DNA from: Lysobacter antibioticus HS124
GTDB lineage: Bacteria; Pseudomonadota; Gammaproteobacteria; Xanthomonadales; Xanthomonadaceae
NCBI RefSeq assembly: GCF_000336385.2
Contig: NZ_HG424471.1
Coordinates: 1 to 52,925 of the forward strand
Direction: 5' to 3'
Length of the DNA stretch: 52,925 nucleotides
Made by a program: the position numbers and the translations under genes. Of the stretch, positions 1 to 52,925 are shown piece by piece. The notes under the pieces were generated by a model that saw only the letters and a list, made by a program, of their open reading frames with translations, searched no databases and was not told the DNA's origin. Numbering within the stretch: the stretch's first letter is position 1; each line of letters opens with the position of its first letter.

Positions 1-2
1 CC

Positions 3-668
3 CGCCCCGCCGTATTCGTGGGCTGCGTCGCCGGCGCCTACGAACGGCCGCTGCGTACGGCGCTGGCTCGCCTGGCGGCCGCCGTCGGCATCGCCCTGGA
101 CGCACCCGCCGGCCAGGGCTGCTGCGGCGCCCTGCACGCCCATGCCGGCGACCCCGCCGGCGCGGAGGCGCTGGCCGACGCCAACCGCCGCGCCTTCTCC
201 GGCCACCGGACCGTGCTGACCCTGGCCAGCGGCTGCCACGAGTCGCTGGCGCGATCGCTGGGCGGCGCCCGCGACGCGATCGATTTCCTCGCCGAACACG
301 GCGAACGCCTGCGCTTCCGCCCGGCCGCGCAGCGCGTGGCCCTGCACCTGCCCTGCAGCCAACGCAACCTGTCGCGCTCCGCGCCGGCCCTGCGCCGCCT
401 GCTGGCGCGGGTGCCGCACTTGCAGGTGGTCGAACTCGACGCCGGCTACGGCTGCTGCGGCGCGTCCGGCAGCCAGATGCTGACCGATCCGGCGCGCGCC
501 GCCGATTTCCGCGCACCGCTGCTGGAGCAGTTCGCGCGCAGCGGCGCGACGGTATTGCTCAGCGCCAACATCGGCTGCCGCCTGCATCTGGCCGGCGGCA
601 CCGGTCTGCCCGTGCTGCATCCGCTGGAGTTTCTGGCGCAATGCCTGGACGCGGAGCAAGCGGCGTAA
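3..668 (+). CDS. glcF: Glycolate oxidase iron-sulfur subunit, C-terminal part (cut by window edge)
   Basis: The reading frame is open at the left edge, so only about the last 221 residues are present. It carries the two cysteine-rich CCG domains of the GlcF/heterodisulfide-reductase family: GCV near the start, GQGCCG then SGCHES, and in the second half LPCSQ, YGCCGASGSQM and NIGCRLH. In the family these cysteines bind Fe-S clusters or act as redox-active ligands, and GlcF passes electrons from the GlcD/GlcE flavoprotein to the quinone pool during glycolate oxidation. A GTG at 18 is in frame, but codons upstream continue the family pattern (RPAVF before VGCVAGAYE), so it is not the true start. 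Lactate utilisation protein LutA has similar domains; glcF is preferred but not certain without the N-terminus. Confidence 0.8.
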   Translation, partial: RPAVFVGCVAGAYERPLRTALARLAAAVGIALDAPAGQGCCGALHAHAGDPAGAEALADANRRAFSGHRTVLTLASGCHESLARSLGGARDAIDFLAEHGERLRFRPAAQRVALHLPCSQRNLSRSAPALRRLLARVPHLQVVELDAGYGCCGASGSQMLTDPARAADFRAPLLEQFARSGATVLLSANIGCRLHLAGGTGLPVLHPLEFLAQCLDAEQAA

Positions 669-860
669 TCGCCGCCTGCCCCACCCCGGCTCGATCCGCT
701 TGCCGACCGTCCTGCGCAGGCGGGAACCCGGGCCGCACCGAGGCAACGCCCCGAGCATCGGCTTTCGCCCCAGCGACGGCCGGGCCGCCCCCGTCCCGGA
801 CGATTTGTCCACCCGCCTCCGGGCCCGCAACCCTGACGCGCGCGCCGTAGAATCGCGTTC
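669..860. other. Intergenic region glcF-coq7 with -10-like box
   Basis: No gene is seen in these 192 bases. TAGAAT at 848-853 lies 7 nt before the coq7 ATG and looks like a sigma-70 -10 box; no clear -35 was found. Confidence 0.4.
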
Positions 861-1502
861 ATGACGACCCGCCGCCTCACCCCCCTGGACCGCACGCTGG
901 CCGAAGCGCAGCGCGCCCTCGACACCGTGTTCGGCGCGCCCGCGGCCGAGCGCCCCAACCCGGCCGGCAGCACCGCCGAGCTGGTGCTGGAGCCCGACGA
1001 GCGCCGCCATTCGGCCGGGCTGATGCGGATCAACCACGTCGGCGAGGTCTGCGCCCAGGCGCTGTACTGCGGCCAGGCCGCGGTCGCGCGCGACGAGGCC
1101 ACCCGCGAACACCTGCTGCACGCCGCCCAGGAAGAGACCGACCACCTGGCCTGGTGCGCCGACCGCCTGCGCGAACTCGACAGCCGCCCCAGCCTGCTCA
1201 ACCCGCTGTGGTACGCCGGCAGCTTCGCCATCGGCGCCCTGGCCGGCCTGCGCGGCGACGGCTGGAACCTGGGCTTCGTGGTCGAAACCGAGCGCCAGGT
1301 CGAGGCCCATATCGACGAGCACCTGCAGTCGCTGCCCGAAGGCGACCAGCGCAGCCGCGCGATCCTGCGCACGATGAAAGCCGACGAAGCCCGCCATGCC
1401 GAAAACGCCGAGGCCGCCGGCGCGCGCATCTTGCCGATGCCGGTGCCGGCGCTGATGGCGGCGGCGTCGAAGCTGATGAAGTCGGTCGCTTACAGGATCT
1501 GA
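861..1502 (+). CDS. coq7: 3-demethoxyubiquinol 3-hydroxylase (Coq7)
   Basis: Carboxylate-bridged di-iron hydroxylase that adds the hydroxyl at C6 of the ring in the penultimate step of ubiquinone synthesis at the inner membrane. The 213-residue protein has the typical length, and all six iron ligands can be placed: E62 (GEVCAQ), E92 and H95 (EETDH), E144 (VETE), E176 and H179 (EARHA), with the ferritin-like spacing of the family. The start at 861 is well placed for homology but has no Shine-Dalgarno. A TAGAAT box ends 7 nt upstream, so the mRNA may be leaderless. It is monocistronic by context: speD is convergent and a GC hairpin lies between them. Confidence 0.95.
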
Positions 1503-1508
1503 ACGGCC

Positions 1509-1536
1509 GGGATTGGGGATTGGGGATTCGGGATTG
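1509..1536. repeat. GGGATTS heptamer microsatellite, 4 units
   Basis: Four head-to-tail 7-bp units (GGGATTG, GGGATTG, GGGATTC, GGGATTG) begin 6 nt after the coq7 stop. The same heptamer occurs four times at 27306-27333 just after the marR stop, so it is a dispersed microsatellite family. Confidence 0.85.
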
Positions 1537-1662
1537 GTCTTGAAGCGGCAAGCGCCGGCCAGGCCCTTCCGCCTCGCCGAAGTCCCCGTTGAAACAGGGG
1601 ACTGGGGATTTGCTCCTGCCTTGACCCTGGCCTCGTTCCGATCGCCCGCCCGCAAACGCGAA

Positions 1663-1680
1663 GCCCGCCTTGCGGCGGGC
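1663..1680. terminator. Hairpin between convergent coq7 and speD
   Basis: A 7-bp GC stem (GCCCGCC/GGCGGGC, loop TTGC) is followed by TTTGGCG on the plus strand. It sits 26 bases beyond the speD stop and 160 beyond the coq7 stop and could serve both; the T tract is short. Confidence 0.5.
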
Positions 1681-1706
1681 TTTGGCGTTGCGGCGCAGCA
1701 ACCGAC

Positions 1707-2501
1707 TCAATCGGCCAGGTTGCGGCCGTGGTAGAGCTCTTCGATCTCGCGGCGCAGGCGCGCCTCGATCTTCATCCGCTCCTTGAACGACAGGTTCTTG
1801 GCCTTCTCCTCGAACAGGTAGGTGTCGAGGTCGAATTCCTTCAGGTGCATCTTCGTGTGGAAGATGTTTTCCTGATAGACGTTCACGTCGAGCATCTCGT
1901 AGCGCGACTTGATGTTCTTGGCCAGATAATCCTGGATCGAATTGATCTTGTGGTCGATGTAGTGCTTCTTGCCCTTGATGTCGCGGGTGAAGCCGCGCAC
2001 GCGGTAATCCATCACCACGATGTCGGACTCGAAGCTTTCGATCAGGTAATTCAGCGCCTTCAGCGGCGAAATCACGCCGCAGGTGGCGACGTCGATATCG
2101 GCGCGGAACGTGGCGATGCCGCTGTCCGGATGGGTTTCCGGATAGGTGTGCACGGTGATGTGCGACTTGTCCATGTGCGCGACCACGGCGTCGGAGATGA
2201 TCTCCTTGCCGGCGGCCTTCTTGTCGATCACCGGCTCCTCGGAAATGAGGATGGTGACCGACGCGCCCTGCGGGTCGTAGTCCTGGCGGGCGATGTTGAG
2301 GATGTTCGCGCCGATGATTTCCGCCACATCCGTGAGGATCTGGGTGAGGCGGTCGGCGTTGTACGCCTCGTCGATGTATTCGATATAGCGCCTGCGCTCG
2401 TCTTCCGAGGCGGCGAAGCAGACATCGTAGATATTGAACGAGAGGGCCTTGGTGAGGTTGTTGAAACCCTGCAACCGCAGGCGCGGCAACGGCTTGACCA
2501 C
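1707..2501 (-). CDS. speD: S-adenosylmethionine decarboxylase proenzyme
   Basis: Pyruvoyl-dependent decarboxylase that makes decarboxylated AdoMet, the aminopropyl donor for spermidine. At 264 residues it matches the long SpeD class of E. coli. The self-processing site is visible as [12 protein letters not shown], predicting cleavage between K112 and S113, with S113 becoming the pyruvoyl group of the alpha chain. The start is GTG at 2501 ([12 protein letters not shown]), chosen because Xanthomonas SpeD begins the same way; there is no clear Shine-Dalgarno. It is divergent from clp, an arrangement known in Xanthomonas. A CATAAT-like -10 at 2536-2541 (minus) is possible but the -35 is poor. Confidence 0.95.
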
Positions 2502-2651
2502 TGTAGGAGGATCCGGACGGACGGCGAGGGCCGCGATTATGAGGCAATTGGCCCCGGGGGGAAACGCACCGCGTTTTTGGGCGTTGTCGATTACAAAAGC
2601 GTGACCGCTTCTGCGCTTCCATCATCGCTCTCTATCGGACCGGGATTTTCA

Positions 2652-2668
2652 GGGGCAGGATTTGCCCC
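2652..2668 (+). promoter_or_regulatory. Hairpin with GGA loop in the clp leader
   Basis: GGGGCA/TGCCCC pair around the loop GGATT, about 50 nt before the clp ATG. A GGA in a hairpin loop is the feature bound by RsmA/CsrA proteins; binding here is only a possibility. Confidence 0.25.
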
Positions 2669-2716
2669 AGCGGCCGGATCGCCCTAAGCTCGGCCGACAG
2701 ACGAAGCCCACTCCCA

Positions 2717-3406
2717 ATGTCCGCCAACCCGGTAGCTCCCTTGACCGCACTGCGCCGAACCAACAGCCCGTTGTTGCCTGACGGCGCAACGATCGAACGT
2801 TTCCTGGCCCACTGCCATCGCCGCCGCTACCCGTCCCGCACGGACGTGTTCCGCCCCGGTGACCCGGCCAGCACCCTCTATTATGTCGTCTCCGGCTCGG
2901 TGAGCATCATCACCGAAGAAGAGGACGGCCGCGAACTGGTCCTGGGCTATTTCGGCCAGGGCGAATTCGTGGGCGAACTCGGCCTGTTCATCGAGAGCGA
3001 CCACCGCGAGGTGATCCTGCGGACCCGCAGCACCTGCGAGCTCGCCGAGATCGGCCACGAGCGCCTCTACGACCTGCTGCTGACCCGGCTGTCGTTGGAC
3101 GCGCCCAAGCTGCTGTACGCGATCGGCGCGCAGATTTCCCGGCGCCTGCTCGATACCAGCCGCAAGGCCGGCCGCCTGGCCTTCCTCGACGTGACCGACC
3201 GCATCGTGCGCGCCCTGCACGACCTGGCCAAGGAACCCGAGGCCATGAGCCACCCGCAGGGCACCCAGCTGCGCGTGTCCCGCCAGGAGCTTTCGCGCCT
3301 GGTCGGCTGCTCGCGCGAGATGGCCGGCCGCGTGCTGAAGAAGCTGCAGGCCGACGGCAAGCTCCACGCCCGCGGCAAGACCGTCGTTCTGTACGGGACC
3401 CGCTAA
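2717..3406 (+). CDS. clp: CRP-like global regulator Clp
   Basis: CRP/FNR-family transcription factor. In Xanthomonas Clp responds to cyclic di-GMP and controls extracellular enzymes, and in Lysobacter it controls lytic enzymes and antifungal production (family knowledge). The 229-residue protein has a cyclic-nucleotide-binding beta roll (about 25-140, with YYVVSGSVSII and GEFVGELGLF), a dimer helix (about 145-175) and a C-terminal helix-turn-helix (RQELSRLVGCSREMAGRVLKKL). E98 aligns with E99 of X. campestris Clp, which is required for c-di-GMP response. The last 60 residues are almost identical to the Xanthomonas protein. It may regulate the secreted peptidase and nucleases of this window. 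A GNAT gene follows after 6 nt, probably in the same transcript. Confidence 0.95.
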   Translation: MSANPVAPLTALRRTNSPLLPDGATIERFLAHCHRRRYPSRTDVFRPGDPASTLYYVVSGSVSIITEEEDGRELVLGYFGQGEFVGELGLFIESDHREVILRTRSTCELAEIGHERLYDLLLTRLSLDAPKLLYAIGAQISRRLLDTSRKAGRLAFLDVTDRIVRALHDLAKEPEAMSHPQGTQLRVSRQELSRLVGCSREMAGRVLKKLQADGKLHARGKTVVLYGTR

Positions 3407-3412
3407 GTCCCG

Positions 3413-3874
3413 ATGGGACGAGTCGCACCGTCCGCCGAGACCGCACCCCGGGTGCGGCTCGCGGAACTGGGCGACGCCAGCGACGTGGCCGAGCTGCTGA
3501 GCCAGCTCGGCTACCCCTGCACCCGGGATGAGGCTGCCGAGCGCATCGCCGTGCTCCGCGACGACCCGCGCCACTACCTGCTGCTGGCCGAACTCGACGG
3601 CCACGCCTGCGGCTTGGTCGCCAGCCATACCCGCTATTCGCTGACCCATGGCGCCGACCTGACCCGGATCACCGCCCTGGTGGTCGCCCGCTCCTGCTAT
3701 CGCCAGGGCATCGGCCGCCTGCTGCTGCGCGAGGTCGAGCGCCGCGCCCGCCGCGACGGGGTCAGCCGGATCGAAGTCACCAGCAACAGCGCCCGCCTCG
3801 AGGCCCACGAGTTCTACCGCCGCTGCGGCTATGCCGACGGCTCGGTGAAGTTCGTCAAGACCCTCGGCGATTGA
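3413..3874 (+). CDS. GNAT family N-acetyltransferase
   Basis: A 153-residue acetyl-CoA-dependent acyltransferase. The acetyl-CoA pyrophosphate loop is seen as YRQGIGRLLLREVERRA (about 102-118), followed by the usual C-terminal strand/helix with a HEFYRRCGY motif (about 137-145), which marks small-molecule or amino-group acetyltransferases. The substrate cannot be predicted. It starts 6 nt after the clp stop, so it is probably co-transcribed. The next gene is convergent. Confidence 0.88.
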   Translation: MGRVAPSAETAPRVRLAELGDASDVAELLSQLGYPCTRDEAAERIAVLRDDPRHYLLLAELDGHACGLVASHTRYSLTHGADLTRITALVVARSCYRQGIGRLLLREVERRARRDGVSRIEVTSNSARLEAHEFYRRCGYADGSVKFVKTLGD

Positions 3875-4034
3875 CCCTGTCTATCGAAGCGCCGCCGCAG
3901 CGGCCTCGAATCCGGCGGATCGGCCGATCCGGCCAATCCCCGGGAAGCCGCCGCGCAGGGCGGATCACCGCTTTCGTGTCGGGCCGATGCCGGCCTCCAC
4001 CGGGCCACGCCGGCGCCGGCGCCCCCCGCTGGCC

Positions 4035-4781
4035 TCAGGGGTCGGCCGGGGCCACCGGGTCGCCGGCCCGGCCGGGGCAGCCCCAGTTGAGGATCGGCGT
4101 GCCCGGCGGCAGCACCCGGCGGAACATGTCCACCCGCCCGGCCTTGGGATTGACCACCACCGGCGCGCGCGCCGCTTTCAACAGCGGCAGGTCGGCGCTG
4201 CTGTCGGAGTAGGCGATCTCCACCGGCGCGTCGAAACCGACCTCGCGCAGCATGGTCATCTTCATGTCCGAATGGCAGTGGCGACGCGCGGCCAGCGCGC
4301 CCAGGCGTGGGCCGACCAGGGTGCCGACCACCGGCACGTCCTCGTGGGCGACGAAGGCCAGGATCGCCCGCGCCAGTTCCGGCGGCGCGCCGGTCGCGAC
4401 CACCACCCGGTCGCCCTGCACGCGGTGGCGATGCAGCACGTCCAGGGCGATCGGCAGCAGGCGGGCGCGGATCTGCGCGGTGTGCAGGGCCACGTAGCGG
4501 TCGATCATCGCGTCCAGGCCGCGCGCCCGGCTCAGGCCGACCGTGCCGATCCAGACGAAGGCGGAAATGCCGCGCCGGCGGGTCGGCAGCCAGGCCACCA
4601 TCGGCCCGGCCACCGGTGCGATCAGCAGCGCCAGCGCCATCCGCCACCACGAGCGCTTGATCAGCCAGGCGAACAGATGACTGCCGGAATCGCCGTCGTA
4701 CAGCGTGTGATCGAAATCGAACACCACCAGCGGCGCGCCCTCGCGCACCGGCGGGAAGTGCGCGGGCCGGACCGCGCTCAC
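4035..4781 (-). CDS. HAD-IB family phosphatase
   Basis: Haloacid-dehalogenase hydrolase of 248 residues using an aspartyl-phosphate intermediate. Motif I is FDFDHTLYD (nucleophile and acid/base aspartates), motif II the VATGAPPE threonine, motif III the conserved lysine region, and motif [14 protein letters not shown] hydrophobic stretch after motif I ([21 protein letters not shown]) suggests membrane association, as in phosphatidylglycerophosphatase C (PgpC/YfhB), which has the same layout; this is a likeness, not proof of substrate. The GTG start at 4781 overlaps the trpC stop (GTGA), so it is the last, translationally coupled gene of the trpGDC operon. It has no obvious role in tryptophan synthesis. 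Confidence 0.88.
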
Positions 4782-5572
4782 GCCGCGAACAGCCGCTGCA
4801 GCGCCGCGCCCGGGTCGCGTTCGCGCATGAAGCTTTCGCCGACCAGGAAGGTCTCGATGCCGGCCGCGCGCATGCGCGCGACGTCGGCCGGGGTGGCGAT
4901 GCCGCTTTCGGTGACCAGGGTGCGGTCCGGCGGCACCGCGCTGCGCAGTTCCAGGCTGGTGTCGAGCGAGACCTGGAAGGTGCGCAGGTTGCGGTTGTTG
5001 ACCCCAATCAGCTCGCAGTCGGTCTGCAGCGCGCGTTCGAGCTCGTCGATGTCGTGCACTTCCACCAGCACGTCCATGCCCAGCTCCATCGCCAGGCCGG
5101 CCATCTCGATCATCGGCCCGTCTTCGAGCGCGGCGACGATCAGCAGGATCGCGTCGGCGCCGATCAGGCGCGCCTCGTAGATCTGGTACGGATCGACGGT
5201 GAAATCCTTGCGCAGCACCGGCAGCGCGCAGGCCTCGCGGGCTTCGCCGAGATAGGCGTTGCTGCCCTGGAAGAAATCGACGTCGGTCAGCACCGACAGG
5301 CAGGCCGCGCCGCCGGCTTCGTAGCTGCGCGCGATCTCGGCCGGCTTGAAGTCGGGCCGGATCAGGCCCTTGGACGGGCTGGCCTTCTTGACCTCGGCGA
5401 TCACCGCCGCCTCGCCGGCGGCGTGCTTGCGCTTGATCGCATCGACGAAACCGCGCGTCGGCAGCTGCATCGCCTGCGCACGCGCGCGCACGTCGACCAG
5501 CGGACGCACCCGGCTGCGCTGTTCGATCTCTTCGCGCTTGCGCGCCAGGATGGTGTTGAGGATGTCGCTCAT
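4778..5572 (-). CDS. trpC: Indole-3-glycerol phosphate synthase
   Basis: Closes the ring of CdRP to give indole-3-glycerol phosphate in tryptophan synthesis. The 264-residue (beta/alpha)8 barrel shows the family blocks [11 protein letters not shown] (catalytic lysine and phosphate-binding serine), VLRKDF, VEVH, GVNNRNL and ESGI, and it lacks a fused TrpF domain. The start [12 protein letters not shown] at 5572 is chosen over upstream in-frame starts by homology. The ATG overlaps the stop of the upstream ABM gene (ATGA), and its own stop overlaps the HAD start, so translation is coupled on both sides. Confidence 0.97.
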
Positions 5573-5910
5573 GCCCTGCTCTTGCTCCCATACGCGCGTT
5601 CGACCTTGGCCACGCGCAGTTCGAAATGGTCGTACCAATGTTCGCGCCCGTAGGCGCGGGTGGCGGCGTGCTCGGCCTGGCGCTTCCAGGCCGCGATGGC
5701 CGCCTCGTCGGCCCAATAGCTTACGGTGATGCCGAAGCCGTCGTCGCCGCGGACCGATTCGACGCCGAGGAAACCCGGCTGCTGCGCGGCCAGCTCGACC
5801 ATGCGCTGCGCGGCCTGGCCGTAGCCGGGGTCGTCCTCGCCGTTGCGCTGCGAGCTGAAGATCACCGCGTAGTACGGCGGGCTGGGCAGTCGGGCGAAGC
5901 GGGCGGTCAT
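5569..5910 (-). CDS. Antibiotic biosynthesis monooxygenase (ABM) domain protein
   Basis: A 113-residue single-domain protein of the dimeric alpha/beta-barrel ABM superfamily: [10 protein letters not shown] at the N-terminus, a central helix with [15 protein letters not shown], and [21 protein letters not shown] before the last helix. Family members include monooxygenases and heme-degrading enzymes, but many have no known role. GGGAG lies 6 nt before ATG 5910. It overlaps trpC by 4 bp within the trp operon, so it should be made whenever TrpC is. Function unknown; one possibility is protection against a reactive or mis-oxidised tryptophan intermediate. Confidence 0.85.
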
Positions 5911-6111
5911 GCGGGCTCCCGGGTCAGGAAGAAGGCAGAAGCAAGGGCAACGGCAAGTCCCCCCTGCCCGTTTTTTTCAAAGGAAGGAACGACAACGGCA
6001 GCATCGAGCCGGTTGAACCGGCGCGTCCGGGGCCGAGCCGCTCGCTGCCCCCTGTCCCTGCGCCCCTGTGAAAAAGTGCGGTCACGAGAGATTCGATCCT
6101 GCATGCCGCGA
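5911..6111. repeat. trpD-ABM spacer with a degenerate intergenic repeat
   Basis: This 200-bp gap interrupts an otherwise tight operon. On the minus strand 5931-5970 reads as degenerate TTGCCN/TTGCTT hexamers next to a CAAAGG/CCCCCC-type block (5958-5986), resembling intergenic repeats of Lysobacter. The only ORF across it is Arg-rich and repeat-derived. A TGTGA...TCAC pair at 6067-6086 has the wrong spacing for a Clp site. Confidence 0.5.
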
Positions 6112-7146
6112 TCACGCCCCCGCCAATTCCCGGGTCAGCGCGACGAATTCGTCCAGCTTGGCCCGCGCCGCGCCCGAAGCGATCGCCCGGCGCGCCAGGA
6201 CGATGCCTTCGGCGATGCTTTCGCTCTTGCCGGCCGCGTACAGCGCCGCGCCGGAGTTCAGCGCGACGATCTCGCGCGGCAGGCCGTCGCGGTTCTCCAG
6301 CGCCTGCAGCAACAGCACCTTGGATTCGTCCGCGTCGGCCACGCGCAAGTTGCGGCTGGCGGCCATGGCGATGCCGAAATCCTCCGGGTGCACTTCGTAC
6401 TCGCGCACCTGCCCGTCGCGCAACTCGCCGACCAGGGTGCCTGCGCCGAGCGAAAGCTCGTCCATGCCGTCGCGGCCCCACACCACCAGCGCGCGTTGCG
6501 CGCCCATCTCCTGCAGCACGCGCACCTGGATGCCGACCAGGTCGGGATGGAACACGCCCATCAGGATGCTCGGCGCGCCGGCCGGATTGGTCAGCGGGCC
6601 GAGGATGTTGAACAGCGTGCGCACGCCCATCTCGCGCCGCACCGGCGCCACCACCTTCATCGCCGGGTGGTGCACCGGCGCGAACATGAAGCCGATCCCG
6701 GCGCGCTCGATGCACTGCCCGACCTGCTCGGGCTGCAGCTCGATCGCCGCGCCCAGCGCCTCCAGCACATCGGCGCTGCCGGACTTGGACGAGACGCTGC
6801 GGTTGCCGTGCTTGGCGACCTTGGCTCCGGCCGCGGCGACCACGAACATGCTCGCGGTGGAAATATTGAAGGTGTGCGCGCCGTCGCCGCCGGTGCCGAC
6901 GATGTCGACCAAATGGCTGCGGTCGGCGACCTCGACCGGCCGGGCGAACTCGCGCAGCACCGTGGCCGCGCCGGCGATCTCGCCGACGGTCTCCTTCTTG
7001 ACCCGCAGGCCGGTCAGGATCGCCGCGGTCATGGTCGGCGAAACTTCGCCGCGCATGATCGTGCGCATCAGCTCGACCATTTCGTCGTGGAAGATTTCGC
7101 GGTGCTCGATGGTGCGTTGCAGGGCTTCTTGCGGATTCAAGGGCAT
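6112..7146 (-). CDS. trpD: Anthranilate phosphoribosyltransferase
   Basis: Transfers the phosphoribosyl group of PRPP to anthranilate, the second step after TrpE/TrpG. The 344-residue protein has the family length. The PRPP loop GTGGDG is at 84-89, followed by the TFNISTAS segment, the [21 protein letters not shown] block and [10 protein letters not shown], all hallmarks of TrpD. It is a stand-alone TrpD, not fused to TrpG. The ATG at 7146 has no strong Shine-Dalgarno; translation may depend on coupling through a tiny ORF that starts on the trpG stop. Confidence 0.97.
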
Positions 7147-7198
7147 GGGATCGGGGCCTGGTAGGAGAACGGTGCGGCGGTCGGCGGGTACGGCGGGC

Positions 7199-7270
7199 TC
7201 AGCCTCGCCATCGTTCGCCGTCGCGTCCGTGGCGCAGGTCGCGTACCGAGTAGCGCGGGCGCGCCGTCAT
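7199..7270 (-). CDS. Possible 23-codon ORF between trpG and trpD
   Basis: ATG at 7270 overlaps the trpG stop (ATGA), the same junction used elsewhere in this operon. The predicted peptide is 23 residues, Arg-rich, with one Trp at residue 22. It could carry ribosomes across the trpG-trpD gap or be chance. No homology is recognised. Confidence 0.25.
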
Positions 7271-7848
7271 CGCTGCAGGAAATTGCGCAGCAGGGCATGG
7301 CCGTGCTCGGTCTTGATCGACTCGGGATGGAACTGCACGCCCTCGACCGGATGCTGGCGATGGCGCAGCCCCATGATCTCCTCGAAACCGCCGTCCTCGA
7401 ATTCGGTCCAGGCGGTGACCTCCAGACAATCCGGCAAGCTTTCGCGCTCGACCACCAGCGAGTGGTAGCGGGTCGCCTCGTAGCCGTCCGGCAGGCCGGC
7501 GAACACGCCGCGCCCCTCGTGCCGGATCGGCGAGGTCTTGCCGTGCATGATCCGCTTGGCCCGGATCACCTGGCCGCCGTAGGCCTGGCCCAGGCTCTGA
7601 TGGCCCAGGCACACGCCCAGGATCGGCGTGGTGGCGCCCAGTCGGCGGATCACGTCCAGCGACACCCCGGCCTGGTCCGGCGTGCACGGGCCGGGCGAAA
7701 TCACGATCCGCTCCGGCGCCAGGCGCTCGATCTCGTCCGCCGACAGCTCGTCGTTGCGGATCACCCGCACCTGCGCGCCCAGCGCCTGCAGGTACTGGAC
7801 CAGGTTGTAGGTAAAGCTGTCGTAGTTGTCGATCATCAGGACGGACAT
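7267..7848 (-). CDS. trpG: Anthranilate synthase component II (glutamine amidotransferase)
   Basis: Class I glutamine amidotransferase that supplies ammonia to TrpE for anthranilate synthesis. The 193-residue protein starts [16 protein letters not shown] at 7848; longer in-frame extensions are Arg/Pro-rich and not conserved. The oxyanion strand SPGPCTP is at 51-57, the nucleophile C80 lies in GVCLGHQ, and the dyad H174/E176 lies in HPES. It may also serve as PabA, since this class is often shared with folate synthesis. It is the first structural gene of the leader-trpG-trpD-ABM-trpC-HAD operon. Confidence 0.97.
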
Positions 7849-8064
7849 GACGCGCCTCGAATGCGGAGGATGCCGGGGTGCGGGCCGGCCAGGATGCCGG
7901 CGGCGGGTTGCGCCGGCTGCGACCCGGCGCACGCGGCGACCGCGGACGGGCGCACGCGCTCGCGCCGGCGCGCAGGCCGGTGGAGAGGGGAATTACGGGA
8001 AGCGGAGCGGGCTCCGGCCGGCGCGGAACCGGCGGGGCGGCGCGCGCGGGCGCGGCGGGGGAAT
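7849..8064 (-). promoter_or_regulatory. Leader region between the Trp leader ORF and trpG
   Basis: A 216-base, very GC-rich untranslated stretch. On the minus strand it can form several hairpins, for example CGGAG/CTCCG with loop CCCG (within about 7990-8015) and GCCGGC/GCCGGC (within about 7895-7920), but none is followed by a T run. It probably contains the regulated step of the trpGDC leader. Confidence 0.45.
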
Positions 8065-8208
8065 TCAGCGTCCGGCGGGACGGGGGTCGTAGGCGGGGTC
8101 ACGCAGCGAATCCTCGGAGGTCGGCGAAGCGGGGACGAAGGCGGCACGCCACCATCGCCAGCCCAGGCCGGCCCATGCGGATTTCTGCGGAATTGCGCGA
8201 ACGATCAT
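8065..8208 (-). CDS. trpL: Trp-rich leader peptide of the trpGDC operon
   Basis: A 47-codon ORF starting ATG at 8208, ending 217 bases before trpG. It has four Trp codons, at residues 12, 17, 19 and 20, three of them in the core GWRWW (8160-8149). Such Trp clustering is the hallmark of ribosome-mediated attenuation leaders. The core and the upstream block ACTGTAACCGCT (plus-strand reading) are shared with the leader before trpE. A small stem (GGTGG/CCGCC, loop CGTG) starts within the last Trp codons. I found no hairpin followed by a U tract between this ORF and trpG, so the downstream mechanism is open. Confidence 0.75.
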   Translation of the reverse strand: MIVRAIPQKSAWAGLGWRWWRAAFVPASPTSEDSLRDPAYDPRPAGR

Positions 8209-8214
8209 GGCCCT

Positions 8215-8226
8215 ACTGTAACCGCT
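8215..8226 (-). promoter_or_regulatory. Conserved 12-bp block before the trpG leader (TACAGT -10 candidate)
   Basis: AGCGGTTACAGT (minus-strand reading) is identical to 12710-12721 before the trpE leader, and in both cases TACAGT ends 6 nt before the leader ATG. Read as a -10 box, it would place the transcript start at the ATG itself. Confidence 0.5.
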
Positions 8227-8324
8227 GGGCTCGGGTCTGCGCGAGAGCCCGGCCCCTCCGCCCCCCTCCGCCCCCCGCCGGCCCGACCGTACGGCGCCGC
8301 CCGGGCCGGCCGCAGGCCGCGGCC

Positions 8325-9683
8325 TCAGTCCGCGTTCGCCAGGCTCACCCGCACCCGCAGCCCCGGCGCCTGATCCAGCAGCGCGATGCGGCCGCCGTGG
8401 CGGTGCGCGATCGCCCGCACCAGGCTCATGCCCAGGCCGGTACCGGGCGAGCCGCGGTGCGCCTCCAGGCGCTGGAAGCGGTCGAACACCCGCTCCCGGT
8501 CCGCGGCCGGAATGCCCGGGCCGCGGTCGCCGATCTCCAGCACGATTTCGTCGCGTTCGCGCCGCAGGGCGACCTCGACCTCGGTCGCCGGCGGCGCGTA
8601 CTTGACCGCGTTGTCGAGCAGGTTGACCAGCAACTGGAACAATTGGTCGGCGTCGCCGCGCACCCGCGCCTGCGCCGCCGCGGCGGCACGCAATGCGATG
8701 CCGCGCTCGGCGGCGATCGGCGTGTACAGCTCGACCGCGTCGGCGACCAACGCCGCCAGGTCCAACACCGGCTCGTCGTGCACCGGCGGCTGCGCTTCGA
8801 TCCGCGCCAGTCGCAATAGCGCACCGAAGGACTGCAGCAACTGGTCGGTCTCGGCGATGGCTGCGTCCAGGCGCGCGCCGGTCTCGCCCTGGGCGCGCGC
8901 GCGCAACTCCTCCAGGCGGTTGCGCAGCCGGGTCAGCGGCGTGCGCAGGTCGTGGGCGATGTGGTCGGTGGCGTGGCGCACGCCGCCCAGCAATTCCTCG
9001 ATCCGGTCGAGCATGGCGTTGAAGCGGCGCGCGAGCCGGTCGAAGGCGTCGTCGCTGCCGTCGGGGGTGGCGCGCAGGCCGAGTTCGCCGTGGCCGACCC
9101 GCGCCGCGGTGTCGTCGAGATGGCGCAGCCGGCGCGACACCCAGCGCGAGGTCAGCCAGCCGATCAAGGCGCCCAGACTCGCCGCGAACGCCAGCGCGAT
9201 CAGTGCCGTACGCAGCATCAGCGCCAGGAACCGGTCCTGGCTGCGGGTACGGGTGCCGGTCAGCAAGACGCTGCCGTCCGGCAGGCGCTGCAACTGCGCG
9301 ACCACGCGCCGCTCGCCGTCGCCGTCGCGCTCGGTGAATTCGATCCAGCGCGCGCCGCGGCGATGGTTGGGCAAGCGCGGGTAATCGCCGGCGATCATGC
9401 GGCCGTCGTTCGCGGTCAGGGCGTAGACCGCATCCGGGTCCTCGTCGCCGGCGATGCGTTCGCGCAATTCGCTCAGCAGCGCGGCGCGGCCGTCGTCGCG
9501 GTACAACTCGATCAGGCCGGCGGCGTCGACCCGCACCAGTTCGCGCGCGTCCTGGGTCAGCATCGCCGACACCGCGTAGTGCACGCCGACGCCGAGCAGG
9601 ACGAAGGCGAGCAGGAACGACACCGTCACCGCCAGCGCCAGCCGCGCGCTGGTCGAACGCGGCCACGGCCGCCAGCGGCTCAT
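8325..9683 (-). CDS. Two-component sensor histidine kinase
   Basis: A 452-residue membrane sensor. One transmembrane helix at about 16-40, a periplasmic sensor region (about 41-156), a second helix at about 157-177, a HAMP linker (about 178-230), a HisKA domain with phospho-acceptor H244 in IAHDLRTPL, and an HATPase_c domain with N box (LLVNLLDNAVKYAP), G1 (GDRGPGI) and G2 (GTGLGMSL). The ATG at 9683 overlaps the stop of the response regulator (ATGA), so both are made from one transcript in fixed ratio. The layout resembles metal- or envelope-stress sensors of the OmpR class, but the signal cannot be inferred. Confidence 0.92.
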   Translation of the reverse strand: MSRWRPWPRSTSARLALAVTVSFLLAFVLLGVGVHYAVSAMLTQDARELVRVDAAGLIELYRDDGRAALLSELRERIAGDEDPDAVYALTANDGRMIAGDYPRLPNHRRGARWIEFTERDGDGERRVVAQLQRLPDGSVLLTGTRTRSQDRFLALMLRTALIALAFAASLGALIGWLTSRWVSRRLRHLDDTAARVGHGELGLRATPDGSDDAFDRLARRFNAMLDRIEELLGGVRHATDHIAHDLRTPLTRLRNRLEELRARAQGETGARLDAAIAETDQLLQSFGALLRLARIEAQPPVHDEPVLDLAALVADAVELYTPIAAERGIALRAAAAAQARVRGDADQLFQLLVNLLDNAVKYAPPATEVEVALRRERDEIVLEIGDRGPGIPAADRERVFDRFQRLEAHRGSPGTGLGMSLVRAIAHRHGGRIALLDQAPGLRVRVSLANAD

Positions 9684-10354
9684 GCGCCGAGCCGGTAGCC
9701 GGCGCCGCGCACGGTGTGCAGCAGCGGGCGCGGGAAGCCCTGGTCGATCTTCTGCCGCAGGCGGCTGATGTGCACGTCGATGACGTTGGTCTGCGGATCG
9801 AAGTGGTAGTCCCACACGGCTTCCAGCAGCATGGTCCGGGTCACCACGCGTTCGGCCTGGCGCATCAGGTATTCGAGCAGGCGGAACTCGCGCGGTTGCA
9901 GCTCGATGCGCTTGTCGCCGCGGCGCGCTTCGCGGCTGAGCAGGTCCAGTTCCAGGTCGGCCACCCGCAACCGGGTCGGCTCGCTGCCGCCGGCCTGGCC
10001 GCGGCGGGCGATGCTGTCCAGCCGCGCCGACAGCTCGGCGTAGGCGAAGGGCTTGACCAGGTAATCGTCGGCGCCGGCGCGCAGGCCTTCGACGCGGTGA
10101 TCGATTTCGCCGAGCGCGGTCAGCAGCAACACCGGCACCCGGTTGCCGGCGCCGCGCAGGGTCTGCAGCACGGTCATGCCGTCCAGCCCGGGCAGCATGC
10201 GGTCGAGCACGATCGCGTCGAAGGGTTCGGTGGTGGCCAGGAACAGGCCGTCCTTGCCGTTGTCGGCGTGGTCGACCGCATGGCCGTCCTCGCGCAAGCC
10301 CTTGGCGATGAAACCGGCGGTATGGGGGTCGTCTTCGACGATCAGGACGCGCAT
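9680..10354 (-). CDS. OmpR/PhoB-family response regulator
   Basis: A 224-residue regulator with a receiver domain (about 1-115; acidic pair ED8/D9, phospho-acceptor D51 in IVLDRML, conserved LTAL threonine and KPFAYAEL lysine) and a winged-helix DNA-binding domain (about 125-224, ending IDVHISRLRQKID and VRGAGYRLGA). The start MRVLIVEDDP at 10354 fits the family; a 10-residue extension upstream does not. It is the first gene of a two-gene operon with the downstream kinase, overlapping it by 4 bp. Confidence 0.94.
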   Translation of the reverse strand: MRVLIVEDDPHTAGFIAKGLREDGHAVDHADNGKDGLFLATTEPFDAIVLDRMLPGLDGMTVLQTLRGAGNRVPVLLLTALGEIDHRVEGLRAGADDYLVKPFAYAELSARLDSIARRGQAGGSEPTRLRVADLELDLLSREARRGDKRIELQPREFRLLEYLMRQAERVVTRTMLLEAVWDYHFDPQTNVIDVHISRLRQKIDQGFPRPLLHTVRGAGYRLGA

Positions 10355-10446
10355 GCCGACTCCGGACTCGCGACGGCGCAACAAGGACGGCGACAGGATA
10401 CGCCGCCCGTCGAGGCCGCGAGGTAAATCAGCCGCGACGCAAAGGC

Positions 10447-10477
10447 GATGCCCCGCCGGCTCGGCCGGCGGGGCATC
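10447..10477 (-). terminator. 14-bp perfect GC hairpin
   Basis: GATGCCCCGCCGGC pairs perfectly with GCCGGCGGGGCATC around a 3-base loop. On the minus strand it follows the Asr-like gene by about 130 bases and precedes the response regulator. The following GCCTTTGCG gives only a weak U tract. Confidence 0.6.
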
Positions 10478-10606
10478 GGGCCCACGCCGACGATGCGTGG
10501 GGCTCGGGGGCTCAGGGCGAGCGGGCCGGCCGGCGACCGACGCAGTGGGGTCGTGCGGTGCGCAGCGGACGGAGACGATCCGCGCCGGGCGGCGGCCGGC
10601 GCGGGC

Positions 10607-10789
10607 TCACTTCGACGCCGGCGCCGTGGCGGCGGCCGCGGGCTTGGCCGCCTTCTTGGCCTTGTGGTGGGCGTGCTTGACCGTCTTCGCGGCCGGCGCG
10701 GCGCCGGCGGCCGTGGTCGGCGCGGCAGCGAAAGCGGAACCGGCGAACGCGGTCAGGGCGACGGCGATCAGGGCGTTGCGGACGTTCAT
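10607..10789 (-). CDS. Small exported Ala/Lys/His-rich protein (Asr-like)
   Basis: A 60-residue protein with a clear signal peptide (MNVRNALIAVALTAFAGSAFA, cleavage after AFA) and a mature part almost wholly of Ala, Lys, His, Pro and Thr (KHAHHKAKKAAK). AAGGAG lies 6 nt before ATG 10789, strong evidence that it is translated. The composition resembles acid-shock protein Asr of enterobacteria, a basic periplasmic protein, but low-complexity sequence makes homology uncertain. It could buffer or bind envelope polyanions. Confidence 0.7.
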   Translation of the reverse strand: MNVRNALIAVALTAFAGSAFAAAPTTAAGAAPAAKTVKHAHHKAKKAAKPAAAATAPASK

Positions 10790-10942
10790 GGGAAGCTCCT
10801 TGCAGTTCGGGGTTGGGAGTCTGGGCCGGTGGGGCGTGTCCCCATCGCCGGCTCAGATTGCGCCCTCGCCCCTGCCGCGCAGCTTTCCTGCGCATGAACT
10901 TTTTTTAATCCGCCGCCGCAAGCCGCGCTGTGCGTCTTTTTT

Positions 10943-11109
10943 GTGGGAACGACGTGAGCCGCGACCGTCGAAGCGATGTACGCGAGCGCGGCGACCAGAG
11001 CCGCCCGCCTCGCATGTGCGGCCCACACGACAGCCGGGCCGCATCGCTTCGACCGATGCGGTGGTATTCGTCCCTGCGGTTGTGGCGGCTCACGCCGCTC
11101 CTACAAGGG
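10943..11109. repeat. Inverted pair of GTAG-type REP sequences (element A)
   Basis: This fills most of the 332-base gap between the Asr-like gene and trpE. The left end reads GTGGGAACGACGTGAGCCGCG and the right end is its inverted relative, CGGCTCACGCCGCTCCTAC, with CGAAGCGATG near the left end and CATCGCTTCG inward of the right end as a second inverted pair. It has the form of a two-REP palindromic unit. No coding capacity is seen. Confidence 0.7.
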
Positions 11110-11121
11110 CTTGCGCGACAC

Positions 11122-12597
11122 TTACAAACCGCGCGCCGCCTCGGCCACGGCACGGAACAGCGCGCGGCCCTTGTTCATCGTCTCCTCCCACTCCTTCTGC
11201 GGGTCGGAGTCGTAGACGATGCCGGCGCCGGCCTGCACGTGCAGGCGGCCGTCCTGGATCACCGCGGTGCGGATCGCGATCGCGGTGTCGGCGTCGCCGT
11301 GCCAGCCGATGTAGCCGACCGCGCCGGAATAGACGTTGCGCTTGACCGGCTCGAGCTCGCGGATCACTTCCAGGGCGCGGATCTTCGGCGCGCCGCTGAC
11401 CGTGCCGGCCGGGAAGGTCGCGCGCAGCACGTCGGCGTAGCTCAGCCCCGGCTGCAGGCGGCCGGTGACTTCGCTGACGATGTGCATGACGTGGCTGTAG
11501 CGCTCGATCACGAACTGTTCGCCGACTTCGACCGTGCCGGCTTCGGACACCCGGCCGACATCGTTGCGGCCGAGGTCGATCAGCATCAGGTGCTCGGCGC
11601 GCTCCTTGGGGTCGGCCAGCAGTTCGGCTTCCAGCGCGTGATCTTCCTCGACCGTCTTGCCGCGCGGGCGGGTGCCGGCGATCGGGCGCACGGTGACTTC
11701 GCCGTCCTGCAGGCGCACCAGGATCTCCGGCGACGAACCGACCACCTGGGTGCCGCCGACGTCGAGGAAATACATGTACGGCGACGGATTCAGCGCGCGC
11801 AGGGCGCGATAGACGTCGACCGGGCGCGCCTTGAACGGCACGCTCAGGCGCTGCGACAGCACCACCTGGAAGATGTCGCCGGCGCGGATCAGTTCCTTGG
11901 ACTTCTCCACCGCCTCGATGAAGCCTTCGCGGGTGAAGCCGGAAACGAAGTCGCCCTCGTCCAGGCCGGCCGGATCGAGCGTCTCGGGGTAGCTGGCGCC
12001 GCCGATGCGCAAGCGGTGCACGAGCTGGTCGAGGCGGCGGTTGGCGCGGGCGAAGGCCTGCGGCTCGCGCGGATCGGCGTGCACGATCAGGTACAGCCGG
12101 CCCTTGAGGTTGTCGAATACCGCGATTTCCTCGCTCTGCATCAGCAGGATGTCGGGCGTGCCGAGCTCGTCGGGCTTCTCGCCACCGGCCAGGCGGCGCT
12201 CGATGTACTGCACGCACTCGAAGCCGAACCAGCCGACCAGGCCGCCGGTGAAGCCCGGCAGGCCGTCGATCTTCGGCACCCGGTACTCGGTGCGCAGGCG
12301 TTCGACTTCGGCGAAGGGGTCCTCGACCACGCGGCTGTCGACCAATTCGCCGTGCTCGGTGACGAACAGGGTATGCCCGGCGAAGGCGTACACACGCTGC
12401 GCCGGCAGGCCGATGATCGAGTAGCGGCCGAAGCGTTCGCCGCCTTCGACCGATTCGAACAGGTAGGTATGCGGGCCGTCGGCGAGCTTGAGGTAGACCG
12501 ACAGCGGCGTATCGAGGTCGGACAGCACCTCGCGCACGACCGGGATGCGGGTGTAGCCGTTAGCGGCTTGCTGCTGGAAGAGTTCGTGCGAGATCAC
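11122..12597 (-). CDS. trpE: Anthranilate synthase component I
   Basis: Converts chorismate and ammonia (from TrpG) to anthranilate, the first committed step to tryptophan. The 491-residue protein has the chorismate-binding fold: [50 protein letters not shown] and [11 protein letters not shown]. The N-terminal TYLFES segment (44-49) matches the LLES-type feedback site for L-tryptophan. The start is GTG at 12597 with AAGGA about 8 nt upstream. trpE stands apart from trpGDC, 3.3 kb away. A Trp-rich leader ORF begins 106 nt upstream and runs over the trpE start in another frame. Confidence 0.97.
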
Positions 12598-12703
12598 GCG
12601 GCGGTTCCTTCATGGGCGAGTGGGCAGGAGCGACGATGGCCGACGGCCACCATCGCCAACCCACGTCGGCGCAGAAGGAGTGCGGGTTCGCCCAGGCGTT
12701 CAT
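12560..12703 (-). CDS. trpL: Trp-rich leader peptide overlapping the trpE start
   Basis: A 47-codon ORF starting ATG at 12703. Trp codons are at residues 4, 16, 18 and 19, giving the core GWRWW (12661-12647), as in the trpG leader. Its stop (12560-12562) lies 38 bases inside trpE, in a different frame. Ribosomes that finish the leader must therefore cross the trpE Shine-Dalgarno and start, while ribosomes stalled at the Trp codons would stop about 50 nt short of it. No U-tract terminator is present, which favours control of translation over classical transcription attenuation. Confidence 0.7.
12630..12656 (-). promoter_or_regulatory. 12-bp hairpin over the Trp codons of the trpE leader
   Basis: GCGATGGTGGCC pairs with GGCCATCGTCGC around a GTC loop (12 pairs, two of them G-U). 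The left arm contains Trp codons 18 and 19, so a stalled ribosome would open it. Flanking TCCTTC (leader codons 9-10) is exactly complementary to GAAGGA at the trpE Shine-Dalgarno and could close an outer stem. Confidence 0.5.
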
Positions 12704-12709
12704 GGCCAC

Positions 12710-12721
12710 ACTGTAACCGCT
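12710..12721 (-). promoter_or_regulatory. Conserved 12-bp block before the trpE leader (TACAGT -10 candidate)
   Basis: Identical to 8215-8226 and placed the same 6 nt before the leader ATG. The promoter would overlap the 3' end of the lipid kinase gene (stop at 12743). No TTGACA-like -35 is evident. Confidence 0.5.
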
Positions 12722-12742
12722 TCGCGCACGCCGCGCGACGGG

Positions 12743-13708
12743 TCAGCCGGCGAGCGCGCCGGGCAGCGTCGCGGGCCCGGCGGCGGCCAGCAAAGGGCAG
12801 TCGGCCGGCAGGTGCATGCGCACCCGTCCGGGCACGCAGTCGACGCGGAAATGCCGCGCCTGCACCGGCTCGCCGTCGAGATTGAGGGTCAGCGGCGCAG
12901 CGGCGTCGATCTCGACCCGGCGCAGGCGCGCGCGGGTCGCGATCCGGTCCAGGGCGGCGTGCTTGCCTTCGGTCAGCAAAGTGCGCACCGTCGCGCCGAC
13001 TTCGCCGGACAGCGCCGGCACGATGGTCAGGTCGAGCAAGCCGTCGTCGATCATCGCGTCCGGGCACAGCGCCTGGCCGCCGCCGGCCTGACGGCCGTTG
13101 CCCAGGCCCAGGGCGATGAAGTCGCCCTCCCAATCGAAACCGTCGCCGTGCAGGCGCGCGCGCAGCGGTTCGATCCGGCCCAGCTTGGCGATGCCGGTCA
13201 CCAGGTAGGCCAGGCCGCCGAGCATCTTCTTCAGGCCCTCGTCGGTCTCCAAGGTGACCTGGGTGCCGAAGCCGCCGCTGGCCAGATTCGCCGCCCAATG
13301 CACGCCGTCCGGCGCCTGCAGACGGATCAGGTCGATCGCCTGCGCGGGCCGGCGCCGGATCAGTCGCAAGGCCTCGTGCGGCGCATCGGGAATGCCGGCC
13401 GCGCCGGCGAAATCGTTGGCCGTGCCCAGCGGCACCAGGCCCAGGCTGGGCAACTGCGTGGCGGTTTCGTCGCGATGCGCCAGCGTGGTGGCGACCTCGC
13501 TGAGGGTGCCGTCGCCGCCGGCTGCGACGATGCTGTCGACGCCGTCGGCGATAGCCTCGGCGACATAGCGTTCGGCGTCGCCGCCTTCCCAGGTGACCCG
13601 CACGTCCAGCGCCACGCCGTCTTCGCGCAAAGCCGCCACCGCCTCGCGCAGCGAGTCGTCGCCGGCGGACTTGCCGTTGAGGATCAGGCGCCAACGCAGT
13701 GCGGACAT
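12743..13708 (-). CDS. Diacylglycerol/lipid kinase family protein (YegS-like)
   Basis: A 321-residue member of the DAGK catalytic family, which phosphorylates lipids or sphingosine-like substrates with ATP. GGDGT at 64-68 is the nucleotide-binding signature; [11 protein letters not shown] (about 91-101) and the [11 protein letters not shown] / [11 protein letters not shown] blocks are typical of YegS/DgkB-type enzymes. Length and domain order are normal. It starts at 13708, divergent from the plus-strand candidate RNA, and ends 40 bases before the trpE leader, so it may read into trpE. Confidence 0.9.
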
Positions 13709-13804
13709 GAAGGTTCCAGGGCGGATCGGAGTCCGGCGAGGCTAGCAGCCGCGGCTCAAGCCGCGGTGAACATCAAGATTCGCCACGAATGTCACACACT
13801 TGTC

Positions 13805-13905
13805 ATCGTCGATCCGGAATATGGGAGGCCATATCAGGGACGACGGGCGGAGGCTGGATTGCCTCCAAATCTTCCGGACGCGGGCCGCCAGGCCCGCGTC
13901 TTTTT
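13805..13905 (+). ncRNA. Candidate small RNA with three hairpins and GGA motifs
   Basis: Plus-strand stretch between two minus-strand genes. It contains a hairpin ATATGG-GAGG-CCATAT (13819-13834), a hairpin GGAGGC-TGGATT-GCCTCC (13849-13866), and a perfect 10-bp terminator stem with T5. GGA occurs six times in about 65 nt, including CAGGGA (13835-13840) and in loops, the signature of RsmA/CsrA-sequestering RNAs. No promoter could be fixed, so the 5' end is a guess. The terminator has no other plus-strand gene to serve. Low to moderate confidence. Confidence 0.35.
13877..13905 (+). terminator. Intrinsic terminator, plus strand
   Basis: GACGCGGGCC/GGCCCGCGTC, loop GCCA, followed by TTTTT. The T run is only on the plus-strand side, although both flanking genes are on the minus strand. 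Confidence 0.8.
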
Positions 13906-14003
13906 CGTTGCGCCAGCAGGCACCGGCAGGAACGCAGACCGTCAGGCCGCCCGGACCGATCCGGTGCGGACGAGCGCGCCCCGCGGCTTAGCGCCCAGCG
14001 CCC

Positions 14004-14477
14004 CTAGCGCAGTTCTTCATCGGCCAGCACCACCCCGTCCTGGTCGGCGCACAACCACTCGCCGGGGCGAATGACCAGCCCGCCGAACTCCACCGCCACA
14101 TCGCGCGCGCCCTGGCCGAGCTTGTCGGTCTTGCGCGGGCAGGTGCCCAGCGCCTTGACCCCGAGCGCCATCGCCCCGATCGCGCCGCTGTCGCGGATCG
14201 CGCCGAACACCAGCACCCCGGCCCAACCGTTGTCCAAGGCCTTGGCCGCGAGCAGATCGCCGAGCATCGCCCGCCGCATCGAACCGCCACCGTCGATCAC
14301 CAGCACCCGGCCGCGGCCGTCCTCGGCCACCGCTTCGCGCACCAGCGAATTGTCTTCGTAGGCCTTGATCGTGCTGACCCGGCCGTCGAACGCCAAACGT
14401 CCGCCGTAATCGCGCAGCGGCAACTCCAGCACGCGCACTCGCTCCTCGTGGAGATCGCACAGATCGCAGGTGTTCAT
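14004..14477 (-). CDS. rraA: Ribonuclease E activity regulator RraA family protein
   Basis: A 157-residue protein closely matching E. coli RraA in length and pattern: CDLHEERVRVLE, YGGRLAFDGRVSTIKAYEDNSLV, GRGRVLVIDGGGSMRRAMLGD and FGAIRDSG. E. coli RraA trimers bind RNase E and slow mRNA decay. Related proteins are 4-hydroxy-4-methyl-2-oxoglutarate aldolases, so the in vivo role may differ. The start MNTCDLCDLH at 14477 has GGAGC upstream and removes an unconserved 11-residue extension. Confidence 0.92.
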   Translation of the reverse strand: MNTCDLCDLHEERVRVLELPLRDYGGRLAFDGRVSTIKAYEDNSLVREAVAEDGRGRVLVIDGGGSMRRAMLGDLLAAKALDNGWAGVLVFGAIRDSGAIGAMALGVKALGTCPRKTDKLGQGARDVAVEFGGLVIRPGEWLCADQDGVVLADEELR

Positions 14478-14696
14478 CGCGTCGCTCCGGCTGCCCGATG
14501 ACGCCACCATGCCACGCCGTCGCGCCCGCGCCTACCGCGGCCTGCGCCTCAGCGACGCAAGCCGCGACGGGCGCAGCACGAGGAAACCGGCGCCGATCGA
14601 AGCCAAGCTGCGCAGCTGCGGCGTACGCCGCGCCAAGGGAAGCGCAGCGGGTCATGCCGCGGTTTGGTTTCGCCGCGGCCGAACCGCGCGCCTCGC

Positions 14697-15371
14697 TCAG
14701 CCGCGCACGCCCGCCACCGCCGCCTTCATCTTGCCGATCACCTCGGCGTAATCCGGCGCGTTGAAGACCGCCGAACCGGCGACGAAGGTATCGGCGCCGG
14801 CGGCGGCGATCTCGGCGATGTTGTCGGCCTTGACCCCGCCGTCGATCTCCAGCCGGATCGGCCTGCCGCTGCGGTCGATCATCTCGCGCACCCGGCGCAG
14901 CTTGTCCAGCGCCGAGAGAATGAAGCTCTGCCCGCCGAAGCCGGGGTTGACCGACATCAGCAGCACCAGGTCCAGATCCTGCAGCACCCACTCCAGCACC
15001 TCGACCGGCGTGGCCGGGTTCAGCACCAGCCCAGCCTGGCAACCATGCGACTTGATCAGCTGCACGGTGCGGTGGACGTGGGCGCTGGCTTCGGGATGGA
15101 AGCTGATCAGGCTGGCGCCGGCCTTGGCGAAGTCCGGCACGATGCGGTCGACCGGCTCGACCATCAGGTGCACGTCGATCGGCGCGGTCACGCCGTGCTT
15201 GCGCAGGGCTTCGCAGACCATCGGACCGATGGTCAGATTGGGCACGTAGTGGTTGTCCATCACGTCGAAATGCACCCAGTCGGCGCCGGCCTTGAGCACG
15301 TTGTCGACCTCTTCGCCGAGCTTGGCGAAATTGGCCGAAAGGATCGAAGGGGCGATGACGGTGGATTGCAT
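14697..15371 (-). CDS. rpe: Ribulose-phosphate 3-epimerase
   Basis: Interconverts ribulose 5-phosphate and xylulose 5-phosphate in the pentose phosphate pathway. The 224-residue TIM barrel has [16 protein letters not shown] at the start, [17 protein letters not shown] (metal histidine and aspartate), [20 protein letters not shown] and LEIDGGV, then [12 protein letters not shown] at the phosphate end. The start [11 protein letters not shown] at 15371 is picked by homology; a 39-residue upstream extension is Pro/Ala-rich. The 186 bases between rpe and rraA hold nothing recognisable. Confidence 0.97.
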
Positions 15372-15484
15372 GGGCGCGGCTCGGGGAGGACAGGCGGGTA
15401 TTGTCCCGCAAAAGGCCGGCGCCAGCGTGGAGGGGACAGGCGTCGGCCGGCCTCGGGCCTCGGGATTTGCCGTCTCCGATGCGC

Positions 15485-15823
15485 TCACTTCCTGTTCTTG
15501 CGCAGGGTCTTGATCCGGTCGTAGGCGCGATTGAGCTCGCGCGCCCGCCGCTCGGCCTGCTCGCGCAGCTCGGGGGCGGCGTTGACCACCCGGTCGGGGT
15601 GGTACTGGGCGATCAGGCGCCGGTAGGCCTGGTCGACCTCGGCGTCGCTGGCCTCGCGGGTCAGGCCCAGGGCCGCATACGGGTCGTCGCCGCGCAGGCG
15701 GAACCAGTCCGAATCGAAGGCGTGGCCGATCAGCAGGCCGATCACCGCGCCGAGAAAGGGGTTGGCGCGCAGCAGCGCCGCGCCGGCGAAGAAACCCAGC
15801 AATTTGCCGTACCAGCGCTGCAT
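15485..15823 (-). CDS. Membrane-anchored J-domain (DnaJ-like) protein
   Basis: A 112-residue protein with a glycine/alanine-rich hydrophobic N-terminus (about 5-35, one or two membrane passes: [10 protein letters not shown] and [11 protein letters not shown]) and a C-terminal J domain (about 48-110) with DPYAALGL and the HPD triad in QYHPDR. J domains stimulate DnaK ATPase. The layout is like DjlA without its central TerB domain. The start at 15823 is chosen because residues upstream are Arg/Gly/Pro-rich shadow coding. It is divergent from purC. Confidence 0.88.
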
Positions 15824-16008
15824 CGCGCCCGCCGTCCCGGGCCTTCGCGGCCCCGCCCAGGCCCGCCCCGGGCCGCCGGACGCCAGTCTACCTGCACGCG
15901 GCGCCCAGCCGGCGTACACTGCCCGGCCCTGTCGCGCACGCGCGCGAGCCTCGCGGGCTCCGGCGACCGGCGACAGGGGGTCCACGCACCGCCATCGGGG
16001 TTTCCACC

Positions 16009-16938
16009 TTGACGACCACACTGCTGCAATCCGAACTGCCCGGCCTGCCCTTGCGCCATCGCGGCAAGGTCCGCGACGTCTTCGACCTGCCCGCCGAGCG
16101 CCTGCCGGCCGGCGCCGCCCCGGGCGGCGACTGCCTGCTGATGGTCGCCACCGACCGCCTCAGCGCCTTCGACGTGGTCCTGCCCGACCCGATCCCGGGC
16201 AAGGGCGAGATGCTGTGCCAGATCAGCAACTTCTGGTTCGGCAAGACCGCGCACATCATTCCCAACCACCTCACCGGCATCGACGTCGCCGCGGTCCTGC
16301 CCGAGGGCGTGGACGCGGCGCTGTACGCCAAGCGCGCGGTGGTGACCAAGCGCCTGAAGCCGGTCGCGATCGAGTGCATCGCCCGCGGCTACGTGATCGG
16401 CAGCGGCTGGAAGGACTACCAACGCACCGGCCGGATCAGCGGCATCGCCCTGCCCAGCGGCCTGCGCCAGGCCGAGCAATTGCCCGAGCCGATCTTCACC
16501 CCCTCGACCAAGGCCGCGGTCGGCGACCACGACGAGAACATCGACTTCGACACCGCGGTGCGCACGGTCGGCGCCGAGCTGGCCGAGGCGGTGCGCGACG
16601 CCACCCTGCGCCTGTACCGCTACGCCGCCGACTACGCGGCCGAGCGCGGCATCCTGCTCGCCGACACCAAGTTCGAGTTCGGCACCGATGCCGACGGCCG
16701 CCTCTACGTCATGGACGAGATGCTGACCCCGGACTCCTCGCGCTATTGGCCGGCCGACCAGTATCAGGTCGGCACCAGCCCGCCGAGCTACGACAAGCAG
16801 TTCGTGCGCGACTACCTGGAGACGCTGGACTGGGACAAGACGCCGCCGGGTCCGCGCCTGCCGGCGGAAGTGATCGAGCGCACCCGCGCCAAGTACGCCG
16901 AAGCGCTGCAGAAGCTGGCCGGGATTTCGGTCGACTGA
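16009..16938 (+). CDS. purC: Phosphoribosylaminoimidazole-succinocarboxamide synthase
   Basis: ATP-dependent SAICAR synthetase of purine biosynthesis. The 309-residue form matches Xanthomonas PurC nearly block for block: [56 protein letters not shown] and [20 protein letters not shown]. The start is TTG at 16009 ([15 protein letters not shown]), supported by homology; there is no ATG in frame nearby and only a weak ribosome site. A 10-bp GC hairpin follows the stop. Confidence 0.97.
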
Positions 16939-16944
16939 TCCCGT

Positions 16945-16969
16945 CGGACGCCCCGGCGCGGGGCGTCCG
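16945..16969 (+). terminator. GC hairpin after purC
   Basis: CGGACGCCCC/GGGGCGTCCG with a 5-base loop, 6 nt after the purC stop. There is no T tract, so its strength is uncertain. Confidence 0.5.
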
Positions 16970-17121
16970 CGGCCAAGTGAGGGCGGCGCCGCGGCCAACC
17001 TGCCGCCGCGCCGCGCCGGTCCGCACCGATCCGCGCCACACTGCGCCTGTCCCGTCGGTCACGGATACAGGTCCGAACATGCGCGCTACCCTGCCCGCAC
17101 CTCCCATCGCACGGGCATCGC

Positions 17122-17457
17122 ATGAACATCGGTTATCTCTACCTGGCGATCGCGATCGTCGCCGAGGTGGTCGGCACCAGCGCGCTCAAGGCCTCCGACG
17201 GCTTCACCCGCACCGTCCCGTCGCTGCTCGTCGCCGCCGGCTACGGCACCGCGTTCTATTTTTTGTCGCTGGTCTTGCGCACGGTGCCGGTCGGCGTCGC
17301 CTACGCGATCTGGTCGGGCGTGGGCATCGTGCTGATCGCCGCCATCGGCTGGCTGTTCATGCAGCAGACCCTGGACGCCGGCGCGGTCCTCGGCATCGGC
17401 CTGATCGTGGCCGGCGTGGCGGTGATCCAGCTATTCTCGAAAGCCGCGGCGCACTGA
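17122..17457 (+). CDS. SMR family multidrug efflux protein (EmrE-like)
   Basis: A 111-residue four-helix small multidrug resistance protein. E15 in AEVVGT corresponds to the essential E14 of Emr[14 protein letters not shown] and [12 protein letters not shown] are also EmrE signatures. As a dual-topology dimer it should exchange cationic toxicants for protons across the inner membrane. The [12 protein letters not shown] segment fits EmrE-type exporters better than guanidinium-exporting Gdx/SugE members. The substrate is otherwise unknown. It stands alone before the Mpo1-like gene (73-bp gap). Confidence 0.92.
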
Positions 17458-17530
17458 GCGTCGCCCTGGCCGGCCGTACGGGCGTCCGCCCGCCGACGCC
17501 GGCGCCGTTCCGCCCCACCGGGAGCCGAGC

Positions 17531-18016
17531 ATGAGCACCGCCGCCGAAACGCAACGCCCCATCGACCGCTGGTTCGCCAGCTACTCCGGCGACCACCGCA
17601 ACGCCGTCAACCAACGCATCCACGTGATCGCGGTGCCGGCGATCCTGTGGAGCGTGATCGCCCTGCTGTGGTGCATCCCCGCGCCCGGCACCTGGTTCCG
17701 CCCCGGCATCTGGGCCGCGGCGGCGATGTTCGGCGCGATGCTGTACTACTACCGCGCTTCGCGCTCGCTCGGACTGGGCATGCTGATCCAGTTCGCCGTG
17801 TTCTCGGCCCTGACCTGGTGGATCGCGCAGCGCTTCGGCCTGAGCGCGCTGCTGTGGACGGCCATGACGGTATTCGTGGTGGCCTGGATCGCCCAGTTCG
17901 TCGGCCACAAGATCGAAGGCAAGAAGCCCAGCTTCCTGACCGACCTGACCTATCTGCTGATCGGCCCGGCCTGGGTGCTGGCCAAGCTGTACCGCAAGCT
18001 CGGCTGGCGCTACTGA
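17531..18016 (+). CDS. Mpo1-like (DUF962/YGL010w) membrane protein
   Basis: A 161-residue protein with about four transmembrane helices. The family motifs are present: GDHRNAVNQRIHVIAVPAI near the N-terminus and AQFVGHKIEGKKPSF near the C-terminus. In yeast Mpo1 these histidines bind iron and the enzyme degrades 2-hydroxy fatty acids by alpha-oxidation; the bacterial role is not established. GGGAGCC lies a few bases before ATG 17531. Confidence 0.88.
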   Translation: MSTAAETQRPIDRWFASYSGDHRNAVNQRIHVIAVPAILWSVIALLWCIPAPGTWFRPGIWAAAAMFGAMLYYYRASRSLGLGMLIQFAVFSALTWWIAQRFGLSALLWTAMTVFVVAWIAQFVGHKIEGKKPSFLTDLTYLLIGPAWVLAKLYRKLGWRY

Positions 18017-18022
18017 GCGCCC

Positions 18023-18436
18023 TCAGGCGGCCGCATAGCGCGCCGCCGCCAGAGCCGCGCCCCACAGCCACAGCGCCGGCAGCAGCGACACCGCCAACGC
18101 GCGCGTCCAGCGCAGGCGCGCGCCGTCCGGCCCGGGCAGGAACAGGCGCACGCCCAGGGCCAGCGCCAGCAGCGACAGGACGAAGGCCAGGGCCGCGAAC
18201 GGCGGGCCGGAACTCAGCGCGCTGCCGTGGGCGAGGATCAAACCGGTCACCGCCAGCATCGCCCACACCACCACGCCGAACAGCACCGTCCACAACACCG
18301 CGCCGAACGCCGGCCGCGCGCCGAACGCGCGCGCCACGCCGGCGCGCAACCACCAGGCCGCGATCGTCCAATATGCGATCGCCGCCAACAACACGCCCAC
18401 CGCCGCGAGCAGCGGGGTTACCGAGTCATGCGCCAC
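18023..18436 (-). CDS. Small membrane protein of unknown function
   Basis: A 137-residue hydrophobic protein with about four predicted helices (9-30, 44-68, 80-99, 112-132). The start is GTG at 18436 with GGAGGAC about 5 nt upstream. Convergent with the Mpo1-like gene (6-bp gap) and divergent from the EamA exporter. No family recognised; the good ribosome site and strong hydrophobic periodicity support a real gene. Confidence 0.65.
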   Translation of the reverse strand: MAHDSVTPLLAAVGVLLAAIAYWTIAAWWLRAGVARAFGARPAFGAVLWTVLFGVVVWAMLAVTGLILAHGSALSSGPPFAALAFVLSLLALALGVRLFLPGPDGARLRWTRALAVSLLPALWLWGAALAAARYAAA

Positions 18437-18504
18437 AATGCCGTCCTCCGCCCCGCCGTTGGGGCCGCCGTCCAGCCGGCCACGATAGCCCAGCCGCCGC
18501 CCCC

Positions 18505-19377
18505 ATGCCCGTCCGCGATCTCGTCCTGCTGCTGCTCGTCGTCCTGTCCTGGGCGCTCAATTTCCTGACCTCGGCCTTCGCCCTGCGCGAGATTCCGCCG
18601 TTCCTGTTCACCGCGCTGCGCTTCGCCCTGCTGGCGCTGCCGCTGGCGTTCCTGCTCAAGCGTCCGCCGCCGGGCCAGTGGCCGCGCCTGATCGCGGTCT
18701 GCCTGTGCATCGGCGTGCTGCATTTCGGCCTCAGCTTCAGCGCGTTGAAAGCCGCCGGCGATCTGTCTTCGCCGGCGATCGTGCTGCAAAGCTACGTGCC
18801 GATGACCGCGCTGCTGGCTTGGTGGTTGCTCGGCGAGCGCTTCGCCTGGCGCACCGGCGCGGCGATCGCGATCAGCTTCGCCGGCGTGCTGGTGCTGGGC
18901 TTCGATCCGCTGGTGCTGGATCGGCCGCTGGCGCTGGTGCTGATGCTGGTCTCGGCCGCGTTCCTGGCCCTGGGCACGGTGTTGATGAAAGGCCTGCGCG
19001 GGTTGGACATGGTCAGTCAGCAAGGCTGGACGGCGTTGATCGCGGTGACACCGTTGCTGGCCGTGAGTCTGGTCCTGGAACCCGGCGGCCTGGCTGCGCT
19101 GGGTTCGGTCAGTTGGATCGCCTGGCTCGGCGTGGCCTACGCCGCCTTCGTGTCCTCGCTGTTCGGCCACGGCCTGTACTACGTGCTGGTGCAGCGCTAC
19201 CCGGTAGCGCAGGTGACGCCCTGGCTGCTGCTGGTGCCGGTGTTCGCGATCGCCCTCGGCATCGCCTTCTGGGGCGACCGCCCCGGCCCGCGGCTGTGGA
19301 TCGGCGGCGCGATGGTACTCGGCGGCGTGCTGGCGATCGCCCTGCGCACCCTGGCCAAGTCGCGGACGCGGAAGTAA
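18505..19377 (+). CDS. EamA family transporter (DMT superfamily)
   Basis: A 290-residue protein with ten predicted helices in two EamA repeats (about 5-135 and 150-285). The N-terminal VLSWALNFLTSAFALREIPPFLFTALRF and ALKAAGDLSSPAIVLQSYVPMTALLAWWLLGERF are typical of exporters like E. coli EamA/YdeD (cysteine and O-acetylserine). The start ATG at 18505 removes a long Pro/Arg-rich in-frame extension. Substrate unknown, probably an amino-acid-like metabolite. It is followed by a large repeat-only region. Confidence 0.9.
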   Translation: MPVRDLVLLLLVVLSWALNFLTSAFALREIPPFLFTALRFALLALPLAFLLKRPPPGQWPRLIAVCLCIGVLHFGLSFSALKAAGDLSSPAIVLQSYVPMTALLAWWLLGERFAWRTGAAIAISFAGVLVLGFDPLVLDRPLALVLMLVSAAFLALGTVLMKGLRGLDMVSQQGWTALIAVTPLLAVSLVLEPGGLAALGSVSWIAWLGVAYAAFVSSLFGHGLYYVLVQRYPVAQVTPWLLLVPVFAIALGIAFWGDRPGPRLWIGGAMVLGGVLAIALRTLAKSRTRK

Positions 19378-19390
19378 CCGCCGTCGCCGT

Positions 19391-19436
19391 CCATTGCCAT
19401 TGCCATTGCCATTGCCGTTGCCGTTGCCGTTGCCGT
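19391..19436. repeat. Hexamer microsatellite (CCATTG x4, CCGTTG x3)
   Basis: Seven 6-bp units plus a partial one, starting 14 bases after the EamA stop. It is the same TTGCCN hexamer family seen in degenerate form at 5931-5970 on the minus strand. Confidence 0.85.
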
Positions 19437-19743
19437 AAGAGCTTGGCGGCGCAACGAACTCGCGAGAACAACAGCAGCCCCGAAGGGCGGCCGCAGGGAT
19501 GCGGCCCGTGTGCAGCCAGGCCAGGGATGGCTTGTGCGGAGCAGCCCGGCGAAAACCTCGTCCCATAGTGGCTTTTGATCCGAAACCGCCATGGCGTTTT
19601 CTTTGGTTACTTTTGACCGAAGGAAATCCCGTAGGACGTTGTCGCCTTGGACAAAGAAAGTAACCCGGCCGCTTGCGGACGGAAGCTTTGCTTTAGAGCT
19701 TTAGAGCTTTAGAGCGACCAACGGCGCGAGACCGCAAGAATGC
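19437..19743. repeat. Non-coding repeat block with GGTTACTTT inverted repeat
   Basis: No gene is seen. TTTCTTTGGTTACTTTT (19599-19615) and AAAGAAAGTAACC (19653-19665) form an inverted pair about 40 bases apart, a motif widely scattered between genes in this family. CTTTAGAG is repeated three times at 19691-19714. Confidence 0.6.
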
Positions 19744-19970
19744 GGTCGCGGCTTACGCCGCTCCTACAAGGGGCGCAGGACAAGATGCGGCGAGATCGAG
19801 GGATGGCGGTCGCGGCTTGCGCCGCTCCTACAGGGGGCGCAGGACAACACGCGGCGAGATTGAGGGATGGCGGTCGCGGCTTACGCCGCTCCTACAAGGG
19901 GCGCAGGACAAGACGCGGCGAAGTTGAGGGATGGCGGTCGCGGCTTGCGCCGCTGCTTGCCCCTGAAGCA
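19744..19970. repeat. Tandem array of 64-bp units each carrying a GTAG-type REP
   Basis: Three full units start at 19744, 19808 and 19872 and a partial fourth at 19936, with exact 64-bp spacing. Each unit begins GGTCGCGGCTT(A/G)CGCCGCTCC. The stem base alternates TTA, TTG, TTA, TTG along the array. The rest of the unit (about GGGGCGCAGGACAA...) varies by a few bases. It lies upstream in coordinates of the epimerase stop at 19993. Confidence 0.85.
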
Positions 19971-19992
19971 ACCACGCCGACTGGCGCCGGCC

Positions 19993-20859
19993 TCATTCGC
20001 TCGGCGTGTCGAACATCTCGGCGGTGGGCCGGAACGGCCGCGGCGCGTAGCCGAAATCGCGCTGCGCCGGCGCCGCGTCGAAGGCCATGTCGCTGCGCAT
20101 GCGCCGCACCGCCGCCTCGCCCAGGCCGGTCGCGCGCCCGGTCGCCTGCGCCGCGAGCAAGGCCAGGTTGAAGATCGGCGACGGCAGCTCGATCAGCCGC
20201 ACCGGCGGACGCAGGCAGGCCAGGGTCCGCGCGACCATTTCGCGATAGGTGAGCGTTTCGCCGCCCGGCACCGCATATACCTGGCCGCAAGTCGCCGGCG
20301 CGCCATAGGCCGTGAATGCCGCCTCGGCCAGATCTTCCACGTGCACCGGCTGGCGCAACCCGTTGGCCCCGCGCGGCAGCGGGAAGTAACGCAAGCGACG
20401 CGCCAGCTGGGCGATGCGGGTCAGGGTCTGGTCGCGCCCGGCGCCGTAGATCAGGGTCGGCCGCAGCACCGTCGCCGCATCGCTGCGCGGCGGTGCGGCG
20501 GCGAACAGGTTGGCCTCGCCTTCGCGCAGCTCGGCCGCGACCCGGCGCTCGTCGGCATCGGCCGAACCGCGCTTGGTTTCGGCGCTGGTCGAACCGAACG
20601 CGATCACCCGCGAGGCCTCGATGCCCGATTGCGCGTACCAGCGCGAGAACTTCAGCAGCGGCCCGCAGCTGAAGATCGCATCGACCCGCGCCGGCAACGG
20701 CGGCATCGCGTCCAGGTCGCCGTGCAGCCAGTGCAGGCCGGGACGGTCGTGCTGCTCGTGGCGGGAAATCGCGGTCACCCGCCAACCGGCGTGATAGAGC
20801 CGTTGCAGCAGCGGAATCCCGATCTGGCCGCTGCCGCCGAACACCAACGCATGCTTCAT
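19993..20859 (-). CDS. NAD(P)-dependent epimerase/SDR-like protein
   Basis: A 288-residue extended-SDR-like protein with a Rossmann GGSGQIG motif at the N-terminus (MKHALVFGGSGQIGIPLL), IFSCGP, a VIAFGSTSAE strand and RPTLIYGAG. The usual YxxxK catalytic pair is not obvious, so it may be an atypical SDR or a nucleotide-binding regulator rather than an epimerase. The ATG at 20859 overlaps the nhaA stop (ATGA), so it is coupled to the antiporter. Substrate unknown. Confidence 0.85.
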   Translation of the reverse strand: MKHALVFGGSGQIGIPLLQRLYHAGWRVTAISRHEQHDRPGLHWLHGDLDAMPPLPARVDAIFSCGPLLKFSRWYAQSGIEASRVIAFGSTSAETKRGSADADERRVAAELREGEANLFAAAPPRSDAATVLRPTLIYGAGRDQTLTRIAQLARRLRYFPLPRGANGLRQPVHVEDLAEAAFTAYGAPATCGQVYAVPGGETLTYREMVARTLACLRPPVRLIELPSPIFNLALLAAQATGRATGLGEAAVRRMRSDMAFDAAPAQRDFGYAPRPFRPTAEMFDTPSE

Positions 20860-22094
20860 TCGTGCGAACCCTGCCCGCCGCGCGCCGGCAGCACCGCGCG
20901 CAGCCAGAAGTAACCGATCAGCGCCGACAGCAGCGATGCACCGAGAATGCCGAGTACCGCTTCGTCGTAGCGCGACGGGTCCTGATACGCAAGCGAGGCG
21001 ATGAACAGGCTCATGGTGAAGCCGATGCCGCACATCAGGCCGAGCCCGAACATCGCCCGCAGGTCCATGCCGGACGGGAACCGCGCCCAGCCCAGCGCGC
21101 GCATCAGCAGCGCGGCGCCGACGATGCCGATCGGCTTGCCCACCACCAGGCCCAGCACCACGCCCATCGGCAGCGGATCGAGCATGTCCTGCAACTGGAT
21201 TCCGCCCAAGGCCAGGCCGGCGTTGACGAAGGCGAACAGCGGCAGGATCGCGTAGGCCACCCACGGATGCAACGCGTGCTCCAGGGTTTCCAGCGGCGAG
21301 TGCTCGGTCTCGTCGTCGATGGCGTTGCGCTTGTCGACGTGCGGGATCAGCAGGCCGGTGGCGACGCCGGCCAGGGTCGCGTGCACGCCGGACTTGAGCA
21401 CGCACACCCACAGCACGGCCCCCAGCGCCAAGTACGGCGCCAGCGCGGTCACCCCGCGCCGGTTGAGCAGCCACATCGCCGCCAGCGCCACCGCGGCCCA
21501 GATCAGCGCGGTCGCCGACAGGCCGTGCGAATAGAAGAACGCGATGATCAAAATCGCGATCAGGTCGTCGACCACCGCGATGGTCGACAACAGCAGCTTC
21601 ATCGCCACCGGCACCCGCGAGCCCAGCAGGGCCAGCACGCCCAGGGCGAAGGCGATGTCGGTCGCGGTCGGCACCGCCCAGCCGCGCATGGCCGTGGCAT
21701 CGCCGCGGTTGAGGGCGAAGAACAGCAAGGCCGGCACGATCACGCCGGCGCTGGCGCAAACCATCGGCAGCACCAGCTGCGAGCGCTCGGCCAGCTGGCC
21801 GCTGAGCGCCTCGCGCTTGATTTCCAGGGCGACCAACAGGAAGAACACCGCCATCAGGCCGTCGTTGATCCACAGCAACAACGGCTTGTCGATGTCCAGC
21901 GGGCCGATGCGCAGTTGCACCGGGATCGCGCGGAACGCCTCGTAGGCGTCGCGCAGCGGCGAATTGGCGGCGATCAGCGCCAGCACGGCGGCGCAGATCA
22001 GGACGATGCCGCCGGCCGCCTCGAGGCGGAAGAACTCGCTGAGTGCGCGCAACGCGCGCCGCGGCAGCCGCGGTGGGAGGTTGGTTTCGCTCAT
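20856..22094 (-). CDS. nhaA: Na+/H+ antiporter NhaA
   Basis: A 412-residue electrogenic antiporter of the inner membrane that exchanges sodium for protons at alkaline pH. The ion site is intact: D146 in PTATDIAFA, D176-D177 in AVVDDLIAI, and K320 in VGKPIG. The residue after the Asp pair region is Ile rather than the usual Gly. A perfect TATAAT at 22101-22106 (minus) ends 6 nt before the ATG, suggesting a leaderless mRNA. The SDR-like gene downstream overlaps by 4 bp. Confidence 0.95.
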   Translation of the reverse strand: MSETNLPPRLPRRALRALSEFFRLEAAGGIVLICAAVLALIAANSPLRDAYEAFRAIPVQLRIGPLDIDKPLLLWINDGLMAVFFLLVALEIKREALSGQLAERSQLVLPMVCASAGVIVPALLFFALNRGDATAMRGWAVPTATDIAFALGVLALLGSRVPVAMKLLLSTIAVVDDLIAILIIAFFYSHGLSATALIWAAVALAAMWLLNRRGVTALAPYLALGAVLWVCVLKSGVHATLAGVATGLLIPHVDKRNAIDDETEHSPLETLEHALHPWVAYAILPLFAFVNAGLALGGIQLQDMLDPLPMGVVLGLVVGKPIGIVGAALLMRALGWARFPSGMDLRAMFGLGLMCGIGFTMSLFIASLAYQDPSRYDEAVLGILGASLLSALIGYFWLRAVLPARGGQGSHE

Positions 22095-22100
22095 CGGCCC

Positions 22101-22106
22101 ATTATA
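22101..22106 (-). promoter_or_regulatory. Consensus -10 box 6 nt before the nhaA ATG
   Basis: TATAAT on the minus strand, spacing GGGCCG to the ATG. No convincing -35 at 16-18 nt. Confidence 0.55.
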
Positions 22107-22154
22107 GGGCCAGCCTCCGCCAAAGCCGGGCGAAAACCGGCCGCCGGCACCGGC

Positions 22155-23168
22155 TCAGCTGTGCAGCATCGCCACTTCGAAGCCGATCCACACCAGCAAC
22201 GCGACCAGCAGGATCGTGCCCTCGCGCTTGCTGACCCGCAGATCGCCCTTGAGCATCGGATACAGCATCAAGGCGAACAACGCCGCGGCCGGCAGCTCGA
22301 AACGCACGAACGAGGCCGGCAGCGGCACGCTGCGCAGCGCCGCCATGCCGCCGATCACGATCAGCAGGTTGAACAGGCTGGAGCCGATCACGTGGCCGGC
22401 CACGATGTCGCCCTGGCCGCGGCGCGCGGCCGCGATCGCCGCGGCGACTTCGGGCAGCGCGGTGCCTATCGCCACCGGCAACAGGCCGGTCAGCAGCGGC
22501 GACAGGCCCATCGCCGCGCCGATGATGGCCGCGTTCGGCGAACCCAGGCCGCCGCTCAGCGCCGGCGACGCGCCGAAGTTCCACAGGCCGTTGCCGCCGA
22601 CGATCAGATAGGCCCCCAGGTGCATCAGGAACACCGCGATCAGCACCCGCACCAGGTTCAGGCCAAGGTGGGTCTGGGTCATGGCGAACGCGGCGATGGC
22701 GTCCTGCAGCTCCGGCGCTTCGCGGCGGGTGCGGGCGGCCGCGAACGCGACCACGGCGACGAAGGCCAACACCATCGCCAGACCCTCGCCGCGGCTCAGC
22801 GCGCCGTCCAGGCCCAGCACGATGGTCGCCACGGTACCCAGCAACAGCACGACCAGCAGCGGCGCCAGTGCCCGCCAGCGCACCAGCAAGGGCGCCGCCA
22901 GCGCGGCCAGGCCCAGGGTCAGGCCGAAGTTGACGATGTTGCTGCCGACCGCGTTGCCCAGCGCCAGCGCCTGCTGGCCGCGCACGAAGGCCTGCAGGTT
23001 GACCGCCAGCTCCGGCAACGAGGTGCCGAATGCGACCAGGATCAGCCCGGCCGCGAACGGCGAGGCGCCGAAGCGCTGGGCCAGGCCCGAGGCGCCCTTG
23101 ACGATCGAATCGCCGCCCAGCGCCAGCAGCAGCAGGCCCAATACGAACAAGCCGACGGCTTCGAACAT
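22155..23168 (-). CDS. Calcium/sodium antiporter (CaCA family, YrbG-like)
   Basis: A 337-residue, about ten-helix cation exchanger with both alpha repeats: GTSLPELAVN with GNAVGSNIVN in the first half, and IGTALPEVAAAI with GHVIGSSLFNLL in the second. The two acidic residues of these motifs bind calcium. It is likely to export Ca2+ in exchange for Na+ or H+. A TAGAAT at 23199-23204 (minus) is a possible -10, and AAGGGGAAG lies upstream of ATG 23168. It is adjacent to nhaA, giving a small ion-homeostasis cluster. Confidence 0.92.
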   Translation of the reverse strand: MFEAVGLFVLGLLLLALGGDSIVKGASGLAQRFGASPFAAGLILVAFGTSLPELAVNLQAFVRGQQALALGNAVGSNIVNFGLTLGLAALAAPLLVRWRALAPLLVVLLLGTVATIVLGLDGALSRGEGLAMVLAFVAVVAFAAARTRREAPELQDAIAAFAMTQTHLGLNLVRVLIAVFLMHLGAYLIVGGNGLWNFGASPALSGGLGSPNAAIIGAAMGLSPLLTGLLPVAIGTALPEVAAAIAAARRGQGDIVAGHVIGSSLFNLLIVIGGMAALRSVPLPASFVRFELPAAALFALMLYPMLKGDLRVSKREGTILLVALLVWIGFEVAMLHS

Positions 23169-23288
23169 GACGGTCTTCCCCTTGCGGTCGTTGCCTGGAT
23201 TCTAGCCACACTCGGCCGCGGCCGAGCGTCGTTGCGCTGCGCCGCCCCCGCGCTCCGCCCCAATGTGCCGCGCCGAGCGCGGCGGGCG

Positions 23289-23927
23289 TCAGGAACAGCC
23301 TTCGACGTAATCGACCTGCGGCGGCAGGCCGATCCGCCAGGCGGTCACCTGGCCGGCGGCGTCGGTCTCGAATACCAGCGCGCCCTTGCCCCCGGCGCCG
23401 TCGCTCACGCGCAGGGTCCTGGCGCCTTCCACGTATTTGTGCGGCTGCTCTTCGATCCGGCCGGCGTACAGGCCGCGGATCTGTTCGGCGCTCATGCCGC
23501 GGCGGCCGCCGCCGGGCGCGGTTTCCTTGTCGTTGCCGACGTCGACGCGAACGAACTGGCCGTTCTCGAACATCAGGCCGAACTCGGCGGCGTTCTTGGC
23601 CCATTGCGGCTGCAGGTAATAGCAGCCGCCGTCGGGGGTGGCCTCGCCCTTGAGTTCGCCGCCCCAGGCCTGGCGCGCCTGCTCGGCGCTCATGCCGAAC
23701 CGCAGGTCGCCGTAGCCGTCGAAGCGGGCCAGGGTATCGGCCGGCGCAGGCGCAGGCGCGGGCGCGGTGGCCGGCGGCACGTCTTCGGCCGGCTGATCGG
23801 CAGCGTTCGCGGCCGGTGGCGCCGGTTCGGCCGCGGGCGGGGCCTCGCGCTGGCAGGCGCTCAGGCCGAACGCGAGCAGTACCGCGCAGGCGAAGGTCGG
23901 AACGGACGAGGACGGCAGCGACTTCAT
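23289..23927 (-). CDS. Lipoprotein of unknown function with a duplicated GMSAEQ motif
   Basis: A 212-residue lipoprotein. The signal ends in the lipobox LSAC (MKSLPSSSVPTFACAVLLAFGLSAC), followed by a Pro/Ala-rich linker (about 30-75) and a globular domain. That domain contains two related segments, LRFGMSAEQARQAWGG and GRRGMSAEQIRGLYAG, and several Cys (GGCYYLQ and the C-terminal EGC). It may be a small periplasmic domain built from a duplicated helix. No function assigned. A long upstream extension in the same frame is excluded because the lipoprotein signal starts at 23927. Confidence 0.8.
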   Translation of the reverse strand: MKSLPSSSVPTFACAVLLAFGLSACQREAPPAAEPAPPAANAADQPAEDVPPATAPAPAPAPADTLARFDGYGDLRFGMSAEQARQAWGGELKGEATPDGGCYYLQPQWAKNAAEFGLMFENGQFVRVDVGNDKETAPGGGRRGMSAEQIRGLYAGRIEEQPHKYVEGARTLRVSDGAGGKGALVFETDAAGQVTAWRIGLPPQVDYVEGCS

Positions 23928-24099
23928 CGACGAAACTCCGGTGCGCACGGCGCGGTACGAGGGCCGGTGCAGCCTAGCCCGCTGGCGTGAATGCAGCGCG
24001 AACGGCGCCGTCGCACACCGCGGCGCCGCACTCGTGCAGGCGCGCACGGGCCGCGATCATCGAAACGACGTCCCTGGGCGCCGCCGCCCGGGGCCGCGC

Positions 24100-25398
24100 T
24101 CAACCCGCGACGAAATGCTTGCGCAGCCCCGCCCAGCAAGCCTGATAGTCGCGCTGCCGGTGCGCCGCCTCGAACGCCTGCCGGGTCGGCCGGATCACCG
24201 CGCGGGTCTCGAACATGAAAGCCATGGTGTCGACGATCACATGCGGCTGCGACAGGTCGGCGGCCGAAGCCTTCTCGAAGGTCTGCGCATCCGGGCCATG
24301 GCCGGTCATGCAGTTGTGCAGCGAGGCGCCGCCGGGCGCGAAGCCGTCGGCCTTGGCGTCGTAAACGCCGTGGATCAGGCCCATGAACTCGCTGGCGATG
24401 TTGCGGTGGAACCACGGCGGACGGAAAGTGTCCTGGGCCACCAGCCAGCGCGGCGGGAAGATCACGAAATCCATGTTGCTGGTGCCGGCGGTGTCGCTGG
24501 GCGAATGCAGGACCAGGAAGATCGACGGATCGGGATGGTCGAAGCTGATCGAGCCGATGGTGTTGAAATGGCGCAGGTCGTAGCGGTACGGCGCGTAGCT
24601 GCCGTGCCAGCCGACCACGTCCAGCGGCGAATGACCGATCGGCGCGCGCCACAGATGGCCCTGGAACTTGGCGATCAGTTCGAACTCGCCTTCCAGGTCT
24701 TCGTAGGCCGCGTTCGGGGTTTCGAAATCGCGCGGGTTGGCCAGGCCGTTGCTGCCGATCGGGCCCAGGTCGGGCAGGCGCAGCAAAGCGCCGAAGTTTT
24801 CGCACACGTAGCCGCGCGAGGCGCCGTCGGGCAGGCTCACCGCGAAGCGCACACCGCGCGGGATCACCGCGATCTGCTGCGGCTCGACCTCGATCACGCC
24901 CAGCTCGGTGGCGATGTGCAACCGGCCCTGTTGCGGCACGATCAGCAGCTCGCCGTCGGCGTCGTAGAAATAGCGCCCGCGCATGTCGCGGTTGCCGGCG
25001 TACAGGTGGATGCCGACGCCGGTCTGCGCCGCCGGACCGCCGTTGCCGGCCATGGTGTAGAGCCCGTCGAGGAAGTCGGTCGGCGCCTGCGGCAGCGGCA
25101 GCGGATTCCAGCGCAGTTGCTCCGGGCTCACCGCGCCGTCGCCGAAATCGTTGTGGAACGCCGGCTGTGCGTAGGGCGAGAACGGGCCGTGCATGGCCGC
25201 GGGGCGGATGCGATACAACCAGCTGCGCCGATTGGCGTGGCGCGGCGCGGTGAAGGCGGTGCCGGTCAGCTGCTCGGCGTACAGGCCGTGGGCCACGCGC
25301 TGCGGCGAGTTGCGCCCCAGCGGCAGGGTACCGGCGATCGCCTCGCTGGCGAACTCGTTGCCGAAACCGGTTTGGTAGCCATTGCTGATCGGTGCCAT
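24100..25398 (-). CDS. hmgA: Homogentisate 1,2-dioxygenase
   Basis: Non-heme iron enzyme that opens homogentisate to maleylacetoacetate in tyrosine and phenylalanine breakdown. The 432-residue protein begins [19 protein letters not shown] and has the cupin iron block [10 protein letters not shown] and the HGPD segment near the C-terminus, together with [27 protein letters not shown]. It lies 156 bases downstream of hppD and is probably co-transcribed with it. Upstream in-frame residues are Arg-rich and not included. Confidence 0.96.
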
Positions 25399-25554
25399 GG
25401 GTCGCTTCGCTCGCTGCGCTCGCAGCCGTGGAAAGAATCGGGGTCGAGTACCGGGTAAACGTGCCGAGGCCCGCGCGGCCGCGTCAAGCGGCCCTAGCGG
25501 GCGCCGTGCGCGCTGGTCGCCGCGCCTTGCGGCGCGCCGGCGCAAGCCTGGCGA

Positions 25555-26646
25555 TTACAGCACGCCGCGCTTGATCTGGTCGCGCTCGATGCTCTCGAAC
25601 AGGGCCTGGAAGTTGCCTTCGCCGAAGCCTTCGTTGCCCTTGCGCTGGATGATCTCGAAGAAGATCGGGCCGATCGCGTTCTGGGTGAAGATCTGCAGCA
25701 GCTTGCGCTGATGGGTTTCCGGGTCGGCGTCGATCAGGATCTTGTTCTTGGCCAGGCGCGGCACGTCCTCGCCGTGGTTCGGCACGCGCTGGTCGATCAC
25801 CTCGAAATAGGTGTCCGGGGTGTCGAGGAACTCGACGCCCTGGGCGCGCATGGCCTCGACGGTGTCGTAGATGTTGTCGGTGAAGCAGGCGATGTGCTGG
25901 ATGCCCTCGCCCTTGTACGCGTCCAGGTACTCGTTGATCTGCGACTTGGGGTCGCTGGATTCGTTGAGCGGGATGCGCACGATGCCGTCCGGCGCGGTCA
26001 TGGCCTTGGACACCAGGCCGGTCTTGGCGCCCTTGATGTCGAAGTAGCGGATCTCGCGGAAGTTGAACAACCGCTCGTAGTAGTCCGACCACTTCTGCAT
26101 GTTGCCGAAGTACAGGTTGTGGGTCAGATGGTCGATGAAGGTCAGGCCGAACCCGACCGGGTTCTGCTCGGCGCCCGGGATCGGCTCGTAGTCGGCATAG
26201 GGGTCGCCCTTGGCGCCGTAGCGGTCGACCAGGTACAGCATGCAGTCGCCGATGCCCTTGACCACCGGCGCGTCGATGGCGCGGGTGTCGGCGCGCTCGG
26301 TCACCGCTTCGCCGCCGTTGCCGAGCACGGTGTCGTAGACCTGCTGCGCCGGCTTCTGGAAGCGGATCGCGAAGCCGCAGGCGCAAGGGCCGTGGGCGTC
26401 GGCGAAGGCCGAGGCGAAGCTGTCGGGGGTTTCGTTGACCAGGAAGTTGACCCCGCCCTGGCGGTACACCGTGATCGGGCGCGTCTTGTGGCGCAGCACC
26501 GCGCTGAAGCCGAGGCGGCGGAAATAATCGTGCAGGCGCTCGCCCTGGCCCTGCGGGGCGGCGAACTCGACGAACTCGAACCCGTCGATGCCGAGGGGGT
26601 TCTCGAAGGTGGTGACCTGCATGCCGAGGTTGGGCTGCGCATTCAT
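25555..26646 (-). CDS. hppD: 4-hydroxyphenylpyruvate dioxygenase
   Basis: Fe(II) dioxygenase that converts 4-hydroxyphenylpyruvate to homogentisate. The 363-residue protein has two VOC-fold halves, and the iron ligands H173 (FIDHLTHNL), H251 (GIQHIACFT) and E331 (IFFEIIQRKGN) are all present, as is the C-terminal GFGEGNFQALFESIE helix that gates the active site. It is the first gene of the hppD-hmgA unit, with a good minus-strand promoter whose spacer contains an operator-like palindrome; a divergent MarR gene probably represses it. Confidence 0.97.
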   Translation of the reverse strand: MNAQPNLGMQVTTFENPLGIDGFEFVEFAAPQGQGERLHDYFRRLGFSAVLRHKTRPITVYRQGGVNFLVNETPDSFASAFADAHGPCACGFAIRFQKPAQQVYDTVLGNGGEAVTERADTRAIDAPVVKGIGDCMLYLVDRYGAKGDPYADYEPIPGAEQNPVGFGLTFIDHLTHNLYFGNMQKWSDYYERLFNFREIRYFDIKGAKTGLVSKAMTAPDGIVRIPLNESSDPKSQINEYLDAYKGEGIQHIACFTDNIYDTVEAMRAQGVEFLDTPDTYFEVIDQRVPNHGEDVPRLAKNKILIDADPETHQRKLLQIFTQNAIGPIFFEIIQRKGNEGFGEGNFQALFESIERDQIKRGVL

Positions 26647-26702
26647 GGCATTGTTCTCAGGTGGCGGCCGGGTCCGCTGCGGACGGCCTTGGCTAAGGGG
26701 TC

Positions 26703-26731
26703 GTTATAGTTTCACATGAAACCATAAGCAA
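26703..26731 (-). promoter_or_regulatory. hppD promoter with operator palindrome in the spacer
   Basis: On the minus strand, TTGCTT (26726-26731), a 17-bp spacer and TATAAC (26703-26708). The spacer holds GTTTCA-CA-TGAAAC (26709-26722), a symmetric site within ATAGTTTCA..TGAAACCAT. This is an ideal position for a repressor, and TATAGT at 26705-26710 is a plus-strand -10 candidate for marR. Confidence 0.7.
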
Positions 26732-26744
26732 GGCACAGTGCAGC

Positions 26745-27302
26745 ATGAATCGACCACCGTCCCAATCCGAATCGCCCGATCCTGAACAGCGCAGCGGCGC
26801 CCCCGCTTCCGCGCCGGCCCGCCGTGGCGCGGGACCGCGCCATGCCGAACTGGATCTGGACCACTTCCTGCCCTACCGGCTCTCGGTCCTGTCCAACCGG
26901 GTCAGCGGCGCGATCGCCCGGGTCTATTCCGAGCGCTTCGCCCTCAGCGTGACCGAGTGGCGGGTCATGGCCGTGCTCGGCCGCTTCCCGGGCCTGTCCG
27001 CCAACGAGGTCGCCCAGCGCACGGCGATGGACAAGGTCGCGGTCAGCCGCGCCGTCGCGCGCCTGATCGACGCCGGCCGGCTGGAGCGCGACACCCACGA
27101 CGACGACCGCCGCCGCTCGGTGCTGCAGCTGTCGGCCGACGGCTACAAGATCTACGACGAGGTCGCGCCGATGGCCCTGGCCTTCGAACAGCGCCTGCTG
27201 GCCGGGATCGAAACCGCCGAACGCGAGGCCCTGTTCCGCCTGCTCGACCGCCTGGACGAGCTGGAGATCCAGGCCGAGGCGGAGCTGGCGGCGGCGCGTT
27301 GA
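26745..27302 (+). CDS. MarR-family transcriptional regulator of tyrosine catabolism
   Basis: A 185-residue winged-helix regulator with a disordered Pro/Ser/Arg N-terminus (1-35), then FLPYRLSVLSNRVSGAIARVY, the recognition region LSANEVAQRTAMDKVAVSRAVARLIDAGRLER, the DDDRRRSVLQLS wing and a dimer helix. It is divergent from hppD across a 98-bp gap that contains a single palindrome in the hppD promoter. By context it represses hppD-hmgA and probably itself, and may sense a pathway metabolite; this is inferred. Confidence 0.9.
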   Translation: MNRPPSQSESPDPEQRSGAPASAPARRGAGPRHAELDLDHFLPYRLSVLSNRVSGAIARVYSERFALSVTEWRVMAVLGRFPGLSANEVAQRTAMDKVAVSRAVARLIDAGRLERDTHDDDRRRSVLQLSADGYKIYDEVAPMALAFEQRLLAGIETAEREALFRLLDRLDELEIQAEAELAAAR

Positions 27303-27305
27303 GCC

Positions 27306-27333
27306 GGGATTCGGGATTCGGGATTCGGGATTC
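27306..27333. repeat. GGGATTC heptamer microsatellite, 4 units
   Basis: Four perfect 7-bp units starting 3 nt after the marR stop, the same family as 1509-1536 after coq7. Confidence 0.9.
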
Positions 27334-27365
27334 GGCAGAGCATAGGCCCGGCGGCGCACCCGCTT

Positions 27366-27522
27366 ATGTAGGAGCGGCGTAAGCCGCGACCGCCGAAGCG
27401 GTGGAATGCCGCGCCAGCCTCTCGTAAGCCCAAGCGCGGCAGAACGCCAGCGCTTATCCGGGTTTCTGCGGCTGCGCTTGCGCACGTCGCTTCGGTTGCC
27501 GCGGCTCACGCCGCTCCCACAG
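27366..27522. repeat. Inverted pair of GTAG-type REP sequences (element B)
   Basis: The left end is GTAGGAGCGGCGTAAGCCGCG and the right end its inverse, CCGCGGCTCACGCCGCTCCCAC, with CCGAAGCG and CGCTTCGG as an inner inverted pair. Same plan and similar size as element A at 10943-11109, but with a different middle. Part of the 328-base gap between marR and the POT gene; no gene is seen there. Confidence 0.7.
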
Positions 27523-27550
27523 GGGGCGACGCGCCGGGCGGGCCAACGAA

Positions 27551-27578
27551 AAAGGCGACGGCCGCAGCCGTCGCCTTT
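27551..27578. terminator. Bidirectional terminator marR / POT transporter
   Basis: AAAGGCGACGGC/GCCGTCGCCTTT, 12 bp, loop CGCA. The A and T ends give U-rich tails in both directions between convergent genes. Confidence 0.8.
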
Positions 27579-27630
27579 GGATCGCTGCGCGGACCGCGGC
27601 ATCCAGCGGACGCCGCAGCCGCAGAGGCGG

Positions 27631-29169
27631 TTACTTCACCCCGTGCATCAGCTTCTGCACCAGCGGCGCGACCAGGAACAGCAGCGCGCCGGCGCCGACC
27701 AGCGCCCAGAACCCGAAGGTGTAGCCGCCCAACGCCGAAGTCGTGGTCATGCCGCCCTCGCCGCTGACGTGGCCGGCGAAGATGCCGGACAGGTTGTTGC
27801 CGATGCCGGTCGACAGGAACCAGCCGCCCATGCCGAAGCCGACCAGGCGCACCGGCGCCAGCTTGGTCACCATCGACAGGCCGATCGGCGACAGGCACAG
27901 CTCGCCGATGGACTGGATCCAATACACCGCGAACAGGGTCCAGAACGGAATCTTGCCGTTGTCCAGCAGGCTGCCCAGGGCGAACATCAGCAACAGGAAG
28001 GCCAGGCCGTTGAAGATCAGGCCGAGACTGAACTTGCGCGGGATCGACGGATTGGCGCGGCCCATGGCCACCCAGATCCAGGCGATCAGCGGCGCCAGGG
28101 TGATGATCGCGATCGAGTTGACCGACTGGAACCAGGCGGTCGGGAACACGCGCTCACCGCTCAGGCTGTAGACGAAGTCCGCCATCGCGCCGGAGAAGAT
28201 GTCGCGGTCGACGATCTTGTCGGCGAGGAAGGTGAAGGAGCTGCCGGCCTGCTCGAAGAACATCCAGAACAGGATGTTGAAGGTGAAGATGATCAGCATC
28301 GCGATCACCTTGTCGCGCTGCACCGCGCCCTCGCGGAAGCCTTCGACCAACAGCAAGCCACACAGGCCCAGGAACATCGCAGTCAGCACGCCCTGCAGCG
28401 CGCCGGCGCCCATCGCCAGCAGGAAGTACACGATCGGGATCGCGACCAGCGCGCCGAGGAACACGTACAGCACCTTGCGGCGATCACCCTGGTTCTCCGG
28501 CGGACGGCCGATGCCCTGCAGGCCGGCGCGGCCGATCCAGAACCACACCAGGCTGATCAACATGCCGACGCCGGCGGAGATGAAGACGATCTTGTAGTCC
28601 GGCAGCGATTCGCTGCCGAAGATCTTCTGCGCCAGGTACTGGGTCAGCAGCGGCGCCAGCATCGCGCCGAGGTTGATGCCCATGTAGAAGATGGTGAAGC
28701 CCGAGTCGCGGCGCTCGTCGCCGACCGCGTAGAGCTTGCCGACCATGGTCGAAATATTGGGCTTGAACAGGCCGTTGCCGCAGATGATCGTGGCCAGGCC
28801 GAGCTTGAAGATCTGCTCGTTGGGCAAGGCGATCATGAACAGGCCCGCGGACATGATCACTGCGCCGAGCAGGATCGAGCGCTGGTAGCCGAGCACGCGG
28901 TCGGCGATGTAGCCGCCGAAGATCGCCGCGGCGTAGACCAGGGCCAGGTAGGCGCCGTAGATGCGGTTGGCCGGCGCTTCGCCGGCGGCGTCGCCGCCGT
29001 GGAACTGGTGGACGATGTACAGCACCAGCGCCCAGCGGATGCCGTAGAAGGCGAAGCGCTCCCAGAACTCGGTCATGAACAGCATCCACAGGGGCTTAGG
29101 ATGCCCCAGTCGCTGCTGGAATTCCGGAATGGGCGCCTGGCCCGAGGTCGTTGTAGCGGCTCCGCTCAT
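27631..29169 (-). CDS. POT/PTR family di- and tripeptide transporter
   Basis: A 512-residue, proton-coupled oligopeptide symporter with 12-14 helices. The ExxER signature is seen in EFWERFAFYGIRWALVLYI near the N-terminus; the family block GNGLFKPNISTMVGKLY and FYMGINLGAMLAPLL follow, and FWMFFEQAGSSFTFLAD in the middle. It should import small peptides released by the many secreted proteases of this genus. It has its own sigma-70 promoter (29232-29260, minus). Confidence 0.94.
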   Translation of the reverse strand: MSGAATTTSGQAPIPEFQQRLGHPKPLWMLFMTEFWERFAFYGIRWALVLYIVHQFHGGDAAGEAPANRIYGAYLALVYAAAIFGGYIADRVLGYQRSILLGAVIMSAGLFMIALPNEQIFKLGLATIICGNGLFKPNISTMVGKLYAVGDERRDSGFTIFYMGINLGAMLAPLLTQYLAQKIFGSESLPDYKIVFISAGVGMLISLVWFWIGRAGLQGIGRPPENQGDRRKVLYVFLGALVAIPIVYFLLAMGAGALQGVLTAMFLGLCGLLLVEGFREGAVQRDKVIAMLIIFTFNILFWMFFEQAGSSFTFLADKIVDRDIFSGAMADFVYSLSGERVFPTAWFQSVNSIAIITLAPLIAWIWVAMGRANPSIPRKFSLGLIFNGLAFLLLMFALGSLLDNGKIPFWTLFAVYWIQSIGELCLSPIGLSMVTKLAPVRLVGFGMGGWFLSTGIGNNLSGIFAGHVSGEGGMTTTSALGGYTFGFWALVGAGALLFLVAPLVQKLMHGVK

Positions 29170-29231
29170 GCGGTGTCCCCTGTCGTGTGGAAACTGAATA
29201 AAAATCCCACGCCGACGGCACGGGCCGGGGA

Positions 29232-29260
29232 GATTTACCGGCCCGGGGCGGTCCCGTCAA
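29232..29260 (-). promoter_or_regulatory. Sigma-70 promoter of the POT transporter
   Basis: Minus-strand TTGACG (29255-29260), 17-bp spacer, TAAATC (29232-29237), predicting a transcript start near 29225 and a leader of about 55 nt. The remaining bases to 29547 hold no recognisable gene. Confidence 0.6.
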
Positions 29261-29547
29261 ACCTTAGTCGTAGCCGCCGCGCTGTGCTGCAATGCAACAA
29301 TCGCCCGCCCAAGCAGCTGAACGGGGGAGATTTTTGCGCCATCGGGCGGATCGAAGTTCGCCGTTCGGGTGCTGGCGAAGGGCGAACGTCGGCGATCGGC
29401 CGCGCAAATACGGCTACGCAGGCCGGTCGAGGGGCGACTGCGCGCCGACGGGTCGTGCGGACAGGCTCGCCGACCGCCTCTGTGGCGCCCGGTCGGGCGG
29501 GCCGCGCCGGCGGACTGCGGACCCGGTCCGCCGCAGCGCGAAGGGGC

Positions 29548-30426
29548 TCAGTAGCCGTCGCCGCGCTCGGGACCGGCGCCGATCGTGGTGCGGACCTCGA
29601 ACAGCTCGGGGAAGAAGGTCAGCTCCAGCGCCTGCTTGAGGAAGCCGACCCCACTGGAGCCGCCGGTGCCGCGCTTGAAGCCGATGATGCGCATGACCGT
29701 GCGCATGTGGCGGAAGCGCCACAGCTGGAACTGGGTCTCCAGGTCGACCAGGTCCTCGCACAGGGCGTACTCGCGCCAGTAGCGGTCGGTGTTCTCGTAG
29801 ATGCGCTCGAACACCGGCTGCAGGGCGCGGTCGCTGACGTGCGGCCGGCGCCAGTCGCGCTGCAGATGGTCGGCGGGGATGGCGTGGCCGAACCGGGCCA
29901 GATACATCAGGAATTCGTCGTACAGGCTCGGCGCCGCCAGCGCCTGCTCCAGGGCCGCCTGGCCCTGCGGGTCGTAGGCGAACACCCGCAGCATGGCCTC
30001 GTTCTTGTTGCCGAGCATGAACTCGATGGTGCGGTACTGCAGCGACTGGAAGCCGGAGGACGGGCCCAGGGTCTCGCGGAAGCCCATGTACTCCGAGGGG
30101 GTCAGGGTTTCCAGCACCGACCATTGCTCGGTCAGCTGGCGCAGCGCCTGCTTGCAGCGGGCCAGCACCTTCTGGCACTGCCAGACCTGGTCGCGGCGCA
30201 GATGCTCCAGGGCGGCGGTCAGCTCGTGGATGATCAGCTTCATCCACAGCTCCGACACCTGGTGCTGGATGATGAAGAGCATCTCGTCGTGGTGCGGCGG
30301 ATCGGACAGGCCGCGCTGGGCCGACAGCAGTTTGTCCAGCTGCAGATAGCCGCCGTAAGTGATGCGTCCGTGCAGGTCGGTATGGATACCGCTTTCCAGT
30401 TCGCGCTGGTTCTTTTCGACGGACAT
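29548..30426 (-). CDS. kynA: Tryptophan 2,3-dioxygenase
   Basis: Heme dioxygenase that opens the indole ring to N-formylkynurenine, the first step of tryptophan catabolism. The 292-residue protein keeps the numbering of the X. campestris enzyme: active-site H55 (FIIQHQ), R117 (GFRETL) and heme ligand H240 (WRFRHMR). The end [21 protein letters not shown] covers the substrate-binding GTGGS loop. The start [11 protein letters not shown] at 30426 excludes a long Arg-rich in-frame extension. It is divergent from the first nuclease-like gene; no kynureninase or kynurenine formamidase gene lies next to it. Confidence 0.97.
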
Positions 30427-30602
30427 ACGGCACAGCTCGCGGCAGGGGCGCAAAGCGTAGCGCAAACCCAGCCGGCGCAGGGCCCGGCGCGCGCAACGCC
30501 GGCGCCGCACGAGCGCAACGGTCGCGGCCGGTGCGACACCCCCAGCGCACAATGGCCGGGCCTGCCAAGCACGTCCCGCAGGCGCATTCTCAAGGGGAAT
30601 CC

Positions 30603-33600
30603 ATGCATAAATTCGCAAGCCGCGCCCTCGCGGCCGGCATCGCTTTGGCGTTGGCCGGCGCCGCGCAGGCGCAGGTGGTCGTTTCGCAGGTCTATGCCGG
30701 CGCCGGCCAAAGCGGCGCACGCTACAACGCCGATTTCATCGAACTGCACAACAACGGCAGCGCGCCGGTCGACCTCAGCGGCTGGAGCCTGCACTACGCG
30801 CCGGTCAACGGCGCCAACGCGTGGCAACGCACGCCGCTGAGCGGGGTCATCGCCCCGGGCGGCTACTTCCTGATCCGCCAGCGCGTTTCGGTCGGCTCCA
30901 GCCCGCTGACCGCCTACGACCTCGCCGGCAATCTTTCGTTGAATCAGCTCAACGGCAAGCTGGCCCTGGTCAATCACAACAACCCGATCAACGTGTCCTG
31001 CCCGACCGGTTCGATCGACTTCGTCGGCTACGGCAGCATCGACTGCGCCGAAGGCGCGGCGCCGACGCCGGCCGCCGGCATCGCCAGCGCGCAGTTGCGC
31101 AAGGACGGCGGTTGCGTCGACACCCAGGTCAACGGCGCCGATTTCAACATCGGCTCGCCGACGCCGCGCACCCGCAACTCGGCCGTGCGCGCCTGCCCGC
31201 CCGGTCCGCCGCCGCGCCTGTCGGCGCTGGATGTCGCCCAGGCCGAAGGCCACGGCGATATCGCGCCGTTCCTGTTCAAGCTCAAGCTGGACCGTCCCGC
31301 CGGCATCGGCGGCGTCAGCTGGAGCGTCTTCAGCAACGGCCAGGGCACGGCGCGTGCGGGCGAGGACTATCTGCCGATCGACCTGCGCGGCACCATCCCC
31401 GCCGGCCAGACCGAAGCCAGCTTCGCCCTGCCGGTGAAGGGCGATGCGCTGATCGAAGCCGACGAAACCGTCGCCCTGCAGATCAAGGTCCATTCCGGCG
31501 CGGTGACCGCCAACGGCGACTACCTCAACCTCCAGGCCGTCATCGTCAACGACGATCCGCAGCAACCGCCGCCGCGGCTGTCGCTGCAGCCGATCGCGCT
31601 CAAGGAAGGCGACGCCGACATCGCGCCGTTCCCGATCGAACTGCGCCTGGATCGCCCGGCCGACGGCAACGGCGTGCGGGTGCGGGTGAGCTCGGCCGAC
31701 GGCGGCACGGCCCGCGCGGACGAGGACTATCTGCCGTTCGAGTACGAAGCGATGATCGGCCCCGGCCAGGACCGCGTCCACCTCAGCTTCGGCGTGCGCG
31801 GCGACACCCGCTACGAAGGCGACGAAACGGTCAAGATCAAGGCGCAGATCCTGTCCGGCGCGATCGGCGAGGACGGCAGCGTCGCCCTGGAAGGTTTCAG
31901 CACGATCCTCGACGACGATCTGCGGGTGGTGCCGATTCCGGCGGTGCAAGGGCCTGGCGCGATCTCGCCGTTGCGCGGCGAGTTCGTCGCGGTCGAAGGC
32001 ATCGTCACCGCGCTGAGCGAGGACGGCTTCTATCTGCAGAGCGAAGAGTTCGAAAGCGACGGCGATCCGAACACGTCGCAGGGACTGTTCGTGCAGACCG
32101 GCGCTCGGCCCGATCCGCAATGGCGCGGCCTGCGCGTGCGCGTCGGTGGCACGGTCGCGGAACTGTCCGACGGCGGCGCCCATCCCATGCGCGGCACCAT
32201 GACCGCGATCGCGGGCTCGCCGGCGGTCGTTGCGCTGACGACGTCGCCGCGGCCGTTGCCGCCGGCGCCGCTGCTGCCCTGGGCCCCGGTCGCCGGCGCG
32301 CCGGATTACGAAGCGTTCGAAGGCATGCGCGTGGGCCTGCCGGAGGTGCGCGTGGTCGGACCGACCGGCGGCGTCTTCGATGCCGCGCAGGAGCGCACCC
32401 GCAGCGACGGCCGCTTCCACGTCGCGCTCGGTCCCTACGACCAGCCGGCGCCGATGCGCGAGCCGGGCACGCGCTATCCGCCGATCTTCCACGGTCAGGT
32501 CCAGGGCTGGCTGCCGCGCTGGGACGGCAATCAGGAGGTGGTCGGCGTCGACAGCGACGCCGACGGCCATGCGCCGGTCGATCTCGGCGTCGGCGCACGC
32601 GTCGACGGCGTGATCGGTCCGCTGGACCAACGCAGCGGCCGCTACGTCGTGATGCTGCAGCGCGAGGCGCAACTGATCGTGCGCGAATCGCCGCCGGCAC
32701 CGCCGCGCATCGAGGAAGGCGATCCGCAGCAGCGCCCGACCCATGTGGTCAGCTACGACCTGAGCGACCTCTACGACGAGTACAGCCCGCCCGGCTCCGG
32801 TCAGCCGGCGACGCCGCCGCATGCCTTGGAGCGGCGTCTGGGCAAGATCTCGCGCAGCATCCGCGAGAACCTGCGGATGCCCGATCTGGTCGCGATCACC
32901 GGGATCGAGAACGAGCCCTTGCTGCAGCGCCTGGCCGAGCGGATCAACCGCGACGCCGTGGCCTTCGGCCATGCCGACCCGCAGTACCGCGCCATCGCCC
33001 TGTCCAACGTCGATCCGCTCAAGCCACAGATCGGTTTCCTCGCCCGCAGCGAGCAAGTCGGCCCGTGGGGCTCGCGGGTGGTGGTGGAGCACATCGCCCA
33101 GGTCGGCCGCGACGCGCTGTTGCCGGGCGGCAGCGGTCCGGCGGCAGTGCTGTTCGATCAGGCGCCGCTGAGCATCGATGCCTCCATCCACTCCCTCGAC
33201 GGCCACCGTTTCCGCCAGCGCCTGTTGCTGGTGCAACTGGCGCCGATGGCCGGCAGCGACGCCGATACGCCGGAAGCCGAACTGCAGCGCGACCGCCGCC
33301 ACCTGCAGGCCGAGTTCATCGCCGGCTGGGTGCGGCAACAGCAAAGCGACCCCGACGCGCTGCCGCTGCTGGTGCTGGGCAAGTTCGACGCGCACGCGTT
33401 CAACGACGGCCTGGTCGATCCGATCGGCACCTTGACCGGCCGGCCGAGCGAGGGCGTCAGCACGATGGTGCTCGGCGACGGCATCGACCGCTTCGATCCG
33501 GACCTGCTCAAGCTCACCGCGACCGAACCCGAGTCCGAGCGCTATTCCTCGATCGACGAAGGCAGCCGCCAGGAACTGCAGCACGCCTTCGCCGACGAGC

Positions 33601-34172
33601 GCCTGATCGCCGCCACCGACCGGATCCAGGTGCAGCGCCTGCGCAGCAATGCCGGCTACCCGGCGGTGCTGCGCGACGACGACTCGGTGCCGATGCGCGC
33701 CGGCGACGTCGACCCGCTGCACCTGCGGCTGGTGCCGCGGACCCACGCCGACTTGCGGGTCTGGGCCGGCCCCTTGCACGGCGAATCCCAGTTGGAGGCC
33801 GGACGCCCGCTGGAACTGTCGGTGTCGGTGGACAACCAGGGCCCGGACTGGGCGCGCCAGGTCGGCCTCGGCCTGGCCCTGTCCGGCGCCTGGCCGAACC
33901 TGGAGGTCAGTGCGGTCATGCCGGGCTGGCGCTGCGAAGCTCCCACGATCGTAGGCGATCACACCAGCGTGGCCTGCACCGGCGAGCCGGTCGACAGCAC
34001 CGGGCACCAGAGCCATTGGTTCCATCTGCGCAGCGCCACCGACGCGGCCATGGCCGGGCGCACGGTCGAACTCGCGGCCTCGGTGACCTCCCCGTCCGCC
34101 GATCCGGACCCGGCCAACAACGCCGCCCGGATGGCGCTGCCGATCGTCGCCGCCGGCACGCCCCAGCCCTGA
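30603..34172 (+). CDS. Secreted ExeM/NucH-type protein with a degenerate nuclease domain
   Basis: A 1189-residue secreted protein. Signal peptide (1-23, ending AQA); lamin-tail domain (about 24-190: [19 protein letters not shown]); two Calx-beta domains (about 204-318 and 324-438, each with DEDYLP-type and GDETV/ADETV motifs); an OB-like linker region (about 443-695); an EEP-like nuclease domain (about 714-1044); and one DUF11/CARDB-like domain (to 1189). Compared with the downstream paralogue, the EEP catalytic residues are almost all replaced: N to D719, E to G767, D to Q809, H to Q878, D to K927, N to D929, D to Q993 and H to D1026; only H994 and D1025 remain. AAGGGG precedes ATG 30603. 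The frame is intact, so this looks like a pseudo-enzyme kept for binding. Confidence 0.88.
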
Positions 34173-34200
34173 GTTCCTCCAGGTTTGAACCGCGGTACCG

Positions 34201-34222
34201 CCCCCCGGCTCCGGCCGGGGGG
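34201..34222 (+). terminator. GC hairpin after the pseudo-nuclease gene
   Basis: CCCCCCGGC/GCCGGGGGG with loop TCCG, 28 bases after the stop. The T tract is poor (CTTCG), so it is a weak terminator or a processing hairpin. Confidence 0.5.
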
Positions 34223-34428
34223 CTTCGCCGACGGACGGCCCCGGCCGTTTCGGCCCGAATCGGGCTCGTCCAGCGGCGCCAGTCGGCCGGGCCGGCGCAG
34301 TTCGCGACGGCCGTCGAAAAAACGCAGGCGCGGCGTCATCGCCGTGCAACGCCAAGAAGTGAGCATTAGGGCACAATCCACCCCGTCTGCGTGTCCGGGG
34401 GGATCCAGGCGTTCACATGGGGAGAAAC

Positions 34429-37400
34429 ATGGATAAGTGCTTCAGCCGCCTTTCGGCGGCATTGTTGTTGGCTTTGGCTTCGGCTGGATCGGCCCACGCC
34501 CAAGTCGTCATCAGTCAGGTCTACGGCGGCGGCGGCAATTCCGGCGCCACGCTCAAGAGCGATTTCATCGAGCTGCACAACAACGGCAGCGACCCGGTCG
34601 ACCTGACCGGCTGGAGCGTGCAGTACGCCTCCAGCACCGGTTCGAACTGGTCGCGCACGCCGCTGACCGGCACCATCGCGCCGGGCGGCTATTACCTGAT
34701 CAAGCAGGCCGACGGCAGCGGCGGCACGGTCGCCCTGCCGACGCCGGACGCGATCGGCACCCTGGCGATGGCCGGCGGCGCCGGCAAGGTCGCCCTGGTC
34801 AATCACAACAACGCCCTCAGCGGCGCCTGCCCGCTCGGCAGCATCGACTTCGTCGGCTACGGCAGCGGCACCAACTGCGCCGAAGGCAGCCAGCCCACCG
34901 CCACGCTCAGCGCGATTCTCGCCGCGCTGCGCGCCGACAACGGCTGCACCGATACCGACGTCAACGGCGCCGATTTCGCCACCGCGCCGGCCGCGCCGCG
35001 CAACCGCGCCAGCGCCGCGTTCTCGTGCGGCGGCGCCAATCTGCCGGTATTGAGCATCGGCGACGTGCTGCGGCTGGAAAACGCCGGCGAGTTCGTGTTC
35101 ACCGTGACCCTGTCCGAACCGGCGCCGGCCGGCGGCGTCAGCGTGCGCTACGCCACCGCCGACGGCAGCGCGAGCGCCGCGGGCGACTACAACGTCGCCA
35201 ACGGCACCGTGACCTTCGCCGAAGGCCAGACCAGCGCCACCGTCGCCGTGCAGGTCAACGACGACAGCGACACCGAGGGCGACGAAACCTTCTTCGTCCG
35301 GTTGAGTTCGCCGACCGGCGCCCGCCTCGGCGACGGCGAAGCGATCGGCACCATCGTCAACGACGAAGTCGAGCTGACCGCGATCCACGCCATCCAGGGC
35401 AGCGGCCAGACCTCGCCGCTGGTCGGCCAGCGCGTCTACACCTCCGGCATCGTCACCGGCCGCAAGAGCAACGGTTTCTTCCTGCAAGCGCCGGACGACC
35501 AGATCGACGCCGACCCGGCCACCTCCGAAGCCGTGTTCGTGTTCACCGGCAGCCCGGTCCCGGCCGCGGCCGCCGTCGGCAACACCGTGCGCGCCAGCGG
35601 TCAGGTGATCGAATACATCCCGACCGCCGACCCGGGCCAGTTGCCGCTGACCGAACTCGGCAACGGCGTGCAGGTCGTGTTCGTGTCGCAGCCGGCGGTG
35701 ATGGGTCCCAACACCCTGCCGCAGGCGGTCGCGCTGAGCACCTCCCTGCCCTCGCCGGACGGCGGCCTGGACCAGCTCGAGCGCTTCGAGGGCATGCGGG
35801 TGGTCATCCCCAGCGCCACCGTGGTCTCGCCGACCCAGGGTTCGAAGAACGAAACCAACGCCACCGGCAGCGGCAACGGCATCTTCAACGTGGTCGTCAC
35901 CGGCGTGCCGCGTCCGTTCCGCGAACCGGGCATCCAGGCGCCGGACGCCGCGCCGGGCGGCGGCAGCATTCCGCCGATCCCGCGCTGGGACTTCAATCCG
36001 GAACTGATCACCGTCGACAGCGACGCGCTCGGCGGCACCGCCTTCAACCTGTCGACCGGCGCGGTCGTCACCGACCTCACCGGCCCGCTGGACTACGGCT
36101 TCCGCCGCTACACCATCCTGCGCGATCCGGCCGCCTTGTCGACCATCACCCAGGGCATGCAGCCGGTCGCCTCGCGCCTGCCGCTGCCGTGGGAATTCAC
36201 CATCGCCTCGTACAACGTCGAGCGCTTCTTCGACGCGGTCAACGACCCGGCGATCGGCGAACCGGTGCTGACCCCGGAGGCCTACGCGCGCCGCCTCGGC
36301 AAGGTCTCGCAGGGCATCTCCTACCTGCAGCAGCCCGACATCCTGGGCCTGATCGAAGTCGAGAACCTGACCGCGCTGCAAGACATCGCCGCGCGCGTCA
36401 ACGCCGATGCGGTCGCCGCCGGCCGCCCCGATCCGAAGTACGTCGCCTACCTGCAGGAAGGCAACGACATCGGCGGCATCGACGTCGGCTACCTGATCAA
36501 GACCGCCGACTTCGGCGGCCAGGCCCGGGTCGAGGTGCAGGCGGTGACCCAGGTCGGCAAGGACGCGACCTGGACCCAGCCCGACGGCAGCAGCGGCCAG
36601 CTCAACGACCGCCCGCCGCTGATGCTGCAGGCGACCGTGCACGGCGCCGACGGCCGCAGCTTCCCGGTCACGGTGATCCTGGTCCATCAGCGCTCGCTGA
36701 TCGACAGCGAACTCGACGACGCCGCCGGCCATCGCGTGCGCATGAAGCGCCAGGCCCAGGCCGAGTTCCTGGCCCGTTTCATCCAGGAACGCCAGCTCGC
36801 CAATCCGGCCGAACGCATCGTCACCCTCGGCGACTTCAACGCGTTCGAGTTCAACGACGGCCTGACCGACGTGATCAACACCGTCGCCGGCACGCCGACG
36901 CCCGACGACCAGACCGCGGTGCCGGGCGACGGCGCCGACCTGGTGGAACCGAACCTGGTCAAGCTGGGCGATCTGGAAACGCCGGATCAGCGCTACAGCT
37001 ACACCTTCGGCGGCAGCGCGCAGACCATCGACCACGTGCTCGCCAACCAGGCCCTGGTCGGCGCCGCGGCCGGGCTCAAGCTCGACCACGCCCGCATCAA
37101 TGCCGACTTCCCGGAGATCAACCGCAGCCTGGCCGATTCGCCCTCGCGCCTGTCCGACCACGACCCGGTCGTCGCCTACATCGACGCGCGCAGGCGCGCC
37201 GATCTGGCAGTGATCGCCTCGACCTCGACCGCCTCGGTGCGCGTCGGCCGTCCGGTGCAGTTCAGCGCGACGCTGAACAACGCCGGCCCGGAACAGGCGG
37301 ACTATCCTGGCATCGGCTTCGCCATCAACGCCGAACTGCCGGCGCTGAGCGTGGTCGCCCCGGCGGGCTGGAACTGCGACACCCCGCAGGTGAACGCCGG

Positions 37401-37989
37401 TTCGACCCACGTCGCCTGCAACCGCGATGCCCTGGCCAACGGCGAAGGCGCGACCTTCGCGCTGTCGGCGAACGCAACCGAAGCGATGATCGGCAAGACC
37501 ACCACCCTGGCGGTCGCCGCGCAGGCGCAATCGTTCGATCCGAACGACGGCAACGACCAGGCCCTGGTCAACGTGGAGACCACCGCGCGCGCCGACCTGG
37601 CGATCGACGTCGACGGCCCGCGCGTGTTGCGCGGCGGCCAGAACGGCGCGTTCTCGGTCGCCCTGCGCAATCGCGGCGGCGATGTCGCGGTGCTGCCGAG
37701 CGTGACCCTGTACGGCGATGCGCCGGCGGGCAACGTCTCCATCGCCGCGCCGGCCGGTTGGAACTGCACCGTCGCGCCGCAGCGCAGCGGCTTCGAAGCC
37801 ACTTGCGAAGGCGCGCGTCTGGCCGCCGGCGCGAGCCAACGCTTCGACTTCGCCATCGTCGCGCCGCGTCCGGGCCTGTTCGACCGCCGACTGCTGCTGA
37901 CCGGCCTGGCCGCGTCGGCGGTGGAAGATCCGAATCCGTTCAACGATTTCGACTTCCACCTCGTGCAGCTGACCGGTCGCTGGTGGTGA
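34429..37989 (+). CDS. Secreted ExeM/NucH family extracellular endonuclease
   Basis: A 1186-residue secreted nuclease. Signal peptide 1-24 (MDKCFSRL...SAHA); lamin-tail domain (about 25-200); one Calx-beta domain (about 205-313); an OB-like domain (about 318-570); an endonuclease/exonuclease/phosphatase domain (about 590-920) with N596 (SYNVE), E643 (LIEVEN), D685, H753 (LVHQRS), D802/N804 (LGDFN), D868/H869 (IDH) and D910/H911 (SDHDP); and two DUF11-like repeats. It should degrade extracellular DNA for nutrients or biofilm turnover. GGGGAG sits 4 nt before ATG 34429; an ATG at 34417 is the alternative. It lacks a C-terminal membrane anchor. A strong terminator follows. Confidence 0.92.
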   Translation: MDKCFSRLSAALLLALASAGSAHAQVVISQVYGGGGNSGATLKSDFIELHNNGSDPVDLTGWSVQYASSTGSNWSRTPLTGTIAPGGYYLIKQADGSGGTVALPTPDAIGTLAMAGGAGKVALVNHNNALSGACPLGSIDFVGYGSGTNCAEGSQPTATLSAILAALRADNGCTDTDVNGADFATAPAAPRNRASAAFSCGGANLPVLSIGDVLRLENAGEFVFTVTLSEPAPAGGVSVRYATADGSASAAGDYNVANGTVTFAEGQTSATVAVQVNDDSDTEGDETFFVRLSSPTGARLGDGEAIGTIVNDEVELTAIHAIQGSGQTSPLVGQRVYTSGIVTGRKSNGFFLQAPDDQIDADPATSEAVFVFTGSPVPAAAAVGNTVRASGQVIEYIPTADPGQLPLTELGNGVQVVFVSQPAVMGPNTLPQAVALSTSLPSPDGGLDQLERFEGMRVVIPSATVVSPTQGSKNETNATGSGNGIFNVVVTGVPRPFREPGIQAPDAAPGGGSIPPIPRWDFNPELITVDSDALGGTAFNLSTGAVVTDLTGPLDYGFRRYTILRDPAALSTITQGMQPVASRLPLPWEFTIASYNVERFFDAVNDPAIGEPVLTPEAYARRLGKVSQGISYLQQPDILGLIEVENLTALQDIAARVNADAVAAGRPDPKYVAYLQEGNDIGGIDVGYLIKTADFGGQARVEVQAVTQVGKDATWTQPDGSSGQLNDRPPLMLQATVHGADGRSFPVTVILVHQRSLIDSELDDAAGHRVRMKRQAQAEFLARFIQERQLANPAERIVTLGDFNAFEFNDGLTDVINTVAGTPTPDDQTAVPGDGADLVEPNLVKLGDLETPDQRYSYTFGGSAQTIDHVLANQALVGAAAGLKLDHARINADFPEINRSLADSPSRLSDHDPVVAYIDARRRADLAVIASTSTASVRVGRPVQFSATLNNAGPEQADYPGIGFAINAELPALSVVAPAGWNCDTPQVNAGSTHVACNRDALANGEGATFALSANATEAMIGKTTTLAVAAQAQSFDPNDGNDQALVNVETTARADLAIDVDGPRVLRGGQNGAFSVALRNRGGDVAVLPSVTLYGDAPAGNVSIAAPAGWNCTVAPQRSGFEATCEGARLAAGASQRFDFAIVAPRPGLFDRRLLLTGLAASAVEDPNPFNDFDFHLVQLTGRWW

Positions 37990-38000
37990 TCGGCCGCGGC

Positions 38001-38026
38001 GGAACCGGGCGTCCGCGCCCGGTTCC
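38001..38026 (+). terminator. 11-bp hairpin after the endonuclease gene
   Basis: GGAACCGGGCG/CGCCCGGTTCC, loop TCCG, 11 bases after the stop. It lacks a T run; the canonical terminator is 40 bases further. Confidence 0.55.
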
Positions 38027-38064
38027 GGCCGCGGCGAAAACCCGCCAACGCGGCATGCAAGATC

Positions 38065-38093
38065 AAAGCGCGGCTCCGGCCGCGCTTTTTTTT
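38065..38093 (+). terminator. Strong intrinsic terminator
   Basis: AAAGCGCGGC/GCCGCGCTTT, loop TCCG, running into eight T residues. The bases from here to 38282 hold no gene. Confidence 0.9.
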
Positions 38094-38269
38094 GCGCGAT
38101 GCCGGTCGCGCACCGGCCGGCGGCGGATCGAAACCCGACCGGCGGCGCGTTCGCGGCGTGCGGCAGCGCCCGAATCCATACCGCGCCGTCCTGACGTTAT
38201 TTGGCGTCTAGCGCGTTCCGGCGAAACTTGCATGCCGCACCGCGCAACGGCGCTTAACGCGCCTTTGGG

Positions 38270-38275
38270 TATCAT
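38270..38275 (+). promoter_or_regulatory. -10-like TATCAT before a leader ORF
   Basis: TATCAT lies 7 nt before the ATG of the 57-codon ORF at 38283. No strong -35 is visible. Confidence 0.4.
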
Positions 38276-38282
38276 CCGCGCC

Positions 38283-38456
38283 ATGACGCAGCGCCCGTCC
38301 AGCGGGCGCCGCGGCTTTAGCCCGGCCCGGAATTCCCGGCTTAATGCGCGGAATCCGGACCCAGCCAGTCTGAAGCTGACCAGCGCGCCCGGCACTGGAT
38401 CCGGGACCGGAACGATTCGGACCTCATCCCTTTTCCGTGAGGACCTTTCCCGATGA
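38283..38456 (+). CDS. 57-codon upstream ORF coupled to the E1 alpha gene
   Basis: ATG at 38283 opens a 57-codon frame rich in Ser, Arg and Thr whose stop overlaps the E1 alpha start (ATGA at 38453-38456). A TATCAT box ends 7 nt before it, so it could be the first ORF of a leaderless transcript. There is no run of a single regulatory amino acid, so it does not look like an attenuation peptide. It may be a coupling ORF that delivers ribosomes to the operon, or a chance frame. Confidence 0.35.
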   Translation: MTQRPSSGRRGFSPARNSRLNARNPDPASLKLTSAPGTGSGTGTIRTSSLFREDLSR

Positions 38457-39526
38457 CCGTCGCCGCGACGTTCGAAATCGAATACCTCCAATACCTCGGC
38501 GCCGACGGCAAGCCCGTCGCCGAGATTCCGGCCGCGTTCAAGGACGCCAACGTCCTGCTGCCGTTGTTCAAGCAGATGCTGTTCGTGCGGACCTTCGACA
38601 GCAAGGCCATCGCCTTGCAGCGCACCGGCAAGCTCGGCACCTACGCCGCCTGCCTGGGCCACGAAGCCACCCACGTCGGCATCGGCGCCTCGATGAAGCC
38701 CGACGACGTGTTCGCGCCCAGCTATCGCGAATACGGCGCGCAGTTCATGCGCGGCGTGCAGCCGCGCGAAGTGCTGATGTACTGGGGCGGCGACGAGCGC
38801 GGCAACGACTTCGCCGGTCCGCGCAAGGACTTCGCCTGGTCGGTGCCGATCTCCACCCAATGCCTGCACGCTGCCGGCGCCGCGCTGGCGTTCAAGCTGC
38901 GCAAGGAAAAGAATCTCGCGGTCGCCTGCTGCGGCGACGGCGGTTCGTCCAAGACCGACTTCTACGCCGCGCTGAATTCGGCCGGCGCCTACCAGCTGCC
39001 GCTGATCCTGTGCGTGATCAACAACGGTTGGGCGATCTCGGTGCCGCGCTCGGCCCAGACCGGCGCCAAGACCCTGGCCCAGAAGGGCCTGGCCGGCGGC
39101 CTGCATTGCCTGCAGGTCGACGGCAACGATCTGATCGCGGTGCTCGAAGGCATGCGCCGCGCGGCCGAGCTGGCGCGCAACGGCGGCGGCGGCAGCGTGA
39201 TCGAATTCATGACCTATCGCCTGCACGACCACACCACCGCCGACGATGCGCGCCGCTACCGCGACGAGGCCGAGGTCAAAGACGCCTGGACCCGCGACCC
39301 GGTGCCGCGCCTGCGGGCCTACCTCACCGCCCAGGGCGTGTGGAACGAAGAACTGGAAAAAGCCTGGGCCGAGGAATGCGCGGCCAAGGTCGACGTCGAA
39401 ATCAACGCCTATCTGGAAACGCCGGTGCAACCGGTCGAAGCCATGTTCGATTACCTCTACGCCGACATGCCGGCGGATCTGCAGGCGCAACGCGCCGAAG
39501 CGCTCGCCCAGGAGGGCCGCCGATGA
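38453..39526 (+). CDS. pdhA: 2-oxoacid dehydrogenase E1 component, alpha subunit (pyruvate/branched-chain type)
   Basis: Thiamine-diphosphate-dependent decarboxylase subunit of a 2-oxoacid dehydrogenase complex. The 357-residue protein has the TPP/Mg2+ motif from GDG (161-163) to NN (190-191), the LGTYAACLGHEATHVG block and HDHTTADDARRYR near the C-terminus, the phosphorylation-loop region of the alpha2beta2 class. Automatic annotation would call it pyruvate dehydrogenase; since iso-branched fatty acids dominate membranes in this family, the branched-chain oxoacid complex is at least as likely. GAGGA lies about 10 nt before ATG 38453. Operon order is E1 alpha, E1 beta, SH3 protein, E2, with no E3 present. 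Confidence 0.9.
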   Translation: MTVAATFEIEYLQYLGADGKPVAEIPAAFKDANVLLPLFKQMLFVRTFDSKAIALQRTGKLGTYAACLGHEATHVGIGASMKPDDVFAPSYREYGAQFMRGVQPREVLMYWGGDERGNDFAGPRKDFAWSVPISTQCLHAAGAALAFKLRKEKNLAVACCGDGGSSKTDFYAALNSAGAYQLPLILCVINNGWAISVPRSAQTGAKTLAQKGLAGGLHCLQVDGNDLIAVLEGMRRAAELARNGGGGSVIEFMTYRLHDHTTADDARRYRDEAEVKDAWTRDPVPRLRAYLTAQGVWNEELEKAWAEECAAKVDVEINAYLETPVQPVEAMFDYLYADMPADLQAQRAEALAQEGRR

Positions 39527-40554
39527 ACGCCGCCACCCAAGCCAAGATCGACACCGCGCAGCCGGTCGCCACCCCGGCGGCGATCACCTTGATCGAAGCC
39601 ATCACCCAGGCGCTGGCCTACGAGATGCGCCACGACGACACCGTGCTGGTGCTGGGCGAGGACGTCGGCGTCAACGGCGGCGTGTTCCGCGCCACCGCCG
39701 GCCTGCAGCAGCAGTTCGGCCCCGAGCGCGTGCTCGACACGCCGCTGGACGAAACCACCATCGCCGGCCTCACTGTCGGCCTGGCCGCGCAGGGCATGAA
39801 GCCGATCGCCGAAGCCCAGTTCGACGGCTTCGTCTATCCGATGCTCGACCACATCATCTGCCACGCCGCGCGTTTCCGTCACCGCACCCGCGGCCGTCTG
39901 AGCTGCCCGATGGTGCTGCGCGTGCCGTGGGGCGGCGGCATCCGCGCGCCGGAACACCACAGCGAAGCCAACGAAGCGCTGTTCACCAACGTGCCCGGCC
40001 TGCGCGTGGTGCTGCCGTCCTCGCCGGCGCGCGCCTACGGCCTGCTGCTGGCGGCGATCCGCGACCCGGACCCGGTGATCTTCATGGAGCCCAAGCGCAT
40101 CTATCGCCAGTATAAGGAAGTGGTCGCCGACGACGGCGAAGCGCTGCCGCTGGACGTGTGCTACGTGCTGCGCGACGGCAGCGACATCACCCTGGTCAGC
40201 TGGGGCGCGCAGGTCAAGGAAACCCTGGAAGCGGCCGACAAGCTGGCCGGCGAAGGCATCAGCGCCGAAGTCATCGACGTCGCCACGCTCAAGCCGCTGG
40301 ATTTCGCCACCATCGCCGAGTCGGTGGCCAAGACCGGCCGCTGCGTGATCGTGCACGAAGCGCCCAAGACCGCCGGCTTCGGCGCCGAGATCGCCGCGCG
40401 CCTGGCCGAGGAGTCGATGTACGACCTGCTGGCGCCGGTCGAGCGCGTCACCGGCTACGACACCCACATCCCGCTGTTCCGCCTGGAGATGAAGTACCTG
40501 CCCAGCGTCGACAAGATCGTCGCCGCGGCCAAGCGCGCGCTCGGCCACGGCTGA
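39523..40554 (+). CDS. 2-oxoacid dehydrogenase E1 component, beta subunit
   Basis: A 343-residue beta subunit that completes the E1 heterotetramer and the TPP site. Visible blocks are LGEDVGVNGGVFRATAGLQQQFG, DTPLDETTIAGLTVGLAAQGMKP, EAQFDGFVYPMLDHI, RVPWGGGIRAPEHHSEANEALF and the transketolase C-terminal domain (VLRDGSDITLVSWGAQVKETL, HEAPKTAGFGAEI). The ATG at 39523 overlaps the E1 alpha stop (ATGA) behind GGAGGG, so both subunits are made in a fixed ratio. Substrate class as for the alpha subunit. Confidence 0.93.
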   Translation: MNAATQAKIDTAQPVATPAAITLIEAITQALAYEMRHDDTVLVLGEDVGVNGGVFRATAGLQQQFGPERVLDTPLDETTIAGLTVGLAAQGMKPIAEAQFDGFVYPMLDHIICHAARFRHRTRGRLSCPMVLRVPWGGGIRAPEHHSEANEALFTNVPGLRVVLPSSPARAYGLLLAAIRDPDPVIFMEPKRIYRQYKEVVADDGEALPLDVCYVLRDGSDITLVSWGAQVKETLEAADKLAGEGISAEVIDVATLKPLDFATIAESVAKTGRCVIVHEAPKTAGFGAEIAARLAEESMYDLLAPVERVTGYDTHIPLFRLEMKYLPSVDKIVAAAKRALGHG

Positions 40555-40555
40555 C

Positions 40556-40921
40556 ATGCGCGCACTCGTCGTCGCCGGCTACCGCGCCCAGTACCACGAC
40601 CCGATCGCGTTCGAGCGCGGCGCGGTGGTGCGGCTCGGCGAACGCGACAGCGAGTGGCCGGCGTTCGTGTGGACCACGCTCGACGACGGCCGCGCCGGCT
40701 GGGCGCCGCTGGACTGGCTGCGCCCGCTCGACCCCGCTGTCGACGGTACGCTGCGCGCACAGGCGCTGCGCGACTACGACGCGCGCGAGCTCGACGTCGA
40801 GGCCGGCCAGCGGCTGCGCCTGATCGACGAGCTCGGCGGCTGGTGGTGGGCGCAACGCGAGGACGGCGCCCAAGGCTGGGTGCCGGCGCGCAACCTGGGA
40901 ACGATCGACGACGGCGCCTGA
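40556..40921 (+). CDS. Double SH3-like domain protein in the dehydrogenase operon
   Basis: A 121-residue cytoplasmic protein with no signal peptide. Residues 1-58 form a variant SH3-like domain (GYRAQYHDPIAFERGAVVRLGERD...GRAGWAPLDWL), and 67-115 a second with the classic eukaryotic-type signatures: ALRDYDARE (ALYDY motif), GGWWWAQRE (tandem Trp) and GWVPARNL (GxxPxxY-like). It starts 1 nt after the E1 beta stop and is followed by E2, so it is likely a partner or assembly factor of the complex. Its ligand might be the Pro/Ala-rich linker of E2. This role is inferred. Confidence 0.8.
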   Translation: MRALVVAGYRAQYHDPIAFERGAVVRLGERDSEWPAFVWTTLDDGRAGWAPLDWLRPLDPAVDGTLRAQALRDYDARELDVEAGQRLRLIDELGGWWWAQREDGAQGWVPARNLGTIDDGA

Positions 40922-40988
40922 CCGCGCCGATGCCAAGGACGACGCCGGCCCGACCGCGTCGCCAACTTACTCAAGAGACCAACGAGTT

Positions 40989-42350
40989 ATGAGCGATACC
41001 AAGACCTTCCTGCTTCCCGACCTCGGCGAAGGCCTGCCGGACGCGACCATCGTCGAATGGGCGGTCAAGGTCGGCGACACTGTCCGCCTCGACGACACCC
41101 TGGTGTCGATGGAGACCGCCAAGGCGGTGGTCGAAGTGCCCTCGCCGGTGTCCGGCAAGGTACTCAAGCTCGCCGGCGGCCCCGGCGACGTGATCGTCAC
41201 CGGCACCATGCTGGCCGAATTCCAGATCGACCCGAACCTGCCGCAGCGCGCCGACGGCCAAGACACGGGCCATCACCACGGCGGCGGTCATGCGCCGGCG
41301 CCTCAAGCGCAAACCGCGTCCGCCGAACCTGCCGTGCCGGCCAAGGCCGAAAGCGCCGATCGCGCCGACAGCGGTACCGTGGTCGGCGCCATGCAGTCCT
41401 CCGACGCGGTGCGCAGCGAGCAGGCGGTCGCGGTCGGCGGGGTCAAGGCGATGCCGGCGGTGCGCGCGCTGGCGCGCAAGCTCGGCGTCGACCTGAGCCG
41501 GGTCCGCGCCACCGGCGCCGACGGCACGGTCAGCATGGACGACGTCAAGCGCGCCAGCGCCGACGGCTCGGCCAAGATCGGTTCCGCGCCGGCCGCCGCC
41601 ATCGCGCCGCGCGCCGCCGCGGCCGCCGAAGCGCCGGTCGCCGCGCCCGCGCGCAGCACCCTGTCGCAATCGGGCCGGCCGATGCGCACCCAGCCGCCGG
41701 GCGTGGCCGCGACCGGCCAGCCCGAGCAGCTCAAGGGCGTGCGCCGCAACATGGCCCGGGTCATGGCCGACGCGCACAGCAAGGTCGTGCCGACCACCCT
41801 GGCCGACGACGCCGACATTCACGCCTGGGCGCCCGGCAACGACATCACCGGCCGCCTGGTGCGCGCGATCGTGACCGCATGCAAGGCGGTGCCGGCGCTC
41901 AACGCCTGGTTCGACGGCGACAAGCTCACCCGCACCCTGCACCCGCACGTGGACATCGGCATCGCCGTGGACACCGACGACGGCCTGTTCGTGCCGGCGC
42001 TGCGCAATGCCGACGTGCTGGACACGCGCGGCGTGCGCGAAGCGATCAACCGTCTGCGCGCGCAAGTCGAGGATCGCAGCATTCCGGCGTCCGAGCTCAG
42101 CGGCTACACCATCTCGCTGTCCAACTTCGGCATGTTCGCCGGTCGCTACGCCACGCCGGTGGTGGTGCCGCCGACCGTGGCCATCGTCGCCGCCGGCAAG
42201 GGCCGCCATCAGATGACTCCGGTGATGGGCGGCTTCGAGTCGCACAAGGTCATTCCGCTGTCGCTGACCTTCGACCACCGCGCCTGCACCGGCGGCGAGG
42301 CCGCGCGCTTCCTCAAGGCCATGATCGACGATCTGGCGCGGCCGAACTGA
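40989..42350 (+). CDS. 2-oxoacid dehydrogenase E2 component (dihydrolipoamide acyltransferase)
   Basis: A 453-residue acyltransferase core. One lipoyl domain (1-80) with the lipoylated K45 in METAKAVVEV; a flexible linker with GHHHGGGH (about 94-101) and Ala/Pro; a peripheral subunit-binding domain (about 152-190); a second Ala/Pro linker; and the catalytic domain (about 240-453). The active-site motif reads DHRACTGGEAARF, so the histidine is kept but the usual Asp of DHRxxDG is Thr. A TGG variant is known in some E2 families. The start ATG 40989 has only a weak ribosome site. A terminator follows at 42417. Confidence 0.93.
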   Translation: MSDTKTFLLPDLGEGLPDATIVEWAVKVGDTVRLDDTLVSMETAKAVVEVPSPVSGKVLKLAGGPGDVIVTGTMLAEFQIDPNLPQRADGQDTGHHHGGGHAPAPQAQTASAEPAVPAKAESADRADSGTVVGAMQSSDAVRSEQAVAVGGVKAMPAVRALARKLGVDLSRVRATGADGTVSMDDVKRASADGSAKIGSAPAAAIAPRAAAAAEAPVAAPARSTLSQSGRPMRTQPPGVAATGQPEQLKGVRRNMARVMADAHSKVVPTTLADDADIHAWAPGNDITGRLVRAIVTACKAVPALNAWFDGDKLTRTLHPHVDIGIAVDTDDGLFVPALRNADVLDTRGVREAINRLRAQVEDRSIPASELSGYTISLSNFGMFAGRYATPVVVPPTVAIVAAGKGRHQMTPVMGGFESHKVIPLSLTFDHRACTGGEAARFLKAMIDDLARPN

Positions 42351-42416
42351 GTCGCCGCAAGCGGTGCGCCACGGCGCGCCGTTTCGCATCGACCGGCGGA
42401 GTCAGCGCCGGCCTCG

Positions 42417-42446
42417 CGACGCCGCCCTCGGGGCGGCGTCGTTGTT
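42417..42446 (+). terminator. Intrinsic terminator after the E2 gene
   Basis: CGACGCCGCCC/GGGCGGCGTCG, 11 bp, loop TCG, followed by TTGTTT. The remaining bases to 42648 are AT-richer (42527-42560) and may hold the promoter of the peptidase gene. Confidence 0.75.
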
Positions 42447-42648
42447 TCGGGGCTCGGCAGCCGCGCGCGTCCGCCCTGGCCGCGACCGCGATCCCGATCA
42501 CGCTCGGCGTGTTCGCGGCATCCAGGAATAAAAAATTCCCTCAAATAACGGCAACGGAATCGCGCTAGCGTCGGCGCGCAATCCCGCTGCCGGCCGCCCG
42601 TGCGCCGGTTCCGCCTGTCCACCTCATCGTCCCTCGAGAGGTTTTCCG

Positions 42649-43458
42649 ATGATCCGTTCCCTGCGTCCGATGCTGACCGGGCTGTCGCTGGCCGTGTTCG
42701 GCCTGGCCCTGCCCACGGCCCACGCCGCCCGCCCGGCCTTCCAGATGCCCTTCCCCTGCGGCCAGACCTGGTACGGCGACACCTACCCCGGCCACGGCCT
42801 GCGCTATGCGGTCGACCTCAACCACAAGCCGCGTCCGCTCAGCGACGCCGACCTCGGCTCGACCGTGGTCGCCTCGGCCAAGGGCGTCGCCCACACCTAC
42901 AACCCGCACCAAGGCACCGGCTACGGCAAGTTGGTGGTGATCGATCACGGCGGCGGCTGGCAGACCTACTACGCCCACCTCAACAGCATCAGCGTCGCCA
43001 ACGGCGCCAGCGTCGAGCAGGGCCAAAAGATCGGCACGCTCGGCAAGACCAGCCGTCCCGGCAACAACATCTCGGCGCATCTGCACTACGAACAGCGGCT
43101 CAACGGCGACGACCAGAAGATCGTCTGGAACGGCTCGACGATCGTTTACGACCAATACGAAGTCGCCTACAAGAGCCGCAACGCCTGCAGCGGCGGCGGA
43201 GGCCATGCCGGCACCGTGCGCACCAGCGGCTCGCCCTTGAACGTGCGTTCCGGCCCGGGCACCGGCTACAGCATCGTCGGTTCGCTCGCCAACGGCGCCG
43301 CCGTCACCATCCGCTGCCAGAAGACCGGCGAGTCGGTGACCGGCACCTATGGCACCAGCAATCTGTGGAACAACGTCGGCGCCGCCGGCAGCAACCGCTA
43401 TATTCCCGACGCCTACACCTACACCGGCTCCGACGGCCGGGTCGCGCCGGATTGCTGA
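42649..43458 (+). CDS. Secreted M23 family metallopeptidase with SH3b domain
   Basis: A 269-residue exported zinc peptidase. Signal peptide 1-26 (ending AHA); M23 domain about 30-170 with H49 and D56 (GHGLRYAVD), H110 (YYAH) and H144/H146 (AHLHYEQ) as zinc and catalytic residues; a short Gly/His linker; and an SH3b domain (about 187-250) with LNVRSGPGTGYSIVGSL. Cysteines near the N-terminus and C-terminus could form disulfides. It should cut peptide cross-bridges in peptidoglycan and is a candidate bacteriolytic enzyme of the kind controlled by Clp in Lysobacter. AGAGG lies upstream of the ATG. Confidence 0.92.
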   Translation: MIRSLRPMLTGLSLAVFGLALPTAHAARPAFQMPFPCGQTWYGDTYPGHGLRYAVDLNHKPRPLSDADLGSTVVASAKGVAHTYNPHQGTGYGKLVVIDHGGGWQTYYAHLNSISVANGASVEQGQKIGTLGKTSRPGNNISAHLHYEQRLNGDDQKIVWNGSTIVYDQYEVAYKSRNACSGGGGHAGTVRTSGSPLNVRSGPGTGYSIVGSLANGAAVTIRCQKTGESVTGTYGTSNLWNNVGAAGSNRYIPDAYTYTGSDGRVAPDC

Positions 43459-43492
43459 TCGCGCCGGGCCCGTCGCAGCGAACGGAGCGCCC

Positions 43493-44419
43493 ATGAGTCC
43501 ACGCAGGTTCGGATTCGCCTTGCTCGCCGCCTTGGCGGCCGGCATCGGCATCGGCCGCCTGCTGCCGCGCGACGACGCCGGTACCGCCGCCACCGTCGCC
43601 GCGACGCCGGCAGCGGCCGCAACGCCCGGCCCTGTTCGCGTCCCCCAGGCGCCGTCGTTCGCGACGGCGCCTGTCGCGGCACGCGGCAGCGAAGACCTCG
43701 ACCGCGCGATCCGCCGCGCCGCGCAGGACCCCGCCCATCTGCGCGAACTGCTGCGCGAATACGCCTTCGCCGCCGACCTCGACCGCCGCGGCGCCCTGCT
43801 CGCGGTGCTGCAGGGCGTGGCCAACGACGAGGTCCTGCAGGCCGGCCGCCGACTCGCCGGCGACGCCGATCCGGCGGTGCGCGACCAAGGCTATGCGTTG
43901 CTGCGCGCGTTCCCGCTCGATCGCGCCGAGGCGCGCGCCGCCATCGCCGACGGCCTGCAGCGCGAAACCGATCCGGCCTTGCTCGCACAGTTGCTCGGCG
44001 GACTGGAACCGGCCGTGCTCGCCGACGAAGACGCCGCCCCTTTGCTGGAACGCGCCGTCGCCCTGACCGGCCACACCGACCCGGCGGTGCGCGCCGGCGC
44101 GGTGCTGCAGTCGGCGCGCTGGAACCGCAGCGGCGACAGCGCCGCCTTGCTCGAACGCGCGCTGCTCGATCCGGCGGCCGACGTCCGCGCCGCCGCGGTC
44201 GCCGGGATCGAAGCCTCCGGCGCACGTACGCCGCGCCTGCGCGACGCCTTGCTCGATCTGGCCGGCGACGCGCGCATCACCACCGAACAACGACGCGCGG
44301 CGCTGTTCGCGCTGCAGCGCTTCGCCCTGGATCGCGCGGACTACGCGCTGTACCGCCAGGCCGAAGCCGGCATCGCCGCGGCCGAAGCCGAGCGCGACGC
44401 CGCCGCGATGCCTCATTGA
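43493..44419 (+). CDS. Exported or anchored HEAT-repeat-like protein
   Basis: A 308-residue protein with one N-terminal hydrophobic segment (RFGFALLAALAAGIGIGRLL), a low-complexity Ala/Thr/Pro linker (about 27-65), then helical repeats of about 30-35 residues (ALLAVLQGVANDEVL.., DPAVRDQGYALLRAF, DPAVRAGAVLQSARW, DPAADVRAAAVAGIEASG) resembling HEAT repeats. GGAG precedes ATG 43493. It starts 34 nt after the M23 peptidase and may be co-expressed with it. It could be an adaptor or chaperone at the inner membrane; function unknown. Confidence 0.8.
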   Translation: MSPRRFGFALLAALAAGIGIGRLLPRDDAGTAATVAATPAAAATPGPVRVPQAPSFATAPVAARGSEDLDRAIRRAAQDPAHLRELLREYAFAADLDRRGALLAVLQGVANDEVLQAGRRLAGDADPAVRDQGYALLRAFPLDRAEARAAIADGLQRETDPALLAQLLGGLEPAVLADEDAAPLLERAVALTGHTDPAVRAGAVLQSARWNRSGDSAALLERALLDPAADVRAAAVAGIEASGARTPRLRDALLDLAGDARITTEQRRAALFALQRFALDRADYALYRQAEAGIAAAEAERDAAAMPH

Positions 44420-44498
44420 GCGGACCGCAAGCCCGGCACTTCCCGCATCGGCGACGGCGCGGCACTCTGGCCGTCCCTCATCGCAGCGGAGCAGCGCC

Positions 44499-44885
44499 AT
44501 GGCCCATCGCAGCCGCCTGGCCGGATTCATCATCGATTGCGAAACCGGCGAGATCGACCAGGCCGCCGAATTCTGGAGCCGCGCGCTCGGCCTGGCCCGG
44601 GTCGAACAGGCCTACGACGGCGACGGCGCGCAGTACGCGCCGCTGGCCGAAGGCCCGGCCGGGCTCAACATCGAAGTACAGATGGTCGATCACCCCTCGC
44701 GCGTGCACCTGGACATCGAAAGCGACGACATCGACGCCGAGGCCGCGCGCCTGGAAGCGTTGGGCGCCACGCGCATCGGCTTCGTCAAGCGCTGGTGGGT
44801 GATGCAGGCGCCGACCGGGCACCGTTTCTGCATCGTGCGCATGAAGCACCCCGAGCGCGACCCGGCGCCCAACCTCTGGGACTGA
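44499..44885 (+). CDS. VOC (glyoxalase/bleomycin-resistance-like) domain protein
   Basis: A 128-residue protein with two beta-alpha-beta-beta-beta modules: GFIIDCETGEIDQAAEFWSRALGL at the start and RVHLDIESDDIDAEAARLEALGATRIG in the second half, ending APTGHRFCIVRMKHPE. Related small VOC proteins bind metals, sequester drugs or have lyase activity. The substrate is unknown. GGAG lies upstream of the ATG. Confidence 0.87.
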   Translation: MAHRSRLAGFIIDCETGEIDQAAEFWSRALGLARVEQAYDGDGAQYAPLAEGPAGLNIEVQMVDHPSRVHLDIESDDIDAEAARLEALGATRIGFVKRWWVMQAPTGHRFCIVRMKHPERDPAPNLWD

Positions 44886-44916
44886 GCCCGGCGTCGAGAG
44901 CGCGTGGTTGCCGCGC

Positions 44917-46029
44917 TCAACCTTCGTCGACCGCGAGCCGGTCGCGGCCCTGCGCCTTGGCCCGGTACAGCGCGCGGTCGGCGCGGTCGAACACCTGCTC
45001 GGGCCGGTCGCGCGCCGGATCGCCGCCGGCGATGCCGATCGACACCGTCAACGCGAACGGCAGCGAAGCGCGCGCCAGGCGCTGGCGGATGCGCTCGCCG
45101 ACTTCGCTCGCGGTCGCCAGATGCGTGCCCGGCAGCACCACCAGGAACTCTTCGCCGCCGAAACGCACCGCCACGTCGCCCTCCCGGATCGACGCGGCGA
45201 CCGCATCGCCGACCGCGCGCAGGGCGCGGTCGCCGAGCAGATGCCCGTAGCGATCGTTGACCTGCTTGAAGTGATCGACGTCGACCAACAGCAAGGTGTA
45301 GGCGGCGTTGCGCAAGGGCTCCATCGCATCCTCGCTGCCCAACAGCTGGCTCAGGGCCGAACGGTTGAGCAGCCCGGTCAGCGCGTCGTGGCGGGCGCTG
45401 TGCTGGAGCAGTTCGTGACGCCGCTGCAGGTCGGCCTGGGCCGACTCCAGTTGCAAGGCGAAAGCTTCGCGCTCGGACAGCAAGCGGCGCTGTTCGATCG
45501 CATAGCGGCGCAGCTCGAACAGGTGCTGCACCTGGCGCGCGATCACCGCCACGCCGTCGCGCTGGGCCGCGCGCAACTCGCGCGGCCGATGGTCGAGCAC
45601 GCACAGCGTGCCGAGGGCGTAACCGTCGGGACTCATCAGCGGCGCACCGGCGTAGAAACGCAGCGGCCGTCCGTCGAGTTTGAGGCCGAGCCCGGCGAAA
45701 CGCGGGTCCTCGGCGGTGTCGGCGATCACCATCAGCCGATCGGGCTCGGCGTCGGCGATCAGCTGGCTGCAGATGCTTTGCGAGCGCAGGCGCTCGGTTT
45801 CGCCCAGGCCGTGGCGCGCCTTGTACCAGATGCGGCCGTTGTCGACCAGGGCGATCGCCGCCGCCGACGCGTCGCACAGCGTCGCCGCCAGCCGCACCAG
45901 ATCGTCGTAGGCCGCCTCCGGCACGCTGTCGAGCAGTTCGTAGCCTTCCAACGCCGATTGCCGCGCCGACTCGTCGTGCGGCTCGGGCAGCAACGGAAAC
46001 GGACTGGGGCGCAGCGGCACGATGGGCAT
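44917..46029 (-). CDS. GAF-GGDEF diguanylate cyclase
   Basis: About 370 residues from ATG 46029. A GAF sensor domain (about 25-170, AAAIALVDNGRIWYKARHGL and FYAGAPLMSPDGYALGTLCVLD), a coiled linker (about 170-210) and a GGDEF domain with the active-site GGEEF at 291-295 and an RxxD inhibitory site at 282-285, five residues upstream. It should make cyclic di-GMP under product feedback. Upstream in-frame ATGs at 46083 and 46101 are alternatives. The product could feed Clp in this organism. It is downstream of the metallo-hydrolase gene on the same strand. Confidence 0.88.
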   Translation of the reverse strand: MPIVPLRPSPFPLLPEPHDESARQSALEGYELLDSVPEAAYDDLVRLAATLCDASAAAIALVDNGRIWYKARHGLGETERLRSQSICSQLIADAEPDRLMVIADTAEDPRFAGLGLKLDGRPLRFYAGAPLMSPDGYALGTLCVLDHRPRELRAAQRDGVAVIARQVQHLFELRRYAIEQRRLLSEREAFALQLESAQADLQRRHELLQHSARHDALTGLLNRSALSQLLGSEDAMEPLRNAAYTLLLVDVDHFKQVNDRYGHLLGDRALRAVGDAVAASIREGDVAVRFGGEEFLVVLPGTHLATASEVGERIRQRLARASLPFALTVSIGIAGGDPARDRPEQVFDRADRALYRAKAQGRDRLAVDEG

Positions 46030-46174
46030 CGGCGGGCCGGACCAGGCGGTGACGGCCACCAGCCTAAGTCGCGCTCGATTCATGTCCTGTGACGATTCCA
46101 TCCGCGAACTGCGACCGGGTCGTCCTCCCGGCTCAGCCGGCGCTGGGATTCGGCGCGGCGTCCGCGCCCGCGGC

Positions 46175-47113
46175 TCAACCGCGATCCAGCCAGACCTGCA
46201 GGCCCTGCGCGTTGAGCTCGATGTCCACCGCCAGGATCGTCCGTACCTGCGACTCGTCCAGGGCGCAGCCGTGGGCACGCACGCGCTGGACATAGTAGTC
46301 GCCCAACTGCGCGACCAGGCGCGCATGGCGGTCGCCGCCGGCGGCCTGCGCGGCGCGGGCGATCGCCACCATCGCGTCGATCTGCACGATCAGTTCCGCG
46401 CCCAGCCGCTGCACGTCGCCGACCGGGCCGTAATGGGTCAGGCGCATGGCCGCGGGATCGCGGGCCAGCAGCGCGCGGATCGAGGCCTTCAAGGGCTCCG
46501 GCTCGAACTGCACCGGCGTGCTGGTCGGCAGGGCGTACGGCCCGCGCGCACTGTCGAACTCGCGATAGGACAGGCCGAAGGTGTCGCCGGTGAACCAACT
46601 GCGGCTGCGCTCGTCCCACAGGCATAGGTGGTGGCGCGCATGACCGGGCGTGTCGACGCATAGCAGCGGCCGTCCGGCGAGTTCCACCGTGCAACCGTCG
46701 CCGGCGCTGACCACCCGCTCGGCCGGCACCGGCACGATGTCGCCGTAGCTGCGCGCCATTTCCTCCGCGCCGTAGACCGCAGTGGCGCCGGCGACCAGGC
46801 GCGCCGGGTCGATCATGTGCGGCGCGCCGCGCGGGTGCACCAGCAGGCGCGCATTCGGCAACTGCCGCATCAGCGCGCCGGCGCCGCCGGCATGGTCGAG
46901 ATGGACGTGGGTCAGGATCAGCCAGTCGACGTCGGCCGGCGCCAGCCCCCGCGCGCCCAGCGCCTGCAACAGCCTGGACACCGAATGCTGGGTGCCGCAG
47001 TCGACGAAGGCGGCGCGGCCGCGCTCGACGATCAGATAGGCCGCGTCGAACGCCGGGCGGTGGAAGCCGGTATCGACGGTGTCGATGCCGTAGTCGGCGG
47101 AGGCTGCGTTCAT
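46175..47113 (-). CDS. Metallo-beta-lactamase-fold hydrolase
   Basis: A 312-residue MBL-fold protein with the zinc motif HVHLDHAGG (H69, H71, D73, H74), CVDTPGHARHHLCL (third metal histidine), WFTGDTF (metal Asp) and LTHYGP near the C-terminal part. It looks like the glyoxalase II/RNase Z-type cytoplasmic hydrolases; no signal peptide. Substrate unknown, perhaps a thioester or lactone. Confidence 0.9.
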   Translation of the reverse strand: MNAASADYGIDTVDTGFHRPAFDAAYLIVERGRAAFVDCGTQHSVSRLLQALGARGLAPADVDWLILTHVHLDHAGGAGALMRQLPNARLLVHPRGAPHMIDPARLVAGATAVYGAEEMARSYGDIVPVPAERVVSAGDGCTVELAGRPLLCVDTPGHARHHLCLWDERSRSWFTGDTFGLSYREFDSARGPYALPTSTPVQFEPEPLKASIRALLARDPAAMRLTHYGPVGDVQRLGAELIVQIDAMVAIARAAQAAGGDRHARLVAQLGDYYVQRVRAHGCALDESQVRTILAVDIELNAQGLQVWLDRG

Positions 47114-47201
47114 GGCGGGGCCTGCGGGAACGAAGGCCCCAGTCTAAGCCGCCACTCGCGGCGCGGCGATGCGACCTGAGTCGAAAGCCCCGCGCTGCGG
47201 C

Positions 47202-47525
47202 TCAATCGCCGTGCGGATAAGCGCGCCGCAGCCAATGCCGGCGCAAGGCCCAGGCCAGGGTCAGCATCGCCAGGAACACGCCGTAGCCGAGCGACGTGGC
47301 CAGGATCTGCGGCCACATCGCACCGTAGTTCGCCCCGGCGTGGGCGTGCGCCCAATGCACCGCGAGCACGAAGGCGCACACCGAGACCATTAGCGACACG
47401 GCGTCGAACAACTGTCGCGCCGGCGTGCGCGGCCGGCGCGGGTACAGCCAAAACAGCGCGCCCAAAATCGCGAACCAGGGCAGGAACAGGATCAGCGCCA
47501 GGTTGAGCTCGACGAAACGGCTCAC
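47202..47525 (-). CDS. Small membrane protein coupled to trpS
   Basis: A 107-residue protein with three predicted helices (about 8-28, 41-62, 73-93) and basic loops (YPRRPRTPAR, RRHWLRRAYPHGD). The GTG start at 47525 overlaps the trpS stop (GTGA), so translation is coupled. No family recognised. The coupling and clean hydrophobic pattern support a real gene. Confidence 0.7.
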   Translation of the reverse strand: MSRFVELNLALILFLPWFAILGALFWLYPRRPRTPARQLFDAVSLMVSVCAFVLAVHWAHAHAGANYGAMWPQILATSLGYGVFLAMLTLAWALRRHWLRRAYPHGD

Positions 47526-48853
47526 GTCGCGGCGCCGGCCTTGGCCGCTTCGGCCTGCGCTTCGGCTTGCACGATCGCCGCCAGCGCGGCCGCGGCCTCC
47601 TCGCGCTGCGCCGGCTGCAGCGGTTCGGCCGCGGCCAGCAGCGCGTCCAGATCGCTGCGGCCGCTCTTGAGCGCGGCGATCAACTGGCCGGCGTCCTTGG
47701 GCGAAGCGAAGCCCTGGCTCTGCACCAGCACCCGGTCGCCGTCGGCGAGCTTGAAATAGAACCGGCCGTCGGCCTCGCGGTATTGCTTGAACACCGGCAG
47801 CGCGCGGCGTGTCTCGGCCGCGGCCGCGGCCGCGCCAGAGGCCTGCGACAGATCGCGCAAGCCCACCGCTTCGCGCAGCTTCTTCATCGAGGCGACGGCG
47901 TAGCGCTCGCGCACTCGCCTGGCGCCGTCGATCAGGATCGCCTCGATCTTCTCCGGCTGCGCCATCAGCGCTTCGTATTTCTCGCGCAGCGGCGCGATCT
48001 CGCGGTCGATACGCTCGAACAGCGCCTGCTTGGCCTCGCCCCAGGCGATGCCGTCGGCGAAGGCCTGGCGCATCGCCGCGGTTTCGTCGGCGCTGGCGAA
48101 GGCCTGGTAGATCTGGAACAGCGCCGAACCCTCGGTCGACTTGGGCTCGCCCGGCGCGCGCGAGTCGGTGACGATCGAATAGATCAGCTTCTTCAGCTGC
48201 TCGCGCGGCGCGAACAGCGGAATGGTGTTGTCGTAGCTCTTGCTCATCTTGCGCCCGTCCAGGCCCGGCAGGGTCGCCACCGCCTCTTCGATCTGCGCTT
48301 CGGGCAGGACGAAATGCTCGCCGTAGAGATGGTTGAAGCGCTGGGCGAAATCGCGCGCCATCTCGATGTGCTGGATCTGGTCGCGGCCGACCGGCACCTT
48401 GTGCGCGTTGAACACCAGGATGTCGGCCGACATCAGCACCGGGTACATGAACAAGCCGGCGGTGATCGCCGCGTCGTCGTCTTCGCCTTCGGCGCGGTTC
48501 TTGTCGACCGCCGCCTTGTAGGCATGGGCGCGGTTGAGGATGCCCTTGCCGGCGACGCAGGTCAGGAACCAGGACAGTTCCGGAATCTCGACGATCTCGC
48601 TCTGCCGGTAGAACCACACCTTGGCCGGGTCCAGGCCGCAGGCCAGCCAGGCCGCGGCGATCTCCAGCGTGGAGCGCTGCACCCGCGCCGGCTCCTGCAC
48701 CTTGATCAGCGCATGCAGGTCGGCGAGGAAGTAAAAGCTTTCCACGCCCGGGGTCAGGCTGGCGGCGACCGCCGGGCGGATCGCGCCGACGTAGTTGCCG
48801 AGGTGCGGGGTGCCGGAGGTGGTGATGCCGGTGAGAACGCGGGTCTGGGTCAT
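47522..48853 (-). CDS. trpS: Tryptophanyl-tRNA synthetase with C-terminal extension
   Basis: Class Ic aminoacyl-tRNA synthetase charging tRNA-Trp. The 443-residue protein has the HIGH-like TPHLGNY (15-21) and KMSKS (202-206), with SADILVFNAHKVPVGRDQIQHIEMARD between. Family members are usually about 335 residues; here an Ala-rich linker (340-350) leads to a further domain (about 354-399) with GRFYFKLADGDRVLVQSQGFASPKDAG, which resembles the DUF1508/YegP fold, and a final helical tail. The extension may be common in Xanthomonadaceae. A TACACT box (48884-48889, minus) is a possible -10. The next gene overlaps by 4 bp. Confidence 0.95.
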   Translation of the reverse strand: MTQTRVLTGITTSGTPHLGNYVGAIRPAVAASLTPGVESFYFLADLHALIKVQEPARVQRSTLEIAAAWLACGLDPAKVWFYRQSEIVEIPELSWFLTCVAGKGILNRAHAYKAAVDKNRAEGEDDDAAITAGLFMYPVLMSADILVFNAHKVPVGRDQIQHIEMARDFAQRFNHLYGEHFVLPEAQIEEAVATLPGLDGRKMSKSYDNTIPLFAPREQLKKLIYSIVTDSRAPGEPKSTEGSALFQIYQAFASADETAAMRQAFADGIAWGEAKQALFERIDREIAPLREKYEALMAQPEKIEAILIDGARRVRERYAVASMKKLREAVGLRDLSQASGAAAAAAETRRALPVFKQYREADGRFYFKLADGDRVLVQSQGFASPKDAGQLIAALKSGRSDLDALLAAAEPLQPAQREEAAAALAAIVQAEAQAEAAKAGAAT

Positions 48854-49099
48854 GGGCGGCGCGGGTGCAACGTGTGGCCGGCCAGTGTACCGCCTGGGCC
48901 GGACCGCGGCGGTGCGCCCTGCCGTGCGAACCGCGGACACGGGGCGCCGGTGCCGCCGCGCCTGGCGCACGCGGGGCTGCCGCAGTCCCAAGTCCGCCCG
49001 GCTGAGCGGCGGCTGACCGCGACCGCCGCGGCGCCGACCGCGCAACCCCGTTGCCGACACTGCCGCGTTCGATCTCACGACCACCCCGGAGACGCCGCC
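48854..49099. other. Intergenic region trpS / envelope protein gene
   Basis: A 246-base divergent spacer. Beyond the trpS -10 candidate nothing is recognised; open frames here are GC-driven shadows. Confidence 0.4.
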
Positions 49100-49921
49100 A
49101 TGTTCCGCTCGCTCGTCCTGCTCGCCGCTGCCGCCCTGACCGCCAGCGCCTGCTCCCCGCTGCACGCACGCCCGCTGGTCGACGTCGCGGTGGTCGACCG
49201 CGACAACGGCGACTGGCTGCCGGCCTGGCCGCACCGCGGCCAGCAGTGGATCGCCGGCACGCCCGGCCATCGCTATTCGGTGCGCCTGACCAACACCAGC
49301 GGCGAACGCGTGCTGGTGGTGTTGTCGGTCGACGGCGTCAACGCCGTCACCGGCCAGACCGCGCATCCGTCCCAGGCCGGCTATGTGCTCGACCCCTGGC
49401 AGTCCACCGAGATCAACGGCTGGCGCAAGTCGCTCGACGACGTCGCCCAGTTCGTGTTCACCGACCTGCCCGACAGCTATGCCGCGCGCACCGGCCGCCC
49501 CGACAACGTCGGCGTGATCGGCGTCGCGGTGTTCGAGGAGTCGCGCCCGGTCTATCGCGAGCCGCGCTATCCCTACCCGGCGCCGGCGCCCTACCCGCCG
49601 TACGCGCGCGACGAAGCGGCCAAGGCCGAACGTCGCGCGGCCGGCAACGCCGCTCCGTCGGCGGCGAGCGAGGCCGCGGCCGACGCCGCCGCGCAATCGA
49701 TCGGCACCGGCCACGGCGCGCGCGAGTGGTCGCCGGTCGGCCAGACCCAGTTCGTGCGCGCCAGCCGTTCGCCGGCGCAAGTGCTGGAACTGCGCTACGA
49801 CGATTACCGTAGCCTGGTCGCGCGCGGCGTGGTGCCGCGCTACCGCGCACCGTACCGCGATCCGCAGCCGCGCGCGTTCCCCAACGGTTTCGTCGCCGAT
49901 CCGCCGTCGCGCGGCTGGTGA
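49100..49921 (+). CDS. Exported protein of unknown function
   Basis: A 273-residue protein with an N-terminal signal (MFRSLVLLAAAALTASAC; the AC could be an imperfect lipobox or a cleavage region). The first 160 residues look like a compact beta-rich domain (VRLTNTSGERVLVVLSVDGVNAVTG, GYVLDPWQSTEINGWRKS, FVFTDLPDSYAARTG, NVGVIGVAVFEE), then a Tyr/Pro-rich segment (YPYPAPAPYPPY) and an Ala-rich helix. It resembles uncharacterised envelope proteins of beta- and gammaproteobacteria. GGAG lies 8 nt before the ATG. A strong bidirectional terminator follows. Confidence 0.75.
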   Translation: MFRSLVLLAAAALTASACSPLHARPLVDVAVVDRDNGDWLPAWPHRGQQWIAGTPGHRYSVRLTNTSGERVLVVLSVDGVNAVTGQTAHPSQAGYVLDPWQSTEINGWRKSLDDVAQFVFTDLPDSYAARTGRPDNVGVIGVAVFEESRPVYREPRYPYPAPAPYPPYARDEAAKAERRAAGNAAPSAASEAAADAAAQSIGTGHGAREWSPVGQTQFVRASRSPAQVLELRYDDYRSLVARGVVPRYRAPYRDPQPRAFPNGFVADPPSRGW

Positions 49922-49934
49922 GGTTGGGGACGCA

Positions 49935-49972
49935 AACGACGAAGGGCCGGACGGATCCGGCCCTTCGTCGTT
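49935..49972. terminator. 17-bp bidirectional terminator
   Basis: AACGACGAAGGGCCGGA pairs perfectly with its complement around loop CGGA, between the exported-protein gene (+) and csbD (-). The tails are short (TCTT on plus). Confidence 0.8.
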
Positions 49973-50015
49973 CTTGGTCGAACCGCAGCGACGTCGCTGC
50001 CGCGGTGCAGCGCGA

Positions 50016-50216
50016 TCAGTTCAAGGTCTTGCCGAAATCGCGCACTTCCTTCTCGGCGCGCTCGCGCTCCCAACCGTAGCGTTCCTGCAGCTTTCCGGCC
50101 AGGTATTCGGAATTGCCTTCGGCGACATCGAACACGTCGTCGGTCAGGTCGCCCCACTTGGCCTGGGCCTTGCCCTTGAGCTGGGTCCACTTGCCGGCAA
50201 TGATGTCTTTGTTCAT
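50016..50216 (-). CDS. CsbD family stress-response protein
   Basis: A 66-residue protein matching the CsbD/YjbJ family: [27 protein letters not shown] at the start and [15 protein letters not shown] near the end. These small hydrophilic helical proteins are induced by general stress; the molecular role is unknown. AAGGAG lies upstream of ATG 50216. Confidence 0.92.
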
Positions 50217-50510
50217 CGTTCGACTCCTTCGTTGGGGGATGTCGATTTCGGCGCGATGCGTGCGTATTGCAGCTGGCGCGCATCCGGGCTTGCCGATATC
50301 GCGTGGCCAGTGTCGCAGCGCATCCGTTCGCGAGCGATCACGATTGCGTTAGCCGGCGATTGACCTCGGTGAACCGGATGAACTCTTCAGCCGCATTCGT
50401 GCGCGGGTTCGCATTCATGACGAGAACGAAGGTGAGGCGCAGCCGCACCTCATGACGCACCCCGGGGATCGGCAGGCGCCCGGCGTTCCACGCATGATCC
50501 GCAGGCAAAG
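50217..50510. other. Region between csbD and entericidin, no gene identified
   Basis: Nothing convincing is seen. A minus-strand stretch around 50340-50450 reads LTFVLVMNANPRTNAAEEFIRFTEVN in one frame, which looks protein-like, but it has no ribosome site and no family is recognised; it could be a gene remnant. Confidence 0.3.
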
Positions 50511-50538
50511 AAAAAGGCCGGATCGCTCCGGCCTTTTT
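50511..50538 (-). terminator. Intrinsic terminator of the entericidin gene
   Basis: AAAAAGGCCGGA/TCCGGCCTTTTT, loop TCGC. On the minus strand it ends in TTTTTCTTT, 24 bases after the stop. Confidence 0.85.
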
Positions 50539-50561
50539 CGTGAGGCATCGCGGCTTGCGGC

Positions 50562-50711
50562 TTACTTGCCGTCGCTCGCCTTCTCGGCGGTCTCCTCGAC
50601 CTTTTCGCCGGCCTTCTGCACGTCCTTGCCGGCGCCGGCGATCGTGTTGCACGCGGACAGGGTGCCCATCGAGAACAGGGCCAGCAGCAACAGGGCAGTC
50701 AAACGCTTCAT
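50562..50711 (-). CDS. Entericidin-family small lipoprotein
   Basis: A 49-residue lipoprotein: signal peptide MKRLTALLLLALFSMGTLSAC with lipobox LSAC, then the family pattern NTIAGAGKDVQKAGEKVEETA. Entericidin A/B form an osmotically regulated toxin-antidote lipoprotein pair in E. coli; most single homologues have no tested role. GGAGATCCC precedes ATG 50711 and an intrinsic terminator follows. It is too short to be found by length-based searching alone. Confidence 0.9.
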   Translation of the reverse strand: MKRLTALLLLALFSMGTLSACNTIAGAGKDVQKAGEKVEETAEKASDGK

Positions 50712-50963
50712 GGGATCTCCTTGAACGGTCTGATTCGAACCGCCGACGACCAAAGCGGATGGTCCGGCTGGGTTCGGTGGGTGGCCGTCGATGAGTGGCC
50801 GGTGCCGGTCGCGCGCTCGTCGCGTCCTGTCGATCATGAGACGCGAGCGAATGTGAAGCCGGCGTGCAATCCGCACCGTCGCCACGACCGGACAAGGCCT
50901 TGCCGCATGCCCTGCCGCGTCGCCGTCAGCCGCGATTCATCGCCGCGGCGGCGACGGCGACCC

Positions 50964-51887
50964 TCACTCGCGCATCAGGGTCGACTTGCCGAACAGGCTC
51001 TCGACCAGGTCGACCGCGAGCTTGGCGGTGCGGTTGCGCTTGTCCAGGATCGGATTGAGTTCGACGATGTCCAGCGAGGCCAGCCGCCCGCTGTCGGCGA
51101 TCATCTCCATCACCAGCTGCGCCTCTCGGTAATTCGGTCCGCCCGGCACGGTGGTGCCCACGCCCGGCGCGATGCTCGGGTCGAGGAAGTCGACGTCGAA
51201 GCTGACGTGCAGATGGGTGTTTTCGTCCAGGCCTTCCAGCGCTTCCTCCATCACCCGGCGCATGCCGATCTCGTCGATATAGCGCATGTCGTACACGTCC
51301 AGGCCGTGCTGCTGGATCAGCTGCTTCTCGCCCGGGTCGACCGAACGGATGCCGATCTGGCGGATCTCGTCCGCGCGCATCGCCGGCGCCGAACCGCCGA
51401 GATGGGTCAGCGGTTCCGGGCCGAGGCCGCACAGGCACGACACCGGCATGCCGTGGATGTTGCCCGACGGCGTGACCTGGCTGGTGTTGAAGTCGGCATG
51501 CGCATCCAGCCACAACACGCGCAATTGCTTGCCGGTGTCGCGGCAATGGCGAGCGACCGCGGTGATCGAGCCCAGCCCCAGGCAGTGGTCGCCGCCGAGC
51601 AGGATCGGCATGCGCCCGCCCTTCAGTTCGGCGCCGACCGCATCCATCACCAGCCGGTTCCAGGCCACCACTTCGGGCAGGTGGCGATAGCCCTCCACCG
51701 GCTTCTGCCAGGGGTTGCGCGGACCGTCGAGATTGCCGCGATCGACCACGTCGACGCCGCGCGCGCTCAGCGCTTCGCCAAGGCCGGCGATGCGCAGCGC
51801 CTCGGGCCCGAGCCGCGCGCCGCGATGGCCGGCGCCGACGTCGGTGGGCGCGCCGATAAGCGAGACCGGGGGATAGGTACGACTCAT
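50964..51887 (-). CDS. rocF: Arginase
   Basis: Binuclear manganese hydrolase converting arginine to ornithine and urea. The 307-residue protein begins SLIGAPTDVGAGHRGARLGPEALR, and the metal ligands are H101 (GGDHCLGLGS), D128/H130/D132 (DAHADFNT) and D231/D233 (SFDVDFLDP). Substrate-loop NTSQVTPSGNIHGMP fits arginase rather than agmatinase. AGAGGAATT lies upstream of ATG 51887, and a TAGAAT -10 at 52016-52021 (minus) would give a leader of about 120 nt. It may supply ornithine to the spermidine route that includes SpeD. Confidence 0.95.
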   Translation of the reverse strand: MSRTYPPVSLIGAPTDVGAGHRGARLGPEALRIAGLGEALSARGVDVVDRGNLDGPRNPWQKPVEGYRHLPEVVAWNRLVMDAVGAELKGGRMPILLGGDHCLGLGSITAVARHCRDTGKQLRVLWLDAHADFNTSQVTPSGNIHGMPVSCLCGLGPEPLTHLGGSAPAMRADEIRQIGIRSVDPGEKQLIQQHGLDVYDMRYIDEIGMRRVMEEALEGLDENTHLHVSFDVDFLDPSIAPGVGTTVPGGPNYREAQLVMEMIADSGRLASLDIVELNPILDKRNRTAKLAVDLVESLFGKSTLMRE

Positions 51888-52365
51888 GAGAATTCCTCTG
51901 GCGGCGCGCAGCGACGGCGCCGCAGTATCGAAGGTGAACGCAGACGATGCCCGCGGCATCGCGCGATCGCCGCAACAGGGCCGCGCGTTGCGCTGCGGCC
52001 GCCGACGATGCGGGCATTCTAGCGCAGGGGTGGGGCTGAGCTGGGCAATAGCGGCGGCTGCGCTGCGGTGCAGAGCAATGGGGGAATATGGCCGATCGAC
52101 GCAGGCAGCAGCCATGGCTCCCGCCGCCGGAACGATACGCCGTCAGCGGCTATCGGTGTGGATCGAGCGCGCCGGACGGCACGCCGCCTTCGGACCACCG
52201 GCCGGGCGGTTCGCTTCACTCGGCCTCGCGCGGCCCGGCGGTTGCGCGGAAGCGGTCGTCGCGCTTGAGAACCGGGGATGCGATGGCGGGGGTGTAGGAA
52301 AAGTGCCGGTCGGCTGACGGCCTTCGGGCGGTTGGCCGGGCGGTTGTCTTCTTCCCGGATTCACG
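51888..52365. other. Region between arginase and tRNA-Thr, no gene identified
   Basis: Besides the arginase -10 candidate at 52016-52021 (TAGAAT on the minus strand), nothing is recognised in these 478 bases. Open frames on both strands are Arg/Gly-rich and have no ribosome site. Confidence 0.4.
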
Positions 52366-52441
52366 TGGTGCCGCTTGTCCGAATCGAACGGACGACCGCT
52401 CGCTTACAAGGCGAGTGCTCTACCAACTGAGCTAAAGCGGC
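52366..52441 (-). tRNA. tRNA-Thr (anticodon UGU)
   Basis: 76 nt including an encoded CCA. The acceptor stem is GCCGCTT/AAGCGGC with discriminator A; the D arm has CTCAGTTGGTAGAG; the anticodon stem CTCGC/GCGAG encloses CTTGTAA, so the anticodon is TGT (codon ACA); the T arm has TTCGATT. A TAGAAT -10 candidate is at 52499-52504 on the minus strand. Confidence 0.98.
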
Positions 52442-52548
52442 AAGTTGTGTGTCGCGTGGCCCGCGGGAGATGCGCCTGCGGCGATCCGGGGCGCGGCCAT
52501 TCTACCGTCTCTCGCGTCGCCGCGGCGCGCAGGCCGGCGCGGCGGCGA

Positions 52549-52923
52549 TCAGCCCATCGCCGAGCAGGACAGGCTCCGCCAGCGCTGTGCGCCGGACGCG
52601 CGGCGCAACGCATCGCCGTCGCTCGCGCTCGCGGCGACGTCGATCCAGGTCGCCGCCGCCGTTTCGCCGAGCGCTTCCACCTGCGCCGGAAAACCGGCCT
52701 GGCTCAACGAGGCGGCACGCTTGCGCGCGGAGTCTTCGTTGCGGAACCGTCCCAGGGCGATGCCGTTGGCGTCGGCGCCCTCGCCCATCACGAACAGATC
52801 GTCGAAGCCGGCGGCGCGAATGCGCTGCGCGGTCGCCTGCGCGGCGTCCCGGCTCGCCGCCGGCGGCAGGTACACGCGCCAACCGCGCGCGGCCGAAGCG
52901 GCGCCCTGGCTGCGCGTGGTCAG
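52549..52923 (-). CDS. SPOR-domain protein, C-terminal part (cut by window edge)
   Basis: The frame is open at the right edge, leaving about 124 residues. GWRVYLPPAASRDAAQATAQRIRAAG and DANGIALGRFRNEDSARKRAASLSQAGFPAQVE form a SPOR-like repeat, a fold that binds denuded glycan strands at the division septum. The last 35 residues are a separate tail ending LSCSAMG. A GTG at 52875 is in frame but lies inside the domain, so it is not the start. Confidence 0.75.
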   Translation of the reverse strand: MTTRSQGAASAARGWRVYLPPAASRDAAQATAQRIRAAGFDDLFVMGEGADANGIALGRFRNEDSARKRAASLSQAGFPAQVEALGETAAATWIDVAASASDGDALRRASGAQRWRSLSCSAMG

Positions 52924-52925
52924 CT

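Follow-up and report, generated by a model that had tools for sequence, protein, structure and literature searches.

Homologous tryptophan-codon leaders at trpE and trpG of Lysobacter antibioticus HS124 as candidate sensors of translational attenuation

Textbooks present tryptophan attenuation as the model case of transcriptional control. In the enterobacterial trp attenuator, a leader with tandem Trp codons lies before trpE, and charged tRNA-Trp is what is sensed. Inducible resistance leaders (erm, cat) respond to drugs and not to an amino acid, and their leader does not overlap the gene. The principle of translational attenuation, by which a stalled leader ribosome unmasks the Shine-Dalgarno (SD) site of the next gene, is described in PMC13236596. 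For Sinorhizobium meliloti, a leaderless trpL of 14 codons with consecutive Trp codons is described before trpE(G), working by transcription attenuation with a terminator (PMC7298713). In mycobacteria, the elongation speed on leaderless short ORFs encoding polycysteine controls downstream translation (Canestrari et al. 2020, doi 10.1111/mmi.14498, as described in PMC9031893 and PMC13236596). Finally, Seliverstov et al. (2005, PMC1262725) reported actinobacterial trp, ilv and cys leader peptides with regulatory codons, some of them without obvious terminators.

Here, a stretch of 52,925 nt from Lysobacter antibioticus HS124, in the following called the window, was analysed, in which both trpE and trpG are preceded by a leader ORF rich in Trp codons. 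It resembles the enterobacterial trp attenuator in the leader with tandem Trp codons in front of a trp gene, and is unlike it (Rfam Trp_leader) in that no terminator was found, the leader overlaps trpE, the SD is predicted to be sequestered and no Rfam match was obtained. With the erm and cat leaders it would share the stall-driven unmasking of an SD, whereas the signal would be an amino acid and the leader overlaps the gene. As in the published outline of S. meliloti trpL, a leaderless (here predicted) run of Trp codons lies ahead of trpE; in contrast to the 14 codons and the terminator described there, the present leaders have 47 codons and are read as translational. The mycobacterial ORFs, as far as described, are leaderless sensors with a run of end-product codons, as predicted here, a likeness by description only; the amino acid, the genes and the phylum are different, and the present case has a duplicated module and a putative relay frame. 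Neither an overlap with trpE nor a relay frame is mentioned for the actinobacterial leader peptides in the abstract of PMC1262725. No paper on leaders of trpE or trpG in the family was recognised in the literature searched, which excludes most subscription journals.

A preliminary description of this DNA had claimed two leaders of 47 codons, each with four Trp codons and three of these within GWRWW, and this was confirmed base for base (the trpG leader reads MIVRAIPQKSAWAGLGWRWWRAAFVPASPTSEDSLRDPAYDPRPAGR up to its stop; GWRWW is encoded by GG(C/T)TGGCGATGGTGGC in both). The identical 12 bp that it had noted 6 nt before both ATGs (AGCGGTTACAGT) were recovered as well. Both leaders are parts of one homologous 109-nt module, in which a leader with the Trp-Arg-Trp-Trp core, a long hairpin, an SD site and a GTG start follow in this order. 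Each leader reaches 38 nt beyond the downstream GTG, which is the start of trpE in one case and that of ORF2, a second frame leading into trpG, in the other (Table 1). A chance match of the core was rejected: of 10 exact matches to TGGCGATGGTGG in the 5.14-Mb genome, only the two leaders are preceded by a TAnAGT box and by a start codon with an open frame. Furthermore, a covariance model trained exclusively on trpE leaders found the trpG leader in the window at full length (E = 6e-12), the next match in the window (E 0.009) being the trpE hairpin read on its other strand. Throughout the whole genome, the model returned these two leaders at E up to 0.05 and no further copy of the module.

Table 1. 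Positions of the leaders, their predicted regulatory segments and the associated genes in the window
Feature	Position	Strand	Remarks
AGCGGTTACAGT at trpE	12710..12721	-	-10-like TACAGT at 12710-12715, 6 nt before leader ATG; predicted transcript start at or next to the ATG
trpE leader ORF	12560..12703	-	47 codons with GWRWW core; final 38 nt shared with trpE
trpE segment A (UCCUUC), anti-SD in leader codons	12674..12679	-	pairs with trpE SD in fold
trpE segment B, Trp-Arg-Trp-Trp codons (TGGCGATGGTGG)	12647..12658	-	nt 46-57 of leader
trpE segment C (GGCCATCGTCGC)	12630..12641	-	pairs with Trp codons
trpE segment D, Shine-Dalgarno AAGGAA	12605..12610	-	
trpE, anthranilate synthase component I, GTG start	11122..12597	-	TIGR00564 above cutoff
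AGCGGTTACAGT at trpG	8215..8226	-	-10-like TACAGT at 8215-8220, 6 nt before leader ATG
trpG leader ORF	8065..8208	-	47 codons with GWRWW core; final 38 nt shared with ORF2
trpG-module segment A (AAAUCC)	8179..8184	-	pairs with GGAUU of ORF2 SD in fold
trpG-module segment B (TGGCGATGGTGG)	8149..8160	-	
trpG-module segment C	8134..8145	-	
ORF2 Shine-Dalgarno GAGGAT	8110..8115	-	homologous to trpE SD
ORF2, 88-codon putative relay frame	7836..8102	-	GTG homologous to trpE start; TGA in CTGATG, +10 of trpG
trpG, amidotransferase component II	7267..7848	-	TIGR00566 above cutoff; own SD-like GAGG before ATG
trpD	6112..7146	-	TIGR01245 above cutoff
trpC	4778..5716	-	NF001373 above cutoff

Based on sequence comparison and folding models, we consider it likely that each leader serves as the sensor of a Trp-responsive translational attenuator on a leaderless mRNA, with the trpG copy acting via ORF2. 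RNA polymerase would start at the leader AUG, as we infer from the −10-like box, and a ribosome would load at the 5' end of the mRNA and read the Trp-Arg-Trp-Trp codons. With ample charged tRNA-Trp, this ribosome would run through, and the leader codons together with downstream RNA would form the long hairpin, in which the SD of the next frame is hidden; a ribosome still within the leader would also cross the downstream start site, so that little initiation is expected. When charged tRNA-Trp is short, the ribosome would stall on the Trp codons, which form the upper part of the hairpin's 5' arm; closure of the stem would be prevented, the SD would be open and the frame would be translated. At trpE, the opened SD would be its own. 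At trpG, the whole module from the promoter to the trpE-like start codon appears to be duplicated, and the opened start would be that of ORF2. Ribosomes on ORF2 would terminate on TGATG, where trpG starts, and provide extra translation of trpG, perhaps also of trpD and trpC, adding to trpG's own initiation, and untranslated C-rich ORF2 RNA could be a Rho target too. The leader control of trpE and trpGDC proposed in the preliminary description is modified for the trpG copy, which is read as acting on the intervening ORF2 and not directly on trpG.

The shared 12 bp are best read as the promoter −10 region of leaderless mRNAs and not as a part of the attenuator. TAnAnT ends 6–8 nt before the leader start in 32/32 trpE leaders of the family (TAnAGT in 30), given leader starts picked by hand among in-frame candidates, and the same geometry occurs at 6 of 5145 background positions. 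A −10-like box at a spacing of 6–7 also precedes all 20 trpG leaders of the genus, a count that holds by construction, as the trpG leaders of the genus and those of the named loci were located by a pattern containing this box. No −35 consensus was seen upstream of the leaders, and a sigma-70 scan of positions 7700–12900 yielded 0 promoters.

In related genomes, both the leader and its Trp codons are kept, and this was one check that the preliminary description had called for. The trpE leader is present in 32 of the 55 TrpE-bearing family genomes sampled, and the trpG leader in 20/20 genus genomes; the latter also occurs in three other genera. All 32 leader-bearing trpE loci fall into one 40-row group of the TrpE tree (support 97), which also holds 8 rows without a leader; outside the family, where 23 of 49 TrpE-bearing genomes were examined, none of the 23 loci carries one. 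The distance from start to core is divisible by three in all 32 trpE leaders, whose starts were picked by hand among in-frame candidates. The WRW(W/R) core is conserved, the fourth Trp codon is not, and outside the core the trpE leader varies, with lengths from 19 to 58 codons. Its stop codon, which lies inside trpE, is kept in 30/32 leader-bearing but in 0/23 leader-less genomes. Among the named loci of the Lysobacterales type (L212–L250), a strict pattern detected the leader in 29 of 39, with the stop at its usual place in 26 of these 29; four of the ten pattern-negative loci have a TGA there. The same pattern matched 0/41 of the other named loci.

Somewhat less firmly, we favour the view that trpG acquired from trpE, in one piece, a copy of a self-contained translational attenuator of about 120 bp, which comprises the promoter, the Trp sensor, the SD and the start codon. 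This start in its new place would open a content-free relay frame, whose phase is the only conserved property and which would pass the on/off decision over 240–410 nt to trpG through translational coupling and perhaps also by protecting the C-rich RNA from Rho. ORF2 overlaps the trpG start in 20/20 genus genomes; in 19 of them it comprises 82–136 codons, ending on TGATG over the trpG start, and its stop lies at +10 of trpG in 19/20 as well as in 3/3 further genera. The ORF2 span is divisible by three in 19/20 through at least 16 length changes, the one phase break being found at L131. The amino acids of ORF2 look unconstrained, with no sign of protein-level selection: pooled pN was 0.117 versus a pS of 0.132 over 8 pairs that share rows, and GC by codon position is flat. 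We judge it unlikely that ORF2 is a by-product, that is, an open frame in G+C-rich DNA that reaches trpG by chance while trpG relies on an SD of its own and on an internal promoter. Shuffled ORF2 does stay open with a probability of 0.11–0.59, trpG has an SD-like GAGG of its own in 15/20 genus genomes, and a promoter-like GATAAT, which could serve as a second promoter beyond the switch, lies inside 16/20 ORF2s. However, GATAAT is absent from ORF2 of the window and of two near relatives, the start of ORF2 including the SD is homologous to that of trpE, and the phase to trpG is kept through these length changes in 19/20 and in the 3/3 other genera. The relay need not be the sole route to trpG because of the GAGG and GATAAT sites, which also weaken the case for both the attenuator and the copied relay.

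With regard to RNA structure, support is good for trpE and weaker for trpG. In the predicted fold, the trpE leader codons pair with the trpE SD, whose unpaired probability is below 0.5 in 29/32 default folds. Cognate pairing of segments A and D surpasses non-cognate pairing over the 32 genomes (−13.06 versus −11.43 kcal/mol; reached by 0/20000 permutations). Compared with synonymous recodings, the leader:SD pairing at trpE is stronger in 31/32 and the unpaired probability of the SD lower in 31/32 (mean 0.20 versus 0.47). For the trpG module, the corresponding helix appears in single-sequence folds, and its pairing was not stronger than that of recodings (17 distinct of 20 trpG modules, codon usage from seven window genes; mean z −0.43, 7/17 on the wrong side). 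One alignment comprised 19 modules selected for almost equal length, of which the window's genus contributed 12. RNAalifold did not recover the leader:SD helix of the trpG module. Pairs changed on both sides were few (3/28, 1/25 and 6/38, the last count being reached by 215/500 shuffles). The Trp-codon arm and its partner were not better matched within than between genomes (1358/20000 permutations), and whole-module energy was only slightly under that of synonymous recodings (mean z −0.68 for trpE and −0.56 for trpG).

Modelled stalls at the sensor codons changed the mean SD accessibility from 0.18 to 0.27–0.49 at trpE and from 0.18 to 0.18–0.35 at trpG. A block at the first Trp codon gave a mean of 0.40 for trpE, and 0.49 if pairing across the ribosome was barred. 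In the static model, a stall at any of the three Trp positions produced a gain above 0.2 in only 18/32 trpE and 3/17 trpG modules; at the first Trp codon with pairing across the ribosome barred, the counts were 22/32 and 9/17. When a control block was placed over segment A, ahead of the core, the trpE SD opened further than with a Trp stall (mean 0.49).

The hairpin could be dispensable if leader ribosomes crossing the trpE start blocked initiation by themselves and a stall on the Trp codons, around 60 nt upstream, cleared the site. Such interference would fit a leader that passes the start codon with a conserved stop and a core-to-start distance of 58–64 nt in 27/32 trpE loci, but it leaves unexplained that the trpE leader:SD complementarity exceeds that of synonymous recodings and of non-cognate pairs, and we regard it as rather improbable as a substitute for the SD-sequestering attenuator. 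Both mechanisms may act together, and interference would be a good fit for the trpG copy, for which the structural evidence is weaker.

Lower still is the probability that we assign to classical ribosome-mediated transcription attenuation in the enterobacterial trp style, in which the stall chooses between an antiterminator and an intrinsic or Rho-dependent terminator before the structural gene. The tandem Trp codons in a short leader and the stacked hairpin would agree with it, and at trpG the 216 nt from the leader stop to the gene and the C-rich ORF2 (C/G of 1.60 versus 0.89–1.11 in six neighbouring genes) make a Rho-dependent form possible. At trpE, however, a terminator would fall into the coding region, and the 3' arm of the hairpin is the SD. 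Moreover, no terminator-like site was found near either leader, in line with the earlier remark that a U-tract terminator is missing; the single such site within 7700–12900 lies at 10389–10407, with 1.6 expected by chance. Rfam Trp_leader was not matched in the window at gathering cutoffs nor in 12500–12800 at E up to 5, and at gathering cutoffs neither leader was matched by any known RNA family. A classical attenuator is unlikely and translational control is indicated, given the position of the leader stop within trpE and the predicted pairing of leader codons to the SD of trpE; the duplicated attenuators suggested initially stand as homologous leaders, but hardly as attenuators of the classical kind. 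That the leader and ORF2 peptides act in trans, like peTrpL of S. meliloti, is highly improbable: attenuator leader peptides can do so (PMC7298713), but the trpE leader is variable outside its core and protein-level selection on ORF2 is not evident from its pN, pS and GC pattern.

On this reading, a large family (including Xanthomonas, Stenotrophomonas, Pseudoxanthomonas, Luteimonas and Lysobacter) appears to perform Trp attenuation translationally, with the leader invading the controlled gene. The trpG copy suggests a route for transplanting such a switch by means of a relay frame with strict phase and no sign of selection at the protein level. It would offer a testable case of frames that are retained because their translation matters while their product does not; conservation filters would discard small ORFs of this class.

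Some minor observations accompany these results. No protein family was above cutoff for the leaders and ORF2; the trpE leader gave one sub-threshold match to DUF6202 (E 0.018), and in its region, at E up to 5, the matches to microRNA and archaeal snoRNA families were all weak. Outside the family, short ORFs rich in Trp occur, for instance, at L164 (WPWRW) and L180 (WW); these two were dropped, as both lie in apparent kinase coding sequence upstream. In the family run, the covariance model gave 34 matches in 31/60 genomes. It misses 3/32 trpE leaders (L057, L077, L078) as well as the trpG copies in two genomes (L043, L047), and a 33-nt match away from trpE in genome G047 (E 0.048) is probably due to chance. 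In G007, a genome that lacks a TrpE match, the model found one leader.

The leader preceding trpE and trpG is conserved and duplicated and bears the sequence marks of a putative Trp sensor; translational attenuation is its most likely mode of action, with ORF2 as a relay frame at trpG. We consider this account as a whole fairly probable, with higher confidence in the anatomy of the modules and lower confidence in the structure at trpG and in the idea that this gene is reached mainly through the relay. Both leader ORFs, their Trp codons, the common core and the common 12 bp were found in the window exactly as in the preliminary description, as were the identities of trpE, trpG, trpD and trpC.

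Features of the trp region in the window
Feature	Position	Strand	Remark
trpE leader	12560-12703	-	47 codons
trpE start codon	12597	-	GTG
trpG leader	8065-8208	-	47 codons
ORF2	7836-8102	-	GTG start; ends over trpG start
Sensor kinase and response regulator	8325-10384		between trpE and trpG; best NCBIfam matches of CopS/CopR type, below curated cutoffs
Small Ala/Lys-rich ORF	10609-10789		between trpE and response regulator; no Pfam match
Terminator-like site	10389-10407		only one in 7700-12900

TrpE was searched in 60 family genomes from 53 genera, of which 55 were positive; 54 of these regions were fetched, and the window was added to give 55 loci. Named relatives in which TrpE was found include Lysobacter, Stenotrophomonas, Xanthomonas, Pseudoxanthomonas and Luteimonas. 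Conservation across relatives was evident, as a leader with a W-R-W core lies immediately 5' of trpE in 32 of the 55 (in locus L047 only as RRWR). Among named genomes, it occurs in those of Xanthomonas floridensis, Stenotrophomonas maltophilia, Pseudoxanthomonas mexicana and Luteimonas weifangensis, among others. The distance from leader start to core is divisible by three in all 32 trpE leaders of the set, two of which are degenerate (L040 with an early stop, L047 with one Trp of the core left). On the TrpE tree, all leader-bearing rows fall within one 40-row group (support 97) that also holds 8 leader-less rows, and leader presence needs at least six state changes. No trpE leader of this kind occurred in the 23 examined loci of other families in the order.

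In line with the proposed duplication, a covariance model built on trpE leaders only matched the trpG leader of the window over its full length (E = 6e-12). From the leader ATG through the next start, both modules measure 109 nt. In all 20 genomes of the genus, this start codon is found 58 nt (trpG) or 61 nt (trpE) past the core, and it is GTG except for a TTG at trpG in L130. Overlap of the trpG leader with the ORF2 start amounts to 38 nt in 15 of these genomes, 56 nt in four and 35 nt in one. Of the family loci, five showed the trpG copy: the window, L036, L043 (a short leader ending before the ORF2 start), L047 and L052. All five have more than 1 kb between trpE and trpG, and presence of the copy needs at least three state changes on the TrpE tree.

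The trpE leader of the window ends 38 nt into trpE, and across genomes its stop is formed by an Ala or Thr codon of trpE ending in T, then GA or AA (mostly GCT followed by GAx). Of the 32 genomes with a leader, 30 have the stop at this position, and none of the 23 leader-less ones does; the two exceptions are those with degenerate leaders. Because the stop lies inside trpE, there is no room for a terminator 5' of the gene. The noted absence of a U-tract terminator agrees with a scan of 7700-12900, in which no terminator-like site lies near either leader and the chance expectation was 1.6 sites. Overlap-less natural variants occur in L040 (1402-1502), L212 and L218, where the leader is cut off right after WRWRS or WRWWP and stops upstream of trpE. 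Trp attenuation in E. coli requires a terminator, which was not found at the leaders of the window. Among described mechanisms, the nearest is that of mycobacteria, in which a leaderless ORF responds to cysteine, as presented in two papers that cite the original work. In S. meliloti, trpL likewise serves as a Trp leader on a leaderless transcript; its published description is that of a transcription attenuator (PMC7298713). A literature search of partial coverage found no paper on trp leaders of this family.

In single-sequence folds, one long stem typically joins the trpE leader to the region up to the trpE Shine-Dalgarno sequence (SD). The SD pairs with segment A, the UCCUUC-like anti-SD of the leader, and above it a GCC(A/G)UCGUC-like segment pairs with the Trp codons. 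The SD had an unpaired probability below 0.5 in 29 of 32 modules (exceptions L041, L043 and L066). With kinship of the rows remaining in both tests, the leader segment matched the SD of its own genome better than foreign SDs (reached in 0 of 20000 permutations), and the Trp-codon arm and its partner showed no own-genome preference (reached in 1358 of 20000), a result to be expected if one arm is nearly invariant. Relative to synonymous recodings of the same peptide, segment A paired more strongly with the SD in 31 of 32 modules, and in 31 of 32 the SD was unpaired less often; whole-module energy was just slightly lower (mean z -0.68). Run on 19 modules, of which 12 came from the genus of the window, RNAalifold recovered both helices with 28 pairs, 3 of them changed on both sides; there is covariation, though of modest extent. 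We regard the support for the predicted trpE structure as good.

The predicted structure at trpG is likely, but less well supported than that at trpE. Similar folds appear in trpG sequences of the genus, and anti-SD and SD change together between sub-groups (AAAUCC/GGAUUU, AAUUCC/GGAAU, UUCCCG/CGGGAA), with weak pairing of segment A and SD in L133 and L134 (-6.0). A structure from one sequence gave 85.1% standard pairs in 17 distinct trpG rows and 32-51% when slid, and 1 in 500 shuffles attained its covariation score. The number of doubly changed pairs was unexceptional (reached in 215 of 500), and RNAalifold did not recover the trpG helix between segment A and SD. Across the 17 distinct modules, this helix was no stronger than in synonymous recodings; the SD was less often unpaired in 16.

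When a modelled ribosome footprint covered the Trp codons of the trpE leader, mean accessibility of the SD rose from 0.18 to 0.40 for the first Trp and to 0.34 and 0.27 for the others; at trpG it remained at 0.18-0.19. With pairs across the ribosome barred, values were 0.49 at trpE and 0.34-0.35 at trpG. As a control, a block over segment A, upstream of the core, had at least as large an effect on the trpE SD (0.49), so that the thermodynamic model permits the switch without proving the Trp codons to be its trigger. Their putative role as trigger rests on codon conservation, codon phase and the pathway; Trp shortage would then lead to more TrpE.

ORF2 is opened by the copied start with its SD and runs for 82-136 codons in 19 of the 20 genus genomes, ending with a TGA at +10 of trpG inside (C/T)TGATG; only in L131 (genome G072) is it out of phase, ending at +20. 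In three further genera it also ends at +10, after 51-63 codons. Among the 20 genomes its span takes 16 different lengths, which requires a minimum of 16 changes on the trpG tree, and in 19 of them it is divisible by three; the probability of at least 15 of 16 length changes keeping phase, at 1/3 each, is below 1e-6. The peptide itself appears not to be conserved: GC is flat across codon positions, pooled pN was 0.117 versus a pS of 0.132 in 8 close pairs, and Pfam gave no match. In the window, ORF2 RNA is C-rich (C/G 1.60 versus 0.89-1.11 in six neighbouring genes). Two features count against a strict relay. An SD-like GAGG precedes the trpG start in 15 of the 20 genomes (GAGA in 4, GAGT in 1), and 16 of 20 ORF2s contain GATAAT (L118-L129 and L131-L134; GGATAATC in six), which is missing from the window, its two nearest relatives (L116, L117) and L130. 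This GATAAT could be the -10 box of a second, internal promoter past the switch for Trp-independent trpG transcription.

A TAnAnT box lies 6-8 nt 5' of the leader start in all 32 trpE leaders (TAnAGT in 30), these starts having been picked by us from in-frame candidates ahead of the box count; in the background, 6 of 5145 positions show this geometry. The box is also present in all 20 trpG leaders of the genus, where the location pattern itself includes it. It looks like the -10 of a leaderless transcript. Counting against this reading, no -35 consensus was visible, and a sigma-70 scan gave no promoter in 7700-12900. In 14 of the 23 leader-less loci, TGGCATACT was instead seen by eye near trpE. 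Nine leader-less loci (L044, L045, L046, L051, L059, L080, L086, L088 and L089) carry, within 240 bases upstream of trpE, a TTGGAGGC-loop-GCCTCC element, then CGTCC or similar and often TGACA. This element, without an Rfam match in the five loci scanned, may be a further control region for trpE or belong to the end of the gene upstream; six of the nine loci also have TGGCATACT near trpE.
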